Shown here: in pieces, positions 1-64,000 of the stretch
Layout of the letters: the number at the start of each line of letters is the position of its first letter
How positions within the stretch are numbered: the first letter of the stretch is position 1
NCBI RefSeq assembly: GCF_013004105.1
Contig: NZ_CP053085.1
Coordinates: forward strand, 5,084,001 to 5,148,000
Reading direction: 5' to 3'
DNA length: 64,000 nucleotides
DNA from: Gemmatimonas groenlandica
Lineage (GTDB): Bacteria; Gemmatimonadota; Gemmatimonadetes; Gemmatimonadales; Gemmatimonadaceae
The notes under the pieces: generated by a model
Told to the model about the DNA's origin: nothing
Database searches by the model: none
The model's input: only the letters and a program-made list of their open reading frames with translations
Made by a program: the position numbers and the translations under genes

Positions 1-361
1 GCGTGGGATGCGTCGCCACGCGCCGCGCCACGCTGGCGCGAAGCACCGTGCGCCCCAGCAGGAACGCCAGCGTGCCGCCGATCGTGGCACCGGCCAGCAC
101 CAGCGCGCTCCCCTTCACGACGCCGAACACGGCGCCACCTGCCATCGTGAGCAGAAACGCCGGCAGCATGAAGAGCACCACGCCGATGTAGGCCGCGACG
201 AACGCCAGCGGCGCCCAGACGCCGAGGGTTTGCACCCACTCCGAAAAGCCGGGCAGGTAGGGCGTGGCGAGTTGTCCAAGCGCGATGCCGGCGACCAGCG
301 GCACGGCGATTCCGGCGGCACGCATCAGACCGGTCGCGGCGCTCTTGAGGTCGAGGGGCAT
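1..361 (-). CDS. TVP38/TMEM64 (DedA-like) family membrane protein, partial
   Basis: The reading frame starts at the ATG whose complement is 359-361 and runs off the left edge, so about 120 N-terminal residues are visible. They are strongly hydrophobic: a first membrane segment near residues 15-30, a second near 48-70 (with the stretch FVAAYIGVVLFMLPAFLLT), then the run TMAGGAVFGVVKGSALVLAG, which resembles the conserved G-x-x-F-G core of the TVP38/TMEM64/DedA superfamily (SNARE-associated PF09335). These are inner-membrane proteins, some of which are thought to act as lipid scramblases. The catalytic or transport role here is unknown. The family assignment rests on the motif and the hydrophobic pattern only, because the C-terminal half is outside the window. 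Confidence 0.7.
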   Translation of the reverse strand, partial: MPLDLKSAATGLMRAAGIAVPLVAGIALGQLATPYLPGFSEWVQTLGVWAPLAFVAAYIGVVLFMLPAFLLTMAGGAVFGVVKGSALVLAGATIGGTLAFLLGRTVLRASVARRVATHPT

Positions 362-381
362 CCGGAAATATACCCCGTAAG

Positions 382-420
382 AGCACAACGGCCCCGGCGA
401 GACGCCGGGGCCGTTGTGCT
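382..420 (-). terminator. Perfect 18-bp hairpin after the M14 peptidase gene
   Basis: Bases 382-399 and 403-420 are perfect reverse complements with a 3-base loop (aga). The hairpin lies between the stop of the M14 peptidase (444) and the start of the TVP38 gene (361), both on the minus strand. There is no strong U-tract on the minus side, only a mixed T-rich stretch further on, so termination may be partial. Confidence 0.6.
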
Positions 421-443
421 ACATCACGCTACCAAAGACGAGC

Positions 444-3242
444 TTACTGCAACGGCTTCGTGGGACGCTGGAATCCGCCGTCGAGCGCGTTGAGGAACAG
501 CTTGTAGGTGCCGTGCGGCTGCGAACGGAACAGGATTTCCGGTCCGAAGAGCCAAATCGTGCCCTGACCCATCTTGGCTTCTGCCATCGCCACGCCGCCC
601 TTCAGCAGTTCCTGTCCCCACGCCCAGCCGCTGGTGAGCGGCTTGTCGGTGTCGAACGTCGCCAGCACGCGCACACCCTTCGCCGCCGCATCGGGGCCGA
701 GCTTCATGACGGGGCTGTTGTCGAACATCACGCTGGGGCGCGGATTCATGCCCGTGGCGATGGTAGCCGACGTGTCGATGGCGACCTCGAGCAGCGAGCC
801 GGGGATGTAGTACTTCTCGCCCGCGTACGGACGGCCGTTGGCTTCGGCCATGTAGTTGTCGATGGGCAATCCCATCGCCTTGCCGAGTCCGATCGACGAA
901 CCGATCGCGACGATGCGACCACCCGCTTCGACGAACGTCTTCAGCGCCGGCACCGACTTCTCGGGGCTGATGCGGCCGATCGTCCGACGGAACTCTGCCG
1001 GAATCAGCGTGGTGTCGGGCGAGCCGCCGAAGCCGCGGCCTGCGCCCGCCTCCGAGAACATGCCGTCGGTTACGACGATTACGTCGTACTTGGCCTTGAG
1101 GTTACCCGCGTCGACATCCTGCGGATAAATCGTGGTGAACGGGAACTCGAACTTCTCCAGGATCAAACGCGTCCAACCACTAGGCATGCTGCCGCCGTAG
1201 CGATCGATGAGCGCAATACGCAGCGGCTGCACCGGCTGCGACGAGCCCGGCTTGCTGTTGGCTGCGGCGAAGTTCACGCCGAGATCCTTCGCGGCCTGCA
1301 TCACGACCTTGTCGGACGCACCGCCAGCGGGAACGAACCACGTACCGGCGGGCCACGTCGTGCCACCGTCGGTGAATGCCGTGGGAATGCGCGACGCCTT
1401 CACCTTCACCGCCGCGAGACGATTGGCGACCGTGGACGCGTCGTTCACTTCCGGACGGATGAAGTATCCAGCCTTGCCCTTCGCGACTACGCCCATCGGC
1501 ATCGTCGTGACGCCGTTCACCTTTTCGAACGGGCCCGTGAGACCGTCGAGCACGCGCTCGAACTGAATGCCCATCTGGAATGCGAGCGTCCAGCCGGCGT
1601 TGTCGTACGGCGGGATCGGGGGGCCACCCGGGTAGCGGAAGTCGTTCGGGTGATCCTGCGGCTCGAACATGTCGAGCACGTGCGAGCGGAACGCCTGGTT
1701 GGTCATCACGACCCACGAGCCGGCCGGGAACGACTTGCCGTTGGCGCTGAACGAACCAGTCGCGCGATGCACCTGAATGCCCGAGTACTGCAGCGCCTTG
1801 ATGAACTTGGTCGCCGTCGGGAAATCGTTCTGCGCGCTGCTCAACACGTACGCGCGAGGATCGCGATTTTCCGGCTTCTTGAGTTCCGCCATGTAGCGAT
1901 CGTTCGTGACCGCGCTGCCGATGTTCGGCGCCGTGCCAGTGCCACGCGGGCCGCCAGCGCGATTCGCTTCCGGGCTCGCCGTGGCGCGGTCCTTCGTGAT
2001 CTGCGCGATCATCGCGTCGACACGCTTGGGCGAGATCGTCCAGTTGTCCTTCGATCCGTTCTTGATCTGGTCGTTGCCCATGACCCAGCGATTGAACAGG
2101 AACGTTTCGCGATAGCGCGAGGCAAGATCGAGGAACGCGTAGTTCGCCGAGACCGAGTAGTCGATCGACTGGCGGAAGTGCCATTCCTGCGGCGCGACCG
2201 GCATCGGCAATCCGGCCGACCGCAACTGACGGTCGGGCACCAGCGACACGCGAATCGGCGTCGGGTTGCCGATCGTTTCGGTGAGGATACCGATCTGGTT
2301 GTGGAAGTAGCCCACGGTACGCAGGCCGCCGTTCCACCAGGTGCTGTAGTTCGAGCCGGCGCGGAAGGTGAGTCCCGGCTTGTGCTCGAGCACGAAGCGA
2401 TGGTTCAACGCCGCGCCCACGAGATCGAGACCCGTGATCATGGCGGGGTGAAACCAGTAGTTGGCGGGATCACGGTACGGCGGCGCCGCCATGATCGTAC
2501 CCGTCGGGCCGGTCTGGTGGTGGTTGTACATGATCTGCGGATTCCACTCCACGAACATCTGCTGCGACATGTTGCGCGTCTCGGCCAGCGCATTCATGTA
2601 CGCGTCACGGTTGTTGTCGTGGCCGGCGTACTTCTCGTACAGGCGCGGAATGTTCGAATTGCGGCGCAGCTTGTCGGGTTCCTGCATGTACCAGTTGGCC
2701 ACCAGCTCCATGCCGTCCGGATTCGCGTGCGTCATGAGAATGATGCAGTCGTTCAGGATCCGCATCGTCTCGTCGTCGGTACGGCTGGCGAGCTGGTAGA
2801 ACGATTCGATGAGCTGCTGGGCGCCGAGCACTTCGGTCGCGTGCAGGCCGCCGTCGATCCAGAAGACCACTTTGCCTTCCTTCGCCAGCTGGGATGCTGC
2901 CGCCGAATCGAGGCCGTCGGCCATGGCCAGTCGGTTCGAGATCTCCTTGTAGCGCGCCAGGTTCTTCAGATTGGCCGGCGAGGAGACGATCGCCATGATC
3001 TGCGGCCGCCCTTCCTCGGTGAGACCGATCGTGTCGAGAATCACGCGATCGCTCTGCTTCGCGATGGTGGCGAAGAAGGCGTGCAGCTTGGTGTAGTTGG
3101 GGAGCTCGTAGTCGGCGCCAATGTCATGCCCGAAGAATTCCTTGGGTGACGTGAGGCGCTGCTGAGCCGGGAGCGTGGCCGGCAGGGCCGCCGCGAACAG
3201 AATCGCGGTGGAAAGCCGGGTGGCACGACGCAGGCTGATCAT
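444..3242 (-). CDS. Secreted M14-family zinc carboxypeptidase-like protein
   Basis: The protein is 932 aa from the ATG at 3242. An upstream in-frame start at 3320 would add 26 residues ahead of an obvious signal peptide (MISLRRATRLSTAILFAAAL...PAQQ), so 3242 is preferred. The M14 zinc signature HxxE is seen as LHATE at residues 133-137, with a likely third ligand in NHHQ at 240-243 and a THANPDGMEL segment between them. The C-terminal third (about residues 700-930) has Rossmann-like segments such as DVIVVTDG and looks like the glutamine-amidotransferase-like domain often attached to large bacterial M14 proteins. It is probably exported and acts on peptides. The substrate cannot be told from sequence. 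It is transcribed toward the TVP38 gene but is separated from it by a strong hairpin. Confidence 0.85.
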   Translation of the reverse strand: MISLRRATRLSTAILFAAALPATLPAQQRLTSPKEFFGHDIGADYELPNYTKLHAFFATIAKQSDRVILDTIGLTEEGRPQIMAIVSSPANLKNLARYKEISNRLAMADGLDSAAASQLAKEGKVVFWIDGGLHATEVLGAQQLIESFYQLASRTDDETMRILNDCIILMTHANPDGMELVANWYMQEPDKLRRNSNIPRLYEKYAGHDNNRDAYMNALAETRNMSQQMFVEWNPQIMYNHHQTGPTGTIMAAPPYRDPANYWFHPAMITGLDLVGAALNHRFVLEHKPGLTFRAGSNYSTWWNGGLRTVGYFHNQIGILTETIGNPTPIRVSLVPDRQLRSAGLPMPVAPQEWHFRQSIDYSVSANYAFLDLASRYRETFLFNRWVMGNDQIKNGSKDNWTISPKRVDAMIAQITKDRATASPEANRAGGPRGTGTAPNIGSAVTNDRYMAELKKPENRDPRAYVLSSAQNDFPTATKFIKALQYSGIQVHRATGSFSANGKSFPAGSWVVMTNQAFRSHVLDMFEPQDHPNDFRYPGGPPIPPYDNAGWTLAFQMGIQFERVLDGLTGPFEKVNGVTTMPMGVVAKGKAGYFIRPEVNDASTVANRLAAVKVKASRIPTAFTDGGTTWPAGTWFVPAGGASDKVVMQAAKDLGVNFAAANSKPGSSQPVQPLRIALIDRYGGSMPSGWTRLILEKFEFPFTTIYPQDVDAGNLKAKYDVIVVTDGMFSEAGAGRGFGGSPDTTLIPAEFRRTIGRISPEKSVPALKTFVEAGGRIVAIGSSIGLGKAMGLPIDNYMAEANGRPYAGEKYYIPGSLLEVAIDTSATIATGMNPRPSVMFDNSPVMKLGPDAAAKGVRVLATFDTDKPLTSGWAWGQELLKGGVAMAEAKMGQGTIWLFGPEILFRSQPHGTYKLFLNALDGGFQRPTKPLQ

Positions 3243-3444
3243 GCGAGGGACGGGTGGCGAGGATACTGGGACAGCCGGACCCGGCTGCCGGATTCTCCCG
3301 TGAGGGGAGCCATCAGGCATACGATGGGGTGGCAGAGGGCGTTGGGCAAATGATTGTCGGAAATGGTCCGAATGACGAACTTTGTGGTATCAAGGGAGTC
3401 CGATGTCCCATCGTCCTTCGTTTCGACCCTTATCCCGCCCCGAC

Positions 3445-3933
3445 ATGACCATGAATCCGGCCCGTTTGGCCGCGCTGCTGGTGACGAGCGCCGCCCTGTT
3501 CGCCGCTCCGCTGTCCGCCCAGGAAAAGCCGCCCGCCAAGCCGCCCGCCGCGGCGATGGACCATTCCAAGATGGACCATAGCAAGATGGACCACGGCGCA
3601 GCCAAGGCCGAAGGCTGGAAGGAGCTCGACGCCTACCACATGCTGATGATGGCCACCTGGCATCCGGCCAAGGACAAGAATGATCTTGCGCCGATCCGCG
3701 CCAAGGCCAGCGAGATGGTCGCGTCGGCCAAGCTCGTGGCCGCGTCGAAGTCGCCGATGGCGTGCCAGAAGCCGGAGCTGCTGAAGGCACAGGCGGACCT
3801 TCCGACGGCTACGGAGAAGGTGGCGGCCATGGTCGCGGCCAAGGCCGCTGACGCCGAACTCAAGGCAGGCCTCAAGGGGCTGCACGACAGCTTCGACGTG
3901 CTCGAGGGATGTGCGGCGGGGATGAAGCACTAG
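3445..3933 (+). CDS. Secreted protein with MDHSK repeats (possible metal binding)
   Basis: The protein is 162 aa from the ATG at 3445 (another ATG lies at 3451). In-frame starts further upstream precede a clear signal peptide (LAALLVTSAALFAAPLSAQ), so they are less likely. After a Pro/Ala-rich linker the motif MDHSK occurs twice in tandem, followed by MDHG (residues about 38-51), a Met/His pattern common in periplasmic copper-handling proteins. The rest is predicted helical and Ala/Lys-rich, with two cysteines (ACQ and EGCAAG). No named domain was recognised. The gene is divergent from the M14 peptidase and convergent with the ribonucleotide reductase gene. Copper or other metal binding is an inference from the repeat alone. 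Confidence 0.6.
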   Translation: MTMNPARLAALLVTSAALFAAPLSAQEKPPAKPPAAAMDHSKMDHSKMDHGAAKAEGWKELDAYHMLMMATWHPAKDKNDLAPIRAKASEMVASAKLVAASKSPMACQKPELLKAQADLPTATEKVAAMVAAKAADAELKAGLKGLHDSFDVLEGCAAGMKH

Positions 3934-3939
3934 GCTGGC

Positions 3940-4087
3940 TCGCTGAACGAAAAGCAAACACCCTAGGAACCAGGAAGGAGGGTGTCAGGGAAGAGGAGGC
4001 AGGAACCACGCGCGGTTCACCTGCTTCCTCCCTCCTGACACCCTCCTTCCTGCTTCCTAGGGTGTTTTGTCTGCTCAGGCGAGCAAC
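3940..4087. repeat. Long imperfect palindrome between convergent genes
   Basis: Two arms of roughly 60 bases (about 3940-4000 and 4013-4087) are imperfect reverse complements. The best-matching core reads aaacaccctaggaa then caggaaggagggtgtcagg in the left arm and in the complement of the right arm. The apex is near 4005-4012. The element fills the gap between the stop of the secreted protein (3933) and the stop of the ribonucleotide reductase (4095), so it can act as a bidirectional terminator. Confidence 0.7.
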
Positions 4088-4094
4088 ACTGTCC

Positions 4095-6515
4095 TTAAAT
4101 GATCTCGCACGCCCCACCCGCACACGCCACCGTATCACCCAGCGTCGTCATGTCCACGCCTTCGAGCAGCATGGTGTAGTCGACCTCGCGATACGACAAC
4201 GAATTCCAGCGAATCATGTCCGACTCGGTCGTGACTTCTTCGCGCGGTGCCTGTGCGTAAATCTTGTCGCCCGTCTCGCGCAGCAGCGAAATGCCGGCGA
4301 AGTATTCCTTGTTGTCCCAGATGAACTGCTGCACGGCTTCCCATTCGTCGTCCTTCACGGTGACCGTGTTGGACACGTTGTGATGCAGCCCCGGGTTGTA
4401 CTGCTCGTGACGGCGGCCGGCGCGCACCCAGTGTTCCTGCACCAGTCGCACATACTCCAGGAACTGCACGGCGCCGACGTCTTCGCGCAGGATCGCGTCG
4501 GGGGCCGCACTGACCGGGAACGTGATCACATCAGTCGTCTCGGGATCCCACACCGACGTTTCCGTCATGTGCGGATTGTGCAGCTTGAACCACTGGTACA
4601 ACGGCTCCGTGCGCGCGGCCTGCACGCGACGGAAGTAATGACGCGCGTGGTGCGGGTGAATGCCCGAGCCCGCGCCCAGCACGAGGCTGGCGGTGCCTTC
4701 CGGCTTAACGCAGGTGATGCGCGCGGCCGGTTCGATGCCGAGGTGTTCGGCGATCGCCGCGTTGGTGTCGAGGCATTCCTTGGCGCCGCGTTCCAGCACC
4801 GACGGATCGAGAAGCAGCGACGGACGGTCGAGGATACCGCAGATCGACACGCCCAACAGCGACTCGCGCTCGTTGATCACGCGCGTGGCGGCACCGAGGT
4901 AAGGAATATCGGTGTACGCCGCCTGCAACGTGCCCAGCAGCGAGGCCGCGCGGCAGCATGCCAGGAACGACTCTTCACTGTCGCAGGCGCCGGCGTTGAT
5001 CGTGGTGAGGTTGCACATCTGCCAGCCCGACACGCGCGAGCCGATCTCGACATCCGGACGGCCGTACTTGGCAAGCTTCGCCTGCGCCGCTTCGTCCACG
5101 ATCATGTACGGGGCGAGGCCGATTTCCACACACGGATTCGCGCCGTACTCGGCGTCATCCACAAAGTAGAAGCCGGGCTCACCGAACTCCTTCTGGAACT
5201 CGAACAGCTTCGCGAAGTCCGACGTCTGCACCGACTCGCGCACGAGCACCGCGGAGTTGTTCGACTTGCCGCGCTGCGGGTTGGTCTCGAACCAGTTGCC
5301 CGTCTTGGCCGACGCCATTTCGTCGTCGTCCGACGAGAAGAGGCAGATGGTGGCCGAGCGACGGATACCGCCGGACAGCACGGCGACGGCCACGTGCATC
5401 ATGATGTCGTACACTTCGATCGGACGGAGCGCGCGGCCCGGCACCTGATCGAGCATACGTTCGGCCGCCAGCAGCGCCTTCTTGAGCGGCAAGTGTCCTG
5501 GCGCGCGACCACCCGAGGTCCGCAGCGACTGCCCACGAGAACGGATGGCGCTGTAATTGAACTCGACCTTCGTGCCGTCGAGGTACGAGCGGACCAGTGC
5601 GTCGAGCGCGTCCGCCCAGCCCTCAAGCGTATCCGGCACCATATAGTGCACCACCGGCAGTTCATTCTCCGCCGCGCGGAGCGGGAACGTGGGGAGCTGC
5701 GACACATGCTGCTTCTGGACACTGAAGCCGACGCCCGTGCCCGACATGAGCAGGAAGAAGGACTCCTTGAACGCGTCGAGCCGGTCCATGTGCGTGAACG
5801 CGCAATTGAACATGCGCGCGTTGTTCGCTTCGATGGCGCGGCCGCCGAACTGCAGCGAGCGCATGGAGGGCAGGATCGCGCGACGCTGCAACGCGGACTC
5901 CGTTTCCGCCATGAGCGAGTGCAGCGTGCGCCCACCGAATCCCGCCACCGGCGAATCGACGCGATCGGCGAAGTGGTCGCGATGCATGTCCATCACGCGC
6001 GTGAACGCTTCGGCCGGCGTCTCGCGGCGACCCAGATCTTCCCGGTAGCGCGAGTAGCGCGACAGAAAGATGTAATCCTGCAAGCCGTTCTCGCCGTGCA
6101 CGTTGAGACGATGCTGGGCGCGGGCGGCACGGTACAGCACGTAGCGCTTGGCGATATCCCAATGACCGCGCGCGGCGATCATCATTTCGACGATGTCCTG
6201 GATCTCTTCGACCGTGGGGACATGATCCTGCGCGCGACGCTCGACGGTATTCACCACGAGCTGCGTGATTGCGCACACGTCAGCGAAGTCGGTAAAGCCG
6301 AGGCCGAAGCGATGCGCGGCGTCGTCGTGGAGCGGGTTCGGCGCATCGTCGTGACGCGACGCGTAGAACGCCAGCGCGATCGCACGGGTGATGCGCTCGG
6401 GGTCCCACGAGGCCGAACGGCCGTCGCGCTTGACGACCTGCGTGACCGCCTTGATACCGACGGCGTCGTAGCTGGCTCGGAACTCGGAACTGCGGGGGGC
6501 GACGGAAACGGCCAA
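4095..6515 (-). CDS. nrdJ: Adenosylcobalamin-dependent (class II) ribonucleoside-triphosphate reductase
   Basis: This enzyme makes deoxyribonucleotides using adenosylcobalamin as radical source. The TTG at 6515 is chosen as start because GAAGGAGG (complement of 6521-6528) sits 5 bases upstream. The longer frame from 6629 would begin inside the leader terminator. That gives 806 aa. An N-terminal ATP-cone is seen (KRDGRSASWDPERITRAI... with WDIAKRYVLYR). The core follows: RSLQFGGRAIEANNARMFNCAF, the GGIRRSATICLFSSDD segment, and NPCVEIGL, which carries the radical-site Cys/Glu pair. The C-terminus ends CAGGACEII, a CxxxxC pair of the type used for re-reduction. No small-subunit gene is adjacent. 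The cobalamin riboswitch upstream independently supports B12 dependence. Confidence 0.92.
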   Translation of the reverse strand: MAVSVAPRSSEFRASYDAVGIKAVTQVVKRDGRSASWDPERITRAIALAFYASRHDDAPNPLHDDAAHRFGLGFTDFADVCAITQLVVNTVERRAQDHVPTVEEIQDIVEMMIAARGHWDIAKRYVLYRAARAQHRLNVHGENGLQDYIFLSRYSRYREDLGRRETPAEAFTRVMDMHRDHFADRVDSPVAGFGGRTLHSLMAETESALQRRAILPSMRSLQFGGRAIEANNARMFNCAFTHMDRLDAFKESFFLLMSGTGVGFSVQKQHVSQLPTFPLRAAENELPVVHYMVPDTLEGWADALDALVRSYLDGTKVEFNYSAIRSRGQSLRTSGGRAPGHLPLKKALLAAERMLDQVPGRALRPIEVYDIMMHVAVAVLSGGIRRSATICLFSSDDDEMASAKTGNWFETNPQRGKSNNSAVLVRESVQTSDFAKLFEFQKEFGEPGFYFVDDAEYGANPCVEIGLAPYMIVDEAAQAKLAKYGRPDVEIGSRVSGWQMCNLTTINAGACDSEESFLACCRAASLLGTLQAAYTDIPYLGAATRVINERESLLGVSICGILDRPSLLLDPSVLERGAKECLDTNAAIAEHLGIEPAARITCVKPEGTASLVLGAGSGIHPHHARHYFRRVQAARTEPLYQWFKLHNPHMTETSVWDPETTDVITFPVSAAPDAILREDVGAVQFLEYVRLVQEHWVRAGRRHEQYNPGLHHNVSNTVTVKDDEWEAVQQFIWDNKEYFAGISLLRETGDKIYAQAPREEVTTESDMIRWNSLSYREVDYTMLLEGVDMTTLGDTVACAGGACEII

Positions 6516-6520
6516 GTGTG

Positions 6521-6528
6521 CCTCCTTC
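6521..6528 (-). promoter_or_regulatory. Shine-Dalgarno that fixes a TTG start for the reductase
   Basis: The complement reads GAAGGAGG, 5 bases before TTG at 6515. No ATG or GTG in frame has a comparable site. The only upstream ATG (6629) overlaps the terminator stem. Confidence 0.75.
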
Positions 6529-6602
6529 GGGTGAACCAGCGGTTGAATGCACACCCCCGAGGACCTGCGCTTCCCACCCCCCGGCTGACACGCCGGGCGA
6601 CG

Positions 6603-6635
6603 AAAAAGGCTCCTTGCGATGCGCAGCAAGGAGCC
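6603..6635 (-). terminator. Intrinsic terminator in the riboswitch expression platform
   Basis: On the minus strand, a 10-bp perfect stem (6626-6635 with 6608-6617, GGCTCCTTGC/GCAAGGAGCC, 8-base loop) is followed directly by TTTTT (complement of 6603-6607). It lies between the cobalamin aptamer and the reductase start, as expected for transcription attenuation. Upstream, 6663-6670 can pair with 6682-6689, while 6649-6656 can pair with 6659-6666. These pairings exclude each other and could form the switching step. Confidence 0.85.
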
Positions 6636-6714
6636 CAGCGGAGCCGGCGCCCTTCAAGTGAAGGGCACGCAGCGATCCCCGGCGTGCCCTCCCTCGAGGG
6701 TGCGCGCGGACTCC

Positions 6715-6897
6715 GGCATCTGGTAGGTCTTCTGGCTCGGGACTCGTCCTCCGGAGCGGCCTTCCCGCGCACCCAAACCTGAGTGCGCAGTGGCGTGCTG
6801 CTCCTTCGTCCTCCCTTACAGCGGCGGGGCCGCCCCGGAATCGCACCGGGTTCCCTCTTAGCGCCGACCCCAGCGTCGGGATCGGTGACCAAATGCC
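6715..6897 (-). ncRNA. Cobalamin (B12) riboswitch
   Basis: Read on the minus strand, the aptamer has the conserved core CCGGTGCGATTCCGG, the CCCCGCCGCTGTAA element, a second GCCACTGC element and the downstream box GCCAGAAGACCTACC, all in the usual order. The closing P1 helix is formed by 6888-6897 with 6715-6724 (10 pairs, one of them G-U). An intrinsic terminator lies about 80 bases downstream and the next gene is a B12-dependent ribonucleotide reductase. High adenosylcobalamin would be expected to favour termination, which fits organisms that also hold a B12-independent reductase. Confidence 0.95.
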
Positions 6898-7048
6898 TAT
6901 GTCTTGAAACAGTTGCCTGCTGTCACGAACAACAGCGGGAGGCCCAAGTTCCAGCCAAAGACCGATTAAGTCAATACTTGTTTGCAGACACATGGCGCCA
7001 ACCGCCGCATTTTCTCCGCATGATTCGAGGCGCGGCAGGACAGCGGCG
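6898..7048 (-). promoter_or_regulatory. Leader and probable promoter region upstream of the riboswitch
   Basis: This gap lies between the iadA stop (7049) and the aptamer. On the minus strand TTGACT (complement of 6969-6974) resembles a -35 box, but no good -10 was found at normal spacing. Nothing else was recognised in it. Confidence 0.3.
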
Positions 7049-8212
7049 TTACGCTGTCTCGAAGGTGCCGCGTCGCTCGGTCATTCCGCCCTGAATGTGC
7101 CACACCCCGCGCGCCATCACGTCGCGCACGCGATGTCCGGCGTCGAGCACGACCAGGTCGGCGTCGGCCCCGACCCGGAGGGAGCCCTTCGCCGACAGGC
7201 GGAGCAGCGCCGCCACGTTGCTGGTGAAGGCCGGCAGAATCCGATCGAGACCGTGTCCGCGGGCCACGAGCTCCCGAACCGTTTCCAGCAGACTGCCGGC
7301 GTGACCGACGCCCATCTGCACGACCCGGCCATCGGTATCGAACACGGGCAGACACCCGCCCCCGTCGCTGCTGACGGTCACGTTGCTGCCCGGCGCGCCG
7401 CTGTCCCAGAAGCGCTCGAGGGCGTCGGCGGCGTTCCAGGCATCTTCCTCCGGCGACACGTCGAACGACGTGATATCCACCACGCAGCCGCGGCGGGCCA
7501 GCGCGATCGCCTCCTCGAAGAGCGCCCGCTTCCGATTCACATGGGTCGGGTTGAACACCCGCGCCGGGATCTCGCTGGTGTCGAGCGCCTGTCGCACCAG
7601 ATCGAGTCCGCGCACGCCGTCTCCCATGTGAAGATGCACCACGCCCGCCTTGCCGGTCATGATGCCGCCCACGTGCGCCTCGGCCGCCACCTTCAACAGA
7701 TCGTCGAGTGTGGGTTGGCTCGAGCGATGATCACTCAGCGCGAGCTCGCCCACGCCGATCACCCGATCGAGATGCACGATGTCACCGCGCACGCTTCCAG
7801 TGAGCGTCACCGGCGGCAGGTGATACCCGCCCGTGTGACACCACGCCGACAGCCCCTCGGCCACCAGCCCGCGAGCCGTGACCACCAGCTCGGCGGTGCT
7901 CCGCGTGACGTCGTCGGTGCCGAGTACGCCGATGGCCGTGGTGACACCGGCGTGCGTGTATTGCGAGAGCGGCGGGGCAGGCACGCGCGTGTTCGGGCCG
8001 GCTTCACCGCCGCCGCCGGTGAGATGTGCATGGCCGTCCACCAACCCGGGAATGACCACGCGCCCCTCCAAGTCGATCTCAGGCACGCCAAGCACCGGGG
8101 GGAGCGCACCGAGCGACGCGCCCATCCACAGGATCTGCTCTCCGCCGATGAGCAGGTCCATCTGCCCCCGCGATTCAGGAGCGAAAACAGTCGCATTGCG
8201 TAGCAGCAGCAT
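7049..8212 (-). CDS. iadA: Isoaspartyl dipeptidase (beta-aspartyl peptidase)
   Basis: A 387-aa M38 amidohydrolase that hydrolyses beta-aspartyl dipeptides. In this locus the likely substrate is beta-Asp-Arg released from cyanophycin. The metal motif GLVDGHAHLTGGGGEAGP matches the IadA family, followed by SDHRSSQP, a TGKAGVVHLHMGD segment holding the probable carboxylated lysine and a metal histidine, NPTHVNR with a second histidine, and SSDGGG with the catalytic aspartate. The protein ends GTFETA, as I recall for E. coli IadA. Length is normal for the family. The gene is divergent from cphB-cphA, with about 105 bases between the starts. The assignment is firm on motifs plus context. Confidence 0.93.
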   Translation of the reverse strand: MLLLRNATVFAPESRGQMDLLIGGEQILWMGASLGALPPVLGVPEIDLEGRVVIPGLVDGHAHLTGGGGEAGPNTRVPAPPLSQYTHAGVTTAIGVLGTDDVTRSTAELVVTARGLVAEGLSAWCHTGGYHLPPVTLTGSVRGDIVHLDRVIGVGELALSDHRSSQPTLDDLLKVAAEAHVGGIMTGKAGVVHLHMGDGVRGLDLVRQALDTSEIPARVFNPTHVNRKRALFEEAIALARRGCVVDITSFDVSPEEDAWNAADALERFWDSGAPGSNVTVSSDGGGCLPVFDTDGRVVQMGVGHAGSLLETVRELVARGHGLDRILPAFTSNVAALLRLSAKGSLRVGADADLVVLDAGHRVRDVMARGVWHIQGGMTERRGTFETA

Positions 8213-8317
8213 GCGGGAACGTTACCCAGCGGCCACGGCCAGCGTTAGCTTTGAACATGCTCGACACGTACGGCGATGTACGCGACGCACCGTACGGCCC
8301 ACGCAAATCCAGGACCT

Positions 8318-9166
8318 ATGCGCGGTTGGATCATCCCGATTGGCGGCAAGCTGCTCGCCCCGTCCATTCTCGACCGCTTTGTCGCGTTGAGCGGTGGCGC
8401 GGCGGCACGCATTGCGATCATTCCGACCGCATCGTCCGAGCCGGACATGGGCGCGTTCTATGAGCGCGTGTTCCAACGGCACGGCGTGACCCAGGCCAAA
8501 GCGCTCAACTTCGAGCGGCGCAGTGACTGCGACGACCGTGACTGGCTCGAGTGGCTGGGCGGCGCGACCGGTGTCTTCATCACGGGCGGCAATCAGCTCA
8601 AGCTCTCCACGACGCTCGGGGGAACCCCGGTCGGGCATGTGCTACGCGAGCGGCATGCGGCGGGGATGCACATTGCCGGCACCAGCGCCGGTGCCGCGTA
8701 TCTCAGCGAACATATGATCGCGTACGGCGCTGAGGGCAGTTCGCCCCGCGCCGGCATGGTCACGATGTGCGCGGGGCTCGGGCTCACCAATCGCGTCATC
8801 ATCGATCAGCACTTCCGTCAGCGTGATCGACTGGGGCGTCTGCTCACCGCACTGGCCTACAATCCGTTCGCCTTCGGGCTTGGCGTCGATGAAGACACGG
8901 CCGCGTTCATCGGGCCGGATGATACGATCGACGTGATGGGCACTGGCTCGATCACGATCATCGATCCGACGAACGTGTCGTTCTCGTCGATTGCCGAAGC
9001 CGAACCCGGCGAAGCCATTACACTGCTTGGCGCCACGCTGCATCTGCTGGCGGCCGGTGCGAGCTTCAATCTCCGCACCCGGCTGGCTGTGGCCACCGCG
9101 TCGACCACCTCTCCGCACGACGCGCTCAATGCCGCGCTGGGCGACTCTCTCGTCACGGCCGAATAG
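8318..9166 (+). CDS. cphB: Cyanophycinase
   Basis: An S51-family serine exopeptidase that degrades cyanophycin to beta-Asp-Arg dipeptides. The start at 8318 is preferred to the in-frame ATG at 8276 because CCAGGA lies just upstream and MRGWIIPIGGK begins the usual beta-strand of the family. That gives 282 aa. Family motifs are GVFITGGNQ (near residues 85-95), the nucleophile elbow AGTSAGAAYLS, IDQHFRQRDRLGRLL and GLGVDEDTAAF. It is directly followed, 6 bases after the stop, by cphA, so breakdown and synthesis genes share a transcript. The diverging iadA completes the degradation route. Confidence 0.95.
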   Translation: MRGWIIPIGGKLLAPSILDRFVALSGGAAARIAIIPTASSEPDMGAFYERVFQRHGVTQAKALNFERRSDCDDRDWLEWLGGATGVFITGGNQLKLSTTLGGTPVGHVLRERHAAGMHIAGTSAGAAYLSEHMIAYGAEGSSPRAGMVTMCAGLGLTNRVIIDQHFRQRDRLGRLLTALAYNPFAFGLGVDEDTAAFIGPDDTIDVMGTGSITIIDPTNVSFSSIAEAEPGEAITLLGATLHLLAAGASFNLRTRLAVATASTTSPHDALNAALGDSLVTAE

Positions 9167-9172
9167 CAGATC

Positions 9173-12037
9173 ATGAAGATTCTCGAACGCTCCACGTACG
9201 TGGGGCCGAGCCACTACGCGCATTTTCCCGTCATCCGGCTCGTCCTCGACCTTGGAGCGCTCGAAGAGTGGCCCACCAAGCGGCTCGGTGACGAGTTCGT
9301 TCAGGCGCTGCTAGCGGCGCTGCCGGGCTTGCACGAGCACGGCTGCTCGTACGGCGAGGCGGGTGGATTCGTACGTCGCATGACAGAAGACGACGGCACG
9401 TGGCTGGGGCATGTGCTCGAGCACGTGGCGATCGAGCTGCAGAACATTGCCGGCGTCAAAGTCACCTTCGGCAAGACGCGTGAGACCGCGCAGCCTGGTG
9501 TGTACGACGTGGTGTTCGAGTACGAGCAGGCCGATGTCGGACACGAAGCCGCCGAAGTGGCGCTCGATCTGTTGCATCATCTGCTGCCCGAAGCACTGCG
9601 TCCACGCGGCACCGATCCGAGCTTCGACCTCGCGGCGCGTCGTGACGCCTTCATTCGATACGCGCAGCGACGGGCCTTGGGACCGAGCACCGCGAGTATC
9701 GTGCACGCCGCTGAGGCGCGAGACATCCCGTGGATCCGACTGAACGAGCAGAGTCTCATTCAGCTGGGCTACGGCTGCTATCAGCAGCGGATTCAGGCGA
9801 CGATCACTGGCAAGACCTCGCACATCGCCGTTGAACTGGCCAGCGACAAGGAAGAGACGAACCGCATTCTGGCCAACCTCGGACTGCCGGTTCCGAAACA
9901 GCGCCTCGTGCAGACGGCCGAAAAGGCGATCAGTGCGGCCAAGACCATCGGGTATCCGGTGGTCACGAAGCCGTACAACGGCAATCACGGACGCGGGGTA
10001 TCGATTGCCTTGGCCACGCCCGAACAGGTGGTGGCCGGCTTCCAGCGCGCGCAGGAGATTTCGCGCAGCGTCATCGTGGAGAGTTACATCACCGGACACG
10101 ATCACCGCATGCTCGTGGTCAACGGTGAGCTCGTGGCCGTCAGCAAACGGGAGCCCGGAAAGGTGACCGGCGACGGCGTGCACAGCATCGAACAGCTGAT
10201 TGCCATCGTGAACAGTGATCCGCGTCGCGGGATCGGTCACGAGAAGGTGCTCACGCAGCTCGACCTCGACGAGCAGGCAATGGGGTTGCTCGCCAAGCTG
10301 GGGTACAGCGCCGGTACGGTGCCGCCCGCGGGTGAAGACGTCTACCTGCGCCTCACCGCGAACTTGTCGACCGGCGGCACCGCCACCGACATGACCGACG
10401 TGGTGCATCCCGACAACGCGGAAATGGCGGTGCGCGCGATTCAGGCCATCGGACTCGACGTCGGCGGCGTGGACTTCCTCACGCCCGACATTACCGAGTC
10501 GTACAAGGACATCGGTGGGGCCGTGTGCGAAGTGAATGCCGCGCCCGGCTTCCGCATGCACATGGCGCCGAGTGAGGGCCGCCCGCGCGATGTGGCGGGC
10601 AAGGTCATCGACATGCTGTTTCCCGATCGCGCGCCGAGCACGATTCCCATAGCGGCGATCACGGGCACCAACGGCAAGACGACCACGTCGCGCCTGCTGG
10701 CGCACATTCACAAGCTGGCGGGCAAGCGCGTCGGACTCACCACCACCGATGGTGTCTACATCGATGGACAGCGCACTGTCGAAGGCGACATGACCGGCCC
10801 GACGTCGGCGCGCATCGTGCTCAGCGATCCGGCGGTGCAGGTGGCGGTGTTGGAAACGGCCCGCGGTGGTCTACTCCGCGCCGGTATGGCCATGCGGCAT
10901 GTAGACGTCGGTGCGGTGCTTAACATTCAGCCCGATCACCTGGGACAGAAGGGTATCGAGACGCTGGAGCAGTTGGCCGAGGTGAAGCGCACGGTGGTGG
11001 AGATCGCGACGGATACCGCCGTGCTGAATGCTGACGATCCGAATACGCTGCGGATGGCAGCGTACACGAAGGCCAAGCACGTATGCTACGTGACGATGGA
11101 CCCGGCCCATGATCTGGTGCGTGAGCACATCCGCGCCGGTGGCCGGGCGATCGCGCTCGAAGCGGGCGTGAACGGACAGATGATCACGATCTACGATCGT
11201 GGCGCGCACATCCCGTTGCTCTGGACGCATCTCATTCCGGCCACGCTCGAAGGGCGCGCCACCTTCAACGTGCAGAACGCCATGTTCGCCGCGGCGATGG
11301 CGTTTGCCATGGGCGTACGTCTCGAGGATATCCGGCACGGACTGCGCACCTTCGACACGACGTTCTTCCAGGCGCCGGGCCGACTGAACGTGTACGACGA
11401 ACACCCGTTCAAGGTGCTCTTCGACTACGGCCACAATGCGCACGCCATCGCGGCGCTGTGCGACCTGGTGAATCGCATGAAGCCGGTGGGCCGGCGCATC
11501 TGCGTGTTGTCGGCGCCCGGTGACCGGCGAGACGAAGACATTGTGGCGATCGGCGCCGTGTCGGCGGCCGGACACTTCGATCACTACATCGTGCGCCGCG
11601 ACGATTCGCCGCGCGGGCGCGGTGTCGACGAGGTGCCGCGCATGTTGCGCGACGCGCTGATCTCGCATGGCGTCGCGGCGGACGCGGTCACGATGATCAT
11701 CGATGAGCAGGAAGCGATCGAAGGCGCGCTCCGCATGGCGCGGGCCGGCGACCTCGTGCTCGTGTTCGCCGACGTGCTCGCGCGCGGCTGGAAGCAGATC
11801 ACCAACTTCCGGCCGGATGACGAACAGCTCGTGATTCCACCGCCCCGGGCCGCGCGTGCGGTCCCGCGCGCCGCCGTGTCGGAAGAGGCGCCGGCCGACG
11901 ATACCGCGCCCGCACGTTCGACCGCGGCGCCAGCGACCACCGTTGAACCGCCAGCCAAGTGGAACAGCGTAACCGACGACGTCGTGCTCATGCGTGACGA
12001 GCGTGGTGTGATTCTCGTGCCCGAGGCCAGCGATTGA
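9173..12037 (+). CDS. cphA: Cyanophycin synthetase
   Basis: This enzyme polymerises L-Asp backbone residues and Arg side chains into cyanophycin using ATP. It is 954 aa and has the three-part CphA1 layout: an N-terminal domain (about 1-160), an ATP-grasp domain (about 170-480, with NGNHGRGVSI and ICEVNAAPGF-like segments), and a Mur-ligase domain whose P-loop GTNGKTTTSR lies near residues 495-504, followed by DYGHNAHAI and GDRRDEDI. An Ala/Pro-rich tail (about 885-935) ends in a short conserved-looking segment (DVVLMRDERGVILVPE). The tail is longer than in cyanobacterial enzymes. The stop codon overlaps the start of the next gene. No primer-independence claim can be made from sequence. Confidence 0.96.
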   Translation: MKILERSTYVGPSHYAHFPVIRLVLDLGALEEWPTKRLGDEFVQALLAALPGLHEHGCSYGEAGGFVRRMTEDDGTWLGHVLEHVAIELQNIAGVKVTFGKTRETAQPGVYDVVFEYEQADVGHEAAEVALDLLHHLLPEALRPRGTDPSFDLAARRDAFIRYAQRRALGPSTASIVHAAEARDIPWIRLNEQSLIQLGYGCYQQRIQATITGKTSHIAVELASDKEETNRILANLGLPVPKQRLVQTAEKAISAAKTIGYPVVTKPYNGNHGRGVSIALATPEQVVAGFQRAQEISRSVIVESYITGHDHRMLVVNGELVAVSKREPGKVTGDGVHSIEQLIAIVNSDPRRGIGHEKVLTQLDLDEQAMGLLAKLGYSAGTVPPAGEDVYLRLTANLSTGGTATDMTDVVHPDNAEMAVRAIQAIGLDVGGVDFLTPDITESYKDIGGAVCEVNAAPGFRMHMAPSEGRPRDVAGKVIDMLFPDRAPSTIPIAAITGTNGKTTTSRLLAHIHKLAGKRVGLTTTDGVYIDGQRTVEGDMTGPTSARIVLSDPAVQVAVLETARGGLLRAGMAMRHVDVGAVLNIQPDHLGQKGIETLEQLAEVKRTVVEIATDTAVLNADDPNTLRMAAYTKAKHVCYVTMDPAHDLVREHIRAGGRAIALEAGVNGQMITIYDRGAHIPLLWTHLIPATLEGRATFNVQNAMFAAAMAFAMGVRLEDIRHGLRTFDTTFFQAPGRLNVYDEHPFKVLFDYGHNAHAIAALCDLVNRMKPVGRRICVLSAPGDRRDEDIVAIGAVSAAGHFDHYIVRRDDSPRGRGVDEVPRMLRDALISHGVAADAVTMIIDEQEAIEGALRMARAGDLVLVFADVLARGWKQITNFRPDDEQLVIPPPRAARAVPRAAVSEEAPADDTAPARSTAAPATTVEPPAKWNSVTDDVVLMRDERGVILVPEASD

Positions 12038-13818
12038 CCGACGTGTCGGGCGACGAACCGGAGTATCCGTCGCCGAGCATCAGTGACTGTCGGCGGCTGC
12101 AGGGACCGAATCGCTACGGTCCGACGCCCGGTGCCGTGATCACGGTCGTCGTAGCCGATGACGCAGCCCGTCGTGCGGTCGATCATTGGCCGTACGCGGC
12201 GCGTCGCCTCACCCAAGCGCTCGGCTGGGAGCGCACCGAGTTCGTGGCGCGTCACAGCATCGGCGACGCGACCTGCTACCTCTCGGCGCCGATGGACGGA
12301 CTGATGACCGCTACCGCCGTGGCCGAAATGGCGTGGGTGGAGTCGGAAGCCTATGTCGACCAGCGAGAAGTGCCCGACGCCGCGCCATCGCTGCGCGTGC
12401 AGTACGCCGAAGAATGCGCGCGACATCCGCACGTGCGTGAGCTGGCCGCGGGAGCGCTCTCGCGAGGCCTTGCCTTCAGTATCGACGATGAAGCCGTGAG
12501 TGTCGGCAGCGGACGCGGCGTGCGCACATGGCCACATGGCGACGCGCCGCCGTCAGCGTCGGTAGCGTGGAACGACGTGAGCGATGTTCCGCTCATCATG
12601 GTCACGGGCAGCAACGGCAAGACCACCACCACGCGACTCGTCGCCGCAATGTGGCGCGCGGCTGGCGCGACGACCGGTTGGAGCTGCAGCGATGGTGTGT
12701 TCGTGGAGTCAGATGTCGAGAAGCGTACGCTCGGCGTGGGTGATTACACGGGGCCCGGTGGTGCGCGACTGGTGATGCGCGACGCCGCCGTCCAGGCGGG
12801 CGTGCTGGAGACGGCACGTGGCGGCATGCTGCGCCGCGGGCTTGGCACCACGACCGCCCAGGTGGCGGTGATCACGAACATCTCGGCCGACCACTTCGGT
12901 GAGTACGGCGTGCATACGCTGGAGGATCTGGCCGAGGTCAAGGCCATCGTCACGCGAGCGCTCGGGGCTCATGCGCGGCTGGTGCTGAATGCCGATGATC
13001 CCTCGCTCGTCGCCCTCGGCGAGCGACTCTCGGCAGTACATGCCGTGCCGATCGTGTGGTTCAGCATGAATGCCGACACGGAGCTCGTGGCTGACGGCAT
13101 CGATGTGCATGGCGATGGCGCAGTGCTGCACGACGGACATCTCATGCTCTGTCGTGAGGGCGTGTGGGGCGATTCCGGGCGCGTGAACGACATGCCCGTC
13201 ACGGCCGATGGAGCGGCGCGCCACAACGTGGAGAACGCACTCGCCGCTGCGCTCACGGCCAGTTGCGCCGGCGTGCCACTGTCGGCGGTGCACGTGACCC
13301 TTCGCCGATTCGGCTCGGCCGTGCATCACAACGCGGGACGTCTGGAGCGCTACGCCTTCGGCGGCATCACGGTGTTCGTGGACTACGCACACAATCCCGA
13401 AGGCATCCGCGCACTCTGCGCGACCGCGGCCTCGGTTGCGGCCACGAGACGCGGGCTGGTGCTCGGCAACGCCGGTGATCGCGACGACGAGCAGCTGCGT
13501 GCGCTCGCTCGCGCGGCGTGGAGCGTGGCGACGTTCGATCGCGTGATCGTGAAGGAGATGGTGTCGCTGCTGCGCGGGCGTCCAGAGGGGGAGTTGCCGG
13601 CGCTGCTGGTCGACGAGCTCCGACGCTGCGGCGCGCCCAACGATCGTGTGACGATATCGCCCAGCGAATTCGACGCGGTGTGCGAGTTGCTCGCGTGGGC
13701 ACGCGGCGGCGATGTGTTGGTGCTGCCCACCCACGCCGAGCGCGGGCGGGTCACGGGGTATCTCGAACAGCTGCGAGCCAGCGGGTGGCGAGCCGGCGAG
13801 TCGCTGCCGGAGACGTAG
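12034..13818 (+). CDS. Lone Mur-ligase-domain paralogue of cyanophycin synthetase
   Basis: The protein is 594 aa, probably starting at TTG 12034, which overlaps the cphA stop by 4 bases (TTGA). A GTG at 12043 is an alternative. Residues about 1-180 match no domain I recognise. From about 187 a full Mur-ligase module follows: P-loop GSNGKTTTTR (about 191-200), GVFVES, ETARGGMLRRGLG, ITNISADHFGEYG, LNADDPS, DYAHNPEGIR and GNAGDRDDEQ. These resemble the M domain of CphA more than MurC-F. The ATP-grasp domain of CphA1 and CphA2 is absent. Translational coupling suggests a role in cyanophycin or Asp/Arg peptide synthesis, perhaps as a partner subunit. Its actual reaction is unknown. Confidence 0.8.
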   Translation: MTDVSGDEPEYPSPSISDCRRLQGPNRYGPTPGAVITVVVADDAARRAVDHWPYAARRLTQALGWERTEFVARHSIGDATCYLSAPMDGLMTATAVAEMAWVESEAYVDQREVPDAAPSLRVQYAEECARHPHVRELAAGALSRGLAFSIDDEAVSVGSGRGVRTWPHGDAPPSASVAWNDVSDVPLIMVTGSNGKTTTTRLVAAMWRAAGATTGWSCSDGVFVESDVEKRTLGVGDYTGPGGARLVMRDAAVQAGVLETARGGMLRRGLGTTTAQVAVITNISADHFGEYGVHTLEDLAEVKAIVTRALGAHARLVLNADDPSLVALGERLSAVHAVPIVWFSMNADTELVADGIDVHGDGAVLHDGHLMLCREGVWGDSGRVNDMPVTADGAARHNVENALAAALTASCAGVPLSAVHVTLRRFGSAVHHNAGRLERYAFGGITVFVDYAHNPEGIRALCATAASVAATRRGLVLGNAGDRDDEQLRALARAAWSVATFDRVIVKEMVSLLRGRPEGELPALLVDELRRCGAPNDRVTISPSEFDAVCELLAWARGGDVLVLPTHAERGRVTGYLEQLRASGWRAGESLPET

Positions 13819-13864
13819 CCGGCAGCGAATAGGGCAGCGTATCGCGGCCGCGTATCGGGCCGTG

Positions 13865-14365
13865 CTATTTCACGGTGATCATCTTGACCATGCCCTTCTC
13901 CGTATGCGCGCGACCATCGCGGGCCGGGATCATGCAGGCGAGGATGTACCGCCCCGGCTTCATGCGGACGGTCAGAAATGCTTCCTGATTGGGCGCGATC
14001 GGCCCGGTCTGACCCAGCGTCGGCATCCAGGGCGGGATGATGCCTTTGCTGTGGTACATATCGAGGAACTCCCGCAGCGTATGGTTCGCCGGGAGCTCGA
14101 GCAGAGCAAGGGCGTGCAGATCGGCGCCGGCGTTCGTGAGGTTGAAGGCAACGACTCCGGCTGGCACCTGATCGGGCGCCGTGAAGTTGTAGTCGACGCC
14201 GCTCACCGCCACGTAGGTCACGCGATTCGCGTTGAGTGCGGGCTTGGCGGCTGCTGCCGCTACCGCGGGTTTGGCGGGCGCGGCCGCTTGGGAGCGGGCG
14301 GCGTGTGCAGGCGACAACGACAGCAGGACGGCGGCGAGCGGGCAGAGCGACTGAGCGAAACGCAT
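13865..14365 (-). CDS. Secreted cupredoxin-like protein
   Basis: The protein is 166 aa with a signal peptide (PLAAVLLSLSPAHA) and an Ala/Pro linker to about residue 45. The remaining 120 residues look like a beta-sandwich cupredoxin: a ligand-type histidine at 84 (ADLHALALLE), then Cys144, His154 and Met159 in the segment ILACMIPARDGRAHTEKGM. The His...Cys-x9-His-x4-Met order is that of a type 1 copper site. The role would be periplasmic electron transfer or copper binding. The partner is unknown. It is transcribed in the same direction as the sigma/anti-sigma-like pair but follows a terminator hairpin. Confidence 0.7.
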   Translation of the reverse strand: MRFAQSLCPLAAVLLSLSPAHAARSQAAAPAKPAVAAAAAKPALNANRVTYVAVSGVDYNFTAPDQVPAGVVAFNLTNAGADLHALALLELPANHTLREFLDMYHSKGIIPPWMPTLGQTGPIAPNQEAFLTVRMKPGRYILACMIPARDGRAHTEKGMVKMITVK

Positions 14366-14433
14366 CAGGACCTCCGGGGCCTTGGGATACTTCGAGCATC
14401 ACATTGCGAGCATCCCTGATGCTGCAGCGCAAC

Positions 14434-14460
14434 GGGCCGGACGTCAATGACGTCCGGCCC
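14434..14460 (-). terminator. Hairpin after the sigma-partner gene
   Basis: Bases 14434-14445 and 14449-14460 form a 12-bp perfect stem (GGGCCGGACGTC) with a 3-base loop. It lies just beyond the stop at 14467 of the minus-strand gene. No clear U-tract follows on the minus strand. Confidence 0.55.
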
Positions 14461-14466
14461 GTATTC

Positions 14467-15735
14467 CTAGCGGCTGCCGGCGGATGGCTGACGATTCGTC
14501 TCTTCGAAACCGTACATGAGTCGCGTTTCGGAGACCGGATAGCTCACGCCCCACGCCCCTTCGGTGAGCAACGTTTCGCCGGTCTCTTTGCTCACGTACC
14601 ACACGTCCGGTTTGCGGCCCGTCTCGAGGATCACCCGCCACGTGGCGTAGCGACCACTCAGCGTCTGGATGTCACGGGAGCCGTCGACGCGGAGATTCAG
14701 ATACTCTGATTCACCCATGGCGAAGCTGCGATCGTCACCGGATAGCGCGCCAACGCTGGCGCGCCAGCGCTCGTGCAGCGGGGCGGCGCGCAGCAGGAGT
14801 CGCATGGTTTCCTCAGTCGGTACGAACGGGATGTGCGTGTCGAGCTTTCTGAACGCGCCGTTTCGAAACGGCATGAGCGTCATGCCATTCCGCAGTCGCT
14901 TTCCGCGCGGTGCGATCAGCGAGTCGGTCTCTACGAGCGTGCTGTCGGTGAACGTCTGCCGCATGCGCATGAAGCCGGCGTAGCGTGACCGCCGGACGGG
15001 TCGCAAGTCGTTTCGCCGCAGCCAGACGGTGTCATACTGCGCGTTGCGCTCACTGTTCTCAGCGAGACCTGTGGATGTTTGTGTCACGGTCACCAGACAC
15101 CACGTACGCTGCTTCTCGAGCACCGCCGAGTCGAGCTCGACTGTGTATGTCGTGAAGGGCAGTAACGCGTGTAGCGCGTTGCCGACACTACGCAGATAGG
15201 TGCGGCGTCCCGGCTTGAGGCGGGACACATCAAGGGCGGCGAGCCCGGGATACGGTGCGTTGCGGTCGGCGGCACCAGGCGACTGCGCAAAGGCTACGCG
15301 CGGCCATGGAGAGAGTGCTTCCATGCGCGATTCGCGACTGGACATCGCCGCGCTGGTCGTCGAGTCGGCAAGGGCGACGGCAGCCGGCGGCGCCTGCCTG
15401 GGGACCGCCTGCGCCGTTGCCGGCAACGCGTCGTTCTCCGATCGGTGCGACCACAGCGACGTCACCGCCGCGACCAGCGTTGCCGCGACCGCGATGACGA
15501 TCATCCACACCCGCCCCGCGAGCTGCTCCACGGAGAGCGTATCGATCGCGGACGGCGTTACGGTGGGTGACACCGGCACGGCGGCGGCCTCGCCGCTGGG
15601 CAGCATCACGCGCAGGCCATCGGCCCGACTCGCATGGACGCGATCCAGCAGTGCGCTGGACGGCGCGACGAAGGTGGCCTCACGAACGAGCGCCGCCAAG
15701 TCCCGATCGTCCGTGAAAAGCGCGCGGCGGTTCAT
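14467..15735 (-). CDS. Single-pass membrane protein coupled to an ECF sigma factor (possible anti-sigma factor)
   Basis: The protein is 422 aa with its start overlapping the sigma-factor stop by 4 bases (ATGA). The N-terminal 75 residues are cytoplasmic-like. A membrane segment WMIVIAVAATLVAAVTSLW follows near residues 77-95, then a large domain of about 320 residues expected outside the cytoplasm. The C-terminal domain has no motif I recognise. The arrangement of sigma factor plus coupled membrane protein is typical for anti-sigma regulation, but the N-terminus lacks an obvious zinc HxxxCxxC anti-sigma motif. The assignment is therefore by context and topology. Confidence 0.55.
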   Translation of the reverse strand: MNRRALFTDDRDLAALVREATFVAPSSALLDRVHASRADGLRVMLPSGEAAAVPVSPTVTPSAIDTLSVEQLAGRVWMIVIAVAATLVAAVTSLWSHRSENDALPATAQAVPRQAPPAAVALADSTTSAAMSSRESRMEALSPWPRVAFAQSPGAADRNAPYPGLAALDVSRLKPGRRTYLRSVGNALHALLPFTTYTVELDSAVLEKQRTWCLVTVTQTSTGLAENSERNAQYDTVWLRRNDLRPVRRSRYAGFMRMRQTFTDSTLVETDSLIAPRGKRLRNGMTLMPFRNGAFRKLDTHIPFVPTEETMRLLLRAAPLHERWRASVGALSGDDRSFAMGESEYLNLRVDGSRDIQTLSGRYATWRVILETGRKPDVWYVSKETGETLLTEGAWGVSYPVSETRLMYGFEETNRQPSAGSR

Positions 15736-16301
15736 ACCACAGCCTCCAGCAAGCGGCGCAGCTGTTGCACCGCGCGATGCAGCCGAACTTCAGACGTATT
15801 GGTGGAGATCTCGAGTAGTCCCGCGATCTCCGCGTGCGAATAGCCCTCGATCACCCGCAAGACGAACACATGCCGCAGCGGCGGCGTGAGTGTGGCGAGC
15901 GCCTGTAGCACCTTTTCCTGCAGCAGCGGATCGCCCTCGGGTGTACTCGTGGCTGGTTCTGCGATGCCGGCCAGGGAGACATCCCCGCGCTGCCGAACCT
16001 GCCGCTGACGCATGAGCGCCACGCGCGTGGTCACGCGACCGATCCACGCTCCGAACTGCCCGCGTTCGTCGTAGCGCGCCAGCGCCTCAGGGAGCCCCAC
16101 GAACACGTCGTGGACGATGTCCTCGGCGTCCTGCCGCGACGCCGTGAGCCGCAGCGCCAGCGCCATCAGCGTCGGTGCGTGGGCCCGGTAACACGCCGCC
16201 AGCGCGTCGGGATCGCCCGCCCGGATGGCCGGCAGCGAGATCAGCGTCGCTGACCGTTGTCCGTTCGGATCTGGGAGCGAGGAGGAGACGGAATGGCTCA
16301 T
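15732..16301 (-). CDS. ECF-family RNA polymerase sigma factor
   Basis: The protein is 189 aa from the ATG at 16301. A longer frame from 16403 adds 34 residues without family character. Region 2 is seen as LAACYRAHAPTLMALALRLT then DAEDIVHDVFVGLPEALARYDERGQFGAWIGRV. Region 4 is seen as ALATLTPPLRHVFVLRVIEGYSHAEIAGLLEISTNTSEVRLHRA, with a helix-turn-helix. Regions 1 and 3 are missing, as in all ECF factors. It is translationally coupled to a membrane protein that may hold it inactive. Its regulon cannot be told from this window. Confidence 0.9.
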   Translation of the reverse strand: MSHSVSSSLPDPNGQRSATLISLPAIRAGDPDALAACYRAHAPTLMALALRLTASRQDAEDIVHDVFVGLPEALARYDERGQFGAWIGRVTTRVALMRQRQVRQRGDVSLAGIAEPATSTPEGDPLLQEKVLQALATLTPPLRHVFVLRVIEGYSHAEIAGLLEISTNTSEVRLHRAVQQLRRLLEAVV

Positions 16302-16481
16302 GAGTATTGGATCAATGCCCGGCGGGCGGGGAAGCTTACATTCGCGCGCCAACCAATAGAACGCGACCTGGTGAAGTACGTAGAAGCGCCGAGAGTCTCC
16401 CAAAGCCGTCTCTGCGCGTAGCGCAGCAACGGCGACGGGGAGACCCTCGGTGCTTCATCGCCTATCCGCAGGCCGCGACCA

Positions 16482-19442
16482 TCACATCGCGATCTTCTTC
16501 CCCTCGAGTTTCTTCTTCTGCTCGCGCAAATGCTCCTCGAGCTTCAAGCGCGGAATGCCCTTGGCCAGCCACTCCGGCGCCTTCTCACCCTTGAGGTAGC
16601 TGTCCCAGTACTCCATCAGTCGCAGGTCGTAGTCCTTGCGGTTCTTGAGCTGCGCCAAGCCGTGATTCTCGCCGACGTACTCCAGCAGGATCACGTCCTT
16701 GTCGAGCTGACGCAGCGTATTGTAGAACGTGATGCCTTGATTGAAATCGACGGCGCCGTCTTTGTCATCGTGCAAGATGATGAGCGGCGTCTTCACTTTG
16801 TCGGCGAAGCGGTTCGGCGAATTGCGCTCGTAGGCGTCCTTGTTGTCCAGGAAGTTGCCCTTGAAGCGGCCCTGTGAACTCTGGAAGATGCCCTGGTTCG
16901 TGCTGCCGGAGTTCCAGTACACCGAGCTGTACATGCTCACCATGTCGGTGAGCGGCGCGCCCGCCACGGCGCTCTTGAAGATGTTGGTCTGACCAATCAG
17001 GAAAGCCGTCTGGTAACCGCCCCACGAGTGGCCGTGGAGGCCCACGTTGGCCGAATCCACGATGCCCGTCTTGATTGCCGCCTTCACCGCTGGCACCACG
17101 CTCCACACCGCACTCATGCCAGGATCATTGATCTTGTACACGATGTCCGGCAGGAACACTGCGTAGCCGCGCGAATTGTGCACGCCAATCAACGCGTTCG
17201 GTGAACTCGAGAAGTTCGGCGAGTAGAAGCTGTTCAGTGCATCCGACTGCAGTTCGTAGATGAACACCAGCGTCGGATACTTCTTGCCTGCTTCGTACCC
17301 AGCGGGGAGATACAACGCACCCTGCAGCGAGTCGCCCTTCTCCGTCACGTAGCTCACGAGGCGCGATCCCGCCGACCACGCGACGCCGTTCAGATTCGGA
17401 TTCGCCTCCGACAAGCGCGTGGAATCGGCGATGGCACCGTTACCGAAGCTCACGCGCCAGTAATCTGGGAACCGCGTGGATGTCTGAATCGACGACACCC
17501 ACAATTCGGCGTCGCGCGCCTTCATCGGCGCATGACGCGCATCGCGCCAGCCCGTGATCGCCACCGCGCCGGCCTTGGCCGGATCGATGCGCACGATGGC
17601 TTCCTTCTTGGTGAGCGCCTGCATGGCGGCCATGTACACCGGCTTCGCGAGGTCGATGTTGCGCTCGCGCGGATCGGTGTTGATCACGCGCGCGTAACGC
17701 GTGCGCGTGGCCCGTCCGTTCACCGTGAGGTTCGTCCAGCTCTTCCCCGCCATACCGATGCGCCACACATCGTAGTTGTCGCTGATGAGCGCGAAGCGTC
17801 CGTCCTTGCTCCAGCCCACGATGTTCGTACTCGGCCGGTCCACGTTGTGATCGTCTTCGGTGTCGATGAATGACACCGGCGCGCCCGCCGTCACGTTGGC
17901 GATCGCCTTGGTGGCCACGTCGTACGCGTGGAAGTTGCCGTCGTCCCAGAAGAGCACCGCCTTGCCGTCGGGCGACAGCGAGGAGGTACCACGCAGCTCC
18001 TTCTTCACCAGCACGCGCGTGCCGGTGCGGGCGTCGATCAGATACAAGTCGCGGCGCTGCACGCCATCGTAGCTGCTCTGCCGCTCGTACGCCTGATTGT
18101 CAGTGCCGAGCACATAGCGATCGCGCGCGCCGAGGGTGCCGGTGCGGACCACATCATCGGTGAGCTGCACGACCTTCTGCGTCGCGGGAAGGTACGTGGC
18201 GAGGAACGAGAAGCTCTTGTCGGCGTTCTCCTGCACGATCTGCATCGACTGCAGGCGCGCGTCCTTGCTGTGCCACAAAATCAGCGACGGACGATCGTCG
18301 TCTTCGAGCTGCTCGCTCTTCGGTACGGGCGGCGTGGCCACGCGGAGGCCGATCGCGATGCCGTCCATCTGCTCGAGCCAGCGCGGCGTGCGCTCGGGGC
18401 TCACTTCCATGCCGTTGGGCAGGGCAGCGCTGCCGCTTGAGCCCACGGAGATCATCTGCTGCGTGGGCGTACCCACGCGAGAGACGGCCGCGGCGGACCA
18501 CGTCGTGTCGGTGGCGGCGCTGTCGATCGTACCCTTGAGATACGCGAAGGCGGGGAAGCTGTCGGTCCACGCCAGACGACGATACAAGGCCTTGCCGGCG
18601 TCGATCGACTTCACGGTGCCGCTGGCGAGATCGCGCAACTGCACGCCGTTGCCGAGCTGATCGCGCGCGTCGATGGTGTAGCTGAGCCAGCGACCTTTGT
18701 CGTCGAACGCGAAGTCGCCCACGTTGCCCACGTTGAAGCTGGCGTTGGTGCCCAGCTCATGCAGCAATAGGTCGGTGCCTTCCACACGACCGGCGCCACC
18801 GCCGATGGGATTGCCGCCCATGCCCGGTGCACCGGGGCCCGGCAATCCACCGCCGCCGCCGGCACCACCACCACCACCACCACCGCCGGCTTCGGGAGCA
18901 TACGCCTGCATCGCCACCCACTTCGGCGAGTCACCGCTGAATGAGAAGCGACGGATCTTGTCGAACTCGCGCGCTTCACCCGTGGCCAGATTCACCAGGC
19001 GGAGCTTCGACTGCACGGCGCGCCGTTCGCGGCGCATGCGCTTCTGATCGGCCGCCTTGGGATACACCAGCATGGCGGCCCACTTACCGTCGCCCGAGAG
19101 CTGCAACGGGGCGTTGCCGCCACCGCCGCCCGGCGGACCGCCCGCCGCCGCCGGCGCTTCGCCGATCGGGACGCGGTGTTCCTTGCCACCTGAGGCCGTC
19201 TGCCGAATCACGACCTCGGCGTCGCCTTCGTTGGGCGCGACCGTGTAGGCGAACCAGGCACCATCGTTGGAGAGCGTGGCGCCGCGGATGGACTTCCAGG
19301 CCGAAATGTCGGCCGGGGTGATCGCACGGGCAGGCCCGCCTCGGGCGCCGGCATTGGCGACGGTGGACTGAGCGAGCACCACGGCGGGAGCGGCGAGTAA
19401 GAGCGCACCGATCGCGAGGGGTCGCCCCGGGAAAACGAACAT
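16482..19442 (-). CDS. Secreted S9 (prolyl oligopeptidase) family peptidase
   Basis: The protein is 986 aa with a signal peptide (RPLAIGALLLAAPAVVLAQS). The first two thirds form a probable beta-propeller that carries a very glycine-rich insertion at about residues 182-215 (runs of up to eight glycines, then GLPGPGAPGMGG). The C-terminal alpha/beta-hydrolase domain has the nucleophile elbow GLHGHSWGGYQ near residue 805, an aspartate in HDDKDGAVDF near 895 and a histidine in GENHGLAQ near 925, which is the S9 order Ser-Asp-His. It probably degrades peptides in the periplasm or outside the cell. It is divergent from the GntR/ABC operon with an 80-base shared control region. Confidence 0.9.
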   Translation of the reverse strand: MFVFPGRPLAIGALLLAAPAVVLAQSTVANAGARGGPARAITPADISAWKSIRGATLSNDGAWFAYTVAPNEGDAEVVIRQTASGGKEHRVPIGEAPAAAGGPPGGGGGNAPLQLSGDGKWAAMLVYPKAADQKRMRRERRAVQSKLRLVNLATGEAREFDKIRRFSFSGDSPKWVAMQAYAPEAGGGGGGGGAGGGGGLPGPGAPGMGGNPIGGGAGRVEGTDLLLHELGTNASFNVGNVGDFAFDDKGRWLSYTIDARDQLGNGVQLRDLASGTVKSIDAGKALYRRLAWTDSFPAFAYLKGTIDSAATDTTWSAAAVSRVGTPTQQMISVGSSGSAALPNGMEVSPERTPRWLEQMDGIAIGLRVATPPVPKSEQLEDDDRPSLILWHSKDARLQSMQIVQENADKSFSFLATYLPATQKVVQLTDDVVRTGTLGARDRYVLGTDNQAYERQSSYDGVQRRDLYLIDARTGTRVLVKKELRGTSSLSPDGKAVLFWDDGNFHAYDVATKAIANVTAGAPVSFIDTEDDHNVDRPSTNIVGWSKDGRFALISDNYDVWRIGMAGKSWTNLTVNGRATRTRYARVINTDPRERNIDLAKPVYMAAMQALTKKEAIVRIDPAKAGAVAITGWRDARHAPMKARDAELWVSSIQTSTRFPDYWRVSFGNGAIADSTRLSEANPNLNGVAWSAGSRLVSYVTEKGDSLQGALYLPAGYEAGKKYPTLVFIYELQSDALNSFYSPNFSSSPNALIGVHNSRGYAVFLPDIVYKINDPGMSAVWSVVPAVKAAIKTGIVDSANVGLHGHSWGGYQTAFLIGQTNIFKSAVAGAPLTDMVSMYSSVYWNSGSTNQGIFQSSQGRFKGNFLDNKDAYERNSPNRFADKVKTPLIILHDDKDGAVDFNQGITFYNTLRQLDKDVILLEYVGENHGLAQLKNRKDYDLRLMEYWDSYLKGEKAPEWLAKGIPRLKLEEHLREQKKKLEGKKIAM

Positions 19443-19499
19443 GGGAACTCCGAATGTGAGAGGACTGAGGAGAAGCTACGGCGTCTCTTGACTTTTAGC

Positions 19500-19520
19500 T
19501 GTACTAGTACAACTAGTACA
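19500..19520 (+). promoter_or_regulatory. Perfect 9-bp inverted-repeat operator abutting the GntR start
   Basis: TGTACTAGT (19500-19508), a 3-base spacer, then ACTAGTACA (19512-19520). The ATG is at 19523, leaving no room for a normal ribosome site. A -35-like TTGACT lies at 19488-19493. The palindrome would cover the -10 and start, so the encoded GntR protein probably represses its own operon. Confidence 0.75.
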
Positions 19521-19522
19521 CC

Positions 19523-19954
19523 ATGCTGCCGTTTCCCATTTCTCTCGTCCCCGGCGAGTCGCCGTATCGGCAGGTGGTCTATGCCGCGACCAAGGCGGTG
19601 GTGTCGGGCGTGCTACCGGCAGGATCGCCCTTTCCGTCGGTTCGCGAGCTCAGTCAGGCGCTGAAGATCAATCCGAATACGGCGCATAAAGTGGTGGCCG
19701 AGCTGGTACGGAATGGCGTGCTGGAGGTGCTGCCGGGCGTCGGCACCGTGGTGGCCGTGGGTGCCGAATCCAGCGCGGCGGAGAAGCGGGCGCTGCTGGC
19801 CAAGCCGGTCGAGCAACTGGTGGTCGAGGCGATGCGCCTTGGCCTGGAGGAGCAGGACGTCGTGCAGGCGCTCGCCTCGCGATGGCGCGAACTCAGCCGA
19901 ATTTCCCAGAATCCCGCCGCTCAAAGCGCGGCGTTGCCGGAGCCATTGAAATGA
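19523..19954 (+). CDS. GntR-family transcriptional regulator (YtrA-like)
   Basis: The protein is 143 aa, a short GntR protein with the winged helix (SPYRQVVYAATKAVVSGVLPAGSPFPSVREL, then LKINPNTAHKVVAELVRNGVLEVLPGVGTVV) and only a small helical C-terminus, as in the YtrA subfamily that controls ABC transporters. The stop overlaps the ATP-binding protein start by 4 bases. A palindromic operator lies 2 bases upstream of the start. No ribosome-binding sequence precedes the ATG, so the message may be leaderless. Confidence 0.9.
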   Translation: MLPFPISLVPGESPYRQVVYAATKAVVSGVLPAGSPFPSVRELSQALKINPNTAHKVVAELVRNGVLEVLPGVGTVVAVGAESSAAEKRALLAKPVEQLVVEAMRLGLEEQDVVQALASRWRELSRISQNPAAQSAALPEPLK

Positions 19955-20865
19955 CGACACCGAACGCGGTGGCGGTGCAGGGACTGTCGCATCGCTATGG
20001 TCGAAAGCAGGCACTGCGCGATCTCGATCTCACGATTCCCGAAGGAGCTACGTATGCGCTCCTCGGCGCGAACGGCGCGGGCAAGACGACGCTGTTGCGA
20101 TTGCTGGCTGGCATTGAGCGCGTGCAGTCCGGCGCGGTCTCGCTGTTCGGCGACAGCGTGCGCAGCATGTCACTCGCGCAGCGGCAGCGGTTCTCGTACG
20201 TGGCCGAAGGACAGGAGCTGCCCACGTGGATGCGGCTCGAGCAGATGGAGGCGTACTGTGCGCCGCTCTACCCCACATGGGACGCGCAACTCGCGGCCCA
20301 GTTGCGCACGCGATTCGACCTGGATTCGAAACAGAAGATCGGCACGATGTCCCGAGGGCAGTGCATGAAGGCGGCGTTGTTGTGTGCGTTGGCATCGCGA
20401 CCGCGGTTGTTGCTGATGGATGAACCGTTTACCGGCATGGACGTGAGTGTGCGCGATGAACTCGTGCGCGGATTACTCGACACGTCCGGTGAGCACGGCT
20501 GGACCGTCGTGGTGAGTACTCATGACATTGCGGAGATCGAAATGATGGTGGACTGGGTGGGATTCCTGCGCGATGGTCGCATTGATGTATCGGCGCCGTT
20601 GGAGAAGCTGCGCGAGACGTATCGGCGGGTGGAGTTCACGCTGGCACCGGGGGCGACGCTTCCGGTGGCGCGACCGGCATCGTGGCTTCGCGTGGAGCAG
20701 TCGGGGCAGCGGGTGTCGGTGCTGGGCAGTGGCGTCAGCGGCGCGGCCATTACGCAGGCGCTACACGTTTCGACCAGCGCGCTTGACGAGCACGACGTGA
20801 CGCTGCGAGAGCTGTATCTCGCGCTGGCCACTCCGAATGCTGCACGCTCGGAGGCGGTCGCATGA
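19951..20865 (+). CDS. ABC transporter ATP-binding protein
   Basis: The protein is 304 aa from the ATG at 19951 (ATGA overlap with the regulator). An in-frame ATG at 19882 lies inside the regulator gene and precedes no domain sequence. Walker A is GANGAGKTT (39-47), the signature is MSRGQ, Walker B is RLLLMDEP, and the H-loop is VVSTHD. The C-terminal 90 residues are an accessory region. It pairs with the membrane protein encoded next, with an ATGA overlap. Such GntR-controlled exporters often respond to envelope stress or antimicrobial compounds. The substrate is unknown. Confidence 0.93.
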   Translation: MTTPNAVAVQGLSHRYGRKQALRDLDLTIPEGATYALLGANGAGKTTLLRLLAGIERVQSGAVSLFGDSVRSMSLAQRQRFSYVAEGQELPTWMRLEQMEAYCAPLYPTWDAQLAAQLRTRFDLDSKQKIGTMSRGQCMKAALLCALASRPRLLLMDEPFTGMDVSVRDELVRGLLDTSGEHGWTVVVSTHDIAEIEMMVDWVGFLRDGRIDVSAPLEKLRETYRRVEFTLAPGATLPVARPASWLRVEQSGQRVSVLGSGVSGAAITQALHVSTSALDEHDVTLRELYLALATPNAARSEAVA

Positions 20866-22451
20866 GCATCGCACGTCAAGCGTTACATCTGCTTCGCTTC
20901 GATGTGCTCCGCATGCGTTGGTGGATCGCGCTGTACATGGTCGCCCTGCTGTCATCAGTGCTGACTGGTCTTCAGTACAAGATCAATTCGGGTGCAGCCG
21001 GCATGCTGCCATACCTCGTCGTCGTGATCGCTATGCTGGCCACGATCATGCTCGTGAACGCCGATAGTCCGTTACGCATGGAGGCGTTCTCGAGAGGGCA
21101 TGCGGTGAGCCCAATGGCGATCTTGATGGCCAAGCTGGTATCGGTGATCGGACTCTTTGTGCTGATGCCTCTCGCCGTCGTAATGATCGCGTTGTTGTCG
21201 AACGGGATAGCCGTTGGCGTTGTCGCACAGTTCGTGAAGAGCTCATTCGAAGCGTGGTCGATCTGGATAGCCATTGTTGCGCTGATTGCTGTGGTCACGC
21301 GTGATTTGAAGGGCGCGGCACTCCTGTTTGTGGGGGGCATGCTTACGACCGCGCTGTTCGCCGGATACCTCAATCTGCCATTCGACGAAAACGTGTGGGT
21401 TCGATCGAATCTGAAGTCGGCCTTCACGGTTTTCAGCGTCGTACTGGTGCTGGCAGTCTTCTACCGACGCATCTCTGGAAAACGCGTAGTCGTGCTTGCG
21501 GGACTACTCGCCTTCATGGCGATGTACGCGGCGATGAGGGGTGCCGTGAGGCATGGATCTACGGGTCAGCTTCCGGCGCCTGTCGGGCAGGTGCCCCTCG
21601 AAGTCACGAAGGTCGACCTGTTGGGGGCTGAGCGGCAGGATTCGATTCCTGCGTTCAACGCCAAGCTCGAGCGGAGTGCATTGACACGGTACTCTCTGCG
21701 TTCCGTATCGCTTTCCGCATTCTTCGTGAATGGTGACAGTATGAATGTCTCTCTTCAGGGCGAGATTGCCGTTGCCGGATCACGGCCGATAAAGACGCCG
21801 GCGAGTCACGTTATGATGTCATCGGATGGAACGGAGATCAGCAACGTTCGCTCAGGCAACCTTGCCGTGAATGTGGAGCATCAGGTGATGCAAAGCTTCG
21901 TTACTGTCGATGCGCGCGGCGCACGGACGATTCGTTGGCGACCTCAGGATCCTAGCGTTCGAATCCATCGCCTGCAGTCGGAACCGATTCAGAGCATTCG
22001 GATCGACGCGGAGCTCATTCGTCATCGGTCAGTCACGCTCGCGTCTGCTCCGTTCAGAGACGGTGTTGTTTTCAACGATGGCGTTCGCCGACTTTCGATC
22101 AAACGGCGCCTCCCTGCCGCGAGCGATTCCTATGACGCGACATGGACATCGCTCACACTGTCCGACACACTGTCCGGCGAGGACGTGTACTGGAACGCTC
22201 AATCGCTTTCGTCGGATGATCTCTTCAGCTTCATGCTCGAGGACGCGTCAAACAAGACATCCACGGTGTTCCAGCTACGGTCGCAGGGGCGCTCGACCCA
22301 GAGCGTCATGTTGCCGGGCATTGAGCTCGCTGAGTTCAAGTTCTCACTCGACGGGCCGCCGCCGACCGCAGGCATACCGGCCACGATTCGAATGGTCAAG
22401 TGGACTCCTGATGGATTCGCCAACGCCTCTGGCACGAAGCGGATTCGGTAG
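20862..22451 (+). CDS. ABC transporter permease with large extracytoplasmic domain
   Basis: The protein is 529 aa. The first 230 residues hold about six membrane segments (for example WWIALYMVALLSSVLTGLQ, YLVVVIAMLATIMLV, VIGLFVLMPLAVVMIALL and VVVLAGLLAFMAMYAAM). The remaining 300 residues are hydrophilic, beta-rich and probably periplasmic. No known domain was recognised there. Base composition is less G+C-rich than in the neighbours, with more A/T-ending codons. It is translationally coupled to the ATP-binding protein and is the last gene of the regulator/ABC operon. Confidence 0.8.
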   Translation: MSIARQALHLLRFDVLRMRWWIALYMVALLSSVLTGLQYKINSGAAGMLPYLVVVIAMLATIMLVNADSPLRMEAFSRGHAVSPMAILMAKLVSVIGLFVLMPLAVVMIALLSNGIAVGVVAQFVKSSFEAWSIWIAIVALIAVVTRDLKGAALLFVGGMLTTALFAGYLNLPFDENVWVRSNLKSAFTVFSVVLVLAVFYRRISGKRVVVLAGLLAFMAMYAAMRGAVRHGSTGQLPAPVGQVPLEVTKVDLLGAERQDSIPAFNAKLERSALTRYSLRSVSLSAFFVNGDSMNVSLQGEIAVAGSRPIKTPASHVMMSSDGTEISNVRSGNLAVNVEHQVMQSFVTVDARGARTIRWRPQDPSVRIHRLQSEPIQSIRIDAELIRHRSVTLASAPFRDGVVFNDGVRRLSIKRRLPAASDSYDATWTSLTLSDTLSGEDVYWNAQSLSSDDLFSFMLEDASNKTSTVFQLRSQGRSTQSVMLPGIELAEFKFSLDGPPPTAGIPATIRMVKWTPDGFANASGTKRIR

Positions 22452-22461
22452 AGACGATACA

Positions 22462-22480
22462 CTTGACCAAATTGGTCAAG
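22462..22480 (+). promoter_or_regulatory. Palindrome upstream of the toxin-antitoxin genes
   Basis: CTTGACCA (22462-22469), a 3-base centre, TGGTCAAG (22473-22480). It sits 42 bases before the antitoxin start and just after the permease stop. It is A/T-rich with no U-tract, so an antitoxin operator is more likely than a terminator. Confidence 0.65.
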
Positions 22481-22521
22481 ATCAGTATGCTCCTAGTTGA
22501 TCAGTTCAATAGCGAGGTTGT

Positions 22522-22776
22522 ATGCCCAAAAAAGTCGTCCGTGAATCCGTCGCACTCTACGACGCCAAGACCCAGCTCTCGGCGTTGGTCGACCGCGCCG
22601 CCGCCGGCGAAGAGATCGTGATCATGAAGTCCGGGCATCCCATGGCGCGTCTCGTTCCCATGGAGGACACGCGCCATCGTCGAGTGCCAGGCCAAGGGAA
22701 AGGCATGTGGAAGGTGGCGCGTGGATTTGACGCGCCGTTGCCGGATGACGTGTTGGATTCCTTCGAGGCGGAGTAA
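22522..22776 (+). CDS. Type II antitoxin, Phd/YefM-like
   Basis: The protein is 84 aa. The N-terminal Phd/YefM fold is seen as VALYDAKTQLSALVDRAAAGEEIVIMKSGHPMARLVPM, the DNA-binding dimer part. The C-terminal tail (VARGFDAPLPDDVLDSFE) is the usual toxin-wrapping segment. It ends 6 bases before the PIN toxin and has a palindromic operator upstream. Antitoxins of this fold pair with PIN-domain VapC toxins in many genomes. Confidence 0.9.
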   Translation: MPKKVVRESVALYDAKTQLSALVDRAAAGEEIVIMKSGHPMARLVPMEDTRHRRVPGQGKGMWKVARGFDAPLPDDVLDSFEAE

Positions 22777-22782
22777 CCTCGC

Positions 22783-23154
22783 GTGCGCGTGCTCCTGGAT
22801 ACGCATGTGCTGATCTGGTGGGATTCTGGCGCGCGTCTCTCGGCGGCCGCGATGAAGGCCATCAGGAGTGCCGACGACGTGTTCGTCAGCAGTGCGTCGG
22901 CGTGGGAACTCGCGATCAAGTCGTCGCTCGGCAAAATCAGCGGTACCCGCACCGTGGCCGCCGCCGCTGCGGCGTCGGCATTTACCGAGTTGCCCGTCCT
23001 GTTCCGGCACGCCGAGGCCGCCGCACGTCTGCCGTGGCATCATCGGGATCCCTTCGACCGGATGCTGATCGCGCAGGCGCAGGTCGAAGGGCTGGTCGTC
23101 ATCTCACGGGACCAATTCTTCACGCCGTACGACCTCAAGCTCATCCGTGCGTAG
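22783..23154 (+). CDS. vapC: PIN-domain toxin, VapC-like ribonuclease
   Basis: The protein is 123 aa from GTG 22783. The acidic residues of the PIN active site are present: Asp6 (VLLDTHVLIWW), Glu42 (SAWELAIK), Asp92 (RDPFDRMLIAQA) and Asp110 (VISRDQFF). VapC proteins are Mg-dependent RNases, typically cutting tRNA or rRNA. All four residues are intact, so the toxin is probably active. It is the second gene of the pair, directly behind the antitoxin. Confidence 0.9.
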   Translation: MRVLLDTHVLIWWDSGARLSAAAMKAIRSADDVFVSSASAWELAIKSSLGKISGTRTVAAAAAASAFTELPVLFRHAEAAARLPWHHRDPFDRMLIAQAQVEGLVVISRDQFFTPYDLKLIRA

Positions 23155-23260
23155 CGTTACCCCCGTCTTGCTTGCCCGCCGCTGGTCGAACAATACCTTT
23201 CCCCACGTGAGGCGCCCTTCATCCACGCGCCGACCCCCAATTCTCGATCACGAGGGATTC

Positions 23261-24253
23261 ATGCGCGTTGTGCTCTCCCGCTCCACCAAGCGCCTGGTCA
23301 TCGGCGCGGCCTCCGCCACCATGGCCGTCGGCGTACTCACCGCAGCGCGCCCCATCGCCCGCGCCACCGGCATCTCCTTCTCCTACCGCATCTCGTCGAG
23401 CAGTGCGGACAAAAAGCAGAAGGAAGCGCGGAGCACGCTCGCCAACGTCCGCATGCAGGATGGCAACATCCGCATGGACTACCTCGAAGGCACGAACCCC
23501 ATGGGCCAGAAGAACCGCTACATGATCGTGCAGGGCGACGCCGGCAAATTCGTGATCGTCGATCCCAAGGACAAGAAGGCGATCGTCATGACGGCCGACG
23601 CGATGGGGAGCGGCATGGGCGCGATGCTCAACAATCCGCTCGTGAAGCTCACCGTCAGCAACACCAGCTTCCGCTACAAGGACCTGGGCGCCGGTGAAAC
23701 GATCCTCGGCTACAAGACGAGGAAGGTCCGCACCTGGTACTCCAGCACCGTCGAGATGAAGGTGATGATGATGAACCAGAAGACGGTCAGCAACGACTCC
23801 AGTGACCAGTGGATCGCCAACGTGGACTTCGATCCGCGCACCATGGAAGCATGGGCCAAGTCGTTCGCATCGGGCGTAAAGTCTACGAACCCCGAGCTCG
23901 CCAAAGATCTCGCCAGCTACACCCGCGAGTATGGCCGCTCGGGCATCGCGCTCAAGACGGTCACCTGGTCCACCCAGACGGACAAGAAGGGCAAAGTCAC
24001 GGCGGACACGCTGGTGATGGAAGTCACCGACCTCAAGACGGGCGCGCTCGACAAGTCGCTCTTCGAAATTCCGGCCGGCTACGAAGTCGCCGACATGACG
24101 AAGATGATGGCCGAAGCGGGCGCCGCGATGGACAGCGCCAAGGCCGAATCGGCCAAGGGCGACAAGGACGCCAAGAAGGAAGAGAAGCCGAGTGCCAAGG
24201 ACGCCATCAAGGCCGGCCTGGGCGGCATGTTCAAGAAGAAGCCGCCCATGTAA
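23261..24253 (+). CDS. DUF4412-like secreted protein
   Basis: The protein is 330 aa from the ATG at 23261, preceded by GAGGGA. Residues 1-35 form a signal peptide (LVIGAASATMAVGVLTAARPIARA). The body reads like DUF4412: repeated statements of strand-turn type such as GNIRMDYLEGTNPMGQKNRYMIVQGDAGKFVIVDPKDKKAIVM, then GYKTRKVRTWYSSTVEMKVMM. The last 50 residues are Lys/Ala/Asp-rich. Function is unknown; it is probably periplasmic. A strong terminator follows. Confidence 0.7.
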   Translation: MRVVLSRSTKRLVIGAASATMAVGVLTAARPIARATGISFSYRISSSSADKKQKEARSTLANVRMQDGNIRMDYLEGTNPMGQKNRYMIVQGDAGKFVIVDPKDKKAIVMTADAMGSGMGAMLNNPLVKLTVSNTSFRYKDLGAGETILGYKTRKVRTWYSSTVEMKVMMMNQKTVSNDSSDQWIANVDFDPRTMEAWAKSFASGVKSTNPELAKDLASYTREYGRSGIALKTVTWSTQTDKKGKVTADTLVMEVTDLKTGALDKSLFEIPAGYEVADMTKMMAEAGAAMDSAKAESAKGDKDAKKEEKPSAKDAIKAGLGGMFKKKPPM

Positions 24254-24302
24254 TCGTGGGCACGGACCGTCACGGTTCGGCAACACACTGTTACAGCCCC
24301 GG

Positions 24303-24346
24303 AAGGTCGTTCGTCATTCCCCTGACGAACGACCTTTCTCTCTATC
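24303..24346 (+). terminator. Intrinsic terminator after the DUF4412 gene
   Basis: A 14-bp perfect stem (24303-24316 with 24323-24336, arm AAGGTCGTTCGTCA), loop TTCCCC, followed by TCTCTCTAT on the plus strand. It ends about 15 bases before the next start. Confidence 0.85.
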
Positions 24347-24359
24347 AGAATCTTTGAAG

Positions 24360-26864
24360 ATGTCCCGTTCACGAGTGCTTCTGGTGCTCGCGGCGAGCAT
24401 CATGGCCGGCGCCGATGTCGAGCCTGTGCATGCGCAGTCGCTGCCAGCAAACATCCCGACCCCGGCCCAAGCACAGGATCTGGTGCAGAACCGCCCCGAA
24501 TTGGTGGCGCAACTGCGGCAACGGATCCAAGCCTCCGGTCTTTCCGCCGACCAACTCCGAGCGCGCCTGCGCGCTGCGGGGTACCCCGAGTCGTTGCTGG
24601 AACAGGTCATGGGTGGAGCGACACCCGGCGCCAGCTCGCCTCCATCCGATTCGCTGATCAACGCGGTGCGCGCACTCGGCATCGTCGACTCGACCGATGC
24701 GGCCGCCCTTCGTAGAATTCTCCTCGGCGGCACCCGTACCGGCGCCGCTGTAGCGGCGGGCACCGTTGCCCCGATCCCGTCGAGCAGCGAACGCCCCAAT
24801 GGTGATGCCGCGCGACTCGGCACCAGCTACGCGCCCGACGGCACCACACTCTTCGGCTACGCGCTCTTCTCGCAGCCAACGACGGTGTTCGACGCGAACG
24901 CCGGCGGGCCGGTGGACGCCTCCTACAAGCTCGGCGCCGGCGATCAACTGGTGCTCATCCTGAGCGGCGATGTCGAAGCCGCGTATACGCTGGATGTCAC
25001 CCGCGAAGGCTTCATCGTGATCCCCGTCGTCGGCACGGTGCCGGTGGCCAATCTCACGCTCGGTGATCTCGATGTCTTGCTGCGCTCGCGGCTGCAGCGC
25101 GTGTACTCGGGCATCGGCAGCAGCACGCGCTTCTCGGTCAGTGTGGCGCGGTTACGCAGCAACCAGGTGTTCGTGGTGGGCGACGTGCAGCAGCCGGGTA
25201 GCTATCGCATTTCCAGCGCTGGCACCGCGCTCACGGCGCTGTATGCGGCCGGCGGCCCGAGTGAACGCGGATCACTGCGGCAGGTGGAGATTCGTCGCCG
25301 CGGCAAACCGTCACAGCGTTTCGATGTGTACGAGTATCTGCTGCGCGGTGACGCCAGCGGTGACGTCCGTCTCGAGAACGGCGATGTGCTGTTCGTACCC
25401 ACGCACGGCGCGCGCGTCCGCGTGAGCGGTGGCGTGCTGCGGCCGGCCACCTACGAACTGCGCGCGAACGAATCGCTCGACGACCTGGTGGCGACCGCCG
25501 GCGGCTTCACCGACGACGCCTCGCGCCGTCGCATTCGCATCCAACGTATCGTGCCTCCCACGCAACGCACGGCCGAGGGTAGCGATCGCATCGTGCTCGA
25601 TGTGAGCCTGCCGGACGCCGCCAAGGGCGCGAGCGCCGTGCGCATTCCGATCGAGGCCGGCGATGTGGTGGAAGTGCCGCGCGTCTCGAACCGTGTGCGG
25701 GGTCGTATCACCATTACTGGCAACGTGTGGCAGCCCGGCTCACAAGGCATCGACAAGGCCAGCACGCTGAATGACGCCATCCGCCAAGCGGGTGGTCTCA
25801 AGTCCGACACCTATCTCGGTCGCGTCATCATCTCGCGACTGCGCGCCGATTCGACGCGCGAGCAGATCCGCGCTACGCTGCGTACCGACGGCACCACGAC
25901 CACGCCGATGTCGCTGCAAGAAGACGACGAAATCTCGGTGTTCTCGCTGACCGAGTTCCGTGCGCCGCGGTACGTCGCCCTCAGTGGCGCCGTGCGCAAT
26001 CCGGGTCAGTATCCGTATCGCGACGGGATGACGATGCGCGATCTGCTCCTGCAGGCCGGTGGCTTGTTGCCGAGTGCCTCGCTCAAGGACGCCGAGATCG
26101 CGCGACTGCCAGAAACGCGCTTGCAGGGGCAACTGGCGATCACCTTCCGCGTGCCACTCGACTCGTCGTACGTCCTCGATTCGCCGGCCGCCGCCACGCC
26201 CAATGGCGAAACCCGCCTTGCGCCATACGACAACGTGCTGGTGCTTCGTCAGCCGGACTGGCAGATGCAGTCCACGGTGACGCTCACGGGCGAAGTCCAA
26301 TTCCCTGGTAGATACGCCCTGACGTCCAAAACCGAGCGCCTGTCCGATGTCATTGCCCGCGCCGGTGGGCTGACCGCTTCGGCCTACTCGGCCGGTGTGG
26401 CGTTCTTTCGTGGAGAGAATGCGGTGGGACGGGTCGGTGTGGACCTCCCCAGTGTGCTGCAGAATCCGAAGGATCGCGACAATCTGCTGCTGATCGACGG
26501 CGACTCCGTGCATGTGCCGCGATACAACGCACTGGTATTGATATCGGGCGCGGTGAATTCGGCGGTGGCGCTGCCGTACGAGCCCGGCGCGCCGTTGTCG
26601 TCGTACATCCGCGCGGCGGGTGGCACGACGCGGAACGCGGACGTCAAGCGCGCGTACGTGGTTCAGGCCAACGGTAAGGTAGAAACCAATCATCGATACT
26701 TCGTCGTTATTGCCACGCATCCGAAGCCCCGGCCGGGCAGCCGGATCATCGTGCCGTCCCGTGATCCGTCCGACAAGCGCGATGTGATGCAGTTCCTCGG
26801 CACCATGACGCAGGTCATCGGCAGTTTGGTGACACTGGCCGTCGTGCTGAGCCGAACGAACTAG
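24360..26864 (+). CDS. Polysaccharide export protein with multiple SLBB domains (Wza-like)
   Basis: The protein is 834 aa from the ATG at 24360. A frame from 24192 would start inside the preceding gene and run through the terminator. A signal peptide (VLLVLAASIMAGADVEPVHA) is followed by a helical region, then a polysaccharide-export domain at about 190-260 (YKLGAGDQLVLILSGDVEAAYTLDVTREG). Several SLBB beta-grasp repeats follow, recognisable by VFVVGDVQQPGSYRIS, RVSGGVLRPATYELR, ITITGNVWQPGSQ, ALSGAVRNPGQYPY and VTLTGEVQFPGRYAL. A hydrophobic tail (VIGSLVTLAVVL) ends the protein. It probably forms or supports the outer-membrane channel for capsule or exopolysaccharide. The next gene is a sugar-nucleotide enzyme of the same pathway. 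Confidence 0.9.
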   Translation: MSRSRVLLVLAASIMAGADVEPVHAQSLPANIPTPAQAQDLVQNRPELVAQLRQRIQASGLSADQLRARLRAAGYPESLLEQVMGGATPGASSPPSDSLINAVRALGIVDSTDAAALRRILLGGTRTGAAVAAGTVAPIPSSSERPNGDAARLGTSYAPDGTTLFGYALFSQPTTVFDANAGGPVDASYKLGAGDQLVLILSGDVEAAYTLDVTREGFIVIPVVGTVPVANLTLGDLDVLLRSRLQRVYSGIGSSTRFSVSVARLRSNQVFVVGDVQQPGSYRISSAGTALTALYAAGGPSERGSLRQVEIRRRGKPSQRFDVYEYLLRGDASGDVRLENGDVLFVPTHGARVRVSGGVLRPATYELRANESLDDLVATAGGFTDDASRRRIRIQRIVPPTQRTAEGSDRIVLDVSLPDAAKGASAVRIPIEAGDVVEVPRVSNRVRGRITITGNVWQPGSQGIDKASTLNDAIRQAGGLKSDTYLGRVIISRLRADSTREQIRATLRTDGTTTTPMSLQEDDEISVFSLTEFRAPRYVALSGAVRNPGQYPYRDGMTMRDLLLQAGGLLPSASLKDAEIARLPETRLQGQLAITFRVPLDSSYVLDSPAAATPNGETRLAPYDNVLVLRQPDWQMQSTVTLTGEVQFPGRYALTSKTERLSDVIARAGGLTASAYSAGVAFFRGENAVGRVGVDLPSVLQNPKDRDNLLLIDGDSVHVPRYNALVLISGAVNSAVALPYEPGAPLSSYIRAAGGTTRNADVKRAYVVQANGKVETNHRYFVVIATHPKPRPGSRIIVPSRDPSDKRDVMQFLGTMTQVIGSLVTLAVVLSRTN

Positions 26865-27062
26865 GGGTGGGACACGCCGTCGTCGAACCGTTACGAACCG
26901 TCGGTTAAAGGCTTGGGCGTCTCTTCCGATACTCGATGAGGTAGGCCTTAGGGCGTATGACGCAGGACGGCTTGGGCGGGGGGATGCCTGGGCGGGGGCC
27001 GTTTTAGCTCCTGGAGAAGTCGCGACGCAGCGACGAAGTTTTCGCCGCAGACCGTACACGTT
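26865..27062 (+). other. Intergenic region between the two polysaccharide genes
   Basis: 198 bases with G-rich runs and a short direct repeat (CGAACCGTTA / CGAACCGTCG near 26883-26904). No convincing promoter, terminator or riboswitch was seen. Confidence 0.3.
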
Positions 27063-29024
27063 ATGACGTCCAGCTCCGCTTCTCCGACAACGGCTCAATT
27101 GCCGCTGGCCGGGTCACCCGCCGAGGGCCGCAAGGCTCCGTGGCTGACGCATAATCAGTTATTCGTGCTCGATGTCGTGATGCTGACGGCCGTCTGGGGT
27201 ATTGCCTGGTCGCTCCGCTTCGAAGGACTGGAGTGGCTCAGCTCGAGCTGGCGCGAGGCGGCGAGCTATCACCTGATGCTCGCCGTGCCCATGTGGCTTG
27301 GGATCATGGCCGCGTTTCGGTTGTATCGACGCGCGTGGGGGATGGCGTCGGTCGAGGAGCTCAAGGCGATGATGGCGGCCGTGTTCGTGGCGGCGATTGC
27401 CAACGTCACGCTCGGTGTATTTCTGCTGCCCGTTCTCGGCCTCTCGCCCACGCGATTGCCGCTCTCGGTGATTTCGTCGCATACGATGTGGAGCATCGTC
27501 GCCCTTACGCTGCCGCGCTTTCTGGCGCGTGTCTGGATTTCGCACCGCCGTCAGCGTCGTGACCGGACCATTCAGGCGCCTGTCCTCATTCTCGGCGCGG
27601 GTCCATCTGGACGGCTCACGGCGCGAGAGATGCTCGAGCATCCGGCGATGGGACTTCGTCCGATCGGCTATCTCGACGACGACGCGACCAAGCACAACAT
27701 GCAGGTGGGTGGTCTCGCCGTACTTGGCCCGGTGAGCGAACTCGAGGAGCGGATTCGCGCCTACGGTGTGCGTCATGTCATCATCACGATGTCGAGCGCG
27801 CCTGGGGCGAAGATCCGCGAGATCGTGCGCGTATGCACCGCCGCTGGCGTCGAGATTCGCACGATGCCGCAGATCGGCGAGATCATCTCCGGACGCATCG
27901 GCGTGAATCAGCTGCGACCGGTGGAGATCCAAGACCTGCTTCGGCGCGCGCCCGTGCAAACGGATCTCGGCTCCGTGCGACGTATCGTGGAAGGACAGAC
28001 GGTGCTCGTGACGGGTGCCGGCGGATCGATCGGCAGCGAGTTGTGCCGGCAGATCGCGCGGAATGCGCCAGCACACCTGTTGCTGCTAGGCCACGGCGAG
28101 AACTCGATCTTCGATATTCAGCAGGAGCTGCGCTCGAGCTACCCGTCGGTGCCACTCACTTGCCTCATCACCGATATCCGTGATGAGACGCGGCTCGACG
28201 CGATCTTCAGCCAGTTCCGTCCGAATACCGTCTTCCACGCGGCGGCGCACAAGCATGTGCCCCTCATGGAAGACAATCTGGCCGAGGCGATTACCAACAA
28301 CGTGAAGGGTACCCGCACCTTGATCGACGCGGCCGTGCGTCATGATACGCCGCAGTTCGTGCTTATCTCGAGCGACAAGGCGGTCAATCCCTCCAGCATC
28401 ATGGGAGCGACCAAGCGGATTGCCGAATTGCTCGTGCAACGCGCCGCGGTATCGACCGGCCGGAACTATGTGAGCGTTCGTTTCGGAAATGTGCTGGGGA
28501 GCCGCGGTAGTGTGGTGCCGACGTTCTTGCGGCAAATCCGCGCCGGTGGGCCGATCACGATCACGCACCCGGATATGCAGCGCTATTTCATGACCATCCC
28601 CGAAGCGGTGCAGTTGGTGCTGCAGGCGGCGGTGCTGGGTAAGGGCGGCGAAGTGTTCGTGCTCGACATGGGTGAGCCGATCAAGATTGTCGATCTGGCG
28701 TCCGACCTGATTCGTCTCTCGGGACTGCGAGTGGGGGATGACGTCGAGATTCACTTCACGGGACTGCGGCCGGGCGAGAAGTTGTTCGAGGAGCTCTCGC
28801 GCGACGACGAAAGTCTGCAGCCGACATCGCATCATACCATTCTGTGCTCGCGCCTCGGCATTCCGCCGGCCGGCGTGCATGCCCATGTCGACGCGCTGGT
28901 CCAGTCGGCGATGCGCCGTGACGATGACACCGTGCTGCGGCAGCGCATTGCGGAGCTGGTGCCGGAGTACATCGCGCTCGGTACCACGCACCCGGTGGCT
29001 CGCGAGCTCACGTTGGTCGCCTGA
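27063..29024 (+). CDS. Membrane-bound nucleotide-sugar 4,6-dehydratase/epimerase (WbpM/PglF/CapD-like)
   Basis: The protein is 653 aa. Four membrane segments lie in residues 30-150. A first Rossmann domain (VLILGAGPSGRLTAREML, about 175-190) is followed by the catalytic short-chain dehydrogenase domain with NAD motif TGAGGSIGSELCRQ (about 316-330), HAAAHKHVPLMED, LISSDKAVNPSSIMGATKR and RFGNVLGSRGSV. The MGATKR site, with Met in place of the usual Tyr, marks the UDP-GlcNAc 4,6-dehydratase group. It makes 4-keto-6-deoxy sugar nucleotides for surface glycans. It lies downstream of the export gene in the same orientation. Confidence 0.92.
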   Translation: MTSSSASPTTAQLPLAGSPAEGRKAPWLTHNQLFVLDVVMLTAVWGIAWSLRFEGLEWLSSSWREAASYHLMLAVPMWLGIMAAFRLYRRAWGMASVEELKAMMAAVFVAAIANVTLGVFLLPVLGLSPTRLPLSVISSHTMWSIVALTLPRFLARVWISHRRQRRDRTIQAPVLILGAGPSGRLTAREMLEHPAMGLRPIGYLDDDATKHNMQVGGLAVLGPVSELEERIRAYGVRHVIITMSSAPGAKIREIVRVCTAAGVEIRTMPQIGEIISGRIGVNQLRPVEIQDLLRRAPVQTDLGSVRRIVEGQTVLVTGAGGSIGSELCRQIARNAPAHLLLLGHGENSIFDIQQELRSSYPSVPLTCLITDIRDETRLDAIFSQFRPNTVFHAAAHKHVPLMEDNLAEAITNNVKGTRTLIDAAVRHDTPQFVLISSDKAVNPSSIMGATKRIAELLVQRAAVSTGRNYVSVRFGNVLGSRGSVVPTFLRQIRAGGPITITHPDMQRYFMTIPEAVQLVLQAAVLGKGGEVFVLDMGEPIKIVDLASDLIRLSGLRVGDDVEIHFTGLRPGEKLFEELSRDDESLQPTSHHTILCSRLGIPPAGVHAHVDALVQSAMRRDDDTVLRQRIAELVPEYIALGTTHPVARELTLVA

Positions 29025-29030
29025 ATGCAC

Positions 29031-29064
29031 AATGCCCCACGACGCAGATGCGTCGTGGGGCATT
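29031..29064. terminator. Bidirectional hairpin between convergent genes
   Basis: A 16-bp perfect stem (29031-29046 with 29049-29064, arm AATGCCCCACGACGCA) with a 2-base centre. It lies between the stop of the dehydratase (29024) and that of the E1 gene (29087). Confidence 0.75.
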
Positions 29065-29086
29065 GATGCAACATGGTGCGCGACGA

Positions 29087-31213
29087 TTAGAACGCGACGA
29101 TGTCGAGGTACGCCTTCCGGAACGTCTCGACCTGCGGGAGCGTCGCATCTTCGAGCGAAGGCGCGTATCCCACGAAGGCGTCGGCGCTGGCAATCCGCTT
29201 CACCGGCGCATCGAGCCACGCAAAGCACTCGTCGGCGATCTTGGCGGCGATTTCCGCGCCGTAGCCCCATGAGAGTGAATCCTCGGTGGCCACGATCACG
29301 CGACTGGTCTTCTTGACGCTGTTGAACACCGTTTCCTGATCCCACGGCGAGAGCGTGCGCAGGTCGATGACCTCTACGCTCGGTCCGCCTTCCTCGGCAA
29401 TCTGGTTGGCGGCCACCAGGGCACGCTGCACCGTGGCGCCGTACGTGACCAGCGTGACGTCGGTGCCTTCGCGCAGCACGTTCGCCTTGCCGAACGGAAT
29501 CATGAAATTCGGGCCCGGGTAGCGGCCCTTGTTGTACGTCTGGCGGTACAGGTGCTTGTGCTCGAGAAACAGCACGGGGTCTTCGCTGCGGATGGCGGTG
29601 CGGAGCAGGCCGTTCGCATCGAGCGCATTGCTGGGGCACACCACGCGCAAGCCGGGGTTGTGCGTGAACAGCGACGCCCCCGTTTGCGAGTGATAGATGC
29701 CGCCGCGGATGTAGCCGCCGTACGTGGTACGAATGACCACCGGCGCGCTGAACGCGTTATTCGAGCGCCAGCGCATGGTGGCGAGTTCGTCGCGGATCTG
29801 CATGAACGCCGGCCAGATGTAGTCGAAGAACTGGATTTCGACGACCGGCTTGTAGCCGCGATGCGCCAGACCGATGGCGCGACCGATGATATTCGCTTCG
29901 GCCAGCGGCGAGTTGTACACGCGACCACCACCGAACTTGGTCTGCAGGCCGTGCGTCACCTTGAACACGCCGCCCTTGCCCTTGACCTTGCCCAGGTGCT
30001 GCTCTCGCGACACGTCGGCCACATCTTCGCCGAACACCAAGATGCGTTCGTCGCGCGCCATTTCGTCGCGCATGCAGGCGTTGAGCAAGTCCACCATGGT
30101 GGTCGGCTCGCCCGTGAACTGCGGATCGTCTTCGGTATCGAACTGTTCGGCCGTGGGGTCGACATCCGGCGAGTACACGCCGAAGGTGACCGTGTCGGCG
30201 CCGGGCTGCGGCTGCTCGAGCGCGTCGTCGGTGGCCGCGAGAATCTCGGCGTCGACGGTATCGCGCATCGCCTTCAGTTCTTCTTCGGTGGCGAGTCCTT
30301 CGGCCAGCAGGAACAGCGGGAACGTGGTGAGCGGATCACGCGCGGCGTCGGCATCACGCTCGTCCTGCGGACGATAGAACACCTCGTCGTCGGAGAGCGA
30401 GTGCGAGTACGGGCGGATCACCTTGGCGTGCACAAACGCCGGTCCCTTGCGTTCGCGCGCATACGTCACGGCGCGCTCGAGCGCGGCGTACGACGCGAGG
30501 AAATCGCAGCCGTCGACTTCTTCGATGTACATGTTCGGGAACGACGCCACGAGCTTCGAGATCGAGCCGCCGGCGGTGTTCACTTCCACCGGCACCGAGA
30601 TGGCGTAGCCGTTGTCTTCCACCAGATACACCACGGGCAGCTTGAGATTGCACGCGGTGTTGAGCGACTCCCAGAACTCGCCTTCGCTGGTGGTGCCGTC
30701 ACCGGTGGTCACGAGCGTCACGTCATCGCCGGGGAACCCGTCGGTGAGCTGGCCCTGCGAGGCGCGCAGCGTGGACTCGGCGTTGCCGACCGCCTGCAGG
30801 AACTGCGTACCGGTTGGCGACGACACGGACACGATGTTGAGATCCTTCTGCCCCCAATGGCTCGGCATCTGCCGCCCACCCGAGTTCGGATCGATCGCGG
30901 CGCCGACGGCGCTATACAACATTTCGGCGGGCGTCATGCCGAGCTGCAGACAGAGCGCCCGATCACGGTAGTACAGATAGAACCAGTCGTACGACGGACG
31001 CAGCACCATGCCCGCCGCGGTGAGCACGGCCTCATGACCAGCGCCGGAGATCTGGAAGAAGATCTTGTTCTGGCGCTTCAGCTGAATCTCTTTGTCGTCC
31101 AACCGGCGCGACGTGTACATCACGCGGTAGGCGTTCACCATCTGCTCACGCGTGAGCGCGGGCTCGGCGGCGGCTCCCTTGCGGGGGCGGCTCGGGCGGG
31201 TCGAAGTGGCCAT
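29087..31213 (-). CDS. Fused alpha-beta E1 component of a 2-oxoacid dehydrogenase complex
   Basis: The protein is 708 aa from the ATG at 31213 (an upstream ATG at 31321 gives a 36-residue extension with no family character). The alpha half (about 1-340) has the thiamine-diphosphate motif [31 protein letters not shown] and the phosphorylation-loop-like YSHSLSDDE. The beta half (about 380-708) has [36 protein letters not shown] and DLRTLSPWD. Fusion of the two subunits in one chain is seen in branched-chain 2-oxoacid dehydrogenases of several phyla. Branched-chain substrates are likelier than pyruvate, but sequence alone cannot settle it. No E2 or E3 gene is nearby. Confidence 0.9.
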
Positions 31214-31368
31214 CGAAGTGATCTGAAGGGCTGGGGACAGACAACCCCTAAACTTAGCGCCGGTCGCGAGCGGAAGGGGCTTTCTGCGGCCGGGATCATG
31301 CAGTGCTTGCCGTGCGTACAATTCGGGGACAGCTTGGCAGGACGGTCCTTCCTCTCTGGTGAAATCTT

Positions 31369-31854
31369 ATGCACGCACCCACTGCTCCTATGACGCCGTC
31401 CAGCGGCCACTGCATTTTCTGCGACCTGATTCGGGGCGCGGCCGAAGTGTCGATCTGTTACGAAGATTCGGTGGCGATCGCCTTCCTTGATATTCAACCG
31501 GTCAACCCCGGGCACGTGCTGGTCGTCCCTCGTGAGCACTACGAAGTGCTGCAGGATATCCCGAAGGATGTCGGCGCCCATCTGTATCAGGTCGCGGCCA
31601 AGCTGATCCCGCGTGTGCAGACGGCGTCGGGGGCGACGGACATGAACATCGTCGTGAACTCGGGTGCCGCCGCCGGTCAGAACGTGATGCACTACCACAT
31701 CCACCTGATCCCGCGTCGCGAAGGCGATGGGTTCGATGTGCCGCTGCCGTTCCCTGGCTCGCAGATGCCGAACCGGCAGCAACTCGACGGCATGGCCGCC
31801 CGAATCGGGAGCATGCTTCGTGACCCACTCACGAACAGCGGCATGAAGCGCTAG
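31369..31854 (+). CDS. HIT-family nucleotide hydrolase/transferase
   Basis: The protein is 161 aa from ATG 31369; an ATG at 31390 is also possible. The histidine triad HYHIHLIP is at 108-115. A zinc-type CIFC pair (15 and 18) opens the fold, followed by FLDIQPVNPGHVLVVPREH. These are the marks of the Hint/FHIT-like branch that cleaves nucleoside phosphoramidates or dinucleotides. A TACAAT hexamer at 31317-31322 could be its -10 box. It is divergent from the E1 gene. Confidence 0.9.
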   Translation: MHAPTAPMTPSSGHCIFCDLIRGAAEVSICYEDSVAIAFLDIQPVNPGHVLVVPREHYEVLQDIPKDVGAHLYQVAAKLIPRVQTASGATDMNIVVNSGAAAGQNVMHYHIHLIPRREGDGFDVPLPFPGSQMPNRQQLDGMAARIGSMLRDPLTNSGMKR

Positions 31855-31886
31855 GCGGGAAATGCTGTAACGGTCCTGCTCTTGTC

Positions 31887-31916
31887 TTGACGGGAGCAGG
31901 AACGTGATCGTATAGT
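31887..31916 (+). promoter_or_regulatory. Sigma70-type promoter for the HNH gene
   Basis: TTGACG at 31887-31892, an 18-base spacer, TATAGT at 31911-31916. The predicted transcript start near 31923 is about 65 bases before the likely start codon. Confidence 0.65.
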
Positions 31917-31991
31917 CGCGGTGTCAAACGGATCGTAGCAGCGATCGCTTCAGCTTTGGTGTGCGTGTCCACCCGGTTTTCCAGGAGGATG

Positions 31992-32495
31992 ATGCGTTCC
32001 ACTCGCGGTAGTTCCTGCCCGTGCCCCTCGGCCCACCCGTCGGCACGCTCCCGGCCCTCATCGCGCCGGCTCGTTCGCACCAACCGTACTCCACGCCCCG
32101 TCGTGAGGCTCACCGCCTCCGCCGGGGCGTCGTCACTTCGGCCACAGGTGGCGGCGCAGGTCGCGGCGAAACAGGCCATGCGCCGCGCCGCCCTGCGCGA
32201 CTGTGGGCAACGCTGCGTGTATTGTGCGGCGCGGCTCGATCATCGCACGGCTACGCTCGATCACGTCGTGCCGTTGGCGCGCGGCGGGGCGCACGACCCG
32301 GGCAACCTGGTCACGGCCTGCGGTCCGTGTAATCGGCTCAAGTGCGACATGCTCCCGTTCGATTTCTTCGCACGTCACCCGTGGGCAGGATCGAATTTCG
32401 TGCGCTACGCCCGCTCGGTGCATCGCGCGCTCAAGCGTGGCGCACGACGTGCCGTAAGCCTGGCGTTCGCGCGCGCGGATCTGATGGCGGCATAG
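31992..32495 (+). CDS. HNH endonuclease-like protein
   Basis: The protein is 167 aa from ATG 31992. ATG 31989 and 31956 are alternatives; AGGAGG at 31983-31988 favours one of the two close ATGs. The N-terminal 60 residues are Arg/Ser/Pro-rich and look disordered. The HNH core is RCVYCAARLDHRTATLDHVVPLARGGAHDPGNLVTACGPCNRLK: two CxxC zinc knuckles around the DHV catalytic histidine and the following N and N/H positions. Such small HNH proteins cleave DNA, but their roles range from restriction to phage defence and are not evident here. No partner gene was recognised. Confidence 0.8.
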   Translation: MRSTRGSSCPCPSAHPSARSRPSSRRLVRTNRTPRPVVRLTASAGASSLRPQVAAQVAAKQAMRRAALRDCGQRCVYCAARLDHRTATLDHVVPLARGGAHDPGNLVTACGPCNRLKCDMLPFDFFARHPWAGSNFVRYARSVHRALKRGARRAVSLAFARADLMAA

Positions 32496-32532
32496 GACGC
32501 TCGCGTAGGTCACTCGCGCCAGCGGCGCAGGC

Positions 32533-34539
32533 ATGCGACCATTCCGTATGCTTCGTTCTCTGGCGCTGAGCGCCCTGCTGTGTGCCGGTGCGCGTGCCTC
32601 GTGGGCGCAGGGCGCCACGCCCGCGTCGCCGCTGCCGTTGGTGCCGTCGGATTCGGTACTGCGGCTGGCCGTCGACCCGGCGCGCGCGGTAGGGCAGCCC
32701 TTCGTGGTGCTGCTGCAGGAATCCAGTTTTCGCGTGGAGGCCGACGGGCGCTGGCAACAGCGCAATCGGCGGGCGGTGCAGGTGGTCGATGAGAACGCCG
32801 CGCGCGGCCTGGCCGAGCAGGCGTTCGCCTTCGCGTCGTCGCATCAGACGTTGACCATCGAGTGGGTGCGCGTGCTGCGCACCACGGGCGTGGTCGTGGC
32901 CGACAAGCCGGCTCAGATGCAGGATGCCGATGTGCCGGCGGCGATGGCGAATCCAATCTATCAGGATCAGCGCGTGCGCCGTCTGTCGCTTTCAGGTGTG
33001 ACGGCGGGCACCGTGGTCGACATCGCCTGGTCGGTGAGGGAATCCGCGCCGCAGCGGCCGGGCGATTTTCTGTTTCGCGCGGGATTGAACGGACCGACCT
33101 CCATCCGGCGCTCGATCATCGAGCTCGACGTGCCCGAGGGGTACGCGCCGAATATCGTGGAGCGCAACCTCACGGTGCAGCGCCGCGATGACATCGCCAA
33201 CGGTCGCCGGCGATACTTGTGGACAGCAAGCGATCAGCCCGGTATTCGGGGCGAACCGTTCGCCGCCGACTCGAATGGTGTGGTGCAGACCATCACCGTG
33301 GGACCACGCGGCACGTGGACCGAGATCGCGAGTTGGTACCACGCCTTGTCGAAGGATCGCTACGCGCTCAGCGTGAGCGCGGCGGCTCGCATCGATTCCC
33401 TCGTACGCGCCAGCGGGGCCCGCACGAAGCTCGACACCATTCGCGCGGTGCATCGCTTCGTGGCGCAGGACATCCGGTATCTGTCCGTCGCGCTCGGCAT
33501 GGGCAGCTATCAACCGCGCACGCCCGACGAGGTGCTCTCCACGGCGCTCGGCGATTGCAAGGACAAGGCGACGCTGTTCGTGGCGGCGTTGCGTCGGTAT
33601 CGCCTCGCCGCGAGTCCGGTGTTGTTATCACTCTCGCAACGCCCCGATCCGAACGTGCCAACGGTGTTCCAGTTCAATCACGCCATCGCCGCCGTGCGTG
33701 ATGGGGCGCATTGGGTGTATACCGACCTCACCGCCGAATCGATTCCCTACGGCGAGTTGCCCGATGCCTATCAGGGAAGTTTTGCGATCATCATCGGTGA
33801 CGACGGCGCGGCGCAGCGTGTGACGCTGCCAGTGCGACCCACCGAGCGAAACGTGTCGTCCCTGCAGCTCACGATGCAGCTCGGGCCCGACGGACGCGCC
33901 GTGGGACGCGCGGTGGAGCGGGCTGACGGATCGCCGACGTACGGGCTCCGCCTGGGCCTGAGCACACCGCTCGATTCCACCCGGCGCGCGGTGTTCTCCC
34001 GATCACTGACCCAGCGCATCTTTGGTGCGGAAGTGACCGGGAATCCGCGGGTGGACTCGCTGGTGGTCTTCAATGGCCGCGATCTCTCGGCGCCGGCGCA
34101 GATCTCGTATTCCGTGTCGGCCGACGAGCTCGTCCGCACGATCGGCACGTCGAAAGTGCTGGCCGTGCCGTCGGTGGTGCGCGGACCGGCGCGGAGCTTC
34201 CGCACGGCGCTCCGGGAACTCGAAAGTCGCGGCCCGCGGCAGCTGCCGATCGACGCGAGCCGGATTCTTGCACCGATCGCCAATGTCACCGAGTGGATCG
34301 TGACGTTGCCGCCGGGCTGGACCGTGGAGCTGCCGGCGAACGTGTCGGCCACGAGCTTCTTCGGCAGTTACAGTTCGACGTGGACGCAGACCGGGCGTGA
34401 GTTGCGGCAGGTGCGCCGGTTGCAGGGACAGCGGGGTATTTTCGGCCCCGAGCGCATTGCCGAAGTGTTGGTCTGGCTGCGCACGGTCGGGGCGGATGAT
34501 CAGGACTTTCTCACGGTGAAGCCGGCAACGGCGCCGTAA
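32533..34539 (+). CDS. Exported DUF3857 / transglutaminase-like protein
   Basis: The protein is 668 aa (start 32533, or ATG 32548) with a signal peptide (LALSALLCAGARASWAQ). A DUF3857-like beta domain occupies about 45-270. The transglutaminase-like core follows, with Cys342 (ALGDCKDKATL), His383 (FNHAIAAV) and Asp398 (YTDLTAES) in the order of the papain-like triad. A C-terminal beta domain resembling DUF3858 ends the protein. The triad is intact, so protease or cross-linking activity in the periplasm is possible. It is the first of three plus-strand genes with small gaps. Confidence 0.85.
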   Translation: MRPFRMLRSLALSALLCAGARASWAQGATPASPLPLVPSDSVLRLAVDPARAVGQPFVVLLQESSFRVEADGRWQQRNRRAVQVVDENAARGLAEQAFAFASSHQTLTIEWVRVLRTTGVVVADKPAQMQDADVPAAMANPIYQDQRVRRLSLSGVTAGTVVDIAWSVRESAPQRPGDFLFRAGLNGPTSIRRSIIELDVPEGYAPNIVERNLTVQRRDDIANGRRRYLWTASDQPGIRGEPFAADSNGVVQTITVGPRGTWTEIASWYHALSKDRYALSVSAAARIDSLVRASGARTKLDTIRAVHRFVAQDIRYLSVALGMGSYQPRTPDEVLSTALGDCKDKATLFVAALRRYRLAASPVLLSLSQRPDPNVPTVFQFNHAIAAVRDGAHWVYTDLTAESIPYGELPDAYQGSFAIIIGDDGAAQRVTLPVRPTERNVSSLQLTMQLGPDGRAVGRAVERADGSPTYGLRLGLSTPLDSTRRAVFSRSLTQRIFGAEVTGNPRVDSLVVFNGRDLSAPAQISYSVSADELVRTIGTSKVLAVPSVVRGPARSFRTALRELESRGPRQLPIDASRILAPIANVTEWIVTLPPGWTVELPANVSATSFFGSYSSTWTQTGRELRQVRRLQGQRGIFGPERIAEVLVWLRTVGADDQDFLTVKPATAP

Positions 34540-34555
34540 TAGCGGAGACTAACAG

Positions 34556-35416
34556 ATGCGTTGGAGCCCAGGTGGACGGAGCGACAATCTCGAAGATCGT
34601 CGTGGCGCGAGTGGTGGTGGAGGATTTCGTGGCGGCGGTGGCGGCGGGATGAAGCTGGGGCTCGGCGGCACCGTCGTGCTGCTCGTGCTCAGCCTGATCT
34701 TCAAACGCGATCTGCTCACCGAGTTCAGTGGTGGAGCGCCCGGCGTGCAGACCGCGCCTGCGTCGCAATCGGCCCCGGTAACCGACGCCGGCGAAGAGAA
34801 GATGGTGGATTTTGTGTCGTTCGTCCTCGATACGGCGCAGGTGACGTGGCGCACGCTGGTGCCGGGTTACACCGACGCGCGGCTCGTGCTGTTCCGAGAA
34901 GGCGTACGATCGGCGTGCGGCGACGCTAGCGCGGCCTCGGGGCCGTTCTACTGCCCGGGCGATCAGCGCGTGTACGTCGATCTCTCGTTCTTCGATCAGC
35001 TCGATCGTCAGTTCGGCGCGCCCGGTGATTTCGCGCAGGCGTATGTACTGGCGCATGAGATAGGGCACCACGTGCAGAATCTCACGGGTACCGAGAAGGC
35101 GATGCGCAACGCCGTGCAGCGCAATCCGGCGGCGGGCAATCAGCTGTCGGTGGCGATGGAGCTCCAGGCCGACTGCTACGCCGGCGTGTGGGCGCACTCG
35201 GCGGCCCGAAGCGGCATCATCGAAGCTGGTGATCTCGACGAAGGCCTCGGCGCGGCGGCCGCAGTGGGTGATGACCGACTGCAGAAGATGTCGACGGGGC
35301 GGGTGAACCCGGAGTCGTTCACGCACGGCTCGAGTACCGACCGGAAGGCCTGGTTCCGCAAAGGCTTCGACTCGGGCGATCCACGTTCGTGTGACACATT
35401 CGGACAGGGACGCTGA
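34556..35416 (+). CDS. Putative neutral zinc metallopeptidase (YpfJ family)
   Basis: The protein is 286 aa. The N-terminus has a glycine-rich segment followed by one membrane helix (GLGGTVVLLVLSLIF). The lumenal/periplasmic domain has the zinc motif AHEIGHHVQNLTG at 166-178 (His167, Glu168, His171) and MELQADCYAGVWAH, both diagnostic of the YpfJ/PF04228 family. It begins 16 bases after the transglutaminase-like gene. Physiological substrates of the family are unknown. Confidence 0.9.
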   Translation: MRWSPGGRSDNLEDRRGASGGGGFRGGGGGGMKLGLGGTVVLLVLSLIFKRDLLTEFSGGAPGVQTAPASQSAPVTDAGEEKMVDFVSFVLDTAQVTWRTLVPGYTDARLVLFREGVRSACGDASAASGPFYCPGDQRVYVDLSFFDQLDRQFGAPGDFAQAYVLAHEIGHHVQNLTGTEKAMRNAVQRNPAAGNQLSVAMELQADCYAGVWAHSAARSGIIEAGDLDEGLGAAAAVGDDRLQKMSTGRVNPESFTHGSSTDRKAWFRKGFDSGDPRSCDTFGQGR

Positions 35417-35419
35417 TTC

Positions 35420-36208
35420 GTGAGTAGTCCCGAGGGATACGCGCCGCGAGATGGTGTGCTGGAAGAGCAGACGTGGCCGGCCATGCGCGACGGTGATTGG
35501 CCGGTGGCGCTGGTGCCCTTCGGCGCCACGGAACCGCACAACACGCATTTGCCGTACGGCACTGACACCATCATGGGGCGTGAAGTCGCCGCACGAGTAG
35601 CGGCCGCGTGCGCCGCGCAGGGCGTGCGCGTTGTGGCGTTGCCCGCGGTGCCGTTCGGCGTGAACACCACGCAGCTCGACCTGCGCTTCACGATCAACAT
35701 TATGCCGAGCACGCAGCTGGCCCTGTTACGCGATGTGGTGAAGAGTCTCGAGCCGCACGGCGTGCGCGCGCTGGTGCTGTTGAATGCTCACGGTGGTAAC
35801 GAGCTCCGCGCGCTGGTGCGGGAGCTGCAGCCGAGCACCCCGATCGTGCTGTCGATCGTGAACTGGTGGCAGGCCGGTGACCACGGGGTGTTCGAGAGCG
35901 CGGGCGACCATGCCGGTGAACTCGAAACGGCGGCGATCATGCATGTGGCGCCGCACTTGGTCGTGCCCGACCGCAACACGTGGGGCGATGGCCATGCGAA
36001 GGCCAGCGTGTTCGACGGCGTGCGCAGCGGATGGGCGTGGATGCCGCGCCGCTGGACGCAGGTGACGGCCGATACCGGCGTGGGCAATCCGCGAGAAGCC
36101 ACGGCGGAGAAGGGTGCCGCGTTCGTGGCGCAGGCGGTGGAGCGGATTGCGGCGTTCTGCGTGCAGCTGGCAGGAGCGGATCCGAACGCGATGTGGGCGG
36201 ATCCCTAA
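35420..36208 (+). CDS. Creatininase-family amidohydrolase
   Basis: The protein is 262 aa from GTG 35420, 3 bases after the metallopeptidase stop and with GGGA upstream. Metal-site residues typical of the creatininase family are visible: Glu38 and His40 (GATEPHNTHLPYGTDT, with Asp49), VLLNAHGGNELRAL, and the glutamate in AGELETAAIM. Members hydrolyse cyclic amides such as creatinine or formamidopyrimidine intermediates. The substrate here is not evident. Confidence 0.88.
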   Translation: MSSPEGYAPRDGVLEEQTWPAMRDGDWPVALVPFGATEPHNTHLPYGTDTIMGREVAARVAAACAAQGVRVVALPAVPFGVNTTQLDLRFTINIMPSTQLALLRDVVKSLEPHGVRALVLLNAHGGNELRALVRELQPSTPIVLSIVNWWQAGDHGVFESAGDHAGELETAAIMHVAPHLVVPDRNTWGDGHAKASVFDGVRSGWAWMPRRWTQVTADTGVGNPREATAEKGAAFVAQAVERIAAFCVQLAGADPNAMWADP

Positions 36209-36233
36209 ACGCGTCTCCGCCGGAGAGCCGGGC

Positions 36234-36758
36234 CTAGCGGCGCAGTTCTACCGTCTGCGCCGCGTTGTCGCCGTCGCCGAAGTACAGTGAATGTCGCTTC
36301 TCGCCCGGCATCGATAACAGCACCACGATGTTGGCCTGACTCGGAAAGAGCTCGGCCAGTAGCGCGTTGCGAATGACGAGCGTGCCCGGTGCGCGCGCCG
36401 CGTCGAACTGTAGCAGGTACCAGTGCACGGTACCGCCCACCGGGTCCTTGTCCACGCCCTGCTGCACCAGCTGCGCTTTGAGCGCGCGACCATCGGCCGA
36501 CACGCTCACCTTGGCATTGAAGTACGCCGTGAAGAGTGAGTCGGCCTTGGGGTCGCGATCGAGTGCGAAGGCGGGGCGACGCGCATACGCGCGCAGCCCC
36601 TTCTCCAGATCGTCGCTGAACAGCCGCACCTTCCACATCACCGTACCGTTCTCGATGACAGCGCGCGTGTGCGTGCTGTGCACATCGTGCATCACACGGA
36701 CACCCGCGTCGCGGCCACCGAACAACAAGGCGGCCAAGGCCAGTGTGGTGAGCTTCAC
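36234..36758 (-). CDS. DUF6702-like secreted protein
   Basis: The protein is 174 aa with a short signal peptide. The sequence THTRAVIENGTVMWKVRLFSDDLEKGLRAY resembles the DUF6702 pattern, where a conserved FxDDLE segment follows two strands. It is the last gene of a minus-strand operon (HupE/UreJ-like protein, M1 peptidase, this gene), with 16 bases to its neighbour. I recall the same trio in other phyla, which suggests a shared function, but none is established. Confidence 0.6.
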   Translation of the reverse strand: MKLTTLALAALLFGGRDAGVRVMHDVHSTHTRAVIENGTVMWKVRLFSDDLEKGLRAYARRPAFALDRDPKADSLFTAYFNAKVSVSADGRALKAQLVQQGVDKDPVGGTVHWYLLQFDAARAPGTLVIRNALLAELFPSQANIVVLLSMPGEKRHSLYFGDGDNAAQTVELRR

Positions 36759-36774
36759 GTGCGACTCCTTCTGT

Positions 36775-38862
36775 TCATCCGATCGGGCGCGTGCTCACGC
36801 CCTTCGTGAACGTGTTGTTCGTGCGGTCCACGTCGGCGTAGCCCGAATCGGGATCGGCCGTAACCTTGGCAATCTCCTTGTCGGAGAAGAATCCGTACTC
36901 GTGTGACTTCTCGCTGCCGCGCCATACCTCGGCCGGCATCTTCACGCGCTCCTTGGTGCCGTCGGTGAACTCGATCTCGAGCTCCAGCGGCAACACCAGC
37001 CCGCCCTTGTTCTCGGCGGTGATGCGGTGATAAAACTTCCCGCGCTTGGTCGTGCCGGCAAATGCCTGCGCGTCCTGCGACTCGACCTTGGTAATCGCCT
37101 GATCATTGTTGTAGGTGCTGTAGAACCACCCTCGCCAGAAGTAGTCGAGGCGCTCACCGGCGCCGCTGGCCAGCGTGCGGAAGAAGTCGGCCGGCTGCGG
37201 ATGTTTGAACATCCACTTCTTCGAATACTCCTGAAACGCCAGATCGAAGCGCTCCGGGCCCAGCACCTTTTCACGCAGCATCACCAAGCCGGCGGCCGGC
37301 TTGCTGTAGCCGTTGTTGCCGAACTGACGATGGATGAAGTCCGACTCGGTCATGAGGGGTACCTGATCGGCGTCCTTCATGTAGTTCACGATGTTCGGCG
37401 CCGGACCACGCAGGCGCGCCGCCGGCCAGTTCTTGTCGTAGTCGAGTGAGCTGTAGTACTCGAGGAACGAGTTGATCCCTTCGTCCATCCACGTCCACTT
37501 GCGCTCGTCGGTGGCCACGATCATCGGGAACCAGTTGTGCCCGACTTCGTGAATGGTGACCGCGGCGAGCGCGTACTCCTGATTCTTGGTATACGTGCCG
37601 TTGGCACCGGGGCGTCCGCCACAAAAGGCGATCATGGGATACTCCATGCCGCCCACTTGGCCGTTCACATTCGACGCCTGCGGATACGGATACTCGAACG
37701 CCATGCGGCCGTAGCTGCGCATGGTCTGTGCGATGGCCTTGGTAGAGATGTCGCTCCACAACGGCATGGCGTCACGCGGATACACCGAGTGCAGTTCGAT
37801 GGTGCGGCCGGCCGGCGAATAGCGGAAACCCGCGGCATCCCACACGAACGTCTTGCTACTAGCCCACGCGAAGTCTCGCACATTCTCGGCCGTGAAGCGC
37901 CACGTGATCGGGGCCGTGCCGGCCGGACGCGCGCCGGGTGTGGCCACTTCGTTCGGACGCACGATGAACACCGACGTGTCGCCCGCGATCGCCGTGGCCA
38001 GGCGCGTGCGCTGCGTGGGCGTGAGCACCTGCAGCGGGTTTCGCAGCGTGCCGGTGGAGCGCACGATGTGGTCATGCGGCACCGTGATGCTCACGTCGTA
38101 GTTGCCGAAGTTGAGATAGAACTCGCCCTGGCCCAGGAACGGGTCGTTCTGCCAACCGGTCACGTCGTCGTAGACAGCGGCGCGCGGAAACCACTGCGCC
38201 ACTTCGTAAATCCATCCGTCCTTCACCTGCTCACGCACGCCGCGGCTGTTGTTGCCGCCCTCGGGTACCACGAACGACCAGTCGATGTCCACCACGGCCT
38301 TGCCGCCGGTGGGGATCGGCGCGTCGAGGTTTACGCGCATCTGCGTGCCGTTCACGATGTAACGGGCCGGCTTGGCCGTCTGCCCGTTCACCGAGACCAG
38401 CGCGACACGCGTGATGTCGTAGCCGCCCACCGGCTCTTCCTCGGGCAGCAGGAAGCGACGGGCCTGCGGCGATAGCGTGGCCGGCAATGCCGACTTCGTC
38501 ATGTTGGCGCGGCTCGTCTTCGCTTCGATGTTCTGATCGAGCTGGAACCAGAGGTAGCCGAGCGGCTGTGGCGAGTTGTTGTGGTACGTGATGCGCTCCG
38601 AGCCCTTCACCGAGTGTGTGTTGGTGTCGAGCGTGGTGCGGATCACGTAGTCCACGCGCTGCTGCCAGTAGCGCGTGCCCGGTGAGCCGGACGCATCACG
38701 GAAGTCATTCGGCGACGGCCATTCGTCGAGCGCGCGGAACGACGACTTGTTGACCTTGCTATTCGGTTCGGCGTTGAGCCACTGCTGCGCCGGCAGGGCC
38801 GTTGGCAACGAAGCCGGAAGCAGGAGTAGCACAACGGAGAGCGAGCGGAGAGACAATCGCAT
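36775..38862 (-). CDS. Secreted M1-family zinc aminopeptidase
   Basis: The protein is 695 aa with a signal peptide (SLSVVLLLLPASLPTALPAQQ). The zinc site is HEVGHNW at 438-444, with the third ligand Glu461 in WTWMDEGINSFLEYY, in the spacing of gluzincins. The exopeptidase GAMEN-type segment appears as GQVGGMEYPMIAF (GGMEY), normal for this bacterial branch. It is exported and cleaves N-terminal residues from peptides. It is 24 bases downstream of the HupE/UreJ-like gene and 16 bases upstream of the DUF6702 gene, so the three probably share one transcript. Confidence 0.93.
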   Translation of the reverse strand: MRLSLRSLSVVLLLLPASLPTALPAQQWLNAEPNSKVNKSSFRALDEWPSPNDFRDASGSPGTRYWQQRVDYVIRTTLDTNTHSVKGSERITYHNNSPQPLGYLWFQLDQNIEAKTSRANMTKSALPATLSPQARRFLLPEEEPVGGYDITRVALVSVNGQTAKPARYIVNGTQMRVNLDAPIPTGGKAVVDIDWSFVVPEGGNNSRGVREQVKDGWIYEVAQWFPRAAVYDDVTGWQNDPFLGQGEFYLNFGNYDVSITVPHDHIVRSTGTLRNPLQVLTPTQRTRLATAIAGDTSVFIVRPNEVATPGARPAGTAPITWRFTAENVRDFAWASSKTFVWDAAGFRYSPAGRTIELHSVYPRDAMPLWSDISTKAIAQTMRSYGRMAFEYPYPQASNVNGQVGGMEYPMIAFCGGRPGANGTYTKNQEYALAAVTIHEVGHNWFPMIVATDERKWTWMDEGINSFLEYYSSLDYDKNWPAARLRGPAPNIVNYMKDADQVPLMTESDFIHRQFGNNGYSKPAAGLVMLREKVLGPERFDLAFQEYSKKWMFKHPQPADFFRTLASGAGERLDYFWRGWFYSTYNNDQAITKVESQDAQAFAGTTKRGKFYHRITAENKGGLVLPLELEIEFTDGTKERVKMPAEVWRGSEKSHEYGFFSDKEIAKVTADPDSGYADVDRTNNTFTKGVSTRPIG

Positions 38863-38886
38863 ACGGCACGAGGAGGAAATGGATGG

Positions 38887-39480
38887 TCATGACCAGGCGC
38901 GAAGGCGCTGGACCAGCAGCATGAGCGCGAGACCACCGGTCACGCCCACCAACAGTTGTACCCACCGGCGTCGCTGAAGGATCGCCGGTACCAAAAGGGC
39001 ACCCACAGCAAGCACGAGAGCCAGAATCAGGAGCTGCCCGAGTTCGAGTCCCACGTTGAAGGCCAGCAACGGCAGGCCAATGCGCTCTTCGTCACCCAAC
39101 AACGCGCGCAGGTAGCTCGAGAAGCCGAGACCGTGAATGAGGCCGAACAGCAGCGCGATGAGATACCGCTTCACCGTGACCGGATTCTCCGGGCGCTGCG
39201 GGGTGGCCGCCGTGTAGGCGTCGAGCGCCGTAAAAAGGATCGTGGCCGGAATCAGTGTCTCCACCACATTCGACGACACCGACACCAGGCGCAACGTGGC
39301 GAGGGCCAAGGTGATACTGTGGCCCACGGTGAACGCGGTGACCAGCACCGCGAGTCGGCGCCAGTCACGAATGCTGAACGGGATCGCCAGTGCGACCACG
39401 AACAAGATGTGATCGTACCCGGCGAGATCCGCGATATGCCGAAAGCCGAGTTCGAGATAGACGCGAAACTCGTCGAACAT
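38887..39480 (-). CDS. HupE/UreJ-like membrane protein
   Basis: The protein is 197 aa with about six membrane helices. Histidines typical of HupE/UreJ metal transporters are placed at the helix starts: GFRHIADLAGYDHILFVVAL, FTVGHSITLALA and GLIHGLGFSSYL. HupE/UreJ proteins move nickel or cobalt, but this short version without signal peptide belongs to a branch with no nickel enzyme nearby. It is the first gene of the operon with the M1 peptidase. Confidence 0.82.
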   Translation of the reverse strand: MFDEFRVYLELGFRHIADLAGYDHILFVVALAIPFSIRDWRRLAVLVTAFTVGHSITLALATLRLVSVSSNVVETLIPATILFTALDAYTAATPQRPENPVTVKRYLIALLFGLIHGLGFSSYLRALLGDEERIGLPLLAFNVGLELGQLLILALVLAVGALLVPAILQRRRWVQLLVGVTGGLALMLLVQRLRAWS

Positions 39481-39521
39481 GCCTTACGCCTGCACGAGCA
39501 ATAGAGCGAGCAACAGTCCGA

Positions 39522-41447
39522 TCAATAGTCCACCGGACGCAGATACGATTCACCGATGCCGGACTGGCTCACCAAGGCGGTGGCCGGCGGCCGCCGCTTC
39601 CAATGCGTGCCGTTCAGTCGCTTCGACACCAGCGTGAGTTCATCACGCTGGAAGCCGCGCGAGCGCAGCGCCTCGTGTGAGAAGCCGTGCAGCATGCCGT
39701 TCAGGATCTCGTCGGCGCGCGCGTAGCTGATCCCGAGATCGCCCTCGTCGGTCTGACCAGCAATGAGATCGGCGGTGGCTGGCTTGGTGATGATGATGTC
39801 GGGCACGCCCAAGTGACGGGCGAGAGCCCACACCTGCGTCTTGTAGAGGTCACCGATCGGATTGATCGGCGGGGAGTCGTCGGCGTGCCAGGTGAAGTAT
39901 CCGAACAGCCGCTCTGTCTTGTTGCCAGTGCCCAGCGGAAGTGCACGATAGCGGGCCGACAGGTCGAACAGCGCAATCATGCGGGTGCGCGCCATGATGT
40001 TGCCGCGTCGTGAGGCGTCGGCGTCGGGTTCGGCGGTCAAGTAGCCGTCGACCGCCGGGCTGATGTCGACGGTGCGCGACTCGATCCCGAGCGCGTCGAT
40101 CACCAACTGTGCGTGCTCGAGCGATTCCGCGCTCGACGTGCGGTACGGCAAGCGAATGCCGATCACGTTCTCGCGACCGAGCGCGCGCGCGGCAAGGAAG
40201 GCCGTGACAGCGGAGTCGACACCACCGGAGATGCCGATCACGGCCTTTCCGAAGCCACGGCGCGTGAGCTCTTCGCGCAGGAATCCGGTGAGCCATTCTT
40301 CCGTCATGCCGGCGTCGATGGCGAGCGGTGGCGGGCCACCGTGGTCGCGCATTTCGTGCCGGATCACGGGCAACGACTCGGGGATCGCGCGCACGATCGA
40401 ATTGGCGCGCTGCAGTGCTTCGGTGGGGACGGCGAATTCCCCGGTGGTGAAGCCACGGGCCCCGCGTAGCAGATCGGCGGCGGCGGGCTCGGGTCCGTCG
40501 TACGACAACGACAGCGGCGCGCCGTCTTGAATCCGACGGATGTTGTCGAGCACGTGCGGTAGCGCCACACGCAGGTCACTCAGCAGCGGCCCGTCGGCGC
40601 GGGCGCGCACGAGATCATCGAGATCGACCGTCAGCGAGACGAACGACTCATCCCACACCGGGGCGCGGCCACGCACGTCGCCACCGGGACCAACCAAGTG
40701 CGACGTGCCGAAGAAGCGCTTGCCGCCTTCGGAGCCCACGAGGTTCACGAAGCTGGTGTAGACGCCCTGTTCCTCGGCGATGTCGCGAATGAGCCGCTCC
40801 CAGCGGGCGGCGCTGTACGGACCGGCAATGCCGTCCTCACGCGGCCAGATACCGCGGGCGGGGGCGGCCGACGACACGAACACCACCTGGGCGCCGTCGA
40901 GGGCGGCAATGGTGCCACTGATGGAGTGCCAGGCGTCTTCGCACACCAGAATGGCCGCACGGCCCCACGGCGTTTCGAAGGCGCGGATATCGGTGCCGCG
41001 TTCCACGAAGCGCTCTTCGTCGAACAGCCCGTAGGTGGGCAGGTAGTTCTTGCGGTGCACGTGCCGGATCACCGGCGGTCCGTCGTCGAGCCCGATGGTG
41101 AGGTAGGCCGCGCTGTTGTGCAGCGTATCGCGCCACCTCTCGTAGAAGCCGATCACGAGGTCCATGGCTACGCAGTCGATGCCGGCCGCCGCGCAGGCGG
41201 TGCGGTAGGCGTCATCGAGGTCGTACGCCAGCGCACCGGCGGTGCAGGCGACCTCACGGACGCCCCCTTCCACGAAGTAGCCCGACAGGGCCGTCTCGGG
41301 GAAATGCACGACCTGCGGGCGCGGGTCGAGGGTGGAGGCTTGCGCGCACAGCCGCCCGATACGGGCGAGGTTGGCGGCTACGTCGCCCTTGCGGGGCGCA
41401 AACTGGCACAGGGCCAGCGTTAGCGGACGAATCGGATCACCAGGCAT
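39522..41447 (-). CDS. nadE: NAD+ synthase, glutamine-hydrolysing
   Basis: The protein is 641 aa from the ATG at 41447 (ATG 41489 is also in frame). The N-terminal nitrilase-type amidase domain carries Glu51 (HFPETALSGYF), Lys133 (VHRKNYLPTYG) and Cys169 (LVCEDAWH). The C-terminal synthetase domain has the P-loop-like ISGGVDSAVTAF near 405-415 and NKTERLFGYFTWHADD. The enzyme converts deamido-NAD to NAD using ammonia channelled from glutamine. It is the last step of NAD synthesis. The length is normal for two-domain enzymes. Confidence 0.95.
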   Translation of the reverse strand: MPGDPIRPLTLALCQFAPRKGDVAANLARIGRLCAQASTLDPRPQVVHFPETALSGYFVEGGVREVACTAGALAYDLDDAYRTACAAAGIDCVAMDLVIGFYERWRDTLHNSAAYLTIGLDDGPPVIRHVHRKNYLPTYGLFDEERFVERGTDIRAFETPWGRAAILVCEDAWHSISGTIAALDGAQVVFVSSAAPARGIWPREDGIAGPYSAARWERLIRDIAEEQGVYTSFVNLVGSEGGKRFFGTSHLVGPGGDVRGRAPVWDESFVSLTVDLDDLVRARADGPLLSDLRVALPHVLDNIRRIQDGAPLSLSYDGPEPAAADLLRGARGFTTGEFAVPTEALQRANSIVRAIPESLPVIRHEMRDHGGPPPLAIDAGMTEEWLTGFLREELTRRGFGKAVIGISGGVDSAVTAFLAARALGRENVIGIRLPYRTSSAESLEHAQLVIDALGIESRTVDISPAVDGYLTAEPDADASRRGNIMARTRMIALFDLSARYRALPLGTGNKTERLFGYFTWHADDSPPINPIGDLYKTQVWALARHLGVPDIIITKPATADLIAGQTDEGDLGISYARADEILNGMLHGFSHEALRSRGFQRDELTLVSKRLNGTHWKRRPPATALVSQSGIGESYLRPVDY

Positions 41448-41551
41448 GTATGCAAAGTAGGAGGAGGAGCACGGATCGCCTACGGTCACGGTACGGTTCC
41501 GGGTGGAGCGTGGCGCGACGCAGGCCGTGAACCGGCTCGACGCCGAGCGTG

Positions 41552-41557
41552 TACAAT
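41552..41557 (+). promoter_or_regulatory. TACAAT -10 box close to the penicillin-binding protein start
   Basis: TACAAT ends 6 bases before the ATG at 41564, so transcription starting at the usual distance would begin at or next to the start codon, giving a leaderless message. No clear -35 was found. Confidence 0.45.
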
Positions 41558-41563
41558 TCCCCC

Positions 41564-43639
41564 ATGCGCTCTCTGAAATTCCGACACGGTCGTTCTCGCA
41601 TGGCCGCGCTGTCCGTTATCTGCCTGTCCCTCGCGCTGGCTCTCGTTCCGGCTGGACTGGCGGCGCAGGGTGCGTCGGCCTCCACCGGCGAGGCGTGGCA
41701 GATCATCACCCCGCCGCAGGCTACGCTGGTGCTCGGTCGCGACGGCTCGCTGATCGGAGAGCTGGGCCGGGAGCGTCGTATCAACGTCGCGCTGCGCTCG
41801 CTCCCCAAGTACGTCGGGAATGCGTTTGTCGCGGTGGAAGACAAACGCTTCTATCAGCACGACGGCGTGGATCTGGTCGGTGTGGCGGGCGCCATCAAGG
41901 ACGCCGTCACCAAGGGCAATCTCCGCGGCGCGAGCACCATCACGCAGCTGCTGGTGGGCAACATGCACCCCGACCTCATCGACCGTCGGGATGTGTCGGC
42001 GGGACGCAAGTTGCGGGAGCAGCAGGCCGCGCGAGAAATGGAGCGGCATTACAACAAAGAGCAGATCCTCGAGGCGTTCCTCAATCAGATCTCGTTCGGA
42101 CGTGGCGCGTACGGCATCGAGATGGCGGCGCGTCAGTTCTTCGGTAAAGGCGCGGCTGATCTCACGTTGGCGGAAGCCGCGTCGCTGGCGTCGATGCCCA
42201 AGAGCCCCGTGCAGTACGATCCGGCCCGCTATCCCGATCGCAACCGCACGCGCCGTAACACGGTGCTCGCGCTGATGGCAGAGCAAGGATACATCACCGC
42301 CGCGCAATCGGCCGCGGCACAACGCGAACCAGTACGCACAGTGACGACCACGCGTTCGCCGGCGCCGTGGGTGGTCGACGTGGTCCGCGTGCAGGCCGAG
42401 CGGGCAGGCATTGCCGTCATGCAGGGCGGGTATCGCATTCACACCACGATCGACGCCGCGCTGCAGCGATCCACGCAGCAGGCGCTGAGTAGTGGCCTCG
42501 ATGAAATCGAGACGCGCCCCGGTTTTCGAGGACAGCGATGCGCTCGCGTGGCCGCTGACACATCCGCGGCGGCGACCAAGAAGGCGAAAGTCGAGGCGTG
42601 CCTGGAAGGTGCGGCGGTGGTGCTCGACCCCACCACGGGCGATGTGCGCGCGCTGGTGGGCGGGCGTGATTACGCGCGGAGCTCGTTCAATCGCGCGGTC
42701 GATGGCAACCGGCAGCCCGGCTCGAGCTTCAAGGCGTTCGTGTACGCGCAATCCATCGCGCAGGGGCTCGCTGCCAACGCCATGGTGGCGGACACCGCAC
42801 TGCGCATTCGTCTCGACAACGGGCAGATCTACAGCCCCGACAACGCCGACAACGCGTTTCTGGGAGCCCTCACGCTGCGTGAAGCGCTGACGCGGTCGCG
42901 GAATCCGGTCGCGGTGCAGCTCGCGCTGGCGGTGGGCATGGACTCGGTCATCGCGCTGGCGCGCCGCGCTGGGTTGCGCTCGCCGATCTCGCCATATCCC
43001 TCGAGCGCGCTCGGCGCGAGTGTGGTGCAGCCGCTCGATTTCGTGGCCGCCTACGCCACATTCGACAACGGCGGCGTAGCGGTGGAACCGCGCTTCGTGC
43101 AGCATATCGAAGATCGCAACGGGCGTACGGTATTCACGCCGCAGGTTGCACCGCCGCGATCGGCGATGGACCCGCGGGTGGCCTTTATTATGCGCGACAT
43201 GCTGCAAGACGTGGTCACGCGCGGCACCGCGACGGCGCTACGAAAGATCGTGCCGTCACGCATCCCAGTGGCGGGGAAAACGGGGACCACCAACGACAAT
43301 ACCGATGTCTGGTTCGTCGGGATGACGCCGGAGTTGGTCACCGGCGTGTGGCTGGGCTTCGATAAGCCGGCCATGATCTCACCGGGCGCGGTCGGCGGCA
43401 CGTTGGCGGCACCGATTGCGGGGCAGATCATTGCCGCGGCCTACGGCAATCGCGCCAGTGGCGCGTGGACGCCACCGCCGGGCGTGGTGCCGGTAGAGCT
43501 CGATCGGGCGACAGGTCAGCCGTCGGATGGGACGACGCCGAACGAGCGACGCTATGTGGAGTGGTTCATGGCGGGGACGGAACCGGGAGCGCCGGTGTGG
43601 CCGTGGAGCCTCTTCCGTTTGGGGCCGATCGGGTACTGA
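41564..43639 (+). CDS. Class A penicillin-binding protein (transglycosylase/transpeptidase)
   Basis: The protein is 691 aa from ATG 41564; ATG 41549 adds five residues but overlaps the putative -10. A signal/anchor segment lies at 12-35. The GT51 glycosyltransferase domain has Glu92 (VAVEDKRFYQHDGVD), GASTITQLLVGN and an FGRGAYGIEMAA segment. The transpeptidase domain has the SxxK nucleophile Ser387 (GSSFKAF), an SRN motif (LTRSRNPVAV) and KTGT at 572-575. It builds and cross-links peptidoglycan. The segment between the domains contains a small cysteine-bearing insertion (QRCARVAADTSAA...VEACLEG). It is divergent from nadE. Confidence 0.94.
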   Translation: MRSLKFRHGRSRMAALSVICLSLALALVPAGLAAQGASASTGEAWQIITPPQATLVLGRDGSLIGELGRERRINVALRSLPKYVGNAFVAVEDKRFYQHDGVDLVGVAGAIKDAVTKGNLRGASTITQLLVGNMHPDLIDRRDVSAGRKLREQQAAREMERHYNKEQILEAFLNQISFGRGAYGIEMAARQFFGKGAADLTLAEAASLASMPKSPVQYDPARYPDRNRTRRNTVLALMAEQGYITAAQSAAAQREPVRTVTTTRSPAPWVVDVVRVQAERAGIAVMQGGYRIHTTIDAALQRSTQQALSSGLDEIETRPGFRGQRCARVAADTSAAATKKAKVEACLEGAAVVLDPTTGDVRALVGGRDYARSSFNRAVDGNRQPGSSFKAFVYAQSIAQGLAANAMVADTALRIRLDNGQIYSPDNADNAFLGALTLREALTRSRNPVAVQLALAVGMDSVIALARRAGLRSPISPYPSSALGASVVQPLDFVAAYATFDNGGVAVEPRFVQHIEDRNGRTVFTPQVAPPRSAMDPRVAFIMRDMLQDVVTRGTATALRKIVPSRIPVAGKTGTTNDNTDVWFVGMTPELVTGVWLGFDKPAMISPGAVGGTLAAPIAGQIIAAAYGNRASGAWTPPPGVVPVELDRATGQPSDGTTPNERRYVEWFMAGTEPGAPVWPWSLFRLGPIGY

Positions 43640-43738
43640 ACTCTGGCGCAGTAGTCAGTGTTCAGTGGCCGGAGTTCAGGGATCAGACTGCATATAGTGG
43701 TCAGCGTTCAGCAGCTACAGTCCACAGTGTCGAGCGGG
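43638..43738 (+). repeat. Dispersed intergenic repeat, copy 1
   Basis: It begins CTGAACTCTGGCG and contains CATATAGTGGTCAGCGTTCAG then CAGTCCACAGT. The same ordered words occur twice, in inverted orientation, at 57118-57190 and 57230-57306. This copy carries an extra internal stretch of about 37 bases. Confidence 0.6.
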
Positions 43739-43826
43739 TTTGGGGAGGCTCCGTAATCGTACGGGGGGGTGAATTGCGTATTCGCCCCAATGGAATGCGG
43801 TGGTGCAGGGGTCGACTATTCGCTGC

Positions 43827-45014
43827 ATGACGCCCTCTGATGTTCTGCCGTTCCGTCGCCCGTCGAGTGTACACGGGCATGCGCAACCGTCGCCCCGTTC
43901 CGGCGAGGGTGCTGGTACCGGGATCGTGATGATGAACCTCGGCGGGCCGGCGACGCTCGACGAAGTGGAGCCGTTCCTGCTCCGGCTGTTTGCCGACAAG
44001 GAGATCATTCAGCTCCCATGGCAGGATGTGCTGGGCAAGTTCATCGCCACTCGTCGTGCGCCAAAAGTGCGCAAGCTGTATGACGCGATCGGGGGCGGGT
44101 CGCCGATTCTCACGTGGACCAAGGCGCAGGGCGACGCCATGTGTGCGCGCCTCGATGAAATGTCTCCCGACACCGCGCCGCACAAGTTCTACGTATCGTT
44201 TCGCTACACCGCGCCGTTCGCCGACGATGCCCTGAAGGCAATGAAGGCCGACGGCATCACGCGCGCCGTGGCGTTCACGCAGTATCCGCAGTGGTCATGC
44301 TCCACCACGGGTTCGAGCCTCAACGACCTGTGGCGCGCGCTCGATCGCACCGGCCTGCAAGACGCGTTTACGTGGAGCATCATCGATCGGTGGGGCGAGC
44401 ACGAGGGCTTCGTGCGCTCGATGGCCAGCGCGATCGACGACGGCCTCGATCAGTATGCCGATCACGAGCGAGACGACGTGCTGGTGCTCTTCAGCGCCCA
44501 TTCGCTGCCGCTCAAGGTCATCGACCGTGGCGATGCGTATCCGGCCGAGATCGCGGCGTCGGTGAGCCGCGTGGTGCAGGCGGCCGAGCTGCGTAATCCA
44601 TACATGTTGAGCTTTCAGTCGGAAGTGGGGCCGGTACGCTGGCTGGGCCCGAGCACCGAGACGATGATCAAGCAGCTGGCGGCGCGCGGGCAGAAGAACG
44701 TGCTGGTGGTGCCGATCGCGTTCACGAGCGATCACATCGAAACGCTGTCGGAAATCGACATCGAATACGGCGAGCTGGCACATTCGCTCGGTATGACGGG
44801 ATTCAAGCGGGCGCCGTCGCTGAATGCGCGCACGGAGTTCCTCGATGCGCTGGCCGATATCGTGAACGGGCACCTGGAGTCTGGGCAGCCGCACAGCACG
44901 CAGTACAAGCAGAACTGTCCGGGGTGCACCAACGCCGCCTGTCGCGGATTGCCGTCGAAGATGACGACACAGGGCACACGCGATGTCTCTGTGGAGTCCG
45001 CGGCGAGTCGCTGA
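43827..45014 (+). CDS. hemH: Ferrochelatase with [2Fe-2S]-type cysteines
   Basis: The protein is 395 aa from ATG 43827; a GTG at 43800 is possible. The enzyme inserts iron into protoporphyrin IX, the last step of haem synthesis. Signature segments are MNLGGPATLDEV, the catalytic histidine 224 in FSAHSLPLKV, and Glu307 in ETLSEIDIEYGE. Cys158 (YPQWSCSTTGSSLN) and a C-terminal cluster Cys364, Cys367, Cys372 (NCPGCTNAACRG) match in position and spacing the four ligands of the [2Fe-2S] cluster of animal ferrochelatase (Cys196, 403, 406, 411). The gene is 1 base upstream of hemA. Confidence 0.95.
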   Translation: MTPSDVLPFRRPSSVHGHAQPSPRSGEGAGTGIVMMNLGGPATLDEVEPFLLRLFADKEIIQLPWQDVLGKFIATRRAPKVRKLYDAIGGGSPILTWTKAQGDAMCARLDEMSPDTAPHKFYVSFRYTAPFADDALKAMKADGITRAVAFTQYPQWSCSTTGSSLNDLWRALDRTGLQDAFTWSIIDRWGEHEGFVRSMASAIDDGLDQYADHERDDVLVLFSAHSLPLKVIDRGDAYPAEIAASVSRVVQAAELRNPYMLSFQSEVGPVRWLGPSTETMIKQLAARGQKNVLVVPIAFTSDHIETLSEIDIEYGELAHSLGMTGFKRAPSLNARTEFLDALADIVNGHLESGQPHSTQYKQNCPGCTNAACRGLPSKMTTQGTRDVSVESAASR

Positions 45015-45015
45015 C

Positions 45016-46224
45016 GTGTTCCTCCTGCCGTTCCATCTGATTGGCTGCAGTCACGAACAGAGTGACGTGGATGCCGTCGGGCGTCTGCGCATTCTGCCCG
45101 CAGAGCTGCCGGTGCAGCTCGAAGCGTTGCGCGCGGTCGGGATTCCGGCGGTGGTGGTGAGCACCTGCCATCGTACGGAGTTGTACTGGTGGGGCGATCA
45201 CGATCCGTCGGCCTGGTTCGACGCGCTGCTGGTGGAGCGCGGCGTGTCGGACGTGCAACTCGATCGCAAGCACGCCGATCTCGCCGTGCGGCATCTGTTC
45301 GCCGTATCGGCGGGCATGTGTTCCGCGCGTTTCGGCGAACCGGAAATTCTGGGTCAGGTACGGCGCGCCTGGAGCACGTCGCGCGACCTGGGCGCGACCA
45401 ACGCCCTCCTCGACAGCGTATTCCGTCATGCGGTCGACGCCGCGCGCCACATTCGCGCGGCGATCGGTAGCCAGGCGAATGCGTCGCTTGGCGTGCGTGT
45501 ACACGAGGCCCTGCTGGAACTCGTGGCCACCCAGCGTGCGGAATCATCCTCCCCGGACGACGCCGAGGCGCCGTGCCGCGTGCTGGTGATCGGCGCCGGT
45601 GACGCCGCACGCACCGTTGTCGCCGCGCTCACGCACGCCCCGGGCGAGACAGAGTTGGTGGTGCGCGTTACCAGTCGTACGGACAGCCGCGCGGCGGTGC
45701 TGGCGTATGCCCACGGCCTCTCGCACGTGGCGTGGAGCGCACGCGATCATGCGATCGCCGCGTCCGATGTCGTGATCTTTGCGGCGCACTCCACCACGCC
45801 GATCGTGACGTCGGTGCAGGCGCGCGCGCTGCTGCGCGACGGGAACACGACACCGATCTGGATCGACCTCGGCGTGCCGCCAAACGTGGGCAACGCCGCC
45901 GACCTGCCCGACGCGGTGCAGTACGTGGATCTCGACTGGCTGGCCCTGTTCTCGGGAGATGTGCACGGCACCAGCGACGTGACCGCGCGCGCGCAGATCG
46001 CCCTGCAGCGCGAACTCGCCCGCTTTGCCGGCGTGATGCACCGCCGACAGGTCGGTGCACGACTCGCCCTGCTCGAACAACGTGCCGTCGACGCCGCCCG
46101 CGCCGCGTTCGATTCGCACGCACTCGCCGCCGGAGATTCGCCGAACGTCGAGCACGCTGCTGACGCCATGGCGCGACGGGTCACGCGGTTGCTGCTTCGC
46201 GAACTGACGGCCCTGTCGGCGTAG
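45016..46224 (+). CDS. hemA: Glutamyl-tRNA reductase
   Basis: This enzyme catalyses the first committed step of tetrapyrrole synthesis by the C5 route, reducing glutamyl-tRNA to glutamate-1-semialdehyde. The GTG at 45016 places FHLIGCSHEQSDVD at the N-terminus as in the family. ATG 44983 is an alternative that overlaps hemH. The nucleophile is Cys51 in STCHRTELYWW (His replaces the usual Asn). GEPEILGQVRRAW and the NADPH-binding RVLVIGAGDAARTV are present. The length is 402 aa. The unusual order hemH then hemA places the last and first steps of haem synthesis in one operon. Confidence 0.94.
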   Translation: MFLLPFHLIGCSHEQSDVDAVGRLRILPAELPVQLEALRAVGIPAVVVSTCHRTELYWWGDHDPSAWFDALLVERGVSDVQLDRKHADLAVRHLFAVSAGMCSARFGEPEILGQVRRAWSTSRDLGATNALLDSVFRHAVDAARHIRAAIGSQANASLGVRVHEALLELVATQRAESSSPDDAEAPCRVLVIGAGDAARTVVAALTHAPGETELVVRVTSRTDSRAAVLAYAHGLSHVAWSARDHAIAASDVVIFAAHSTTPIVTSVQARALLRDGNTTPIWIDLGVPPNVGNAADLPDAVQYVDLDWLALFSGDVHGTSDVTARAQIALQRELARFAGVMHRRQVGARLALLEQRAVDAARAAFDSHALAAGDSPNVEHAADAMARRVTRLLLRELTALSA

Positions 46225-46240
46225 CGACTCCGCTCGAAAA

Positions 46241-46450
46241 GCAACAGCGAAACGCAACAGCGAAACGCAACAGCGAAACGCAACAGCGGGAACACGGAGT
46301 CGACGGATTGCGCAGACATCACAGATAAGCAAACGGCGATTTCAAAAACCGTTGTCGCTTTTTGCTTATCTGTGACGTCGGTGTCATCCGCCATCTCCGT
46401 GTTCTGGCTGTTGCAGTTGTAGTTGTAGTTGCAGTTGCAGTTGCAGCCGC
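46241..46450. repeat. Tandem repeats flanking a long imperfect palindrome
   Basis: Four units of GCAACAGCGAAAC (13 bases, the last a variant) span 46241-46293. An imperfect palindrome with arms of about 58 bases (about 46281-46339 and 46355-46412) follows. Its core is a perfect 15-bp stem (46319-46333 with 46361-46375, arm TCACAGATAAGCAAA). Six hexamers of GTTGCA or GTTGTA cover 46410-46445. The whole lies between the convergent stops of hemA and the GNAT/aminotransferase gene. Confidence 0.75.
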
Positions 46451-46465
46451 AATTTCAGTAGCCGT

Positions 46466-48136
46466 TCACGCCGTCGCCCTTCGAGCGCTGGCGAATTCGC
46501 CCAGCGGTGTCGAATGCACAGGTGGCTTCACGGCCGCTGTGGGGGTGCACCGATCGAGTGCCGCCGGGAATGACCGCAGCGAGACCGGCGCGTAGTGGCC
46601 CATGAGACACACCTGGAGCCAGTTTCGCTCGCGCAGGTAGCCGCTCTCGAAGCTGATCAGCCATCCCGCGGCCCGCAGTTGTTCACCGATCGCGCGTGCG
46701 CTCGCGCCAACGGGAGGGACCAGCGTGTGCACGGCCGGTGAGGCGTGTTCGGCCGACGCGAGCAGGCGCCATCCGCGGGACTCCATCGCACGCCGCAGCC
46801 AGGTGCCGTCGTGCGCCACGCGGTCGAAGCGCGCCGACCAGTCGATCTCGGCGAGCGACGTGCCGAGTGCATCGAGCAGGTTCGATGACTGCGTGAAGGG
46901 CACGCCTTGCTCTTGCACCGCGAGGCCGAGATCGAGATAGCGCGGAATACGGTGGCTGGCCGAGTGAATCTGGCCGTCGTGAAAGACGATGGCGATGCCG
47001 GGGAAGGCGGACAGGGCCTTCCCGCTCACCGCACTGGCCAGCCACACGTGACGCAATGACAGCGGCACCGTGCCAAGGCTACTGATCACGTCGAGGGCCA
47101 TCTTCGCGCGGTGATCCTGAGCGATGGCCGTGAGCGTCGCGAGGTCGTTGATGACCCCGGTCGACGTTTCGCCATGTACTGCCCAAAGCCAGCGTGCGTT
47201 GGTGGACCGCACGGCAACGGCAATCTCCGCGTAATCGAGCGGCTCCCCCCACGGCGCCCGCACGACGGTGTGCGGGATCTGCATGCGCGTCGCGTGATCG
47301 ATCAGTCGTTCACCGAACTCGCCGTTGCTCACGATCACCCCAGGAGCGTCGAGGAGGGAGATCTGCGCCGCCACCACATCGTTGGCGAGCGTACCCGACC
47401 CCAACAGCATTGTCGCGTTCTGTGCGTCGGCCAGCGCGCACAGGCGCCACTGCACGTCGCGATAGCGTGCGTGAAACGACTCAGCACGATGCGACGTGGC
47501 GCCGCGGTTCATGGCCTGTTGTACGACGTCAGAGATCCCCACCGGCCCCGGGAGAAAATTCGCGCCGACGCCGAGCGCGTCTGCGCCCTCGTTCAGCGCG
47601 TCCGGCCACATGAGCACCTCTTCCGCCGTGATGTACATCGGCTGGTACGCCGCCTGCTCAGTGCCGATGAGCGGGCCGAAGGCATGAAAGCCGAGATGCC
47701 GGTACAAGCGGAGCTGGCGCGTGGTGCCCGACATGATGCCGAGGTCAAACCCCTTCGCCAGGAAGTGCTGCGTGAGGAAGCCAACGAGCTGGGTAAAAAC
47801 GCGGCTGGCGCGGAATTCGGGTTCGACGGCCAGTAGCCGGATCTCGACCGGCGTGCGACCGGCGGGCAGGTAGTCGTCGACGCTGCCCAGTTTCTGGTCG
47901 AGCGAGAATGGTCGTTGGGTGCGTCCGCTGATCATTCCGACGATGCGGCCATTCACCTCATAGACCGCATAGACATTGTCGTCGTGAAAACGATCCACAT
48001 GACGCCGCGTGGCATTGGGCGCGTGCTGTGGAATCTCTTCGACGAACGTTCGGTAATTCAATGCGTGGATGGCATCATGGTCCGCCTCGGTAGCCAGCCG
48101 GACCGTACCACGCGTAGACTGTTGGGGCGTTGTCAT
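46466..48136 (-). CDS. GNAT-type acyltransferase fused to class V aminotransferase
   Basis: The protein is 556 aa. Residues about 10-170 look like a GNAT/N-acyltransferase domain (VRLATEADHDAIHALNYRTF, VEIRLLAVEPEFRASRVFTQLV, GTTRQLRLYRHLGF). Residues about 190-530 are a PLP-dependent class V aminotransferase (FLPGPVGISDVV, LLGSGTLANDVVAAQ, AVHGETSTGVINDL, ALDVISSLGTVPL and the Schiff-base lysine in AVSGKALSAFPG). All key segments are present, so both parts may be active. One chain could aminate a substrate and acylate the product. The substrate is unknown. No neighbouring pathway gene explains it. Confidence 0.8.
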   Translation of the reverse strand: MTTPQQSTRGTVRLATEADHDAIHALNYRTFVEEIPQHAPNATRRHVDRFHDDNVYAVYEVNGRIVGMISGRTQRPFSLDQKLGSVDDYLPAGRTPVEIRLLAVEPEFRASRVFTQLVGFLTQHFLAKGFDLGIMSGTTRQLRLYRHLGFHAFGPLIGTEQAAYQPMYITAEEVLMWPDALNEGADALGVGANFLPGPVGISDVVQQAMNRGATSHRAESFHARYRDVQWRLCALADAQNATMLLGSGTLANDVVAAQISLLDAPGVIVSNGEFGERLIDHATRMQIPHTVVRAPWGEPLDYAEIAVAVRSTNARWLWAVHGETSTGVINDLATLTAIAQDHRAKMALDVISSLGTVPLSLRHVWLASAVSGKALSAFPGIAIVFHDGQIHSASHRIPRYLDLGLAVQEQGVPFTQSSNLLDALGTSLAEIDWSARFDRVAHDGTWLRRAMESRGWRLLASAEHASPAVHTLVPPVGASARAIGEQLRAAGWLISFESGYLRERNWLQVCLMGHYAPVSLRSFPAALDRCTPTAAVKPPVHSTPLGEFASARRATA

Positions 48137-48212
48137 GGCATGAACTTGCGCCCTGTGCCGGTCGAGCGGAATAAGTCACGTGACGTAGAGCTGACGTAAA
48201 ACGGGGGCAACA

Positions 48213-48220
48213 GGGCACTG
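48213..48220 (+). repeat. Target-site duplication, left copy
   Basis: GGGCACTG, identical to 49567-49574, directly outside the left end of the insertion element. An 8-base duplication is normal for the IS256 family. Confidence 0.9.
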
Positions 48221-49566
48221 GGGCCTGTCGGAAATTCTGTGTATGAGTCATAACCTTGTAGGACGGAGGTGGTTATGGCTCGACGGAAACGGGCGGCGGC
48301 GGAGCCGCTGCCCGCAGGGCTGACGCCCGAGATTCTCGACCAGTTGGTGGCGGGGGTGCAGACCTCCGCCGACTTCCAGCTGGTCTGGCGGCAGTTGCAG
48401 AAGGCGATGGCGGAGCGGGTGCTCAAGGCTGAGCTCACGCATCACTTGGGCTATCCCGAGGGCGGGGAGCGCGGGCCGGATGGCAATGCCCGCAATGGCT
48501 TTACCCCGAAGTCGTTGCTGACCGAGAGCGGGTCGATTGCGCTCGACATCCCGCGGGACCGCGACGGCAGTTTTGCGCCCCAGTTTGTGCCCAAGGGCGC
48601 CCGCCGCTTGCCGGGCTTCGACGAGACGGTGCTGATGCTGTACGCGCGCGGCTTGAGCACGCGCGAGCTCCAGGCGTTTCTCGAGGAGCGCTATCAGATC
48701 CCGGTCTCGCCCGACTTGATCAGCACGATCACGAGCGAGGTGCTGGCCGAAGTCGAGACGTGGCAGCAGCGGCCGCTCGAGTCGACGTACGTGGCCGTCG
48801 CCTTCGATGCGCTGCGCGTGAAGATCCGCGACGAAGGCGTCGTGCAAAACAAGGCGGTGTATCTCGCGCTCGGCGTGCAGCTGGATGGCACGAAGGAAGT
48901 GCTCGGCTTTTGGATCGCGCAAACCGAGGGCGCCGCCTTCTGGCACCGCGTGTTTCGCGAGCTGCAGGGCCGTGGCGTGGCCGATATCCTGATCGCGCTG
49001 ATCGATGGCCTGACGGGGCTCCCAGACGCGCTGCAGACGGTGTTTCCGCACACGGTGATTCATCAGTGCATCGTGCATCTCGTGCGTCAAAGCCTCCACT
49101 ACGTGTCGTGGACCGAGCGGAAGCTCGTCGCGGCGGCGCTGCGGACGATCTACCACGCGCCCACCGAGGCGGCTGGGCGTCTCGCCTTGCAGCGCTTTGC
49201 GGAGAGTCCGCTTGGGCAGCGCCACGCAGCGATCGTCGCCATCTGGGAGCGGCACTGGGAGCGCATCGCGCCGGCCCTCGCCTACCCACTGGAAATCCGC
49301 CGCGTGCTCTACACCACGAATGCGATCGAGAGCCTGAACATGCAGATTCGCAAAGTGATCAAGACCCGCGGCCACTTCCCGAGTGATGAAGCGGCCGGCA
49401 AGCTGCTCTATCTCGCGCTGCGCAACATCGGCAAGAAGTGGAAAGCCAAGCCCGACAAGTACTGGCGCGCGGCCTTCCCACATCTCAAGCTCCTCTTCGG
49501 CGACCGACTCGTGGCGACGTCGTGACCCGATGCTCACGACTCATACACAGAATTCCTGACAGGTCC
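48221..49566 (+). mobile_element. IS256-family insertion sequence, 1346 bp, apparently intact
   Basis: Terminal inverted repeats 48221-48249 and 49538-49566 match at 26 of 29 positions. The shared part includes ATTCTGTGTATGAGTC. The element is bounded by perfect 8-base target duplications and holds one full-length transposase gene. Identical target copies and an open transposase frame suggest a recent insertion. Confidence 0.95.
48275..49525 (+). CDS. IS256-family (mutator-type) transposase
   Basis: The protein is 416 aa from ATG 48275, which has GGAGG 5 bases upstream; GTG 48269 is also in frame. The DDE catalytic residues are visible: Asp in VAVAFDALRVKI, Asp in LIALIDGLTGLPDAL, and Glu in TNAIESLNMQIRKVIK. 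The HQCIVHLVRQSL segment, with the CxxH-type motif, is also conserved in the family. The frame is uninterrupted, so the enzyme is probably functional. Confidence 0.95.
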   Translation: MARRKRAAAEPLPAGLTPEILDQLVAGVQTSADFQLVWRQLQKAMAERVLKAELTHHLGYPEGGERGPDGNARNGFTPKSLLTESGSIALDIPRDRDGSFAPQFVPKGARRLPGFDETVLMLYARGLSTRELQAFLEERYQIPVSPDLISTITSEVLAEVETWQQRPLESTYVAVAFDALRVKIRDEGVVQNKAVYLALGVQLDGTKEVLGFWIAQTEGAAFWHRVFRELQGRGVADILIALIDGLTGLPDALQTVFPHTVIHQCIVHLVRQSLHYVSWTERKLVAAALRTIYHAPTEAAGRLALQRFAESPLGQRHAAIVAIWERHWERIAPALAYPLEIRRVLYTTNAIESLNMQIRKVIKTRGHFPSDEAAGKLLYLALRNIGKKWKAKPDKYWRAAFPHLKLLFGDRLVATS

Positions 49567-49574
49567 GGGCACTG
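49567..49574 (+). repeat. Target-site duplication, right copy
   Basis: GGGCACTG, matching 48213-48220. Confidence 0.9.
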
Positions 49575-49587
49575 CGCCCTGTTACCC

Positions 49588-49660
49588 CCGACTCCCTACC
49601 CCCGACTCCCTACCCCCTACTCCCTACCCCCTACTCCCTACTCCCTACTCCCTACTCCCT
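49588..49660. repeat. CTCCCTAC-type tandem repeat
   Basis: About nine degenerate 8-9-base units of CTCCCTAC or CTCCCTACCCC lie between the split terminator and the lon stop. The same words occur in the inverted repeat after phosphofructokinase (63755-63821). Confidence 0.7.
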
Positions 49661-49669
49661 GCTTCGCCG

Positions 49670-52249
<2,580 letters not shown>

Positions 52250-52309
52250 GACGTACGATCCTTTTGGAAGAGGAATACCGCCAGCCAATGGGCAGGTTTC
52301 ACACCGTCT

Positions 52310-52338
52310 GGATTACGCCATCCCGGCAGGGTTTGCAA
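52310..52338 (-). promoter_or_regulatory. Candidate lon promoter
   Basis: On the minus strand TTGCAA (complement of 52333-52338), a 17-base spacer, then TAATCC (complement of 52310-52315). The predicted start near 52303 leaves a leader of about 55 bases. The rest of the 347-base gap (52250-52596) shows no other clear site on this strand. Confidence 0.45.
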
Positions 52339-52532
52339 GCAGCCTGGGGCGCGGGTGCCGTGGTGACGGTACCGCTGGCCCGGCCACCCGCCGAATTGTC
52401 GGTCCACGGCATGGAATGCAAATAGCGGTCAAGATGACCGATGGCGCTGGCGTCCGGGACGGACGGGGGCCCAGTTGCAACTCCCGGCGAGCTCGGGCCG
52501 TACGGCGGATGCCCAAGAGAATTACGATGCTG

Positions 52533-52559
52533 TTGCCGGTTTCTCTCCGGTGCTACACT
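52533..52559 (+). promoter_or_regulatory. Candidate promoter of the kinase pair
   Basis: TTGCCG at 52533-52538 and an extended -10, TGCTACACT, ending at 52559, with a 15-base spacer. It lies downstream of the in-frame ATG at 52441, which supports the GTG at 52597 as the real start. Confidence 0.45.
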
Positions 52560-52596
52560 AGACACGTACGGCGCGACTTCCCCGATTCCCACGCGA

Positions 52597-54702
52597 GTGC
52601 CCGATTCCGTAGTCCCATCCACCGAAGATGCTGAGCTGCGCGCCCATGTGGAGCAGGCGCTCAGTGCCACCTATGAACTGGACCAGGAGATCGGTCGCGG
52701 TGGCATGGGCATCGTGTATCGGGCCAAGGATAAGCGCCTCAAGCGCTTCGTGGCGATCAAGCTGCTGCCGCCGGAGCTGTCGTTCCGGCGCGACATCCGC
52801 ACGCGCTTTCTACGCGAAGCCGAGACGGCCGCACAGCTGAGTCATCCCAACATCGTCCCGATTTATTCGGTCGACGAAGTCGGGAATCTCGTGTTCTTCG
52901 TGATGGCGTGCATCGACGGCGACAACCTCGCCACGAAGTTGCAGAAGCGTGGGCCGCTACCAATCGATGACGTACGCCGCTGGCTACTCGAAGTGGCCGA
53001 TGCGCTGGCTTTTGCGCACGCGCGGGGCGTCATTCACCGCGATATCAAGCCGGATAACATTCTGCTCGACAGTATCGATGGTCGGGCGCTCGTCACCGAC
53101 TTCGGGATCGCGCGCGCCGCCAGCGACAGTGGAGAGACGTCGCGCCTCACCGCCACCGGCATGGCGATCGGCACCCCGGCCTACATGTCGCCCGAGCAAG
53201 CCGCCGGCGATCGCGACCTCGACGCCCGCAGCGATCTGTATTCGCTGGGTATCGTGGCCTATCAGATGCTGGCCGGCGAGCCGCCGTTCACCGGCGGCAC
53301 CACGCCGGCGCTGTTGGTGAAGCACCTCGCCGAAATGCCGGTGCCGGTGTCGTTGCGTCGTCCCGACACGCCCGATGATTTGTCGCAGATCGTCATGCGG
53401 TTGTTGGAGAAGAGCCCCGAGCACCGCTTCCAGAGTGCCGGTGAGATGGTGACGGCGCTCAAGACGGGTGTCGTGCCGCCTCCCACGAATCCGGCGGCGT
53501 CGCAGCTTGCAACGGGAGCGCCCGTACGCTTCAACGGCGCACCCATCGGCGGCATGCCGCTGGGAGGTCTGGCGTCACCCAGTCCGTCCGCGCCGTCGGT
53601 GCCGTACACGCCCGCGCCGTACACGCCGCCGGCTTATCAACCGCCCACGTACCAGTCGCGCACCGCAGTGACGCCGCAGGCGGCGCCGTATCCGCTCTAT
53701 CAACAGCCGACGTCGGGCGACGAGGTGTACGTCCCGACGGCGGAGGACCTCGCGCGTTGGGAGGCACCTCCCGTCGTGGCGTTCCGCCGTAAGCTGGCCC
53801 CGTATCTGTTCGTGAACGGCGCGATCCTCGTGATCAGCATCTTCACGCGCGGCGACATGCTCGGGCTAACCACGCTGTGGACGGTGTACATCGCGTGGAA
53901 GTACGCCAAGCTCTGGGCCGACGGCTTTGACTGGACGGATGTGCTGAAGCAGCCCAAGCATCGCATGCTCGGCGAAGTCCTATCCGATCTTGGCGACAAG
54001 TTCATGGCCACGTTCAGCCGCAAGAAGCGCGAAGAGCTACGGGCGCAGGGGCGGTTGCGCAATCGTCTCGATGGTGTGCTGTCGTCGACGCCAACGTCGC
54101 CGGTGACGCTACGCGCGGCCGTCGCGATGCCGAACGCGCCTGCACGCGACGACGAGCTCGGCGAGTTCGTCGGACTGGTCAAGGCCGCGCGCGCCGATCG
54201 CGAAGAGATCGGGCGTTTGCTGGGCACGCTGCCGGCCGACGAGCGCGGGCGCATTCCCGACGTCGCACGTACGGCCGTGGATCTGGTGAACAAGGTCGAG
54301 ATCATTGCCCGCGATATCGCCCGGGTGGATCGCGACCATGGACCTGATGCCGCACGACGCATCGACGCCGAGATAGGGGCACTCGAGGCCGAAGCGAATC
54401 CGCTCGACACACAGCGCAGCGAAGGACGTGTGCGTCGCTTGGCGCAGCTGCGTCGCGATCGCCGCGCGGTGGCCGATTCCCTCGGCAAGCGTGAATTGCG
54501 CCGTGCGCAGCTGGAGAGCTGCCGTATCGCACTCGAGAACGTGCGCCTCGATCTCGTGCGTCTGCGTACCGGCAATAGTTCAGTGCAGAGTGTCACCTTG
54601 GTCGCCGAGCAGGCCATGCAGCTGGCGCGTGATGTCGAGATCGCGGTGCAGGCCGCCAACGAAGTGCGCGACGCAACGTCGTCGCGCTACGGTTCGGCGT
54701 AA
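52597..54702 (+). CDS. Hanks-type serine/threonine protein kinase with 2TM domain (first of a pair)
   Basis: The protein is 701 aa from GTG 52597. The kinase domain has the glycine loop IGRGGMGIVY (32-41), Lys55 (FVAIKLLPPE), the HRDIKPDN loop at 147-154, DFG at 168 and MSPEQAA, so all catalytic residues are intact. A Pro/Tyr/Thr-rich linker (about 280-380) with repeated YTP and YQPPTYQ words follows. Two adjacent membrane segments (about 400-445) come next, then a long helical, coiled-coil region. It lacks PASTA or other sensor domains. It lies 12 bases upstream of a paralogue with the same layout. Confidence 0.93.
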   Translation: MPDSVVPSTEDAELRAHVEQALSATYELDQEIGRGGMGIVYRAKDKRLKRFVAIKLLPPELSFRRDIRTRFLREAETAAQLSHPNIVPIYSVDEVGNLVFFVMACIDGDNLATKLQKRGPLPIDDVRRWLLEVADALAFAHARGVIHRDIKPDNILLDSIDGRALVTDFGIARAASDSGETSRLTATGMAIGTPAYMSPEQAAGDRDLDARSDLYSLGIVAYQMLAGEPPFTGGTTPALLVKHLAEMPVPVSLRRPDTPDDLSQIVMRLLEKSPEHRFQSAGEMVTALKTGVVPPPTNPAASQLATGAPVRFNGAPIGGMPLGGLASPSPSAPSVPYTPAPYTPPAYQPPTYQSRTAVTPQAAPYPLYQQPTSGDEVYVPTAEDLARWEAPPVVAFRRKLAPYLFVNGAILVISIFTRGDMLGLTTLWTVYIAWKYAKLWADGFDWTDVLKQPKHRMLGEVLSDLGDKFMATFSRKKREELRAQGRLRNRLDGVLSSTPTSPVTLRAAVAMPNAPARDDELGEFVGLVKAARADREEIGRLLGTLPADERGRIPDVARTAVDLVNKVEIIARDIARVDRDHGPDAARRIDAEIGALEAEANPLDTQRSEGRVRRLAQLRRDRRAVADSLGKRELRRAQLESCRIALENVRLDLVRLRTGNSSVQSVTLVAEQAMQLARDVEIAVQAANEVRDATSSRYGSA

Positions 54703-54714
54703 GCCGAGCGCACG

Positions 54715-57090
54715 ATGCCTGACGGTCAGCGCGCGGCCACGAAGGCGGCCGAAACACAGGCCGAGTCGAATCTCCTGCGCGACCGCGTAACAGCCGCGGT
54801 CGGCGACCTGTACCTCATCGAGCAGGAAGTCGGTCGAGGCGGCATGGCCGTGGTGTACGCCGCCGAAGATGTGCGATTGCAGCGACCGGTGGCGCTCAAG
54901 GTGCTGCCGCCCGAGCTCGCGTTTCGCGGCGACGTGCGTGAACGCTTCGTGCGCGAAGCGCAGACGGCCGCGCGGCTCAATCATCCGCACATCGTGCCGA
55001 TCTATGCGGTGCACGAGGAAGGCGGATTGGTGTGCTTCGCGATGGCGCTGGTCAAAGGCGAGAGCCTGGCGGCGCGCATCGTTCGCGATCCGCGGCCCGG
55101 TTTCGAGTACATCGCGCAGATGCTGGAGCAGGTGGCCGACGCGCTCGCATACGCGCACGCCTGCGGCGTGGTGCATCGTGACGTGAAGCCGGACAACGTG
55201 CTCATCGACAAAGACTCGGGGCGTGCGATGGTCACCGACTTCGGTATCGCGCGCGCGGCCGAGAGCGGGTCGCGTCTCACGCAGACTGGCATTGCGGTGG
55301 GCACGCCGGCGTTCATGAGCCCCGAGCAGGCCACGGGAGACCGCGAGATCGACGGTCGGAGCGACATCTATTCGCTCGGCGTCGTCGGCTACCTCATGCT
55401 GGCGGGCCGCTTGCCATTCGAGGCGACGACCACGCCGGCGATGCTCATGAAGCATGTCAGTGAAACGCCGATGCCGATTCGCGCCGTGCGTCCGGATGCG
55501 CCGCATGCGCTGGTAGAGATTCTCGAGCGGTGTCTTGCCAAGCGTCCGCAAGACCGCTGGGACAACGCCATGCAGCTCCGCGATGCCCTGCGCAAAGTGC
55601 AGCGCGACGGTTCGCTGCAGACGGGCGCGCACCGTGCGTACGCGCCGCCCGCGCCGGCTCCGTTGTACCCGCCGGCGGCCGCTCCGGTGCACTACAACGG
55701 GACATCCGGCGCCCGCACACCGGAACATCGCGAAGACGCGCGCTATGGGCAGCGATCGGAGGACTGGGCGCCGCGCAATGTGCTGGTTCCGGCACCCGCG
55801 CCTCGGTCGTATCCTGCGCCGGGCGCGTTGCCGCCCATGCCCGCGCTTCCGCCGCTGCCGCCTGGCGCTCCACGCGAGCAGGTGCGCGAGTGGAATCGCG
55901 CGTCCAAGGAAGCGATGCAGGATTGGCGCGTCGCGGTGCGACAGCAGCGCCGCGACGTGCAGTCGCAGTGGAACGATCAGTACGGCGACGCGACCAGTGC
56001 CTGGCGCAGCGACGAAGACGTGATCGAGCGCTTCAAGGGGCAGATGCTCTGGACGGCGGGCATGATCGTGTTCCTCGGCGTCATCAATGCGTCGACCAGT
56101 CCCGGTTTCCCGTGGGCGATCTTCCCCTCGATGGGCATGGGCTTGGGCGTGCTCGGCCGGTACATCCGGCTGCGTCGGCGTGGCATCACGTTGGGTCGCA
56201 TCTTTGGCGGTGAGTCCACACCGAAGCCGGACGGCGACCCGCGCAGCAAGCCGGCGCGCATCGCCGACGCGTCGCGCGCGTTCGTGAAGCACGCCAAGTG
56301 GTTGATGGGCGCGGCCGCCGTTTCGCTTGGCAGTCTCGTGATCGGCGCGTCGTTGGATCTCAAACCGATGATCATTCCGATGCTCGGCGCCGGTCTTGCG
56401 GCGTTGGCGAGCGCGCAAATGCTGGCTCGCGATTTCATGCGGCTGCGTCGACTTGGCGTCTCGGCGGGTGACGCGTGGAACGGCAGTTGGCAGGCCATCG
56501 CCGCGGGGTCGGATGATCGTCCGTACGAGGTGAAGATGCGCGAGCAACTCGCGCTCGTGGCCGGCGATCAGTTGCTCGCGTCGGCGTACGGTGAGTTGCT
56601 GCGCAATGCGGTGGACGATCGGCTCACGATCAAGGACGTTACGGCGAAACTGTCGGACGCCGACAAGAGTTTGGTGCCCGACGTCGAGCCTACGGCCGAC
56701 GCGCTCCTCGAGCGCATCAGCGCCCTCGCCAGCGGTCTCGAACGATTGCAGCGCGATCTGCCCACCGATGCACTGACACAACTCGAATCACGAGTGGCGT
56801 CGGTGCAAGCCGAGCCGGAACAGGCGCCGGATCGCGAACGCCGCCTCACGCTGCTCACGCGGCAGCTGTCGTCGTTGCAGGAACTCGTGGACCGCCGCGA
56901 AACGATGCAGCGTCAGCTCGACAGCGCGTCGATGGCGCTGCGGTCACTGCGTCTCGATATCGTGAAGCTGCGCACCATGGGCGTGGGTGCGGCGATCAAC
57001 GATGTCACGAATGCGACGCAGGAAGCGAGAGCGCTGTCAAGAGACCTGGGACACGTGATCAGCGCGGCAGACGAGATGCGGAAACTCTGA
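54715..57090 (+). CDS. Hanks-type serine/threonine protein kinase (second of the pair)
   Basis: The protein is 791 aa. The kinase core has VGRGGMAVVY (39-48), Lys62 (VALKVLPPE), HRDVKPDN from His154, DFG from Asp175 and MSPEQATG. A Pro/Ala-rich linker (about 300-385) is followed by two pairs of membrane segments near 442-485 and 525-570, and a C-terminal helical region with Leu/Arg heptads and an ALSRDLGHVI end. It is clearly a paralogue of the preceding kinase, from local duplication, but diverged outside the kinase core. The two probably act on each other or as a hetero-oligomer. That is an inference. Confidence 0.93.
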   Translation: MPDGQRAATKAAETQAESNLLRDRVTAAVGDLYLIEQEVGRGGMAVVYAAEDVRLQRPVALKVLPPELAFRGDVRERFVREAQTAARLNHPHIVPIYAVHEEGGLVCFAMALVKGESLAARIVRDPRPGFEYIAQMLEQVADALAYAHACGVVHRDVKPDNVLIDKDSGRAMVTDFGIARAAESGSRLTQTGIAVGTPAFMSPEQATGDREIDGRSDIYSLGVVGYLMLAGRLPFEATTTPAMLMKHVSETPMPIRAVRPDAPHALVEILERCLAKRPQDRWDNAMQLRDALRKVQRDGSLQTGAHRAYAPPAPAPLYPPAAAPVHYNGTSGARTPEHREDARYGQRSEDWAPRNVLVPAPAPRSYPAPGALPPMPALPPLPPGAPREQVREWNRASKEAMQDWRVAVRQQRRDVQSQWNDQYGDATSAWRSDEDVIERFKGQMLWTAGMIVFLGVINASTSPGFPWAIFPSMGMGLGVLGRYIRLRRRGITLGRIFGGESTPKPDGDPRSKPARIADASRAFVKHAKWLMGAAAVSLGSLVIGASLDLKPMIIPMLGAGLAALASAQMLARDFMRLRRLGVSAGDAWNGSWQAIAAGSDDRPYEVKMREQLALVAGDQLLASAYGELLRNAVDDRLTIKDVTAKLSDADKSLVPDVEPTADALLERISALASGLERLQRDLPTDALTQLESRVASVQAEPEQAPDRERRLTLLTRQLSSLQELVDRRETMQRQLDSASMALRSLRLDIVKLRTMGVGAAINDVTNATQEARALSRDLGHVISAADEMRKL

Positions 57091-57116
57091 ACTGCCCAGT
57101 CATCAGTGGTCAGTGG

Positions 57117-57306
57117 TCTGAACTCTGGCGTGGGACTTCATATAGTGCTCAGCGTCGAGCAACGACAGTCCACAGTTGCGAGGCGTTTGATGGACTGCCG
57201 CCGGATGCATCGCGCGTGCTCAATACTGCACGAAACGCCTCGGCACTGTGGACTGTCGTTGCTGAATTCTGACCGCTATACAAAGTCCGACGCCAGAGTT
57301 CTGAAC
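57117..57306. repeat. Large inverted repeat between convergent genes (repeat copies 2 and 3)
   Basis: The left arm 57117-57190 and the complement of the right arm 57230-57306 share GAACTCTGGCGT, TATAG, TCAG, GCAACGACAGTCCACAGT and GAGGCGTTT in order. Each arm is also a copy of the element at 43638-43738. It sits between the stop of the second kinase (57090) and the stop of the TPR gene (57340). Confidence 0.75.
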
Positions 57307-57339
57307 ACCGTCTACTGAATCCGCGTAAATCCGCGCCGT

Positions 57340-57642
57340 TCAGTACTCCCGTTCTTCGAATTCCGAGACCAGCGTCGCGTGTCCGTGTCGCGTGGCCGCC
57401 TCAACGCCCTTGTCGCACGCCGCGCGGGCGGCGTCCTGTTTGCCGAGGGCGTGCAGCGTGTCGGCATAACGCAGCCAGCCGTTGCCTTCGTCGTCGTGCA
57501 GCGCGAGATACGCGGCCAACTCCAGTTCGGCTTCGTCCAACAGGCCGGCTTTGAGCAGCTCGTTGGCGAGTCCGAAGCGGGCGAGGGGATTCGTCGGCTG
57601 CTTGGCAGCCATGACGCGCATCGTGGCGAGGCGATCTGTCAT
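57340..57642 (-). CDS. Small tetratricopeptide-repeat protein
   Basis: The protein is 100 aa from ATG 57642. A TTG at 57690, directly behind the hydrolase stop, would add 16 residues. Two to three TPR-like helical pairs are visible (NPLARFGLANELLKAGLLDEAELELAAYL, then GWLRYADTLHALGKQDAARAACDKGVE). The role is protein binding, partner unknown. It follows the alpha/beta hydrolase in one operon. Confidence 0.75.
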   Translation of the reverse strand: MTDRLATMRVMAAKQPTNPLARFGLANELLKAGLLDEAELELAAYLALHDDEGNGWLRYADTLHALGKQDAARAACDKGVEAATRHGHATLVSEFEEREY

Positions 57643-57691
57643 GAGAGACGGGCGGGTGGAAGGGGCGTGACGCGAAGCACTCTCTGACAAT

Positions 57692-58546
57692 TCAGCCGGT
57701 CAGGAGTTCCGCCACGAGTGCACCGAGTCGGTCGGGTGCTTCTTCGGGGGCTACGTGGGCTACGCCGGGGAGTTCGCGGAGCGTGACCCCATTCGGTGCC
57801 GCGAGACGCAGTGCTTCGCCGAGTTTGACGGCGCGGGCGGCAGGTACGAACGGATCGTCAGACGCGGTGGCGAGCAGCACGGGGCAGGTGATTGCGCCCG
57901 GCGAGAGGGCGGCGGTGGTATCGCCCCGTGACGCCGAGAGGGCCGACAGCTGAGCGAGCGCGGCGTCGCGTCCGTCGCGGGTCCGAAAACTTTTCAGGTA
58001 GAGATCGAGCGATCGCGCACCGACGTCGCGATGGGCGTAGCAGGGCAGCAGGGCCGCGTGGAGGGCGGAGGCCAGCCAGCCGGGCGAGAGGCGACGCCAG
58101 AGCGACAGGAAGGGCACCAGTCGCGCCACGCGGCGGCTCAAGGCGACATCGCCAGGCTGGCAGCCGATCATGGTGGGGTTCACGAGCAGCAGGTGCGCCA
58201 CGCGCTCCGGGTGTTCGTGCGCCACGACGGCCGCGATCGCGGCACCCATGCCGTGCCCAACGAGTGAGGCTCGTCGCACGCCGAGTACATCGAGCAGGGC
58301 GGCGACGCGCATGGCGTGACCGGCAACCGTCATCTGGTGGGTGCCGGGCGGGTCGCTTCGGCCATGGCCGAGCAGATCGAGCACCAGGACGCGATATCCC
58401 TTGGGCAACCGCGGCAGGACATCCTGCCACAAATGCGATGACGTGAAGGCGCCGTGGATCAGAACGATCGGCTCACCGACGCCGCGCTCGCCGAATGCGT
58501 AGCAGTAGAGGCGCACGCCCCCTAGATCGACGAACTCGCCGCGCAT
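57692..58546 (-). CDS. Alpha/beta-hydrolase-fold protein lacking the nucleophile serine
   Basis: The protein is 284 aa with the fold marks VLIHGAFTSSHLW (oxyanion HG), LDLLGHGRSD, an acidic Asp230/231 (ATASDDPFVP) and His264 (GVAHVAPEEAP). At the nucleophile elbow, where G-x-S-x-G is expected, the sequence is GHGMG (97-101), so residue 99 is Gly. The codon is GGC, and Ser AGC would differ by one base. A real pseudoenzyme or a sequencing difference are both possible. The gene heads a small operon with the TPR protein. Confidence 0.85.
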   Translation of the reverse strand: MRGEFVDLGGVRLYCYAFGERGVGEPIVLIHGAFTSSHLWQDVLPRLPKGYRVLVLDLLGHGRSDPPGTHQMTVAGHAMRVAALLDVLGVRRASLVGHGMGAAIAAVVAHEHPERVAHLLLVNPTMIGCQPGDVALSRRVARLVPFLSLWRRLSPGWLASALHAALLPCYAHRDVGARSLDLYLKSFRTRDGRDAALAQLSALSASRGDTTAALSPGAITCPVLLATASDDPFVPAARAVKLGEALRLAAPNGVTLRELPGVAHVAPEEAPDRLGALVAELLTG

Positions 58547-58643
58547 CAGCGCTGGCTAGGGGAGGCGGAGAGCGTGGACATAAGCCGCAGTCAATCTCAA
58601 CGGCGCCGCGTCGCGGAACAAGCGATTCCGTCGCGCGACAGCG

Positions 58644-58677
58644 AAAAGCGGGGGGTGCCGGCTGGCACCCCCCGCTT
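58644..58677 (-). terminator. Intrinsic terminator after the Spy-like gene
   Basis: A 14-bp perfect stem (58646-58659 with 58664-58677, arm AAGCGGGGGGTGCC), a 4-base loop, and a TTTT tract on the minus strand (complement of 58644-58647, partly within the stem). Confidence 0.8.
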
Positions 58678-58700
58678 GGTCGCACATCCTGCGACCTCGG

Positions 58701-59096
58701 TCAGAGACCGCCGCGGCGACCCTGCGGCATGGCGGCAACGTTCTCGTCGAACTTCTTCTTCTGTTCGTCGGTCAGCAGCGCCTTGAGGGCGTCGTTGCGC
58801 TCGGTGTTCATCTTGCGCATCGACTCCTGCATCGCGGCCGGGTCACCGCCACCGCTGCGGGCGGCCATCATCGCTTCCCGCTGCTTGGTGCCGGCCTGGG
58901 TCAGGATGGAGTCGACCGTTGCCGACTGCGCGGCCGTCAGCGTGATGTCCTTGAACAGCTGTTCCTTCTGCCGAGCGTTACGGTCGGCCTGCGACATCTG
59001 CATGCCACCACCACCACCGCCGCCACCCTGGGCATAGGCGGGCACAGCAATCGCGAGGGCAGCCGCAGCAACAACCATGCGGATCGTGTTCTTCAT
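58701..59096 (-). CDS. Spy/CpxP-like periplasmic protein
   Basis: The protein is 131 aa from ATG 59096. A signal peptide (MVVAAAALAIAVPAYAQ) is followed by eight glycines, then a helical region with LFKDITLTAAQSATVDSILTQ and a second helix ending LLTDEQKKKFDENVAAM. The paired LTxxQ motifs are the signature of Spy/CpxP-type proteins, some of which are periplasmic chaperones. It stands alone with its own terminator. The assignment is to the superfamily level. Confidence 0.75.
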   Translation of the reverse strand: MKNTIRMVVAAAALAIAVPAYAQGGGGGGGGMQMSQADRNARQKEQLFKDITLTAAQSATVDSILTQAGTKQREAMMAARSGGGDPAAMQESMRKMNTERNDALKALLTDEQKKKFDENVAAMPQGRRGGL

Positions 59097-59227
59097 GTCT
59101 GGGGTCTCGGTGGGTCGTTCGGCACTGTCCACGACGCGGTCGCGCCGCTGAGGTACCTCACAGTGTAGACGTCTAAGCTTGCAGAAGTGTTAAGACGAAA
59201 GCGACGAATGGATGAGTCCGCCTTGAA

Positions 59228-60484
59228 ATGGATGCGGTTGGTCCCTCACCCTCTGGCGGAACGTCGGTTGAGGGGTACAATTGCAGAATTGTGACGCTTC
59301 CGCCCTCGATATCGCCGCTACCAGTGCCTGATTCGCCGCCGGTCCCTCCGGACGCGCGCCTCTCGCTGTACCCGCCGATGCCGGCGCCACCGCCGCTGCC
59401 GCCGGGGCCCGTCACCGTACCTATGAGTTGGCTGCTTCGCACGGCGTCACCGTCGGTCCAGTTCCGCGCCACCAAGGCCTTCTGGCCGAAAGCGGTGTCC
59501 GACGCGGGGTGGGCGACGGTTCCGTACGCCAGTCGGCAGGGATGGCACCTGCTCCTGATGCAGGATGGGGACGGCCAGTGGCCCGGCGGCATGCTCACGG
59601 TTCCTGCCGGGTTGTCGCTCGAGGGCATCGGCACCATTCCGGCCTACCGTCGCCTGCTGGAGCTCGGGTGGGACCCGGAGAGCCCGGCGCTCAGCTCGAC
59701 GAAGCGGTTGCTGTTTCGCCTGCTGGCCGAAGACGATGACCCCTCGTTTCTGGCGGAGATGATGCCGAAGACGTGGGACGACGATCTGATCAAGCGAGGG
59801 CGGTTGTTGTTGCGTGAGGCGGCGGCGGCAGCGCTCGCGCAGGCGGGGTATGAGAGTGATCCGCGGCTCCGCGGTGCGGCCCGCCGGTTGGTGGATCGGG
59901 TGATGCCGTTCCTCAAGTCGCCATTGGCGCAGAAGCCGTGGATCCGTCTGGGCAACCAGCATGTGCTCCCGGCCGAGGTCACGGCACCGTCGTTTCACCT
60001 GCTGGTGATGCTGGGCTACATGCCGCATTTCCGCAGCGAGCACTACGAGTTCATGGATCGGCTGTACACCTATCTCACGCAGCCGTGGCCGCGCCAACAG
60101 CCGGTGCAGCAGGTGGGGCCGCATCTCATCGAGCAGCCCCATCTGGTGTTGGGCGACCTGCTGCCCACGCGCAATGCGATGGATGCCGATATGGCCTCCT
60201 CGCTGGGGTGGCTCGAGGTCATGGCGCGTATCGGTTTTCTCAAGAAGCACGACGGCTGGTGCAAGCTACTCGACCGTCTGCTCGACGACCGCGACCGCAA
60301 GCATGTGTGGACCCCGCCACGCTCGGTCGTGATGCCGGAGCGGGTACCCGCCTGGTCATGGCCACTCCTTCCACTGTCCGATCCGACCTTCGGCGAGCCC
60401 GCCGATTCGGCCTTCTCCGCCGACGTCACCTTCCGTCTTGCCCTCATTGCTCAGCTGAGCGGTCGAGAGATCGAGCTGATATAG
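59228..60484 (+). CDS. Conserved hypothetical protein, helical repeat type
   Basis: The protein is 418 aa from ATG 59228. GTG 59291 or ATG 59423 are alternatives. The segment before residue 66 is Pro/Ser-rich, yet codon third positions stay G/C-rich, so it is probably coding. The remaining 350 residues are all-helical, with Trp-rich repeats (MSWLLRTASPSVQFRATKAFW, VPYASRQGWHLLLMQDGDGQWPGG) that resemble alpha-alpha toroid folds of prenyltransferase or squalene-cyclase type. No catalytic motif was recognised. A TACAAT box at 59276-59281 lies 9 bases before GTG 59291. Confidence 0.6.
   Translation: MDAVGPSPSGGTSVEGYNCRIVTLPPSISPLPVPDSPPVPPDARLSLYPPMPAPPPLPPGPVTVPMSWLLRTASPSVQFRATKAFWPKAVSDAGWATVPYASRQGWHLLLMQDGDGQWPGGMLTVPAGLSLEGIGTIPAYRRLLELGWDPESPALSSTKRLLFRLLAEDDDPSFLAEMMPKTWDDDLIKRGRLLLREAAAAALAQAGYESDPRLRGAARRLVDRVMPFLKSPLAQKPWIRLGNQHVLPAEVTAPSFHLLVMLGYMPHFRSEHYEFMDRLYTYLTQPWPRQQPVQQVGPHLIEQPHLVLGDLLPTRNAMDADMASSLGWLEVMARIGFLKKHDGWCKLLDRLLDDRDRKHVWTPPRSVVMPERVPAWSWPLLPLSDPTFGEPADSAFSADVTFRLALIAQLSGREIELI
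59276..59281 (+). promoter_or_regulatory. TACAAT -10-like box
   Basis: It is followed 9 bases later by GTG 59291. If used, it favours GTG as start with a nearly leaderless message. No -35 match was seen. Confidence 0.35.
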
Positions 60485-60524
60485 CTTCCCGGACGGCCGG
60501 ACCGATTAGCTTTCCGGTCAACAC

Positions 60525-61685
60525 ATGACTGCAATCGACCCTGACACGCTGATCGACGATACCACGTTCGCCGATCTGGGCCTCGCCCAACCTCTGCTCG
60601 CCGCCCTCTCCGATGCCGGCTATGAGCGTCCTACGCCCATTCAGCGCGATGCGATTCCGCTCGCGCTGAAAGGGCGCGATCTGATCGGCCTCGCCCAGAC
60701 GGGCACCGGCAAGACGGCCAGCTTTACGCTGCCGATGGTGCATCGACTGCTGGGCGGACCGCGGCGGACGCGCGTGCTGGTGCTCACACCCACCCGTGAG
60801 CTTTGTCTCCAGGTGGAGGAGAGTGTCCGGAAGTATTCCAAGTACGCGCCGGTGGATGTGATCCCCGTGTTCGGCGGTGTCGGCTACGAGCCGCAGGAAC
60901 GTGCGTTGCGCGCCGGCGTCGACGTGGTCGTCGCCACGCCCGGACGCTTGCTCGACCATCTCGAGAAACGCAACGTCGACTTCTCGTATCTCGAGACGTT
61001 GGTGCTCGACGAAGCGGATCGCATGCTCGACATGGGCTTCGCGCCGCAGCTCAATCGCATCGTCGAACAGGTGCCCCGCTATCGGCAGACGCTCCTGTTC
61101 AGCGCAACGATGCCACCCGAGGTCGAGGCGCTCGCGCGCAAGTATCTCCGCAAGCCCGTCGTGGTGCAGGTCGGTCGTCGGTCGTCGGCCGCGACCACGG
61201 TGACGCACGCGGTGTACCCGGTGCCGCGTCACCTCAAGAACGACCTGCTCGTGCATCTGCTCACGAAGAAAGCGCATGATTCGGTGCTGGTCTTCACGCG
61301 CACGAAGAGTGGCGCCGATCGTGTGGTGCAAGATCTCGAGAAAGCGGGTGTGAAGGCGGGCGCCATGCATGCCGACAAGTCGCAGCGCGAGCGCATGGCC
61401 GCGCTCGAAGACTTCAAGTCGGGCAAGCTGCGGGTGCTCGTGGCCACCGATATTGCGCAGCGTGGCCTCGATATCTCGGGCATCACGCACGTGATCAACT
61501 ACGACGTGCCGCAGCAACCGGAAGATTACGTGCACCGGATCGGCCGGACGGGCCGCGCCGCCAGCACCGGCGATGCGTACACGTTCATGGCGGCCGAAGA
61601 TATCGGCATGGTGCGCACGATCGAGCGCACGATCGGCCAGGAGATTCCGCGCGTGAGCGTGCCGGGGTTCGACTTCGGCACCTGA
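60525..61685 (+). CDS. DEAD-box RNA helicase (RhlE-like, short form)
   Basis: The protein is 386 aa. The complete set of helicase motifs is present: Q motif (GYERPTPIQ), motif I AQTGTGKT, Ia PTRELCLQ, GG, Ib TPGR, motif II DEAD (LVLDEADRML), III SAT, IV VLVFTRTKSGADRV, V ATDIAQRGLD, and VI HRIGRTGRA. It ends soon after motif VI, so it lacks the basic C-terminal tail that usually gives RNA specificity. RNA remodelling in the cytoplasm is the likely role. Confidence 0.95.
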   Translation: MTAIDPDTLIDDTTFADLGLAQPLLAALSDAGYERPTPIQRDAIPLALKGRDLIGLAQTGTGKTASFTLPMVHRLLGGPRRTRVLVLTPTRELCLQVEESVRKYSKYAPVDVIPVFGGVGYEPQERALRAGVDVVVATPGRLLDHLEKRNVDFSYLETLVLDEADRMLDMGFAPQLNRIVEQVPRYRQTLLFSATMPPEVEALARKYLRKPVVVQVGRRSSAATTVTHAVYPVPRHLKNDLLVHLLTKKAHDSVLVFTRTKSGADRVVQDLEKAGVKAGAMHADKSQRERMAALEDFKSGKLRVLVATDIAQRGLDISGITHVINYDVPQQPEDYVHRIGRTGRAASTGDAYTFMAAEDIGMVRTIERTIGQEIPRVSVPGFDFGT

Positions 61686-61704
61686 TCATACCTGATCCTC
61701 CGCG

Positions 61705-62169
61705 TTATCGTCGTTGCACGCGCCCGAGACGCGACACCGTGATGGTGTCGGCTCGGGCGCTTCGTTTCAGTATGAGTCGCAGATTGGCGGCCCCCACGCC
61801 GAGCCCCGATGGCGCGTAGCTGAGCGAGTCCCGCGTGGCCTCGAGCGTAAGTCCGCTGCCGTGGAAGTCGCCCACGGCGATCGTGTCGCGACCCACGTGC
61901 ACCACGACGCGCACTCCCGCTTCATCGAAGCGCACGGCGGTCCGGTCACCGGTGGCGATCGCGTGATCGCGCGCGAGTGCGAGGAGGTCGGCGGTTTCCT
62001 GTGCGGCCATCGCCACATCGAGCGCGGCGAAGAGCGCACAGCCCGATGCGATCGCGAGCGCGGCCAGACTGCCGGTGAGCACGAGTACCCAGAGTTGCTC
62101 GATCAGCGTCGCACCGTGGCGACGACGGCGCGGGCTCTTGGCGTGGCGCGAAACGTGAATCGGTGTCAT
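61705..62169 (-). CDS. Type IV pilin/pseudopilin-like protein
   Basis: The protein is 154 aa from ATG 62169. A short basic leader (RHAKSPRRRRHGATLIEQLWVLVLTGSLAALAIASG) matches the prepilin peptidase signal G|xTLIEL, with Glu at the +5 position, and the hydrophobic helix that follows. The C-terminal domain resembles the small beta domain of GspH/FimT minor pseudopilins. No pilus or secretion cluster is nearby. It is convergent with the helicase gene, with a 19-base gap. Confidence 0.75.
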   Translation of the reverse strand: MTPIHVSRHAKSPRRRRHGATLIEQLWVLVLTGSLAALAIASGCALFAALDVAMAAQETADLLALARDHAIATGDRTAVRFDEAGVRVVVHVGRDTIAVGDFHGSGLTLEATRDSLSYAPSGLGVGAANLRLILKRSARADTITVSRLGRVQRR

Positions 62170-62267
62170 GAGCGCAGGGTGTCGTGGACGGGTCGCGGCG
62201 ACTATATCGAGAGGCATCGCGTCGCTCGTCGCGTTGGACCACACGATCACTCCGAGGTCGTCGAACG

Positions 62268-62606
62268 GTGTCATCCGAACTTCGCCGTCATCATCGTCGC
62301 AACGCCCACCCGCTCACCTCGCCTCGCCGGCTGGCCACACACTTCGCGCTCGCGGCGTTGAGCGTGGTGGCGAGCGCTACGACCGCGTGCAGCGGTTCCA
62401 TCCCCAGCACCACCAGCGAACTCAACTCGGGGCAGGCGGTCATGGACCTCGGGACGCTCGTGGGCGAACTCCGTGAAGAAAATTCGATGATGCAGGCACA
62501 GATCGATTCGCTACGCGGCGCCCTCGCGTATCAGGATACGATCGTGCGACAGCTGGCCGCCGGCGCCGGGGTCCAGGTGCGCTCGCCTGCGCTCTCGACG
62601 CCCTGA
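62268..62606 (+). CDS. Small putative lipoprotein with coiled coil
   Basis: The protein is 112 aa from GTG 62268; a longer frame from 62184 overlaps nothing but is basic and atypical. A hydrophobic segment ends in ATTACSGS, a lipobox-like cysteine near residue 41. After it come about 65 residues of predicted coiled coil (GELREENSMMQAQIDSLRGALAYQDTIVRQL). Start and lipidation are uncertain. The gene precedes phosphofructokinase by 62 bases. Confidence 0.55.
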   Translation: MSSELRRHHRRNAHPLTSPRRLATHFALAALSVVASATTACSGSIPSTTSELNSGQAVMDLGTLVGELREENSMMQAQIDSLRGALAYQDTIVRQLAAGAGVQVRSPALSTP

Positions 62607-62668
62607 ATAGGTGATGACGCGATAGATTATCGCGATCACTCCCAACCACCCGATCCATCATTTCTGAT

Positions 62669-63748
62669 ATGCGGATTGCGATTTCCACCGGCGGCGGCGA
62701 CGCCCCGGGACTCAACGCCGTCATTCGGGCGGCGGTGCTGTCGGCCCGTACCCGCGGCTGGGACGTGCTTGGCATCAAGCGCGGCTACGCCGGACTCCTT
62801 GGCGAGGACGAGATTGTCCCGCTGACGGAAGAGACGGTGCGCGGCATCGCGAATCAGGGCGGCACGATCATCAAGACGACGAATCGCGGCAGCCCGTTCG
62901 CGTATCCGATCCTGCAGCCCGATGGGACCTGGAAGAACGTCGATCGCTCCGACGAACTCGTGGAGAATGCCCGCAATCTTGGCATCGAAGCAATTATCTC
63001 GATCGGCGGCGACGGCTCGCTGAAGATTGCGTCGCAACTGGCGGCCAAAGGCATGCGCGTGATCAGCGTGCCCAAGACGATCGACAACGATGTCCCCGGC
63101 ACGGTGACCACGTTCGGCTTCGACACGGCAGTGAATACGGCCATGGAAGCGATCGACAAGCTGCATACCACGGCGGAATCGCACGATCGCGTCATGGTGC
63201 TGGAAGTGATGGGGCGCGACGCCGGATTCATCGCGCTGCACGCCGGAGTCGCCGGTACGGCCGATGTGATTCTGATTCCTGAGATCGCGTGGGATATCGA
63301 AAAAGTCTGTGAGAAGATCATGGACCGCGACGCGGCCGGACGGCGCTTCAGCATCGTGGTGGTCGCCGAGGGCTCGAAGCCCAAGGGTGGGATGGAGTCG
63401 ATCATCGGCGCGTCGCTGCCGGGGCAGGATCGTCGCCTCGGCGGAATCGCCGAACGGATGGGCTACGACATTCAGCGCATCACTGGTAAGGAGACCCGCT
63501 CCATGGTGCTCGGGCATCTCCAGCGCGGCGGCTCGCCCACGGGCTATGATCGACTGCTGGCGACCCGCTTCGGCGCAGCGGCGGTGCAGGCGGTGGCCGA
63601 CAAGCGGTGGGGCCACATGGTCGCGCTGCAGTCGCCGCACCTGGTTACGATCCCCATTGCCGACGTGCTCAAGGAAACGAAGCGCGTCGACCCGGCCCAC
63701 GATGTGGTGCAGGCCGCCCGGATGATGGGCATCTCTTTTGGGGATTAA
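62669..63748 (+). CDS. pfkA: 6-phosphofructokinase
   Basis: The protein is 359 aa. It phosphorylates fructose 6-phosphate in glycolysis. The sequence shows STGGGDAPGLNAVIRA (nucleotide loop), IGGDGSLK (113-117, Gly at the position that marks ATP use), PKTIDNDVPG (135-141, with Lys where E. coli ATP-PFK has Gly), MEVMGRDAG-like EVMGRDAGFIA, and LGHLQRGGSPT. Gly104-type plus Lys124-type marks place it in the mixed group, so the phosphate donor (ATP or pyrophosphate) is not settled by sequence. Confidence 0.95.
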   Translation: MRIAISTGGGDAPGLNAVIRAAVLSARTRGWDVLGIKRGYAGLLGEDEIVPLTEETVRGIANQGGTIIKTTNRGSPFAYPILQPDGTWKNVDRSDELVENARNLGIEAIISIGGDGSLKIASQLAAKGMRVISVPKTIDNDVPGTVTTFGFDTAVNTAMEAIDKLHTTAESHDRVMVLEVMGRDAGFIALHAGVAGTADVILIPEIAWDIEKVCEKIMDRDAAGRRFSIVVVAEGSKPKGGMESIIGASLPGQDRRLGGIAERMGYDIQRITGKETRSMVLGHLQRGGSPTGYDRLLATRFGAAAVQAVADKRWGHMVALQSPHLVTIPIADVLKETKRVDPAHDVVQAARMMGISFGD

Positions 63749-63768
63749 CGGCGAAGTAGGGAGTCGGG

Positions 63769-63827
63769 AGTAGGGGGTAGGGAGACACGCACTCCATACC
63801 TCCTACTCCCTACCCCTTACTGTTTTT
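63769..63827 (+). terminator. Intrinsic terminator after phosphofructokinase
   Basis: A 16-bp stem with one mismatch (63769-63784 with 63806-63821), then GTTTTT (T-tract 63823-63827). The arms are built from the CTCCCTAC words also found beside lon at 49588-49660. Confidence 0.8.
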
Positions 63828-64000
63828 AAGACAGCCCCTGTCCTCTGTTACGGACGCTGTCTGTTACCTCACGATCCCTCCCCCTGTCCGTAGGGTACCG
63901 TGGTGCCGATACTTACACCGCAGCAGCGCGCCAGCCGACGGTCGGGTCCGTCTTGGCATGGACCCTGCCCTAGAGAGACATCGGGACGTCCGTATGCTCT
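63828..64000 (+). other. Right-edge intergenic region
   Basis: No gene was recognised. An ATG at 63994 may begin a gene that continues outside the window. Confidence 0.3.

Follow-up and report, generated by a model that had tools for sequence, protein, structure and literature searches.

A predicted CphA1-like Mur ligase without the ATP-grasp core, encoded directly downstream of cphA in the cyanophycin locus of Gemmatimonas groenlandica

Described cyanophycin synthetases

Cyanophycin, or multi-arginyl-polyaspartate, is a nitrogen-storage polymer and, to our knowledge, has been regarded as made by a single enzyme. The HxxEH zinc site of the N domain is present in most CphA1s, not in all. In CphA2, the ATP-dependent site in use is the ATP-grasp site.

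In the N domain of CphA1, the HxxEH motif forms a zinc endo-cyanophycinase by which primers are generated (PMC9262961, in the sections drawn on here). In the M domain of TeCphA1, residues N497, K499, E558, R731 and H748 bind ATP and magnesium (PMC9427784, cited from part of its text). CphA2 polymerises β-Asp-Arg with one retained ATP-dependent site (PMC10206079, likewise from part of its text).

The locus

The window analyzed is a stretch of 64,000 bp of the G. groenlandica genome (contig NZ_CP053085.1, positions 5,084,001 to 5,148,000). A first-pass annotation of the window had proposed a cyanophycin locus of four genes, namely iadA, cphB, cphA and a 594-residue Mur-ligase gene, the last coupled to cphA by four bases. 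The open reading frames agree with all four sets of coordinates, and the coupling is a shared TTGA (Table 1). In the sequence from 12020 to 12060, cphA ends AGC GAT TGA, and the TTG ACC GAC start of the fourth gene, here called the Mur-only gene, begins within it. iadA is divergent from cphB, whereas cphB, cphA and the Mur-only gene share one strand. In a Pfam scan, the cphA product has PF18921, ATP-grasp and Mur_ligase_M/C domains, and it can be aligned end to end with the solved CphA1s. The host genome of 5.18 Mb carries other Mur-ligase genes near 1.69–1.70 Mb and 1.27 Mb.

Table 1. Features of the cyanophycin locus, in window positions; residue numbers are those of the encoded protein.
Feature	Position	Strand	Description and basis
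iadA	7049..8212	-	Isoaspartyl dipeptidase (β-Asp-Arg hydrolysis); TIGR01975, 397 bits vs cut-off 331
cphB	8276..9166	+	Cyanophycinase, peptidase S51; TIGR02069, 228 bits vs cut-off 126.6; PF03575
cphA	9173..12037	+	954 aa, complete CphA1 (N, G, M); TIGR02068, 1137 bits vs cut-off 850
HxxEH zinc-peptidase motif, cphA N domain	9410..9424	+	H80, E83, H84, with C58 upstream; intact (alignment, invariant columns)
cphA stop/Mur-only start overlap	12034..12037	+	4 bases, TTGA (sequence)
Mur-only gene	12034..13818	+	594 aa, TTG start; CphA1-like N'-M', ATP-grasp core absent
N' domain	12064..12381	+	Residues ~11-116; predicted CphA1 N-domain fold, HxxEH absent; isolated-domain model, hhalign
G-domain start remnant	12382..12528	+	Residues ~117-165, matching CphA ~157-206; hhalign
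M' domain	12580..13743	+	Residues 183-570; Mur-type ATP-dependent amide ligase; PF08245 and PF02875; VIA 7lgq, Z 34
P-loop GSNGKTT	12607..12627	+	Residues 192-198; K196 invariant 43/43
Predicted amino-acid-binding loop	13552..13581	+	Residues 507-516, KEMVSLLRGR; 1 residue more than in CphA1, other residues in place of Asp-Asp

Domains and fold of the Mur-only protein

In Pfam, the Mur-only protein matches Mur_ligase_M (residues 190–408) and Mur_ligase_C (435–564) and nothing else. Its top family match is to the C-terminal part of TIGR02068, at 339.5 bits, under the cut-off of 850; the NCBIfam murE model reaches about 107 bits, far below that partial match. Thus, set against the CphA and Mur models as had been suggested, the protein is CphA-like. 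A sequence profile of 28 orthologues found no match for the N-terminal domain in the PDB, matching only the Mur part of CphA. The kinship of the N-terminal domain is recognizable through structure and profile comparison.

An AlphaFold2 model built on 43 aligned homologues has a pLDDT of 93.3 and a pTM of 0.93. In a PDB comparison (VIA), 551 of its residues superpose on SuCphA1 of Synechocystis with a Z of about 34, and the superposition runs from residue 14 to 583 of the model and from 1 to 872 of the chain, covering N and M together and skipping G. MurE and other Mur enzymes score lower, with Z of 22–26 and at most ~404 residues aligned. When the N' domain is modeled in isolation (pLDDT 94.0), each of the 11 best VIA rows is a CphA1 or CphA2, with Z from 8.5 to 11.8, and the next row has 6.9; Foldseek finds CphA1 at E values of 1e-5 to 6e-4. 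Profile comparison with hhalign also matches residues 11–165 to CphA 1–206 (E 4e-7). Identity to CphA1 across the structural alignment is 26–27%. Of the G domain, about 45–49 residues of its start are left. N' and M' thus stand in the CphA1 arrangement with G skipped, and on these models the Mur-only gene is a paralogue of CphA1 that has had its ATP-grasp core (about residues 207–485) excised. The N-terminal domain, once called unrecognized, is then a divergent CphA1 N domain followed by the remnant of the G start. The first-pass annotation was right that the protein has no ATP-grasp domain: the Pfam scan, the full-length and isolated-domain structures and hhalign rule out a hidden one in the N-terminal part.

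The described classes can now be compared. With SuCphA1, TeCphA1, AbCphA1 and TmCphA1, the Mur-only protein shares the N and M folds, their relative placement and the ATP and magnesium residues of the M domain; its gene also has the same genomic home, beside cphB and cphA. It differs in lacking the ATP-grasp core and the zinc motif of the N domain, in having a longer loop without the Asp(-Asp), and in its sub-threshold TIGR02068 score. CphA2 is likewise a shortened CphA1 relative without HxxEH (PMC9262961, in the sections drawn on here), but the Mur-only protein is the reverse reduction, in that the ATP-grasp is gone and the Mur site is intact. With MurE and other Mur ligases it shares the Mur central and C-terminal domains, whereas its N-terminal domain is CphA1-like rather than UDP-binding, and sequence and tree side with CphA. 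Neither class covers the Mur-only protein: G is indispensable to CphA1 and is retained by CphA2, which can do without M. The claim that it lies outside the known classes is thus upheld within the open-licence literature searched, Pfam and NCBIfam, where no description of such a partner was found. The portions of PMC10206079, PMC9262961, PMC9427784 and PMC10687191 drawn on here make no mention of one.

Linkage, distribution and descent

A scan of genome contigs yielded about 50 full-length relatives of the Mur-only protein, in Pseudomonadota (alpha, gamma and Neisseriaceae), Planctomycetota, Acidobacteriota, Myxococcota, Gemmatimonadota, Fidelibacterota and Eisenbacteria. In 50/50 assessable loci the gene comes immediately after cphA on the same strand, and in 39 of those cphB immediately precedes cphA. 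A survey of neighborhoods in related genomes, proposed as a check on the linkage, thus finds it near-absolute. Conservation of both gene and position across phyla excludes chance adjacency. No further gene family is common to the flanks of four or more loci. The same trio occurs on Shinella and Ruegeria plasmids, where the Mur-only gene is annotated merely as "Mur ligase family protein". A closely Shinella-like trio is found on a plasmid labelled Roseateles sp. XES5 (L041, UNVERIFIED_ORG), a label that may be wrong.

In Gemmatimonadota, paired-type CphAs have at least 64% identity to the window's CphA, and other CphA types at most 54%. Among 298 Gemmatimonadota genomes, 45 have the Mur-only gene, full or partial; in 41 of these it follows cphA on the same strand, and in three it is at a contig end. 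The gene accompanies the paired type in 43/45 genomes, the other two matching cphA only partially, against 0/25 genomes with other CphA types (Fisher p 5e-17). A gammaproteobacterial class repeats this, with 7/7 paired-type and 0/9 other cphA genomes among 321. In a mirror-tree comparison, the distances of the Mur-only proteins and the CphAs correlate at r 0.90 over 40 loci, a value that shared descent of the cassette also yields. In one gemmatimonadotal genome (G185:C150), the Mur-only copy is broken over three frames and cphA was not detected; the copy is likely a decaying remnant or the product of assembly errors.

In a tree of M domains, the Mur-only proteins fall into a single group (bootstrap 100, SH-aLRT 100, with one very long branch left out). 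A second group (100/100) unites the paired CphA1s and the solved CphA1s of Acinetobacter and Tatumella. The window's Mur-only protein groups with CphA M domains, and the host's own MurE sits on a very long branch. The tree, the family models and the neighborhood give no sign of the clustering inside MurC-F, in a cell-wall context, that had been named as counting against a cyanophycin role. A misplaced cell-wall Mur ligase is ruled out by the excess of TIGR02068 over murE, by the tree and by the host's own mur genes at 1.69–1.70 Mb.

Catalytic residues and the N-domain motif

Residues N194/K196, E259 (a magnesium ligand), Lys303, His287, Asn398, R436 and H453 of the Mur-only protein are invariant in 43/43 sequences. 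This set takes in the equivalents of all five ATP- and magnesium-binding residues of TeCphA1 listed above; the equivalents of the carbamylated lysine and of other Mur motifs are likewise invariant. Such conservation suggests that the Mur site should be active. A non-catalytic scaffold or regulator, that is, a pseudo-synthetase, would agree with the loss of the N' peptidase motif, but with the M' catalytic residues kept in every sequence across phyla it is highly improbable.

HxxEH is found in 0/43 of the N' domains and in 49/49 of the assessable partner CphA1s. AbCphA1 and TmCphA1, which are solved and lie in the same clade as the paired CphA1s, do not have it. Since all assessable paired CphA1s keep the motif, there is no sign that the Mur-only protein replaces a lost primer site. 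These counts also bear on the proposal that it is a primer maker, one that would supply CphA1 with chain starts by joining Asp and Arg (or small acceptors). A Mur-type ligase predicted to be active and equipped with an acceptor-side domain would suit such a task, and CphA1s initiate chains poorly without primer (PMC9262961, as far as its cited sections go). The partners, however, have a primer-generating N domain of their own, and the CphA1s without the motif, of which TmCphA1 is published as primer-dependent, are the opposite of what the proposal predicts. A primer maker is thus rather improbable.

The amino-acid loop

The two ligases differ around the predicted amino-acid site. The C-terminal lid loop, which we take to be the counterpart of the DNPR amino-acid motif of MurE, reads D-D-x-x-RGR in 23/23 paired and solved CphA1s. 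In 23/23 Mur-only proteins its counterpart has one extra residue and lacks the Asp that nearly all CphA1s have there, and it typically reads xxxYLRGR; by analogy, it is predicted to bind the amino acid in these proteins as well. Position 268, beside the catalytic Glu, is Arg in 23/23 Mur-only proteins and mostly Ser, Ala or Glu in CphA1. Asn433 is invariant in the former and rare in the latter. Because loop and neighboring residue differ so consistently, M' most likely does not carry out the standard Arg addition; we infer that the amino acid it takes up, or its acceptor, is not that of the Arg-adding CphA1s. As far as sequence can tell, the loop changes speak for altered chemistry rather than for a plain duplicate.

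Two unpaired CphAs of Gemmatimonadota (L113 and L119) have degenerate N domains, keep G, and carry the same one-residue-longer RGR loop; its presence in CphAs that are otherwise complete counts against the second-ligase proposal made below.

A proposed role beside CphA1

We suggest that the Mur-only protein is a dedicated, active second ligase that, beside CphA1, acts on cyanophycin or on the ends of the chain, probably with another amino acid or acceptor. The proposal is drawn from the predicted fold, the conserved catalytic residues, the co-inheritance with one CphA1 clade and the altered loop, and is tentative, a little short of an even chance. A CphA1 paralogue would have lost the Asp-adding ATP-grasp core, its N' and M' keeping the CphA1 arrangement. 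N' would hold the polymer chain in the manner of the N domain of CphA1. M' would activate a carboxylate of the polymer, or of a CphA1 product, by phosphorylation and link it to an amine. The residue added would most likely be other than the standard arginine, or be added elsewhere. The step would thereby alter the composition of the CphA1-built chain, finish it or cap it.

The partner is probably not required for polymerization itself, since TmCphA1, of the same clade, is highly active with primer in vitro while working alone (PMC9262961, in the sections drawn on here). AbCphA1, also within the paired clade, is likewise published as a single-enzyme synthetase. The M domain of the partner CphA1 looks intact, which counts against the need for a second Mur ligase; it keeps the active-site motifs checked, and there is no sign of a failed M domain that the Mur-only protein would repair.

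The main rival to a second ligase with its own chemistry is an accessory arginine-adding subunit, which would form a hetero-oligomer with CphA1 or act in trans, adding the same Arg with more rate or processivity, the loop serving only to tune it. The intact catalytic set and the retained CphA1 arrangement of N'-M' agree with this, as does a K-E..RGR..GE frame similar to that of SuCphA1. Tight co-inheritance and an M-N'-M' fusion (see below) fit a complex, and tandem CphAs of Betaproteobacteria look like split subunits, so that divided synthetases may exist. Against it, the loop and position 268 differ, and conservedly so, from all solved Arg-adding CphA1s, the partner's M domain is already intact, and TmCphA1 does without such a subunit. 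We regard the accessory subunit as unlikely, though a serious contender.

If the second-ligase proposal holds, a co-inherited and apparently active enzyme in many phyla implies that cyanophycin is made or finished by two enzymes there; many bacteria may do so with two enzymes rather than one. Two-enzyme cyanophycin would possibly differ in composition in these bacteria. This would matter for how soil and marine bacteria store nitrogen and for the making of tailored polymers.

Other N-M proteins and divided synthetases

A Neisseriaceae genome encodes a 985-residue fusion of a CphA M domain with a full N'-M' (L093:3220-6174), beside cyanophycinase, and has a complete, separate cphA elsewhere. 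The fusion fits physical association of the two proteins; it could also be a meaningless gene fusion.

A plasmid of Legionella adelaidensis (NZ_LR134428.1, L173:4329-6194) encodes a 622-residue CphA1-like protein without the ATP-grasp core. It matches CphA 1–208 and then 473–863, keeps HxxEH and has a loop of the CphA1 type; it is an independent loss of G. Its gene adjoins cyanophycinase and isoaspartyl peptidase genes, with no full cphA on the plasmid, so that N-M enzymes can occupy such a locus without a G domain. This arrangement would agree with a separate enzyme, a small-molecule or capping ligase, that is only a neighbor in the operon and acts on β-Asp-Arg or another cyanophycin-derived peptide. 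In the main family, however, cphA is adjacent at every assessable locus, and the Legionella case has the CphA1-type loop and an absence of full cphA that covers the plasmid only. For the window's gene, we consider a separate ligase of this kind quite improbable.

Actinobacterial and Chloroflexi Mur-only genes near cphA/cphB (L094:2412-4187, L120:3190-6243 and L108:311-2071) constitute a second, separate group. The three proteins, more distant from the window's, have a CphA-like GPNLYF/GPNLF N-terminus and a YLRGR loop with the same one-residue insertion, a recurrence that speaks for altered specificity. A broader proposal is that N-M proteins lacking ATP-grasp are a third cyanophycin-making class, present in at least seven phyla in one operon type, which arose at least twice and writes a second residue or bond onto cyanophycin. 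We put this forward as a possibility that is somewhat doubtful as it stands; if true, the storage polymer of these bacteria would not be plain multi-arginyl-polyaspartate.

The tandem CphAs of Betaproteobacteria (L096-L110 and L123) are also two adjacent synthetase genes with apparently divided domains, but both match CphA through the G region and neither is N'-M'. In the first copy, C..HxxEH is kept but the lid is missing from the M domain; in the second, the M domain is intact and the N motif degenerate. Finally, the genome (G299) that contains locus L095 has, on another contig (L136), an extra Mur-ligase ORF of 580 residues that is 31% identical to the CphA M domain.
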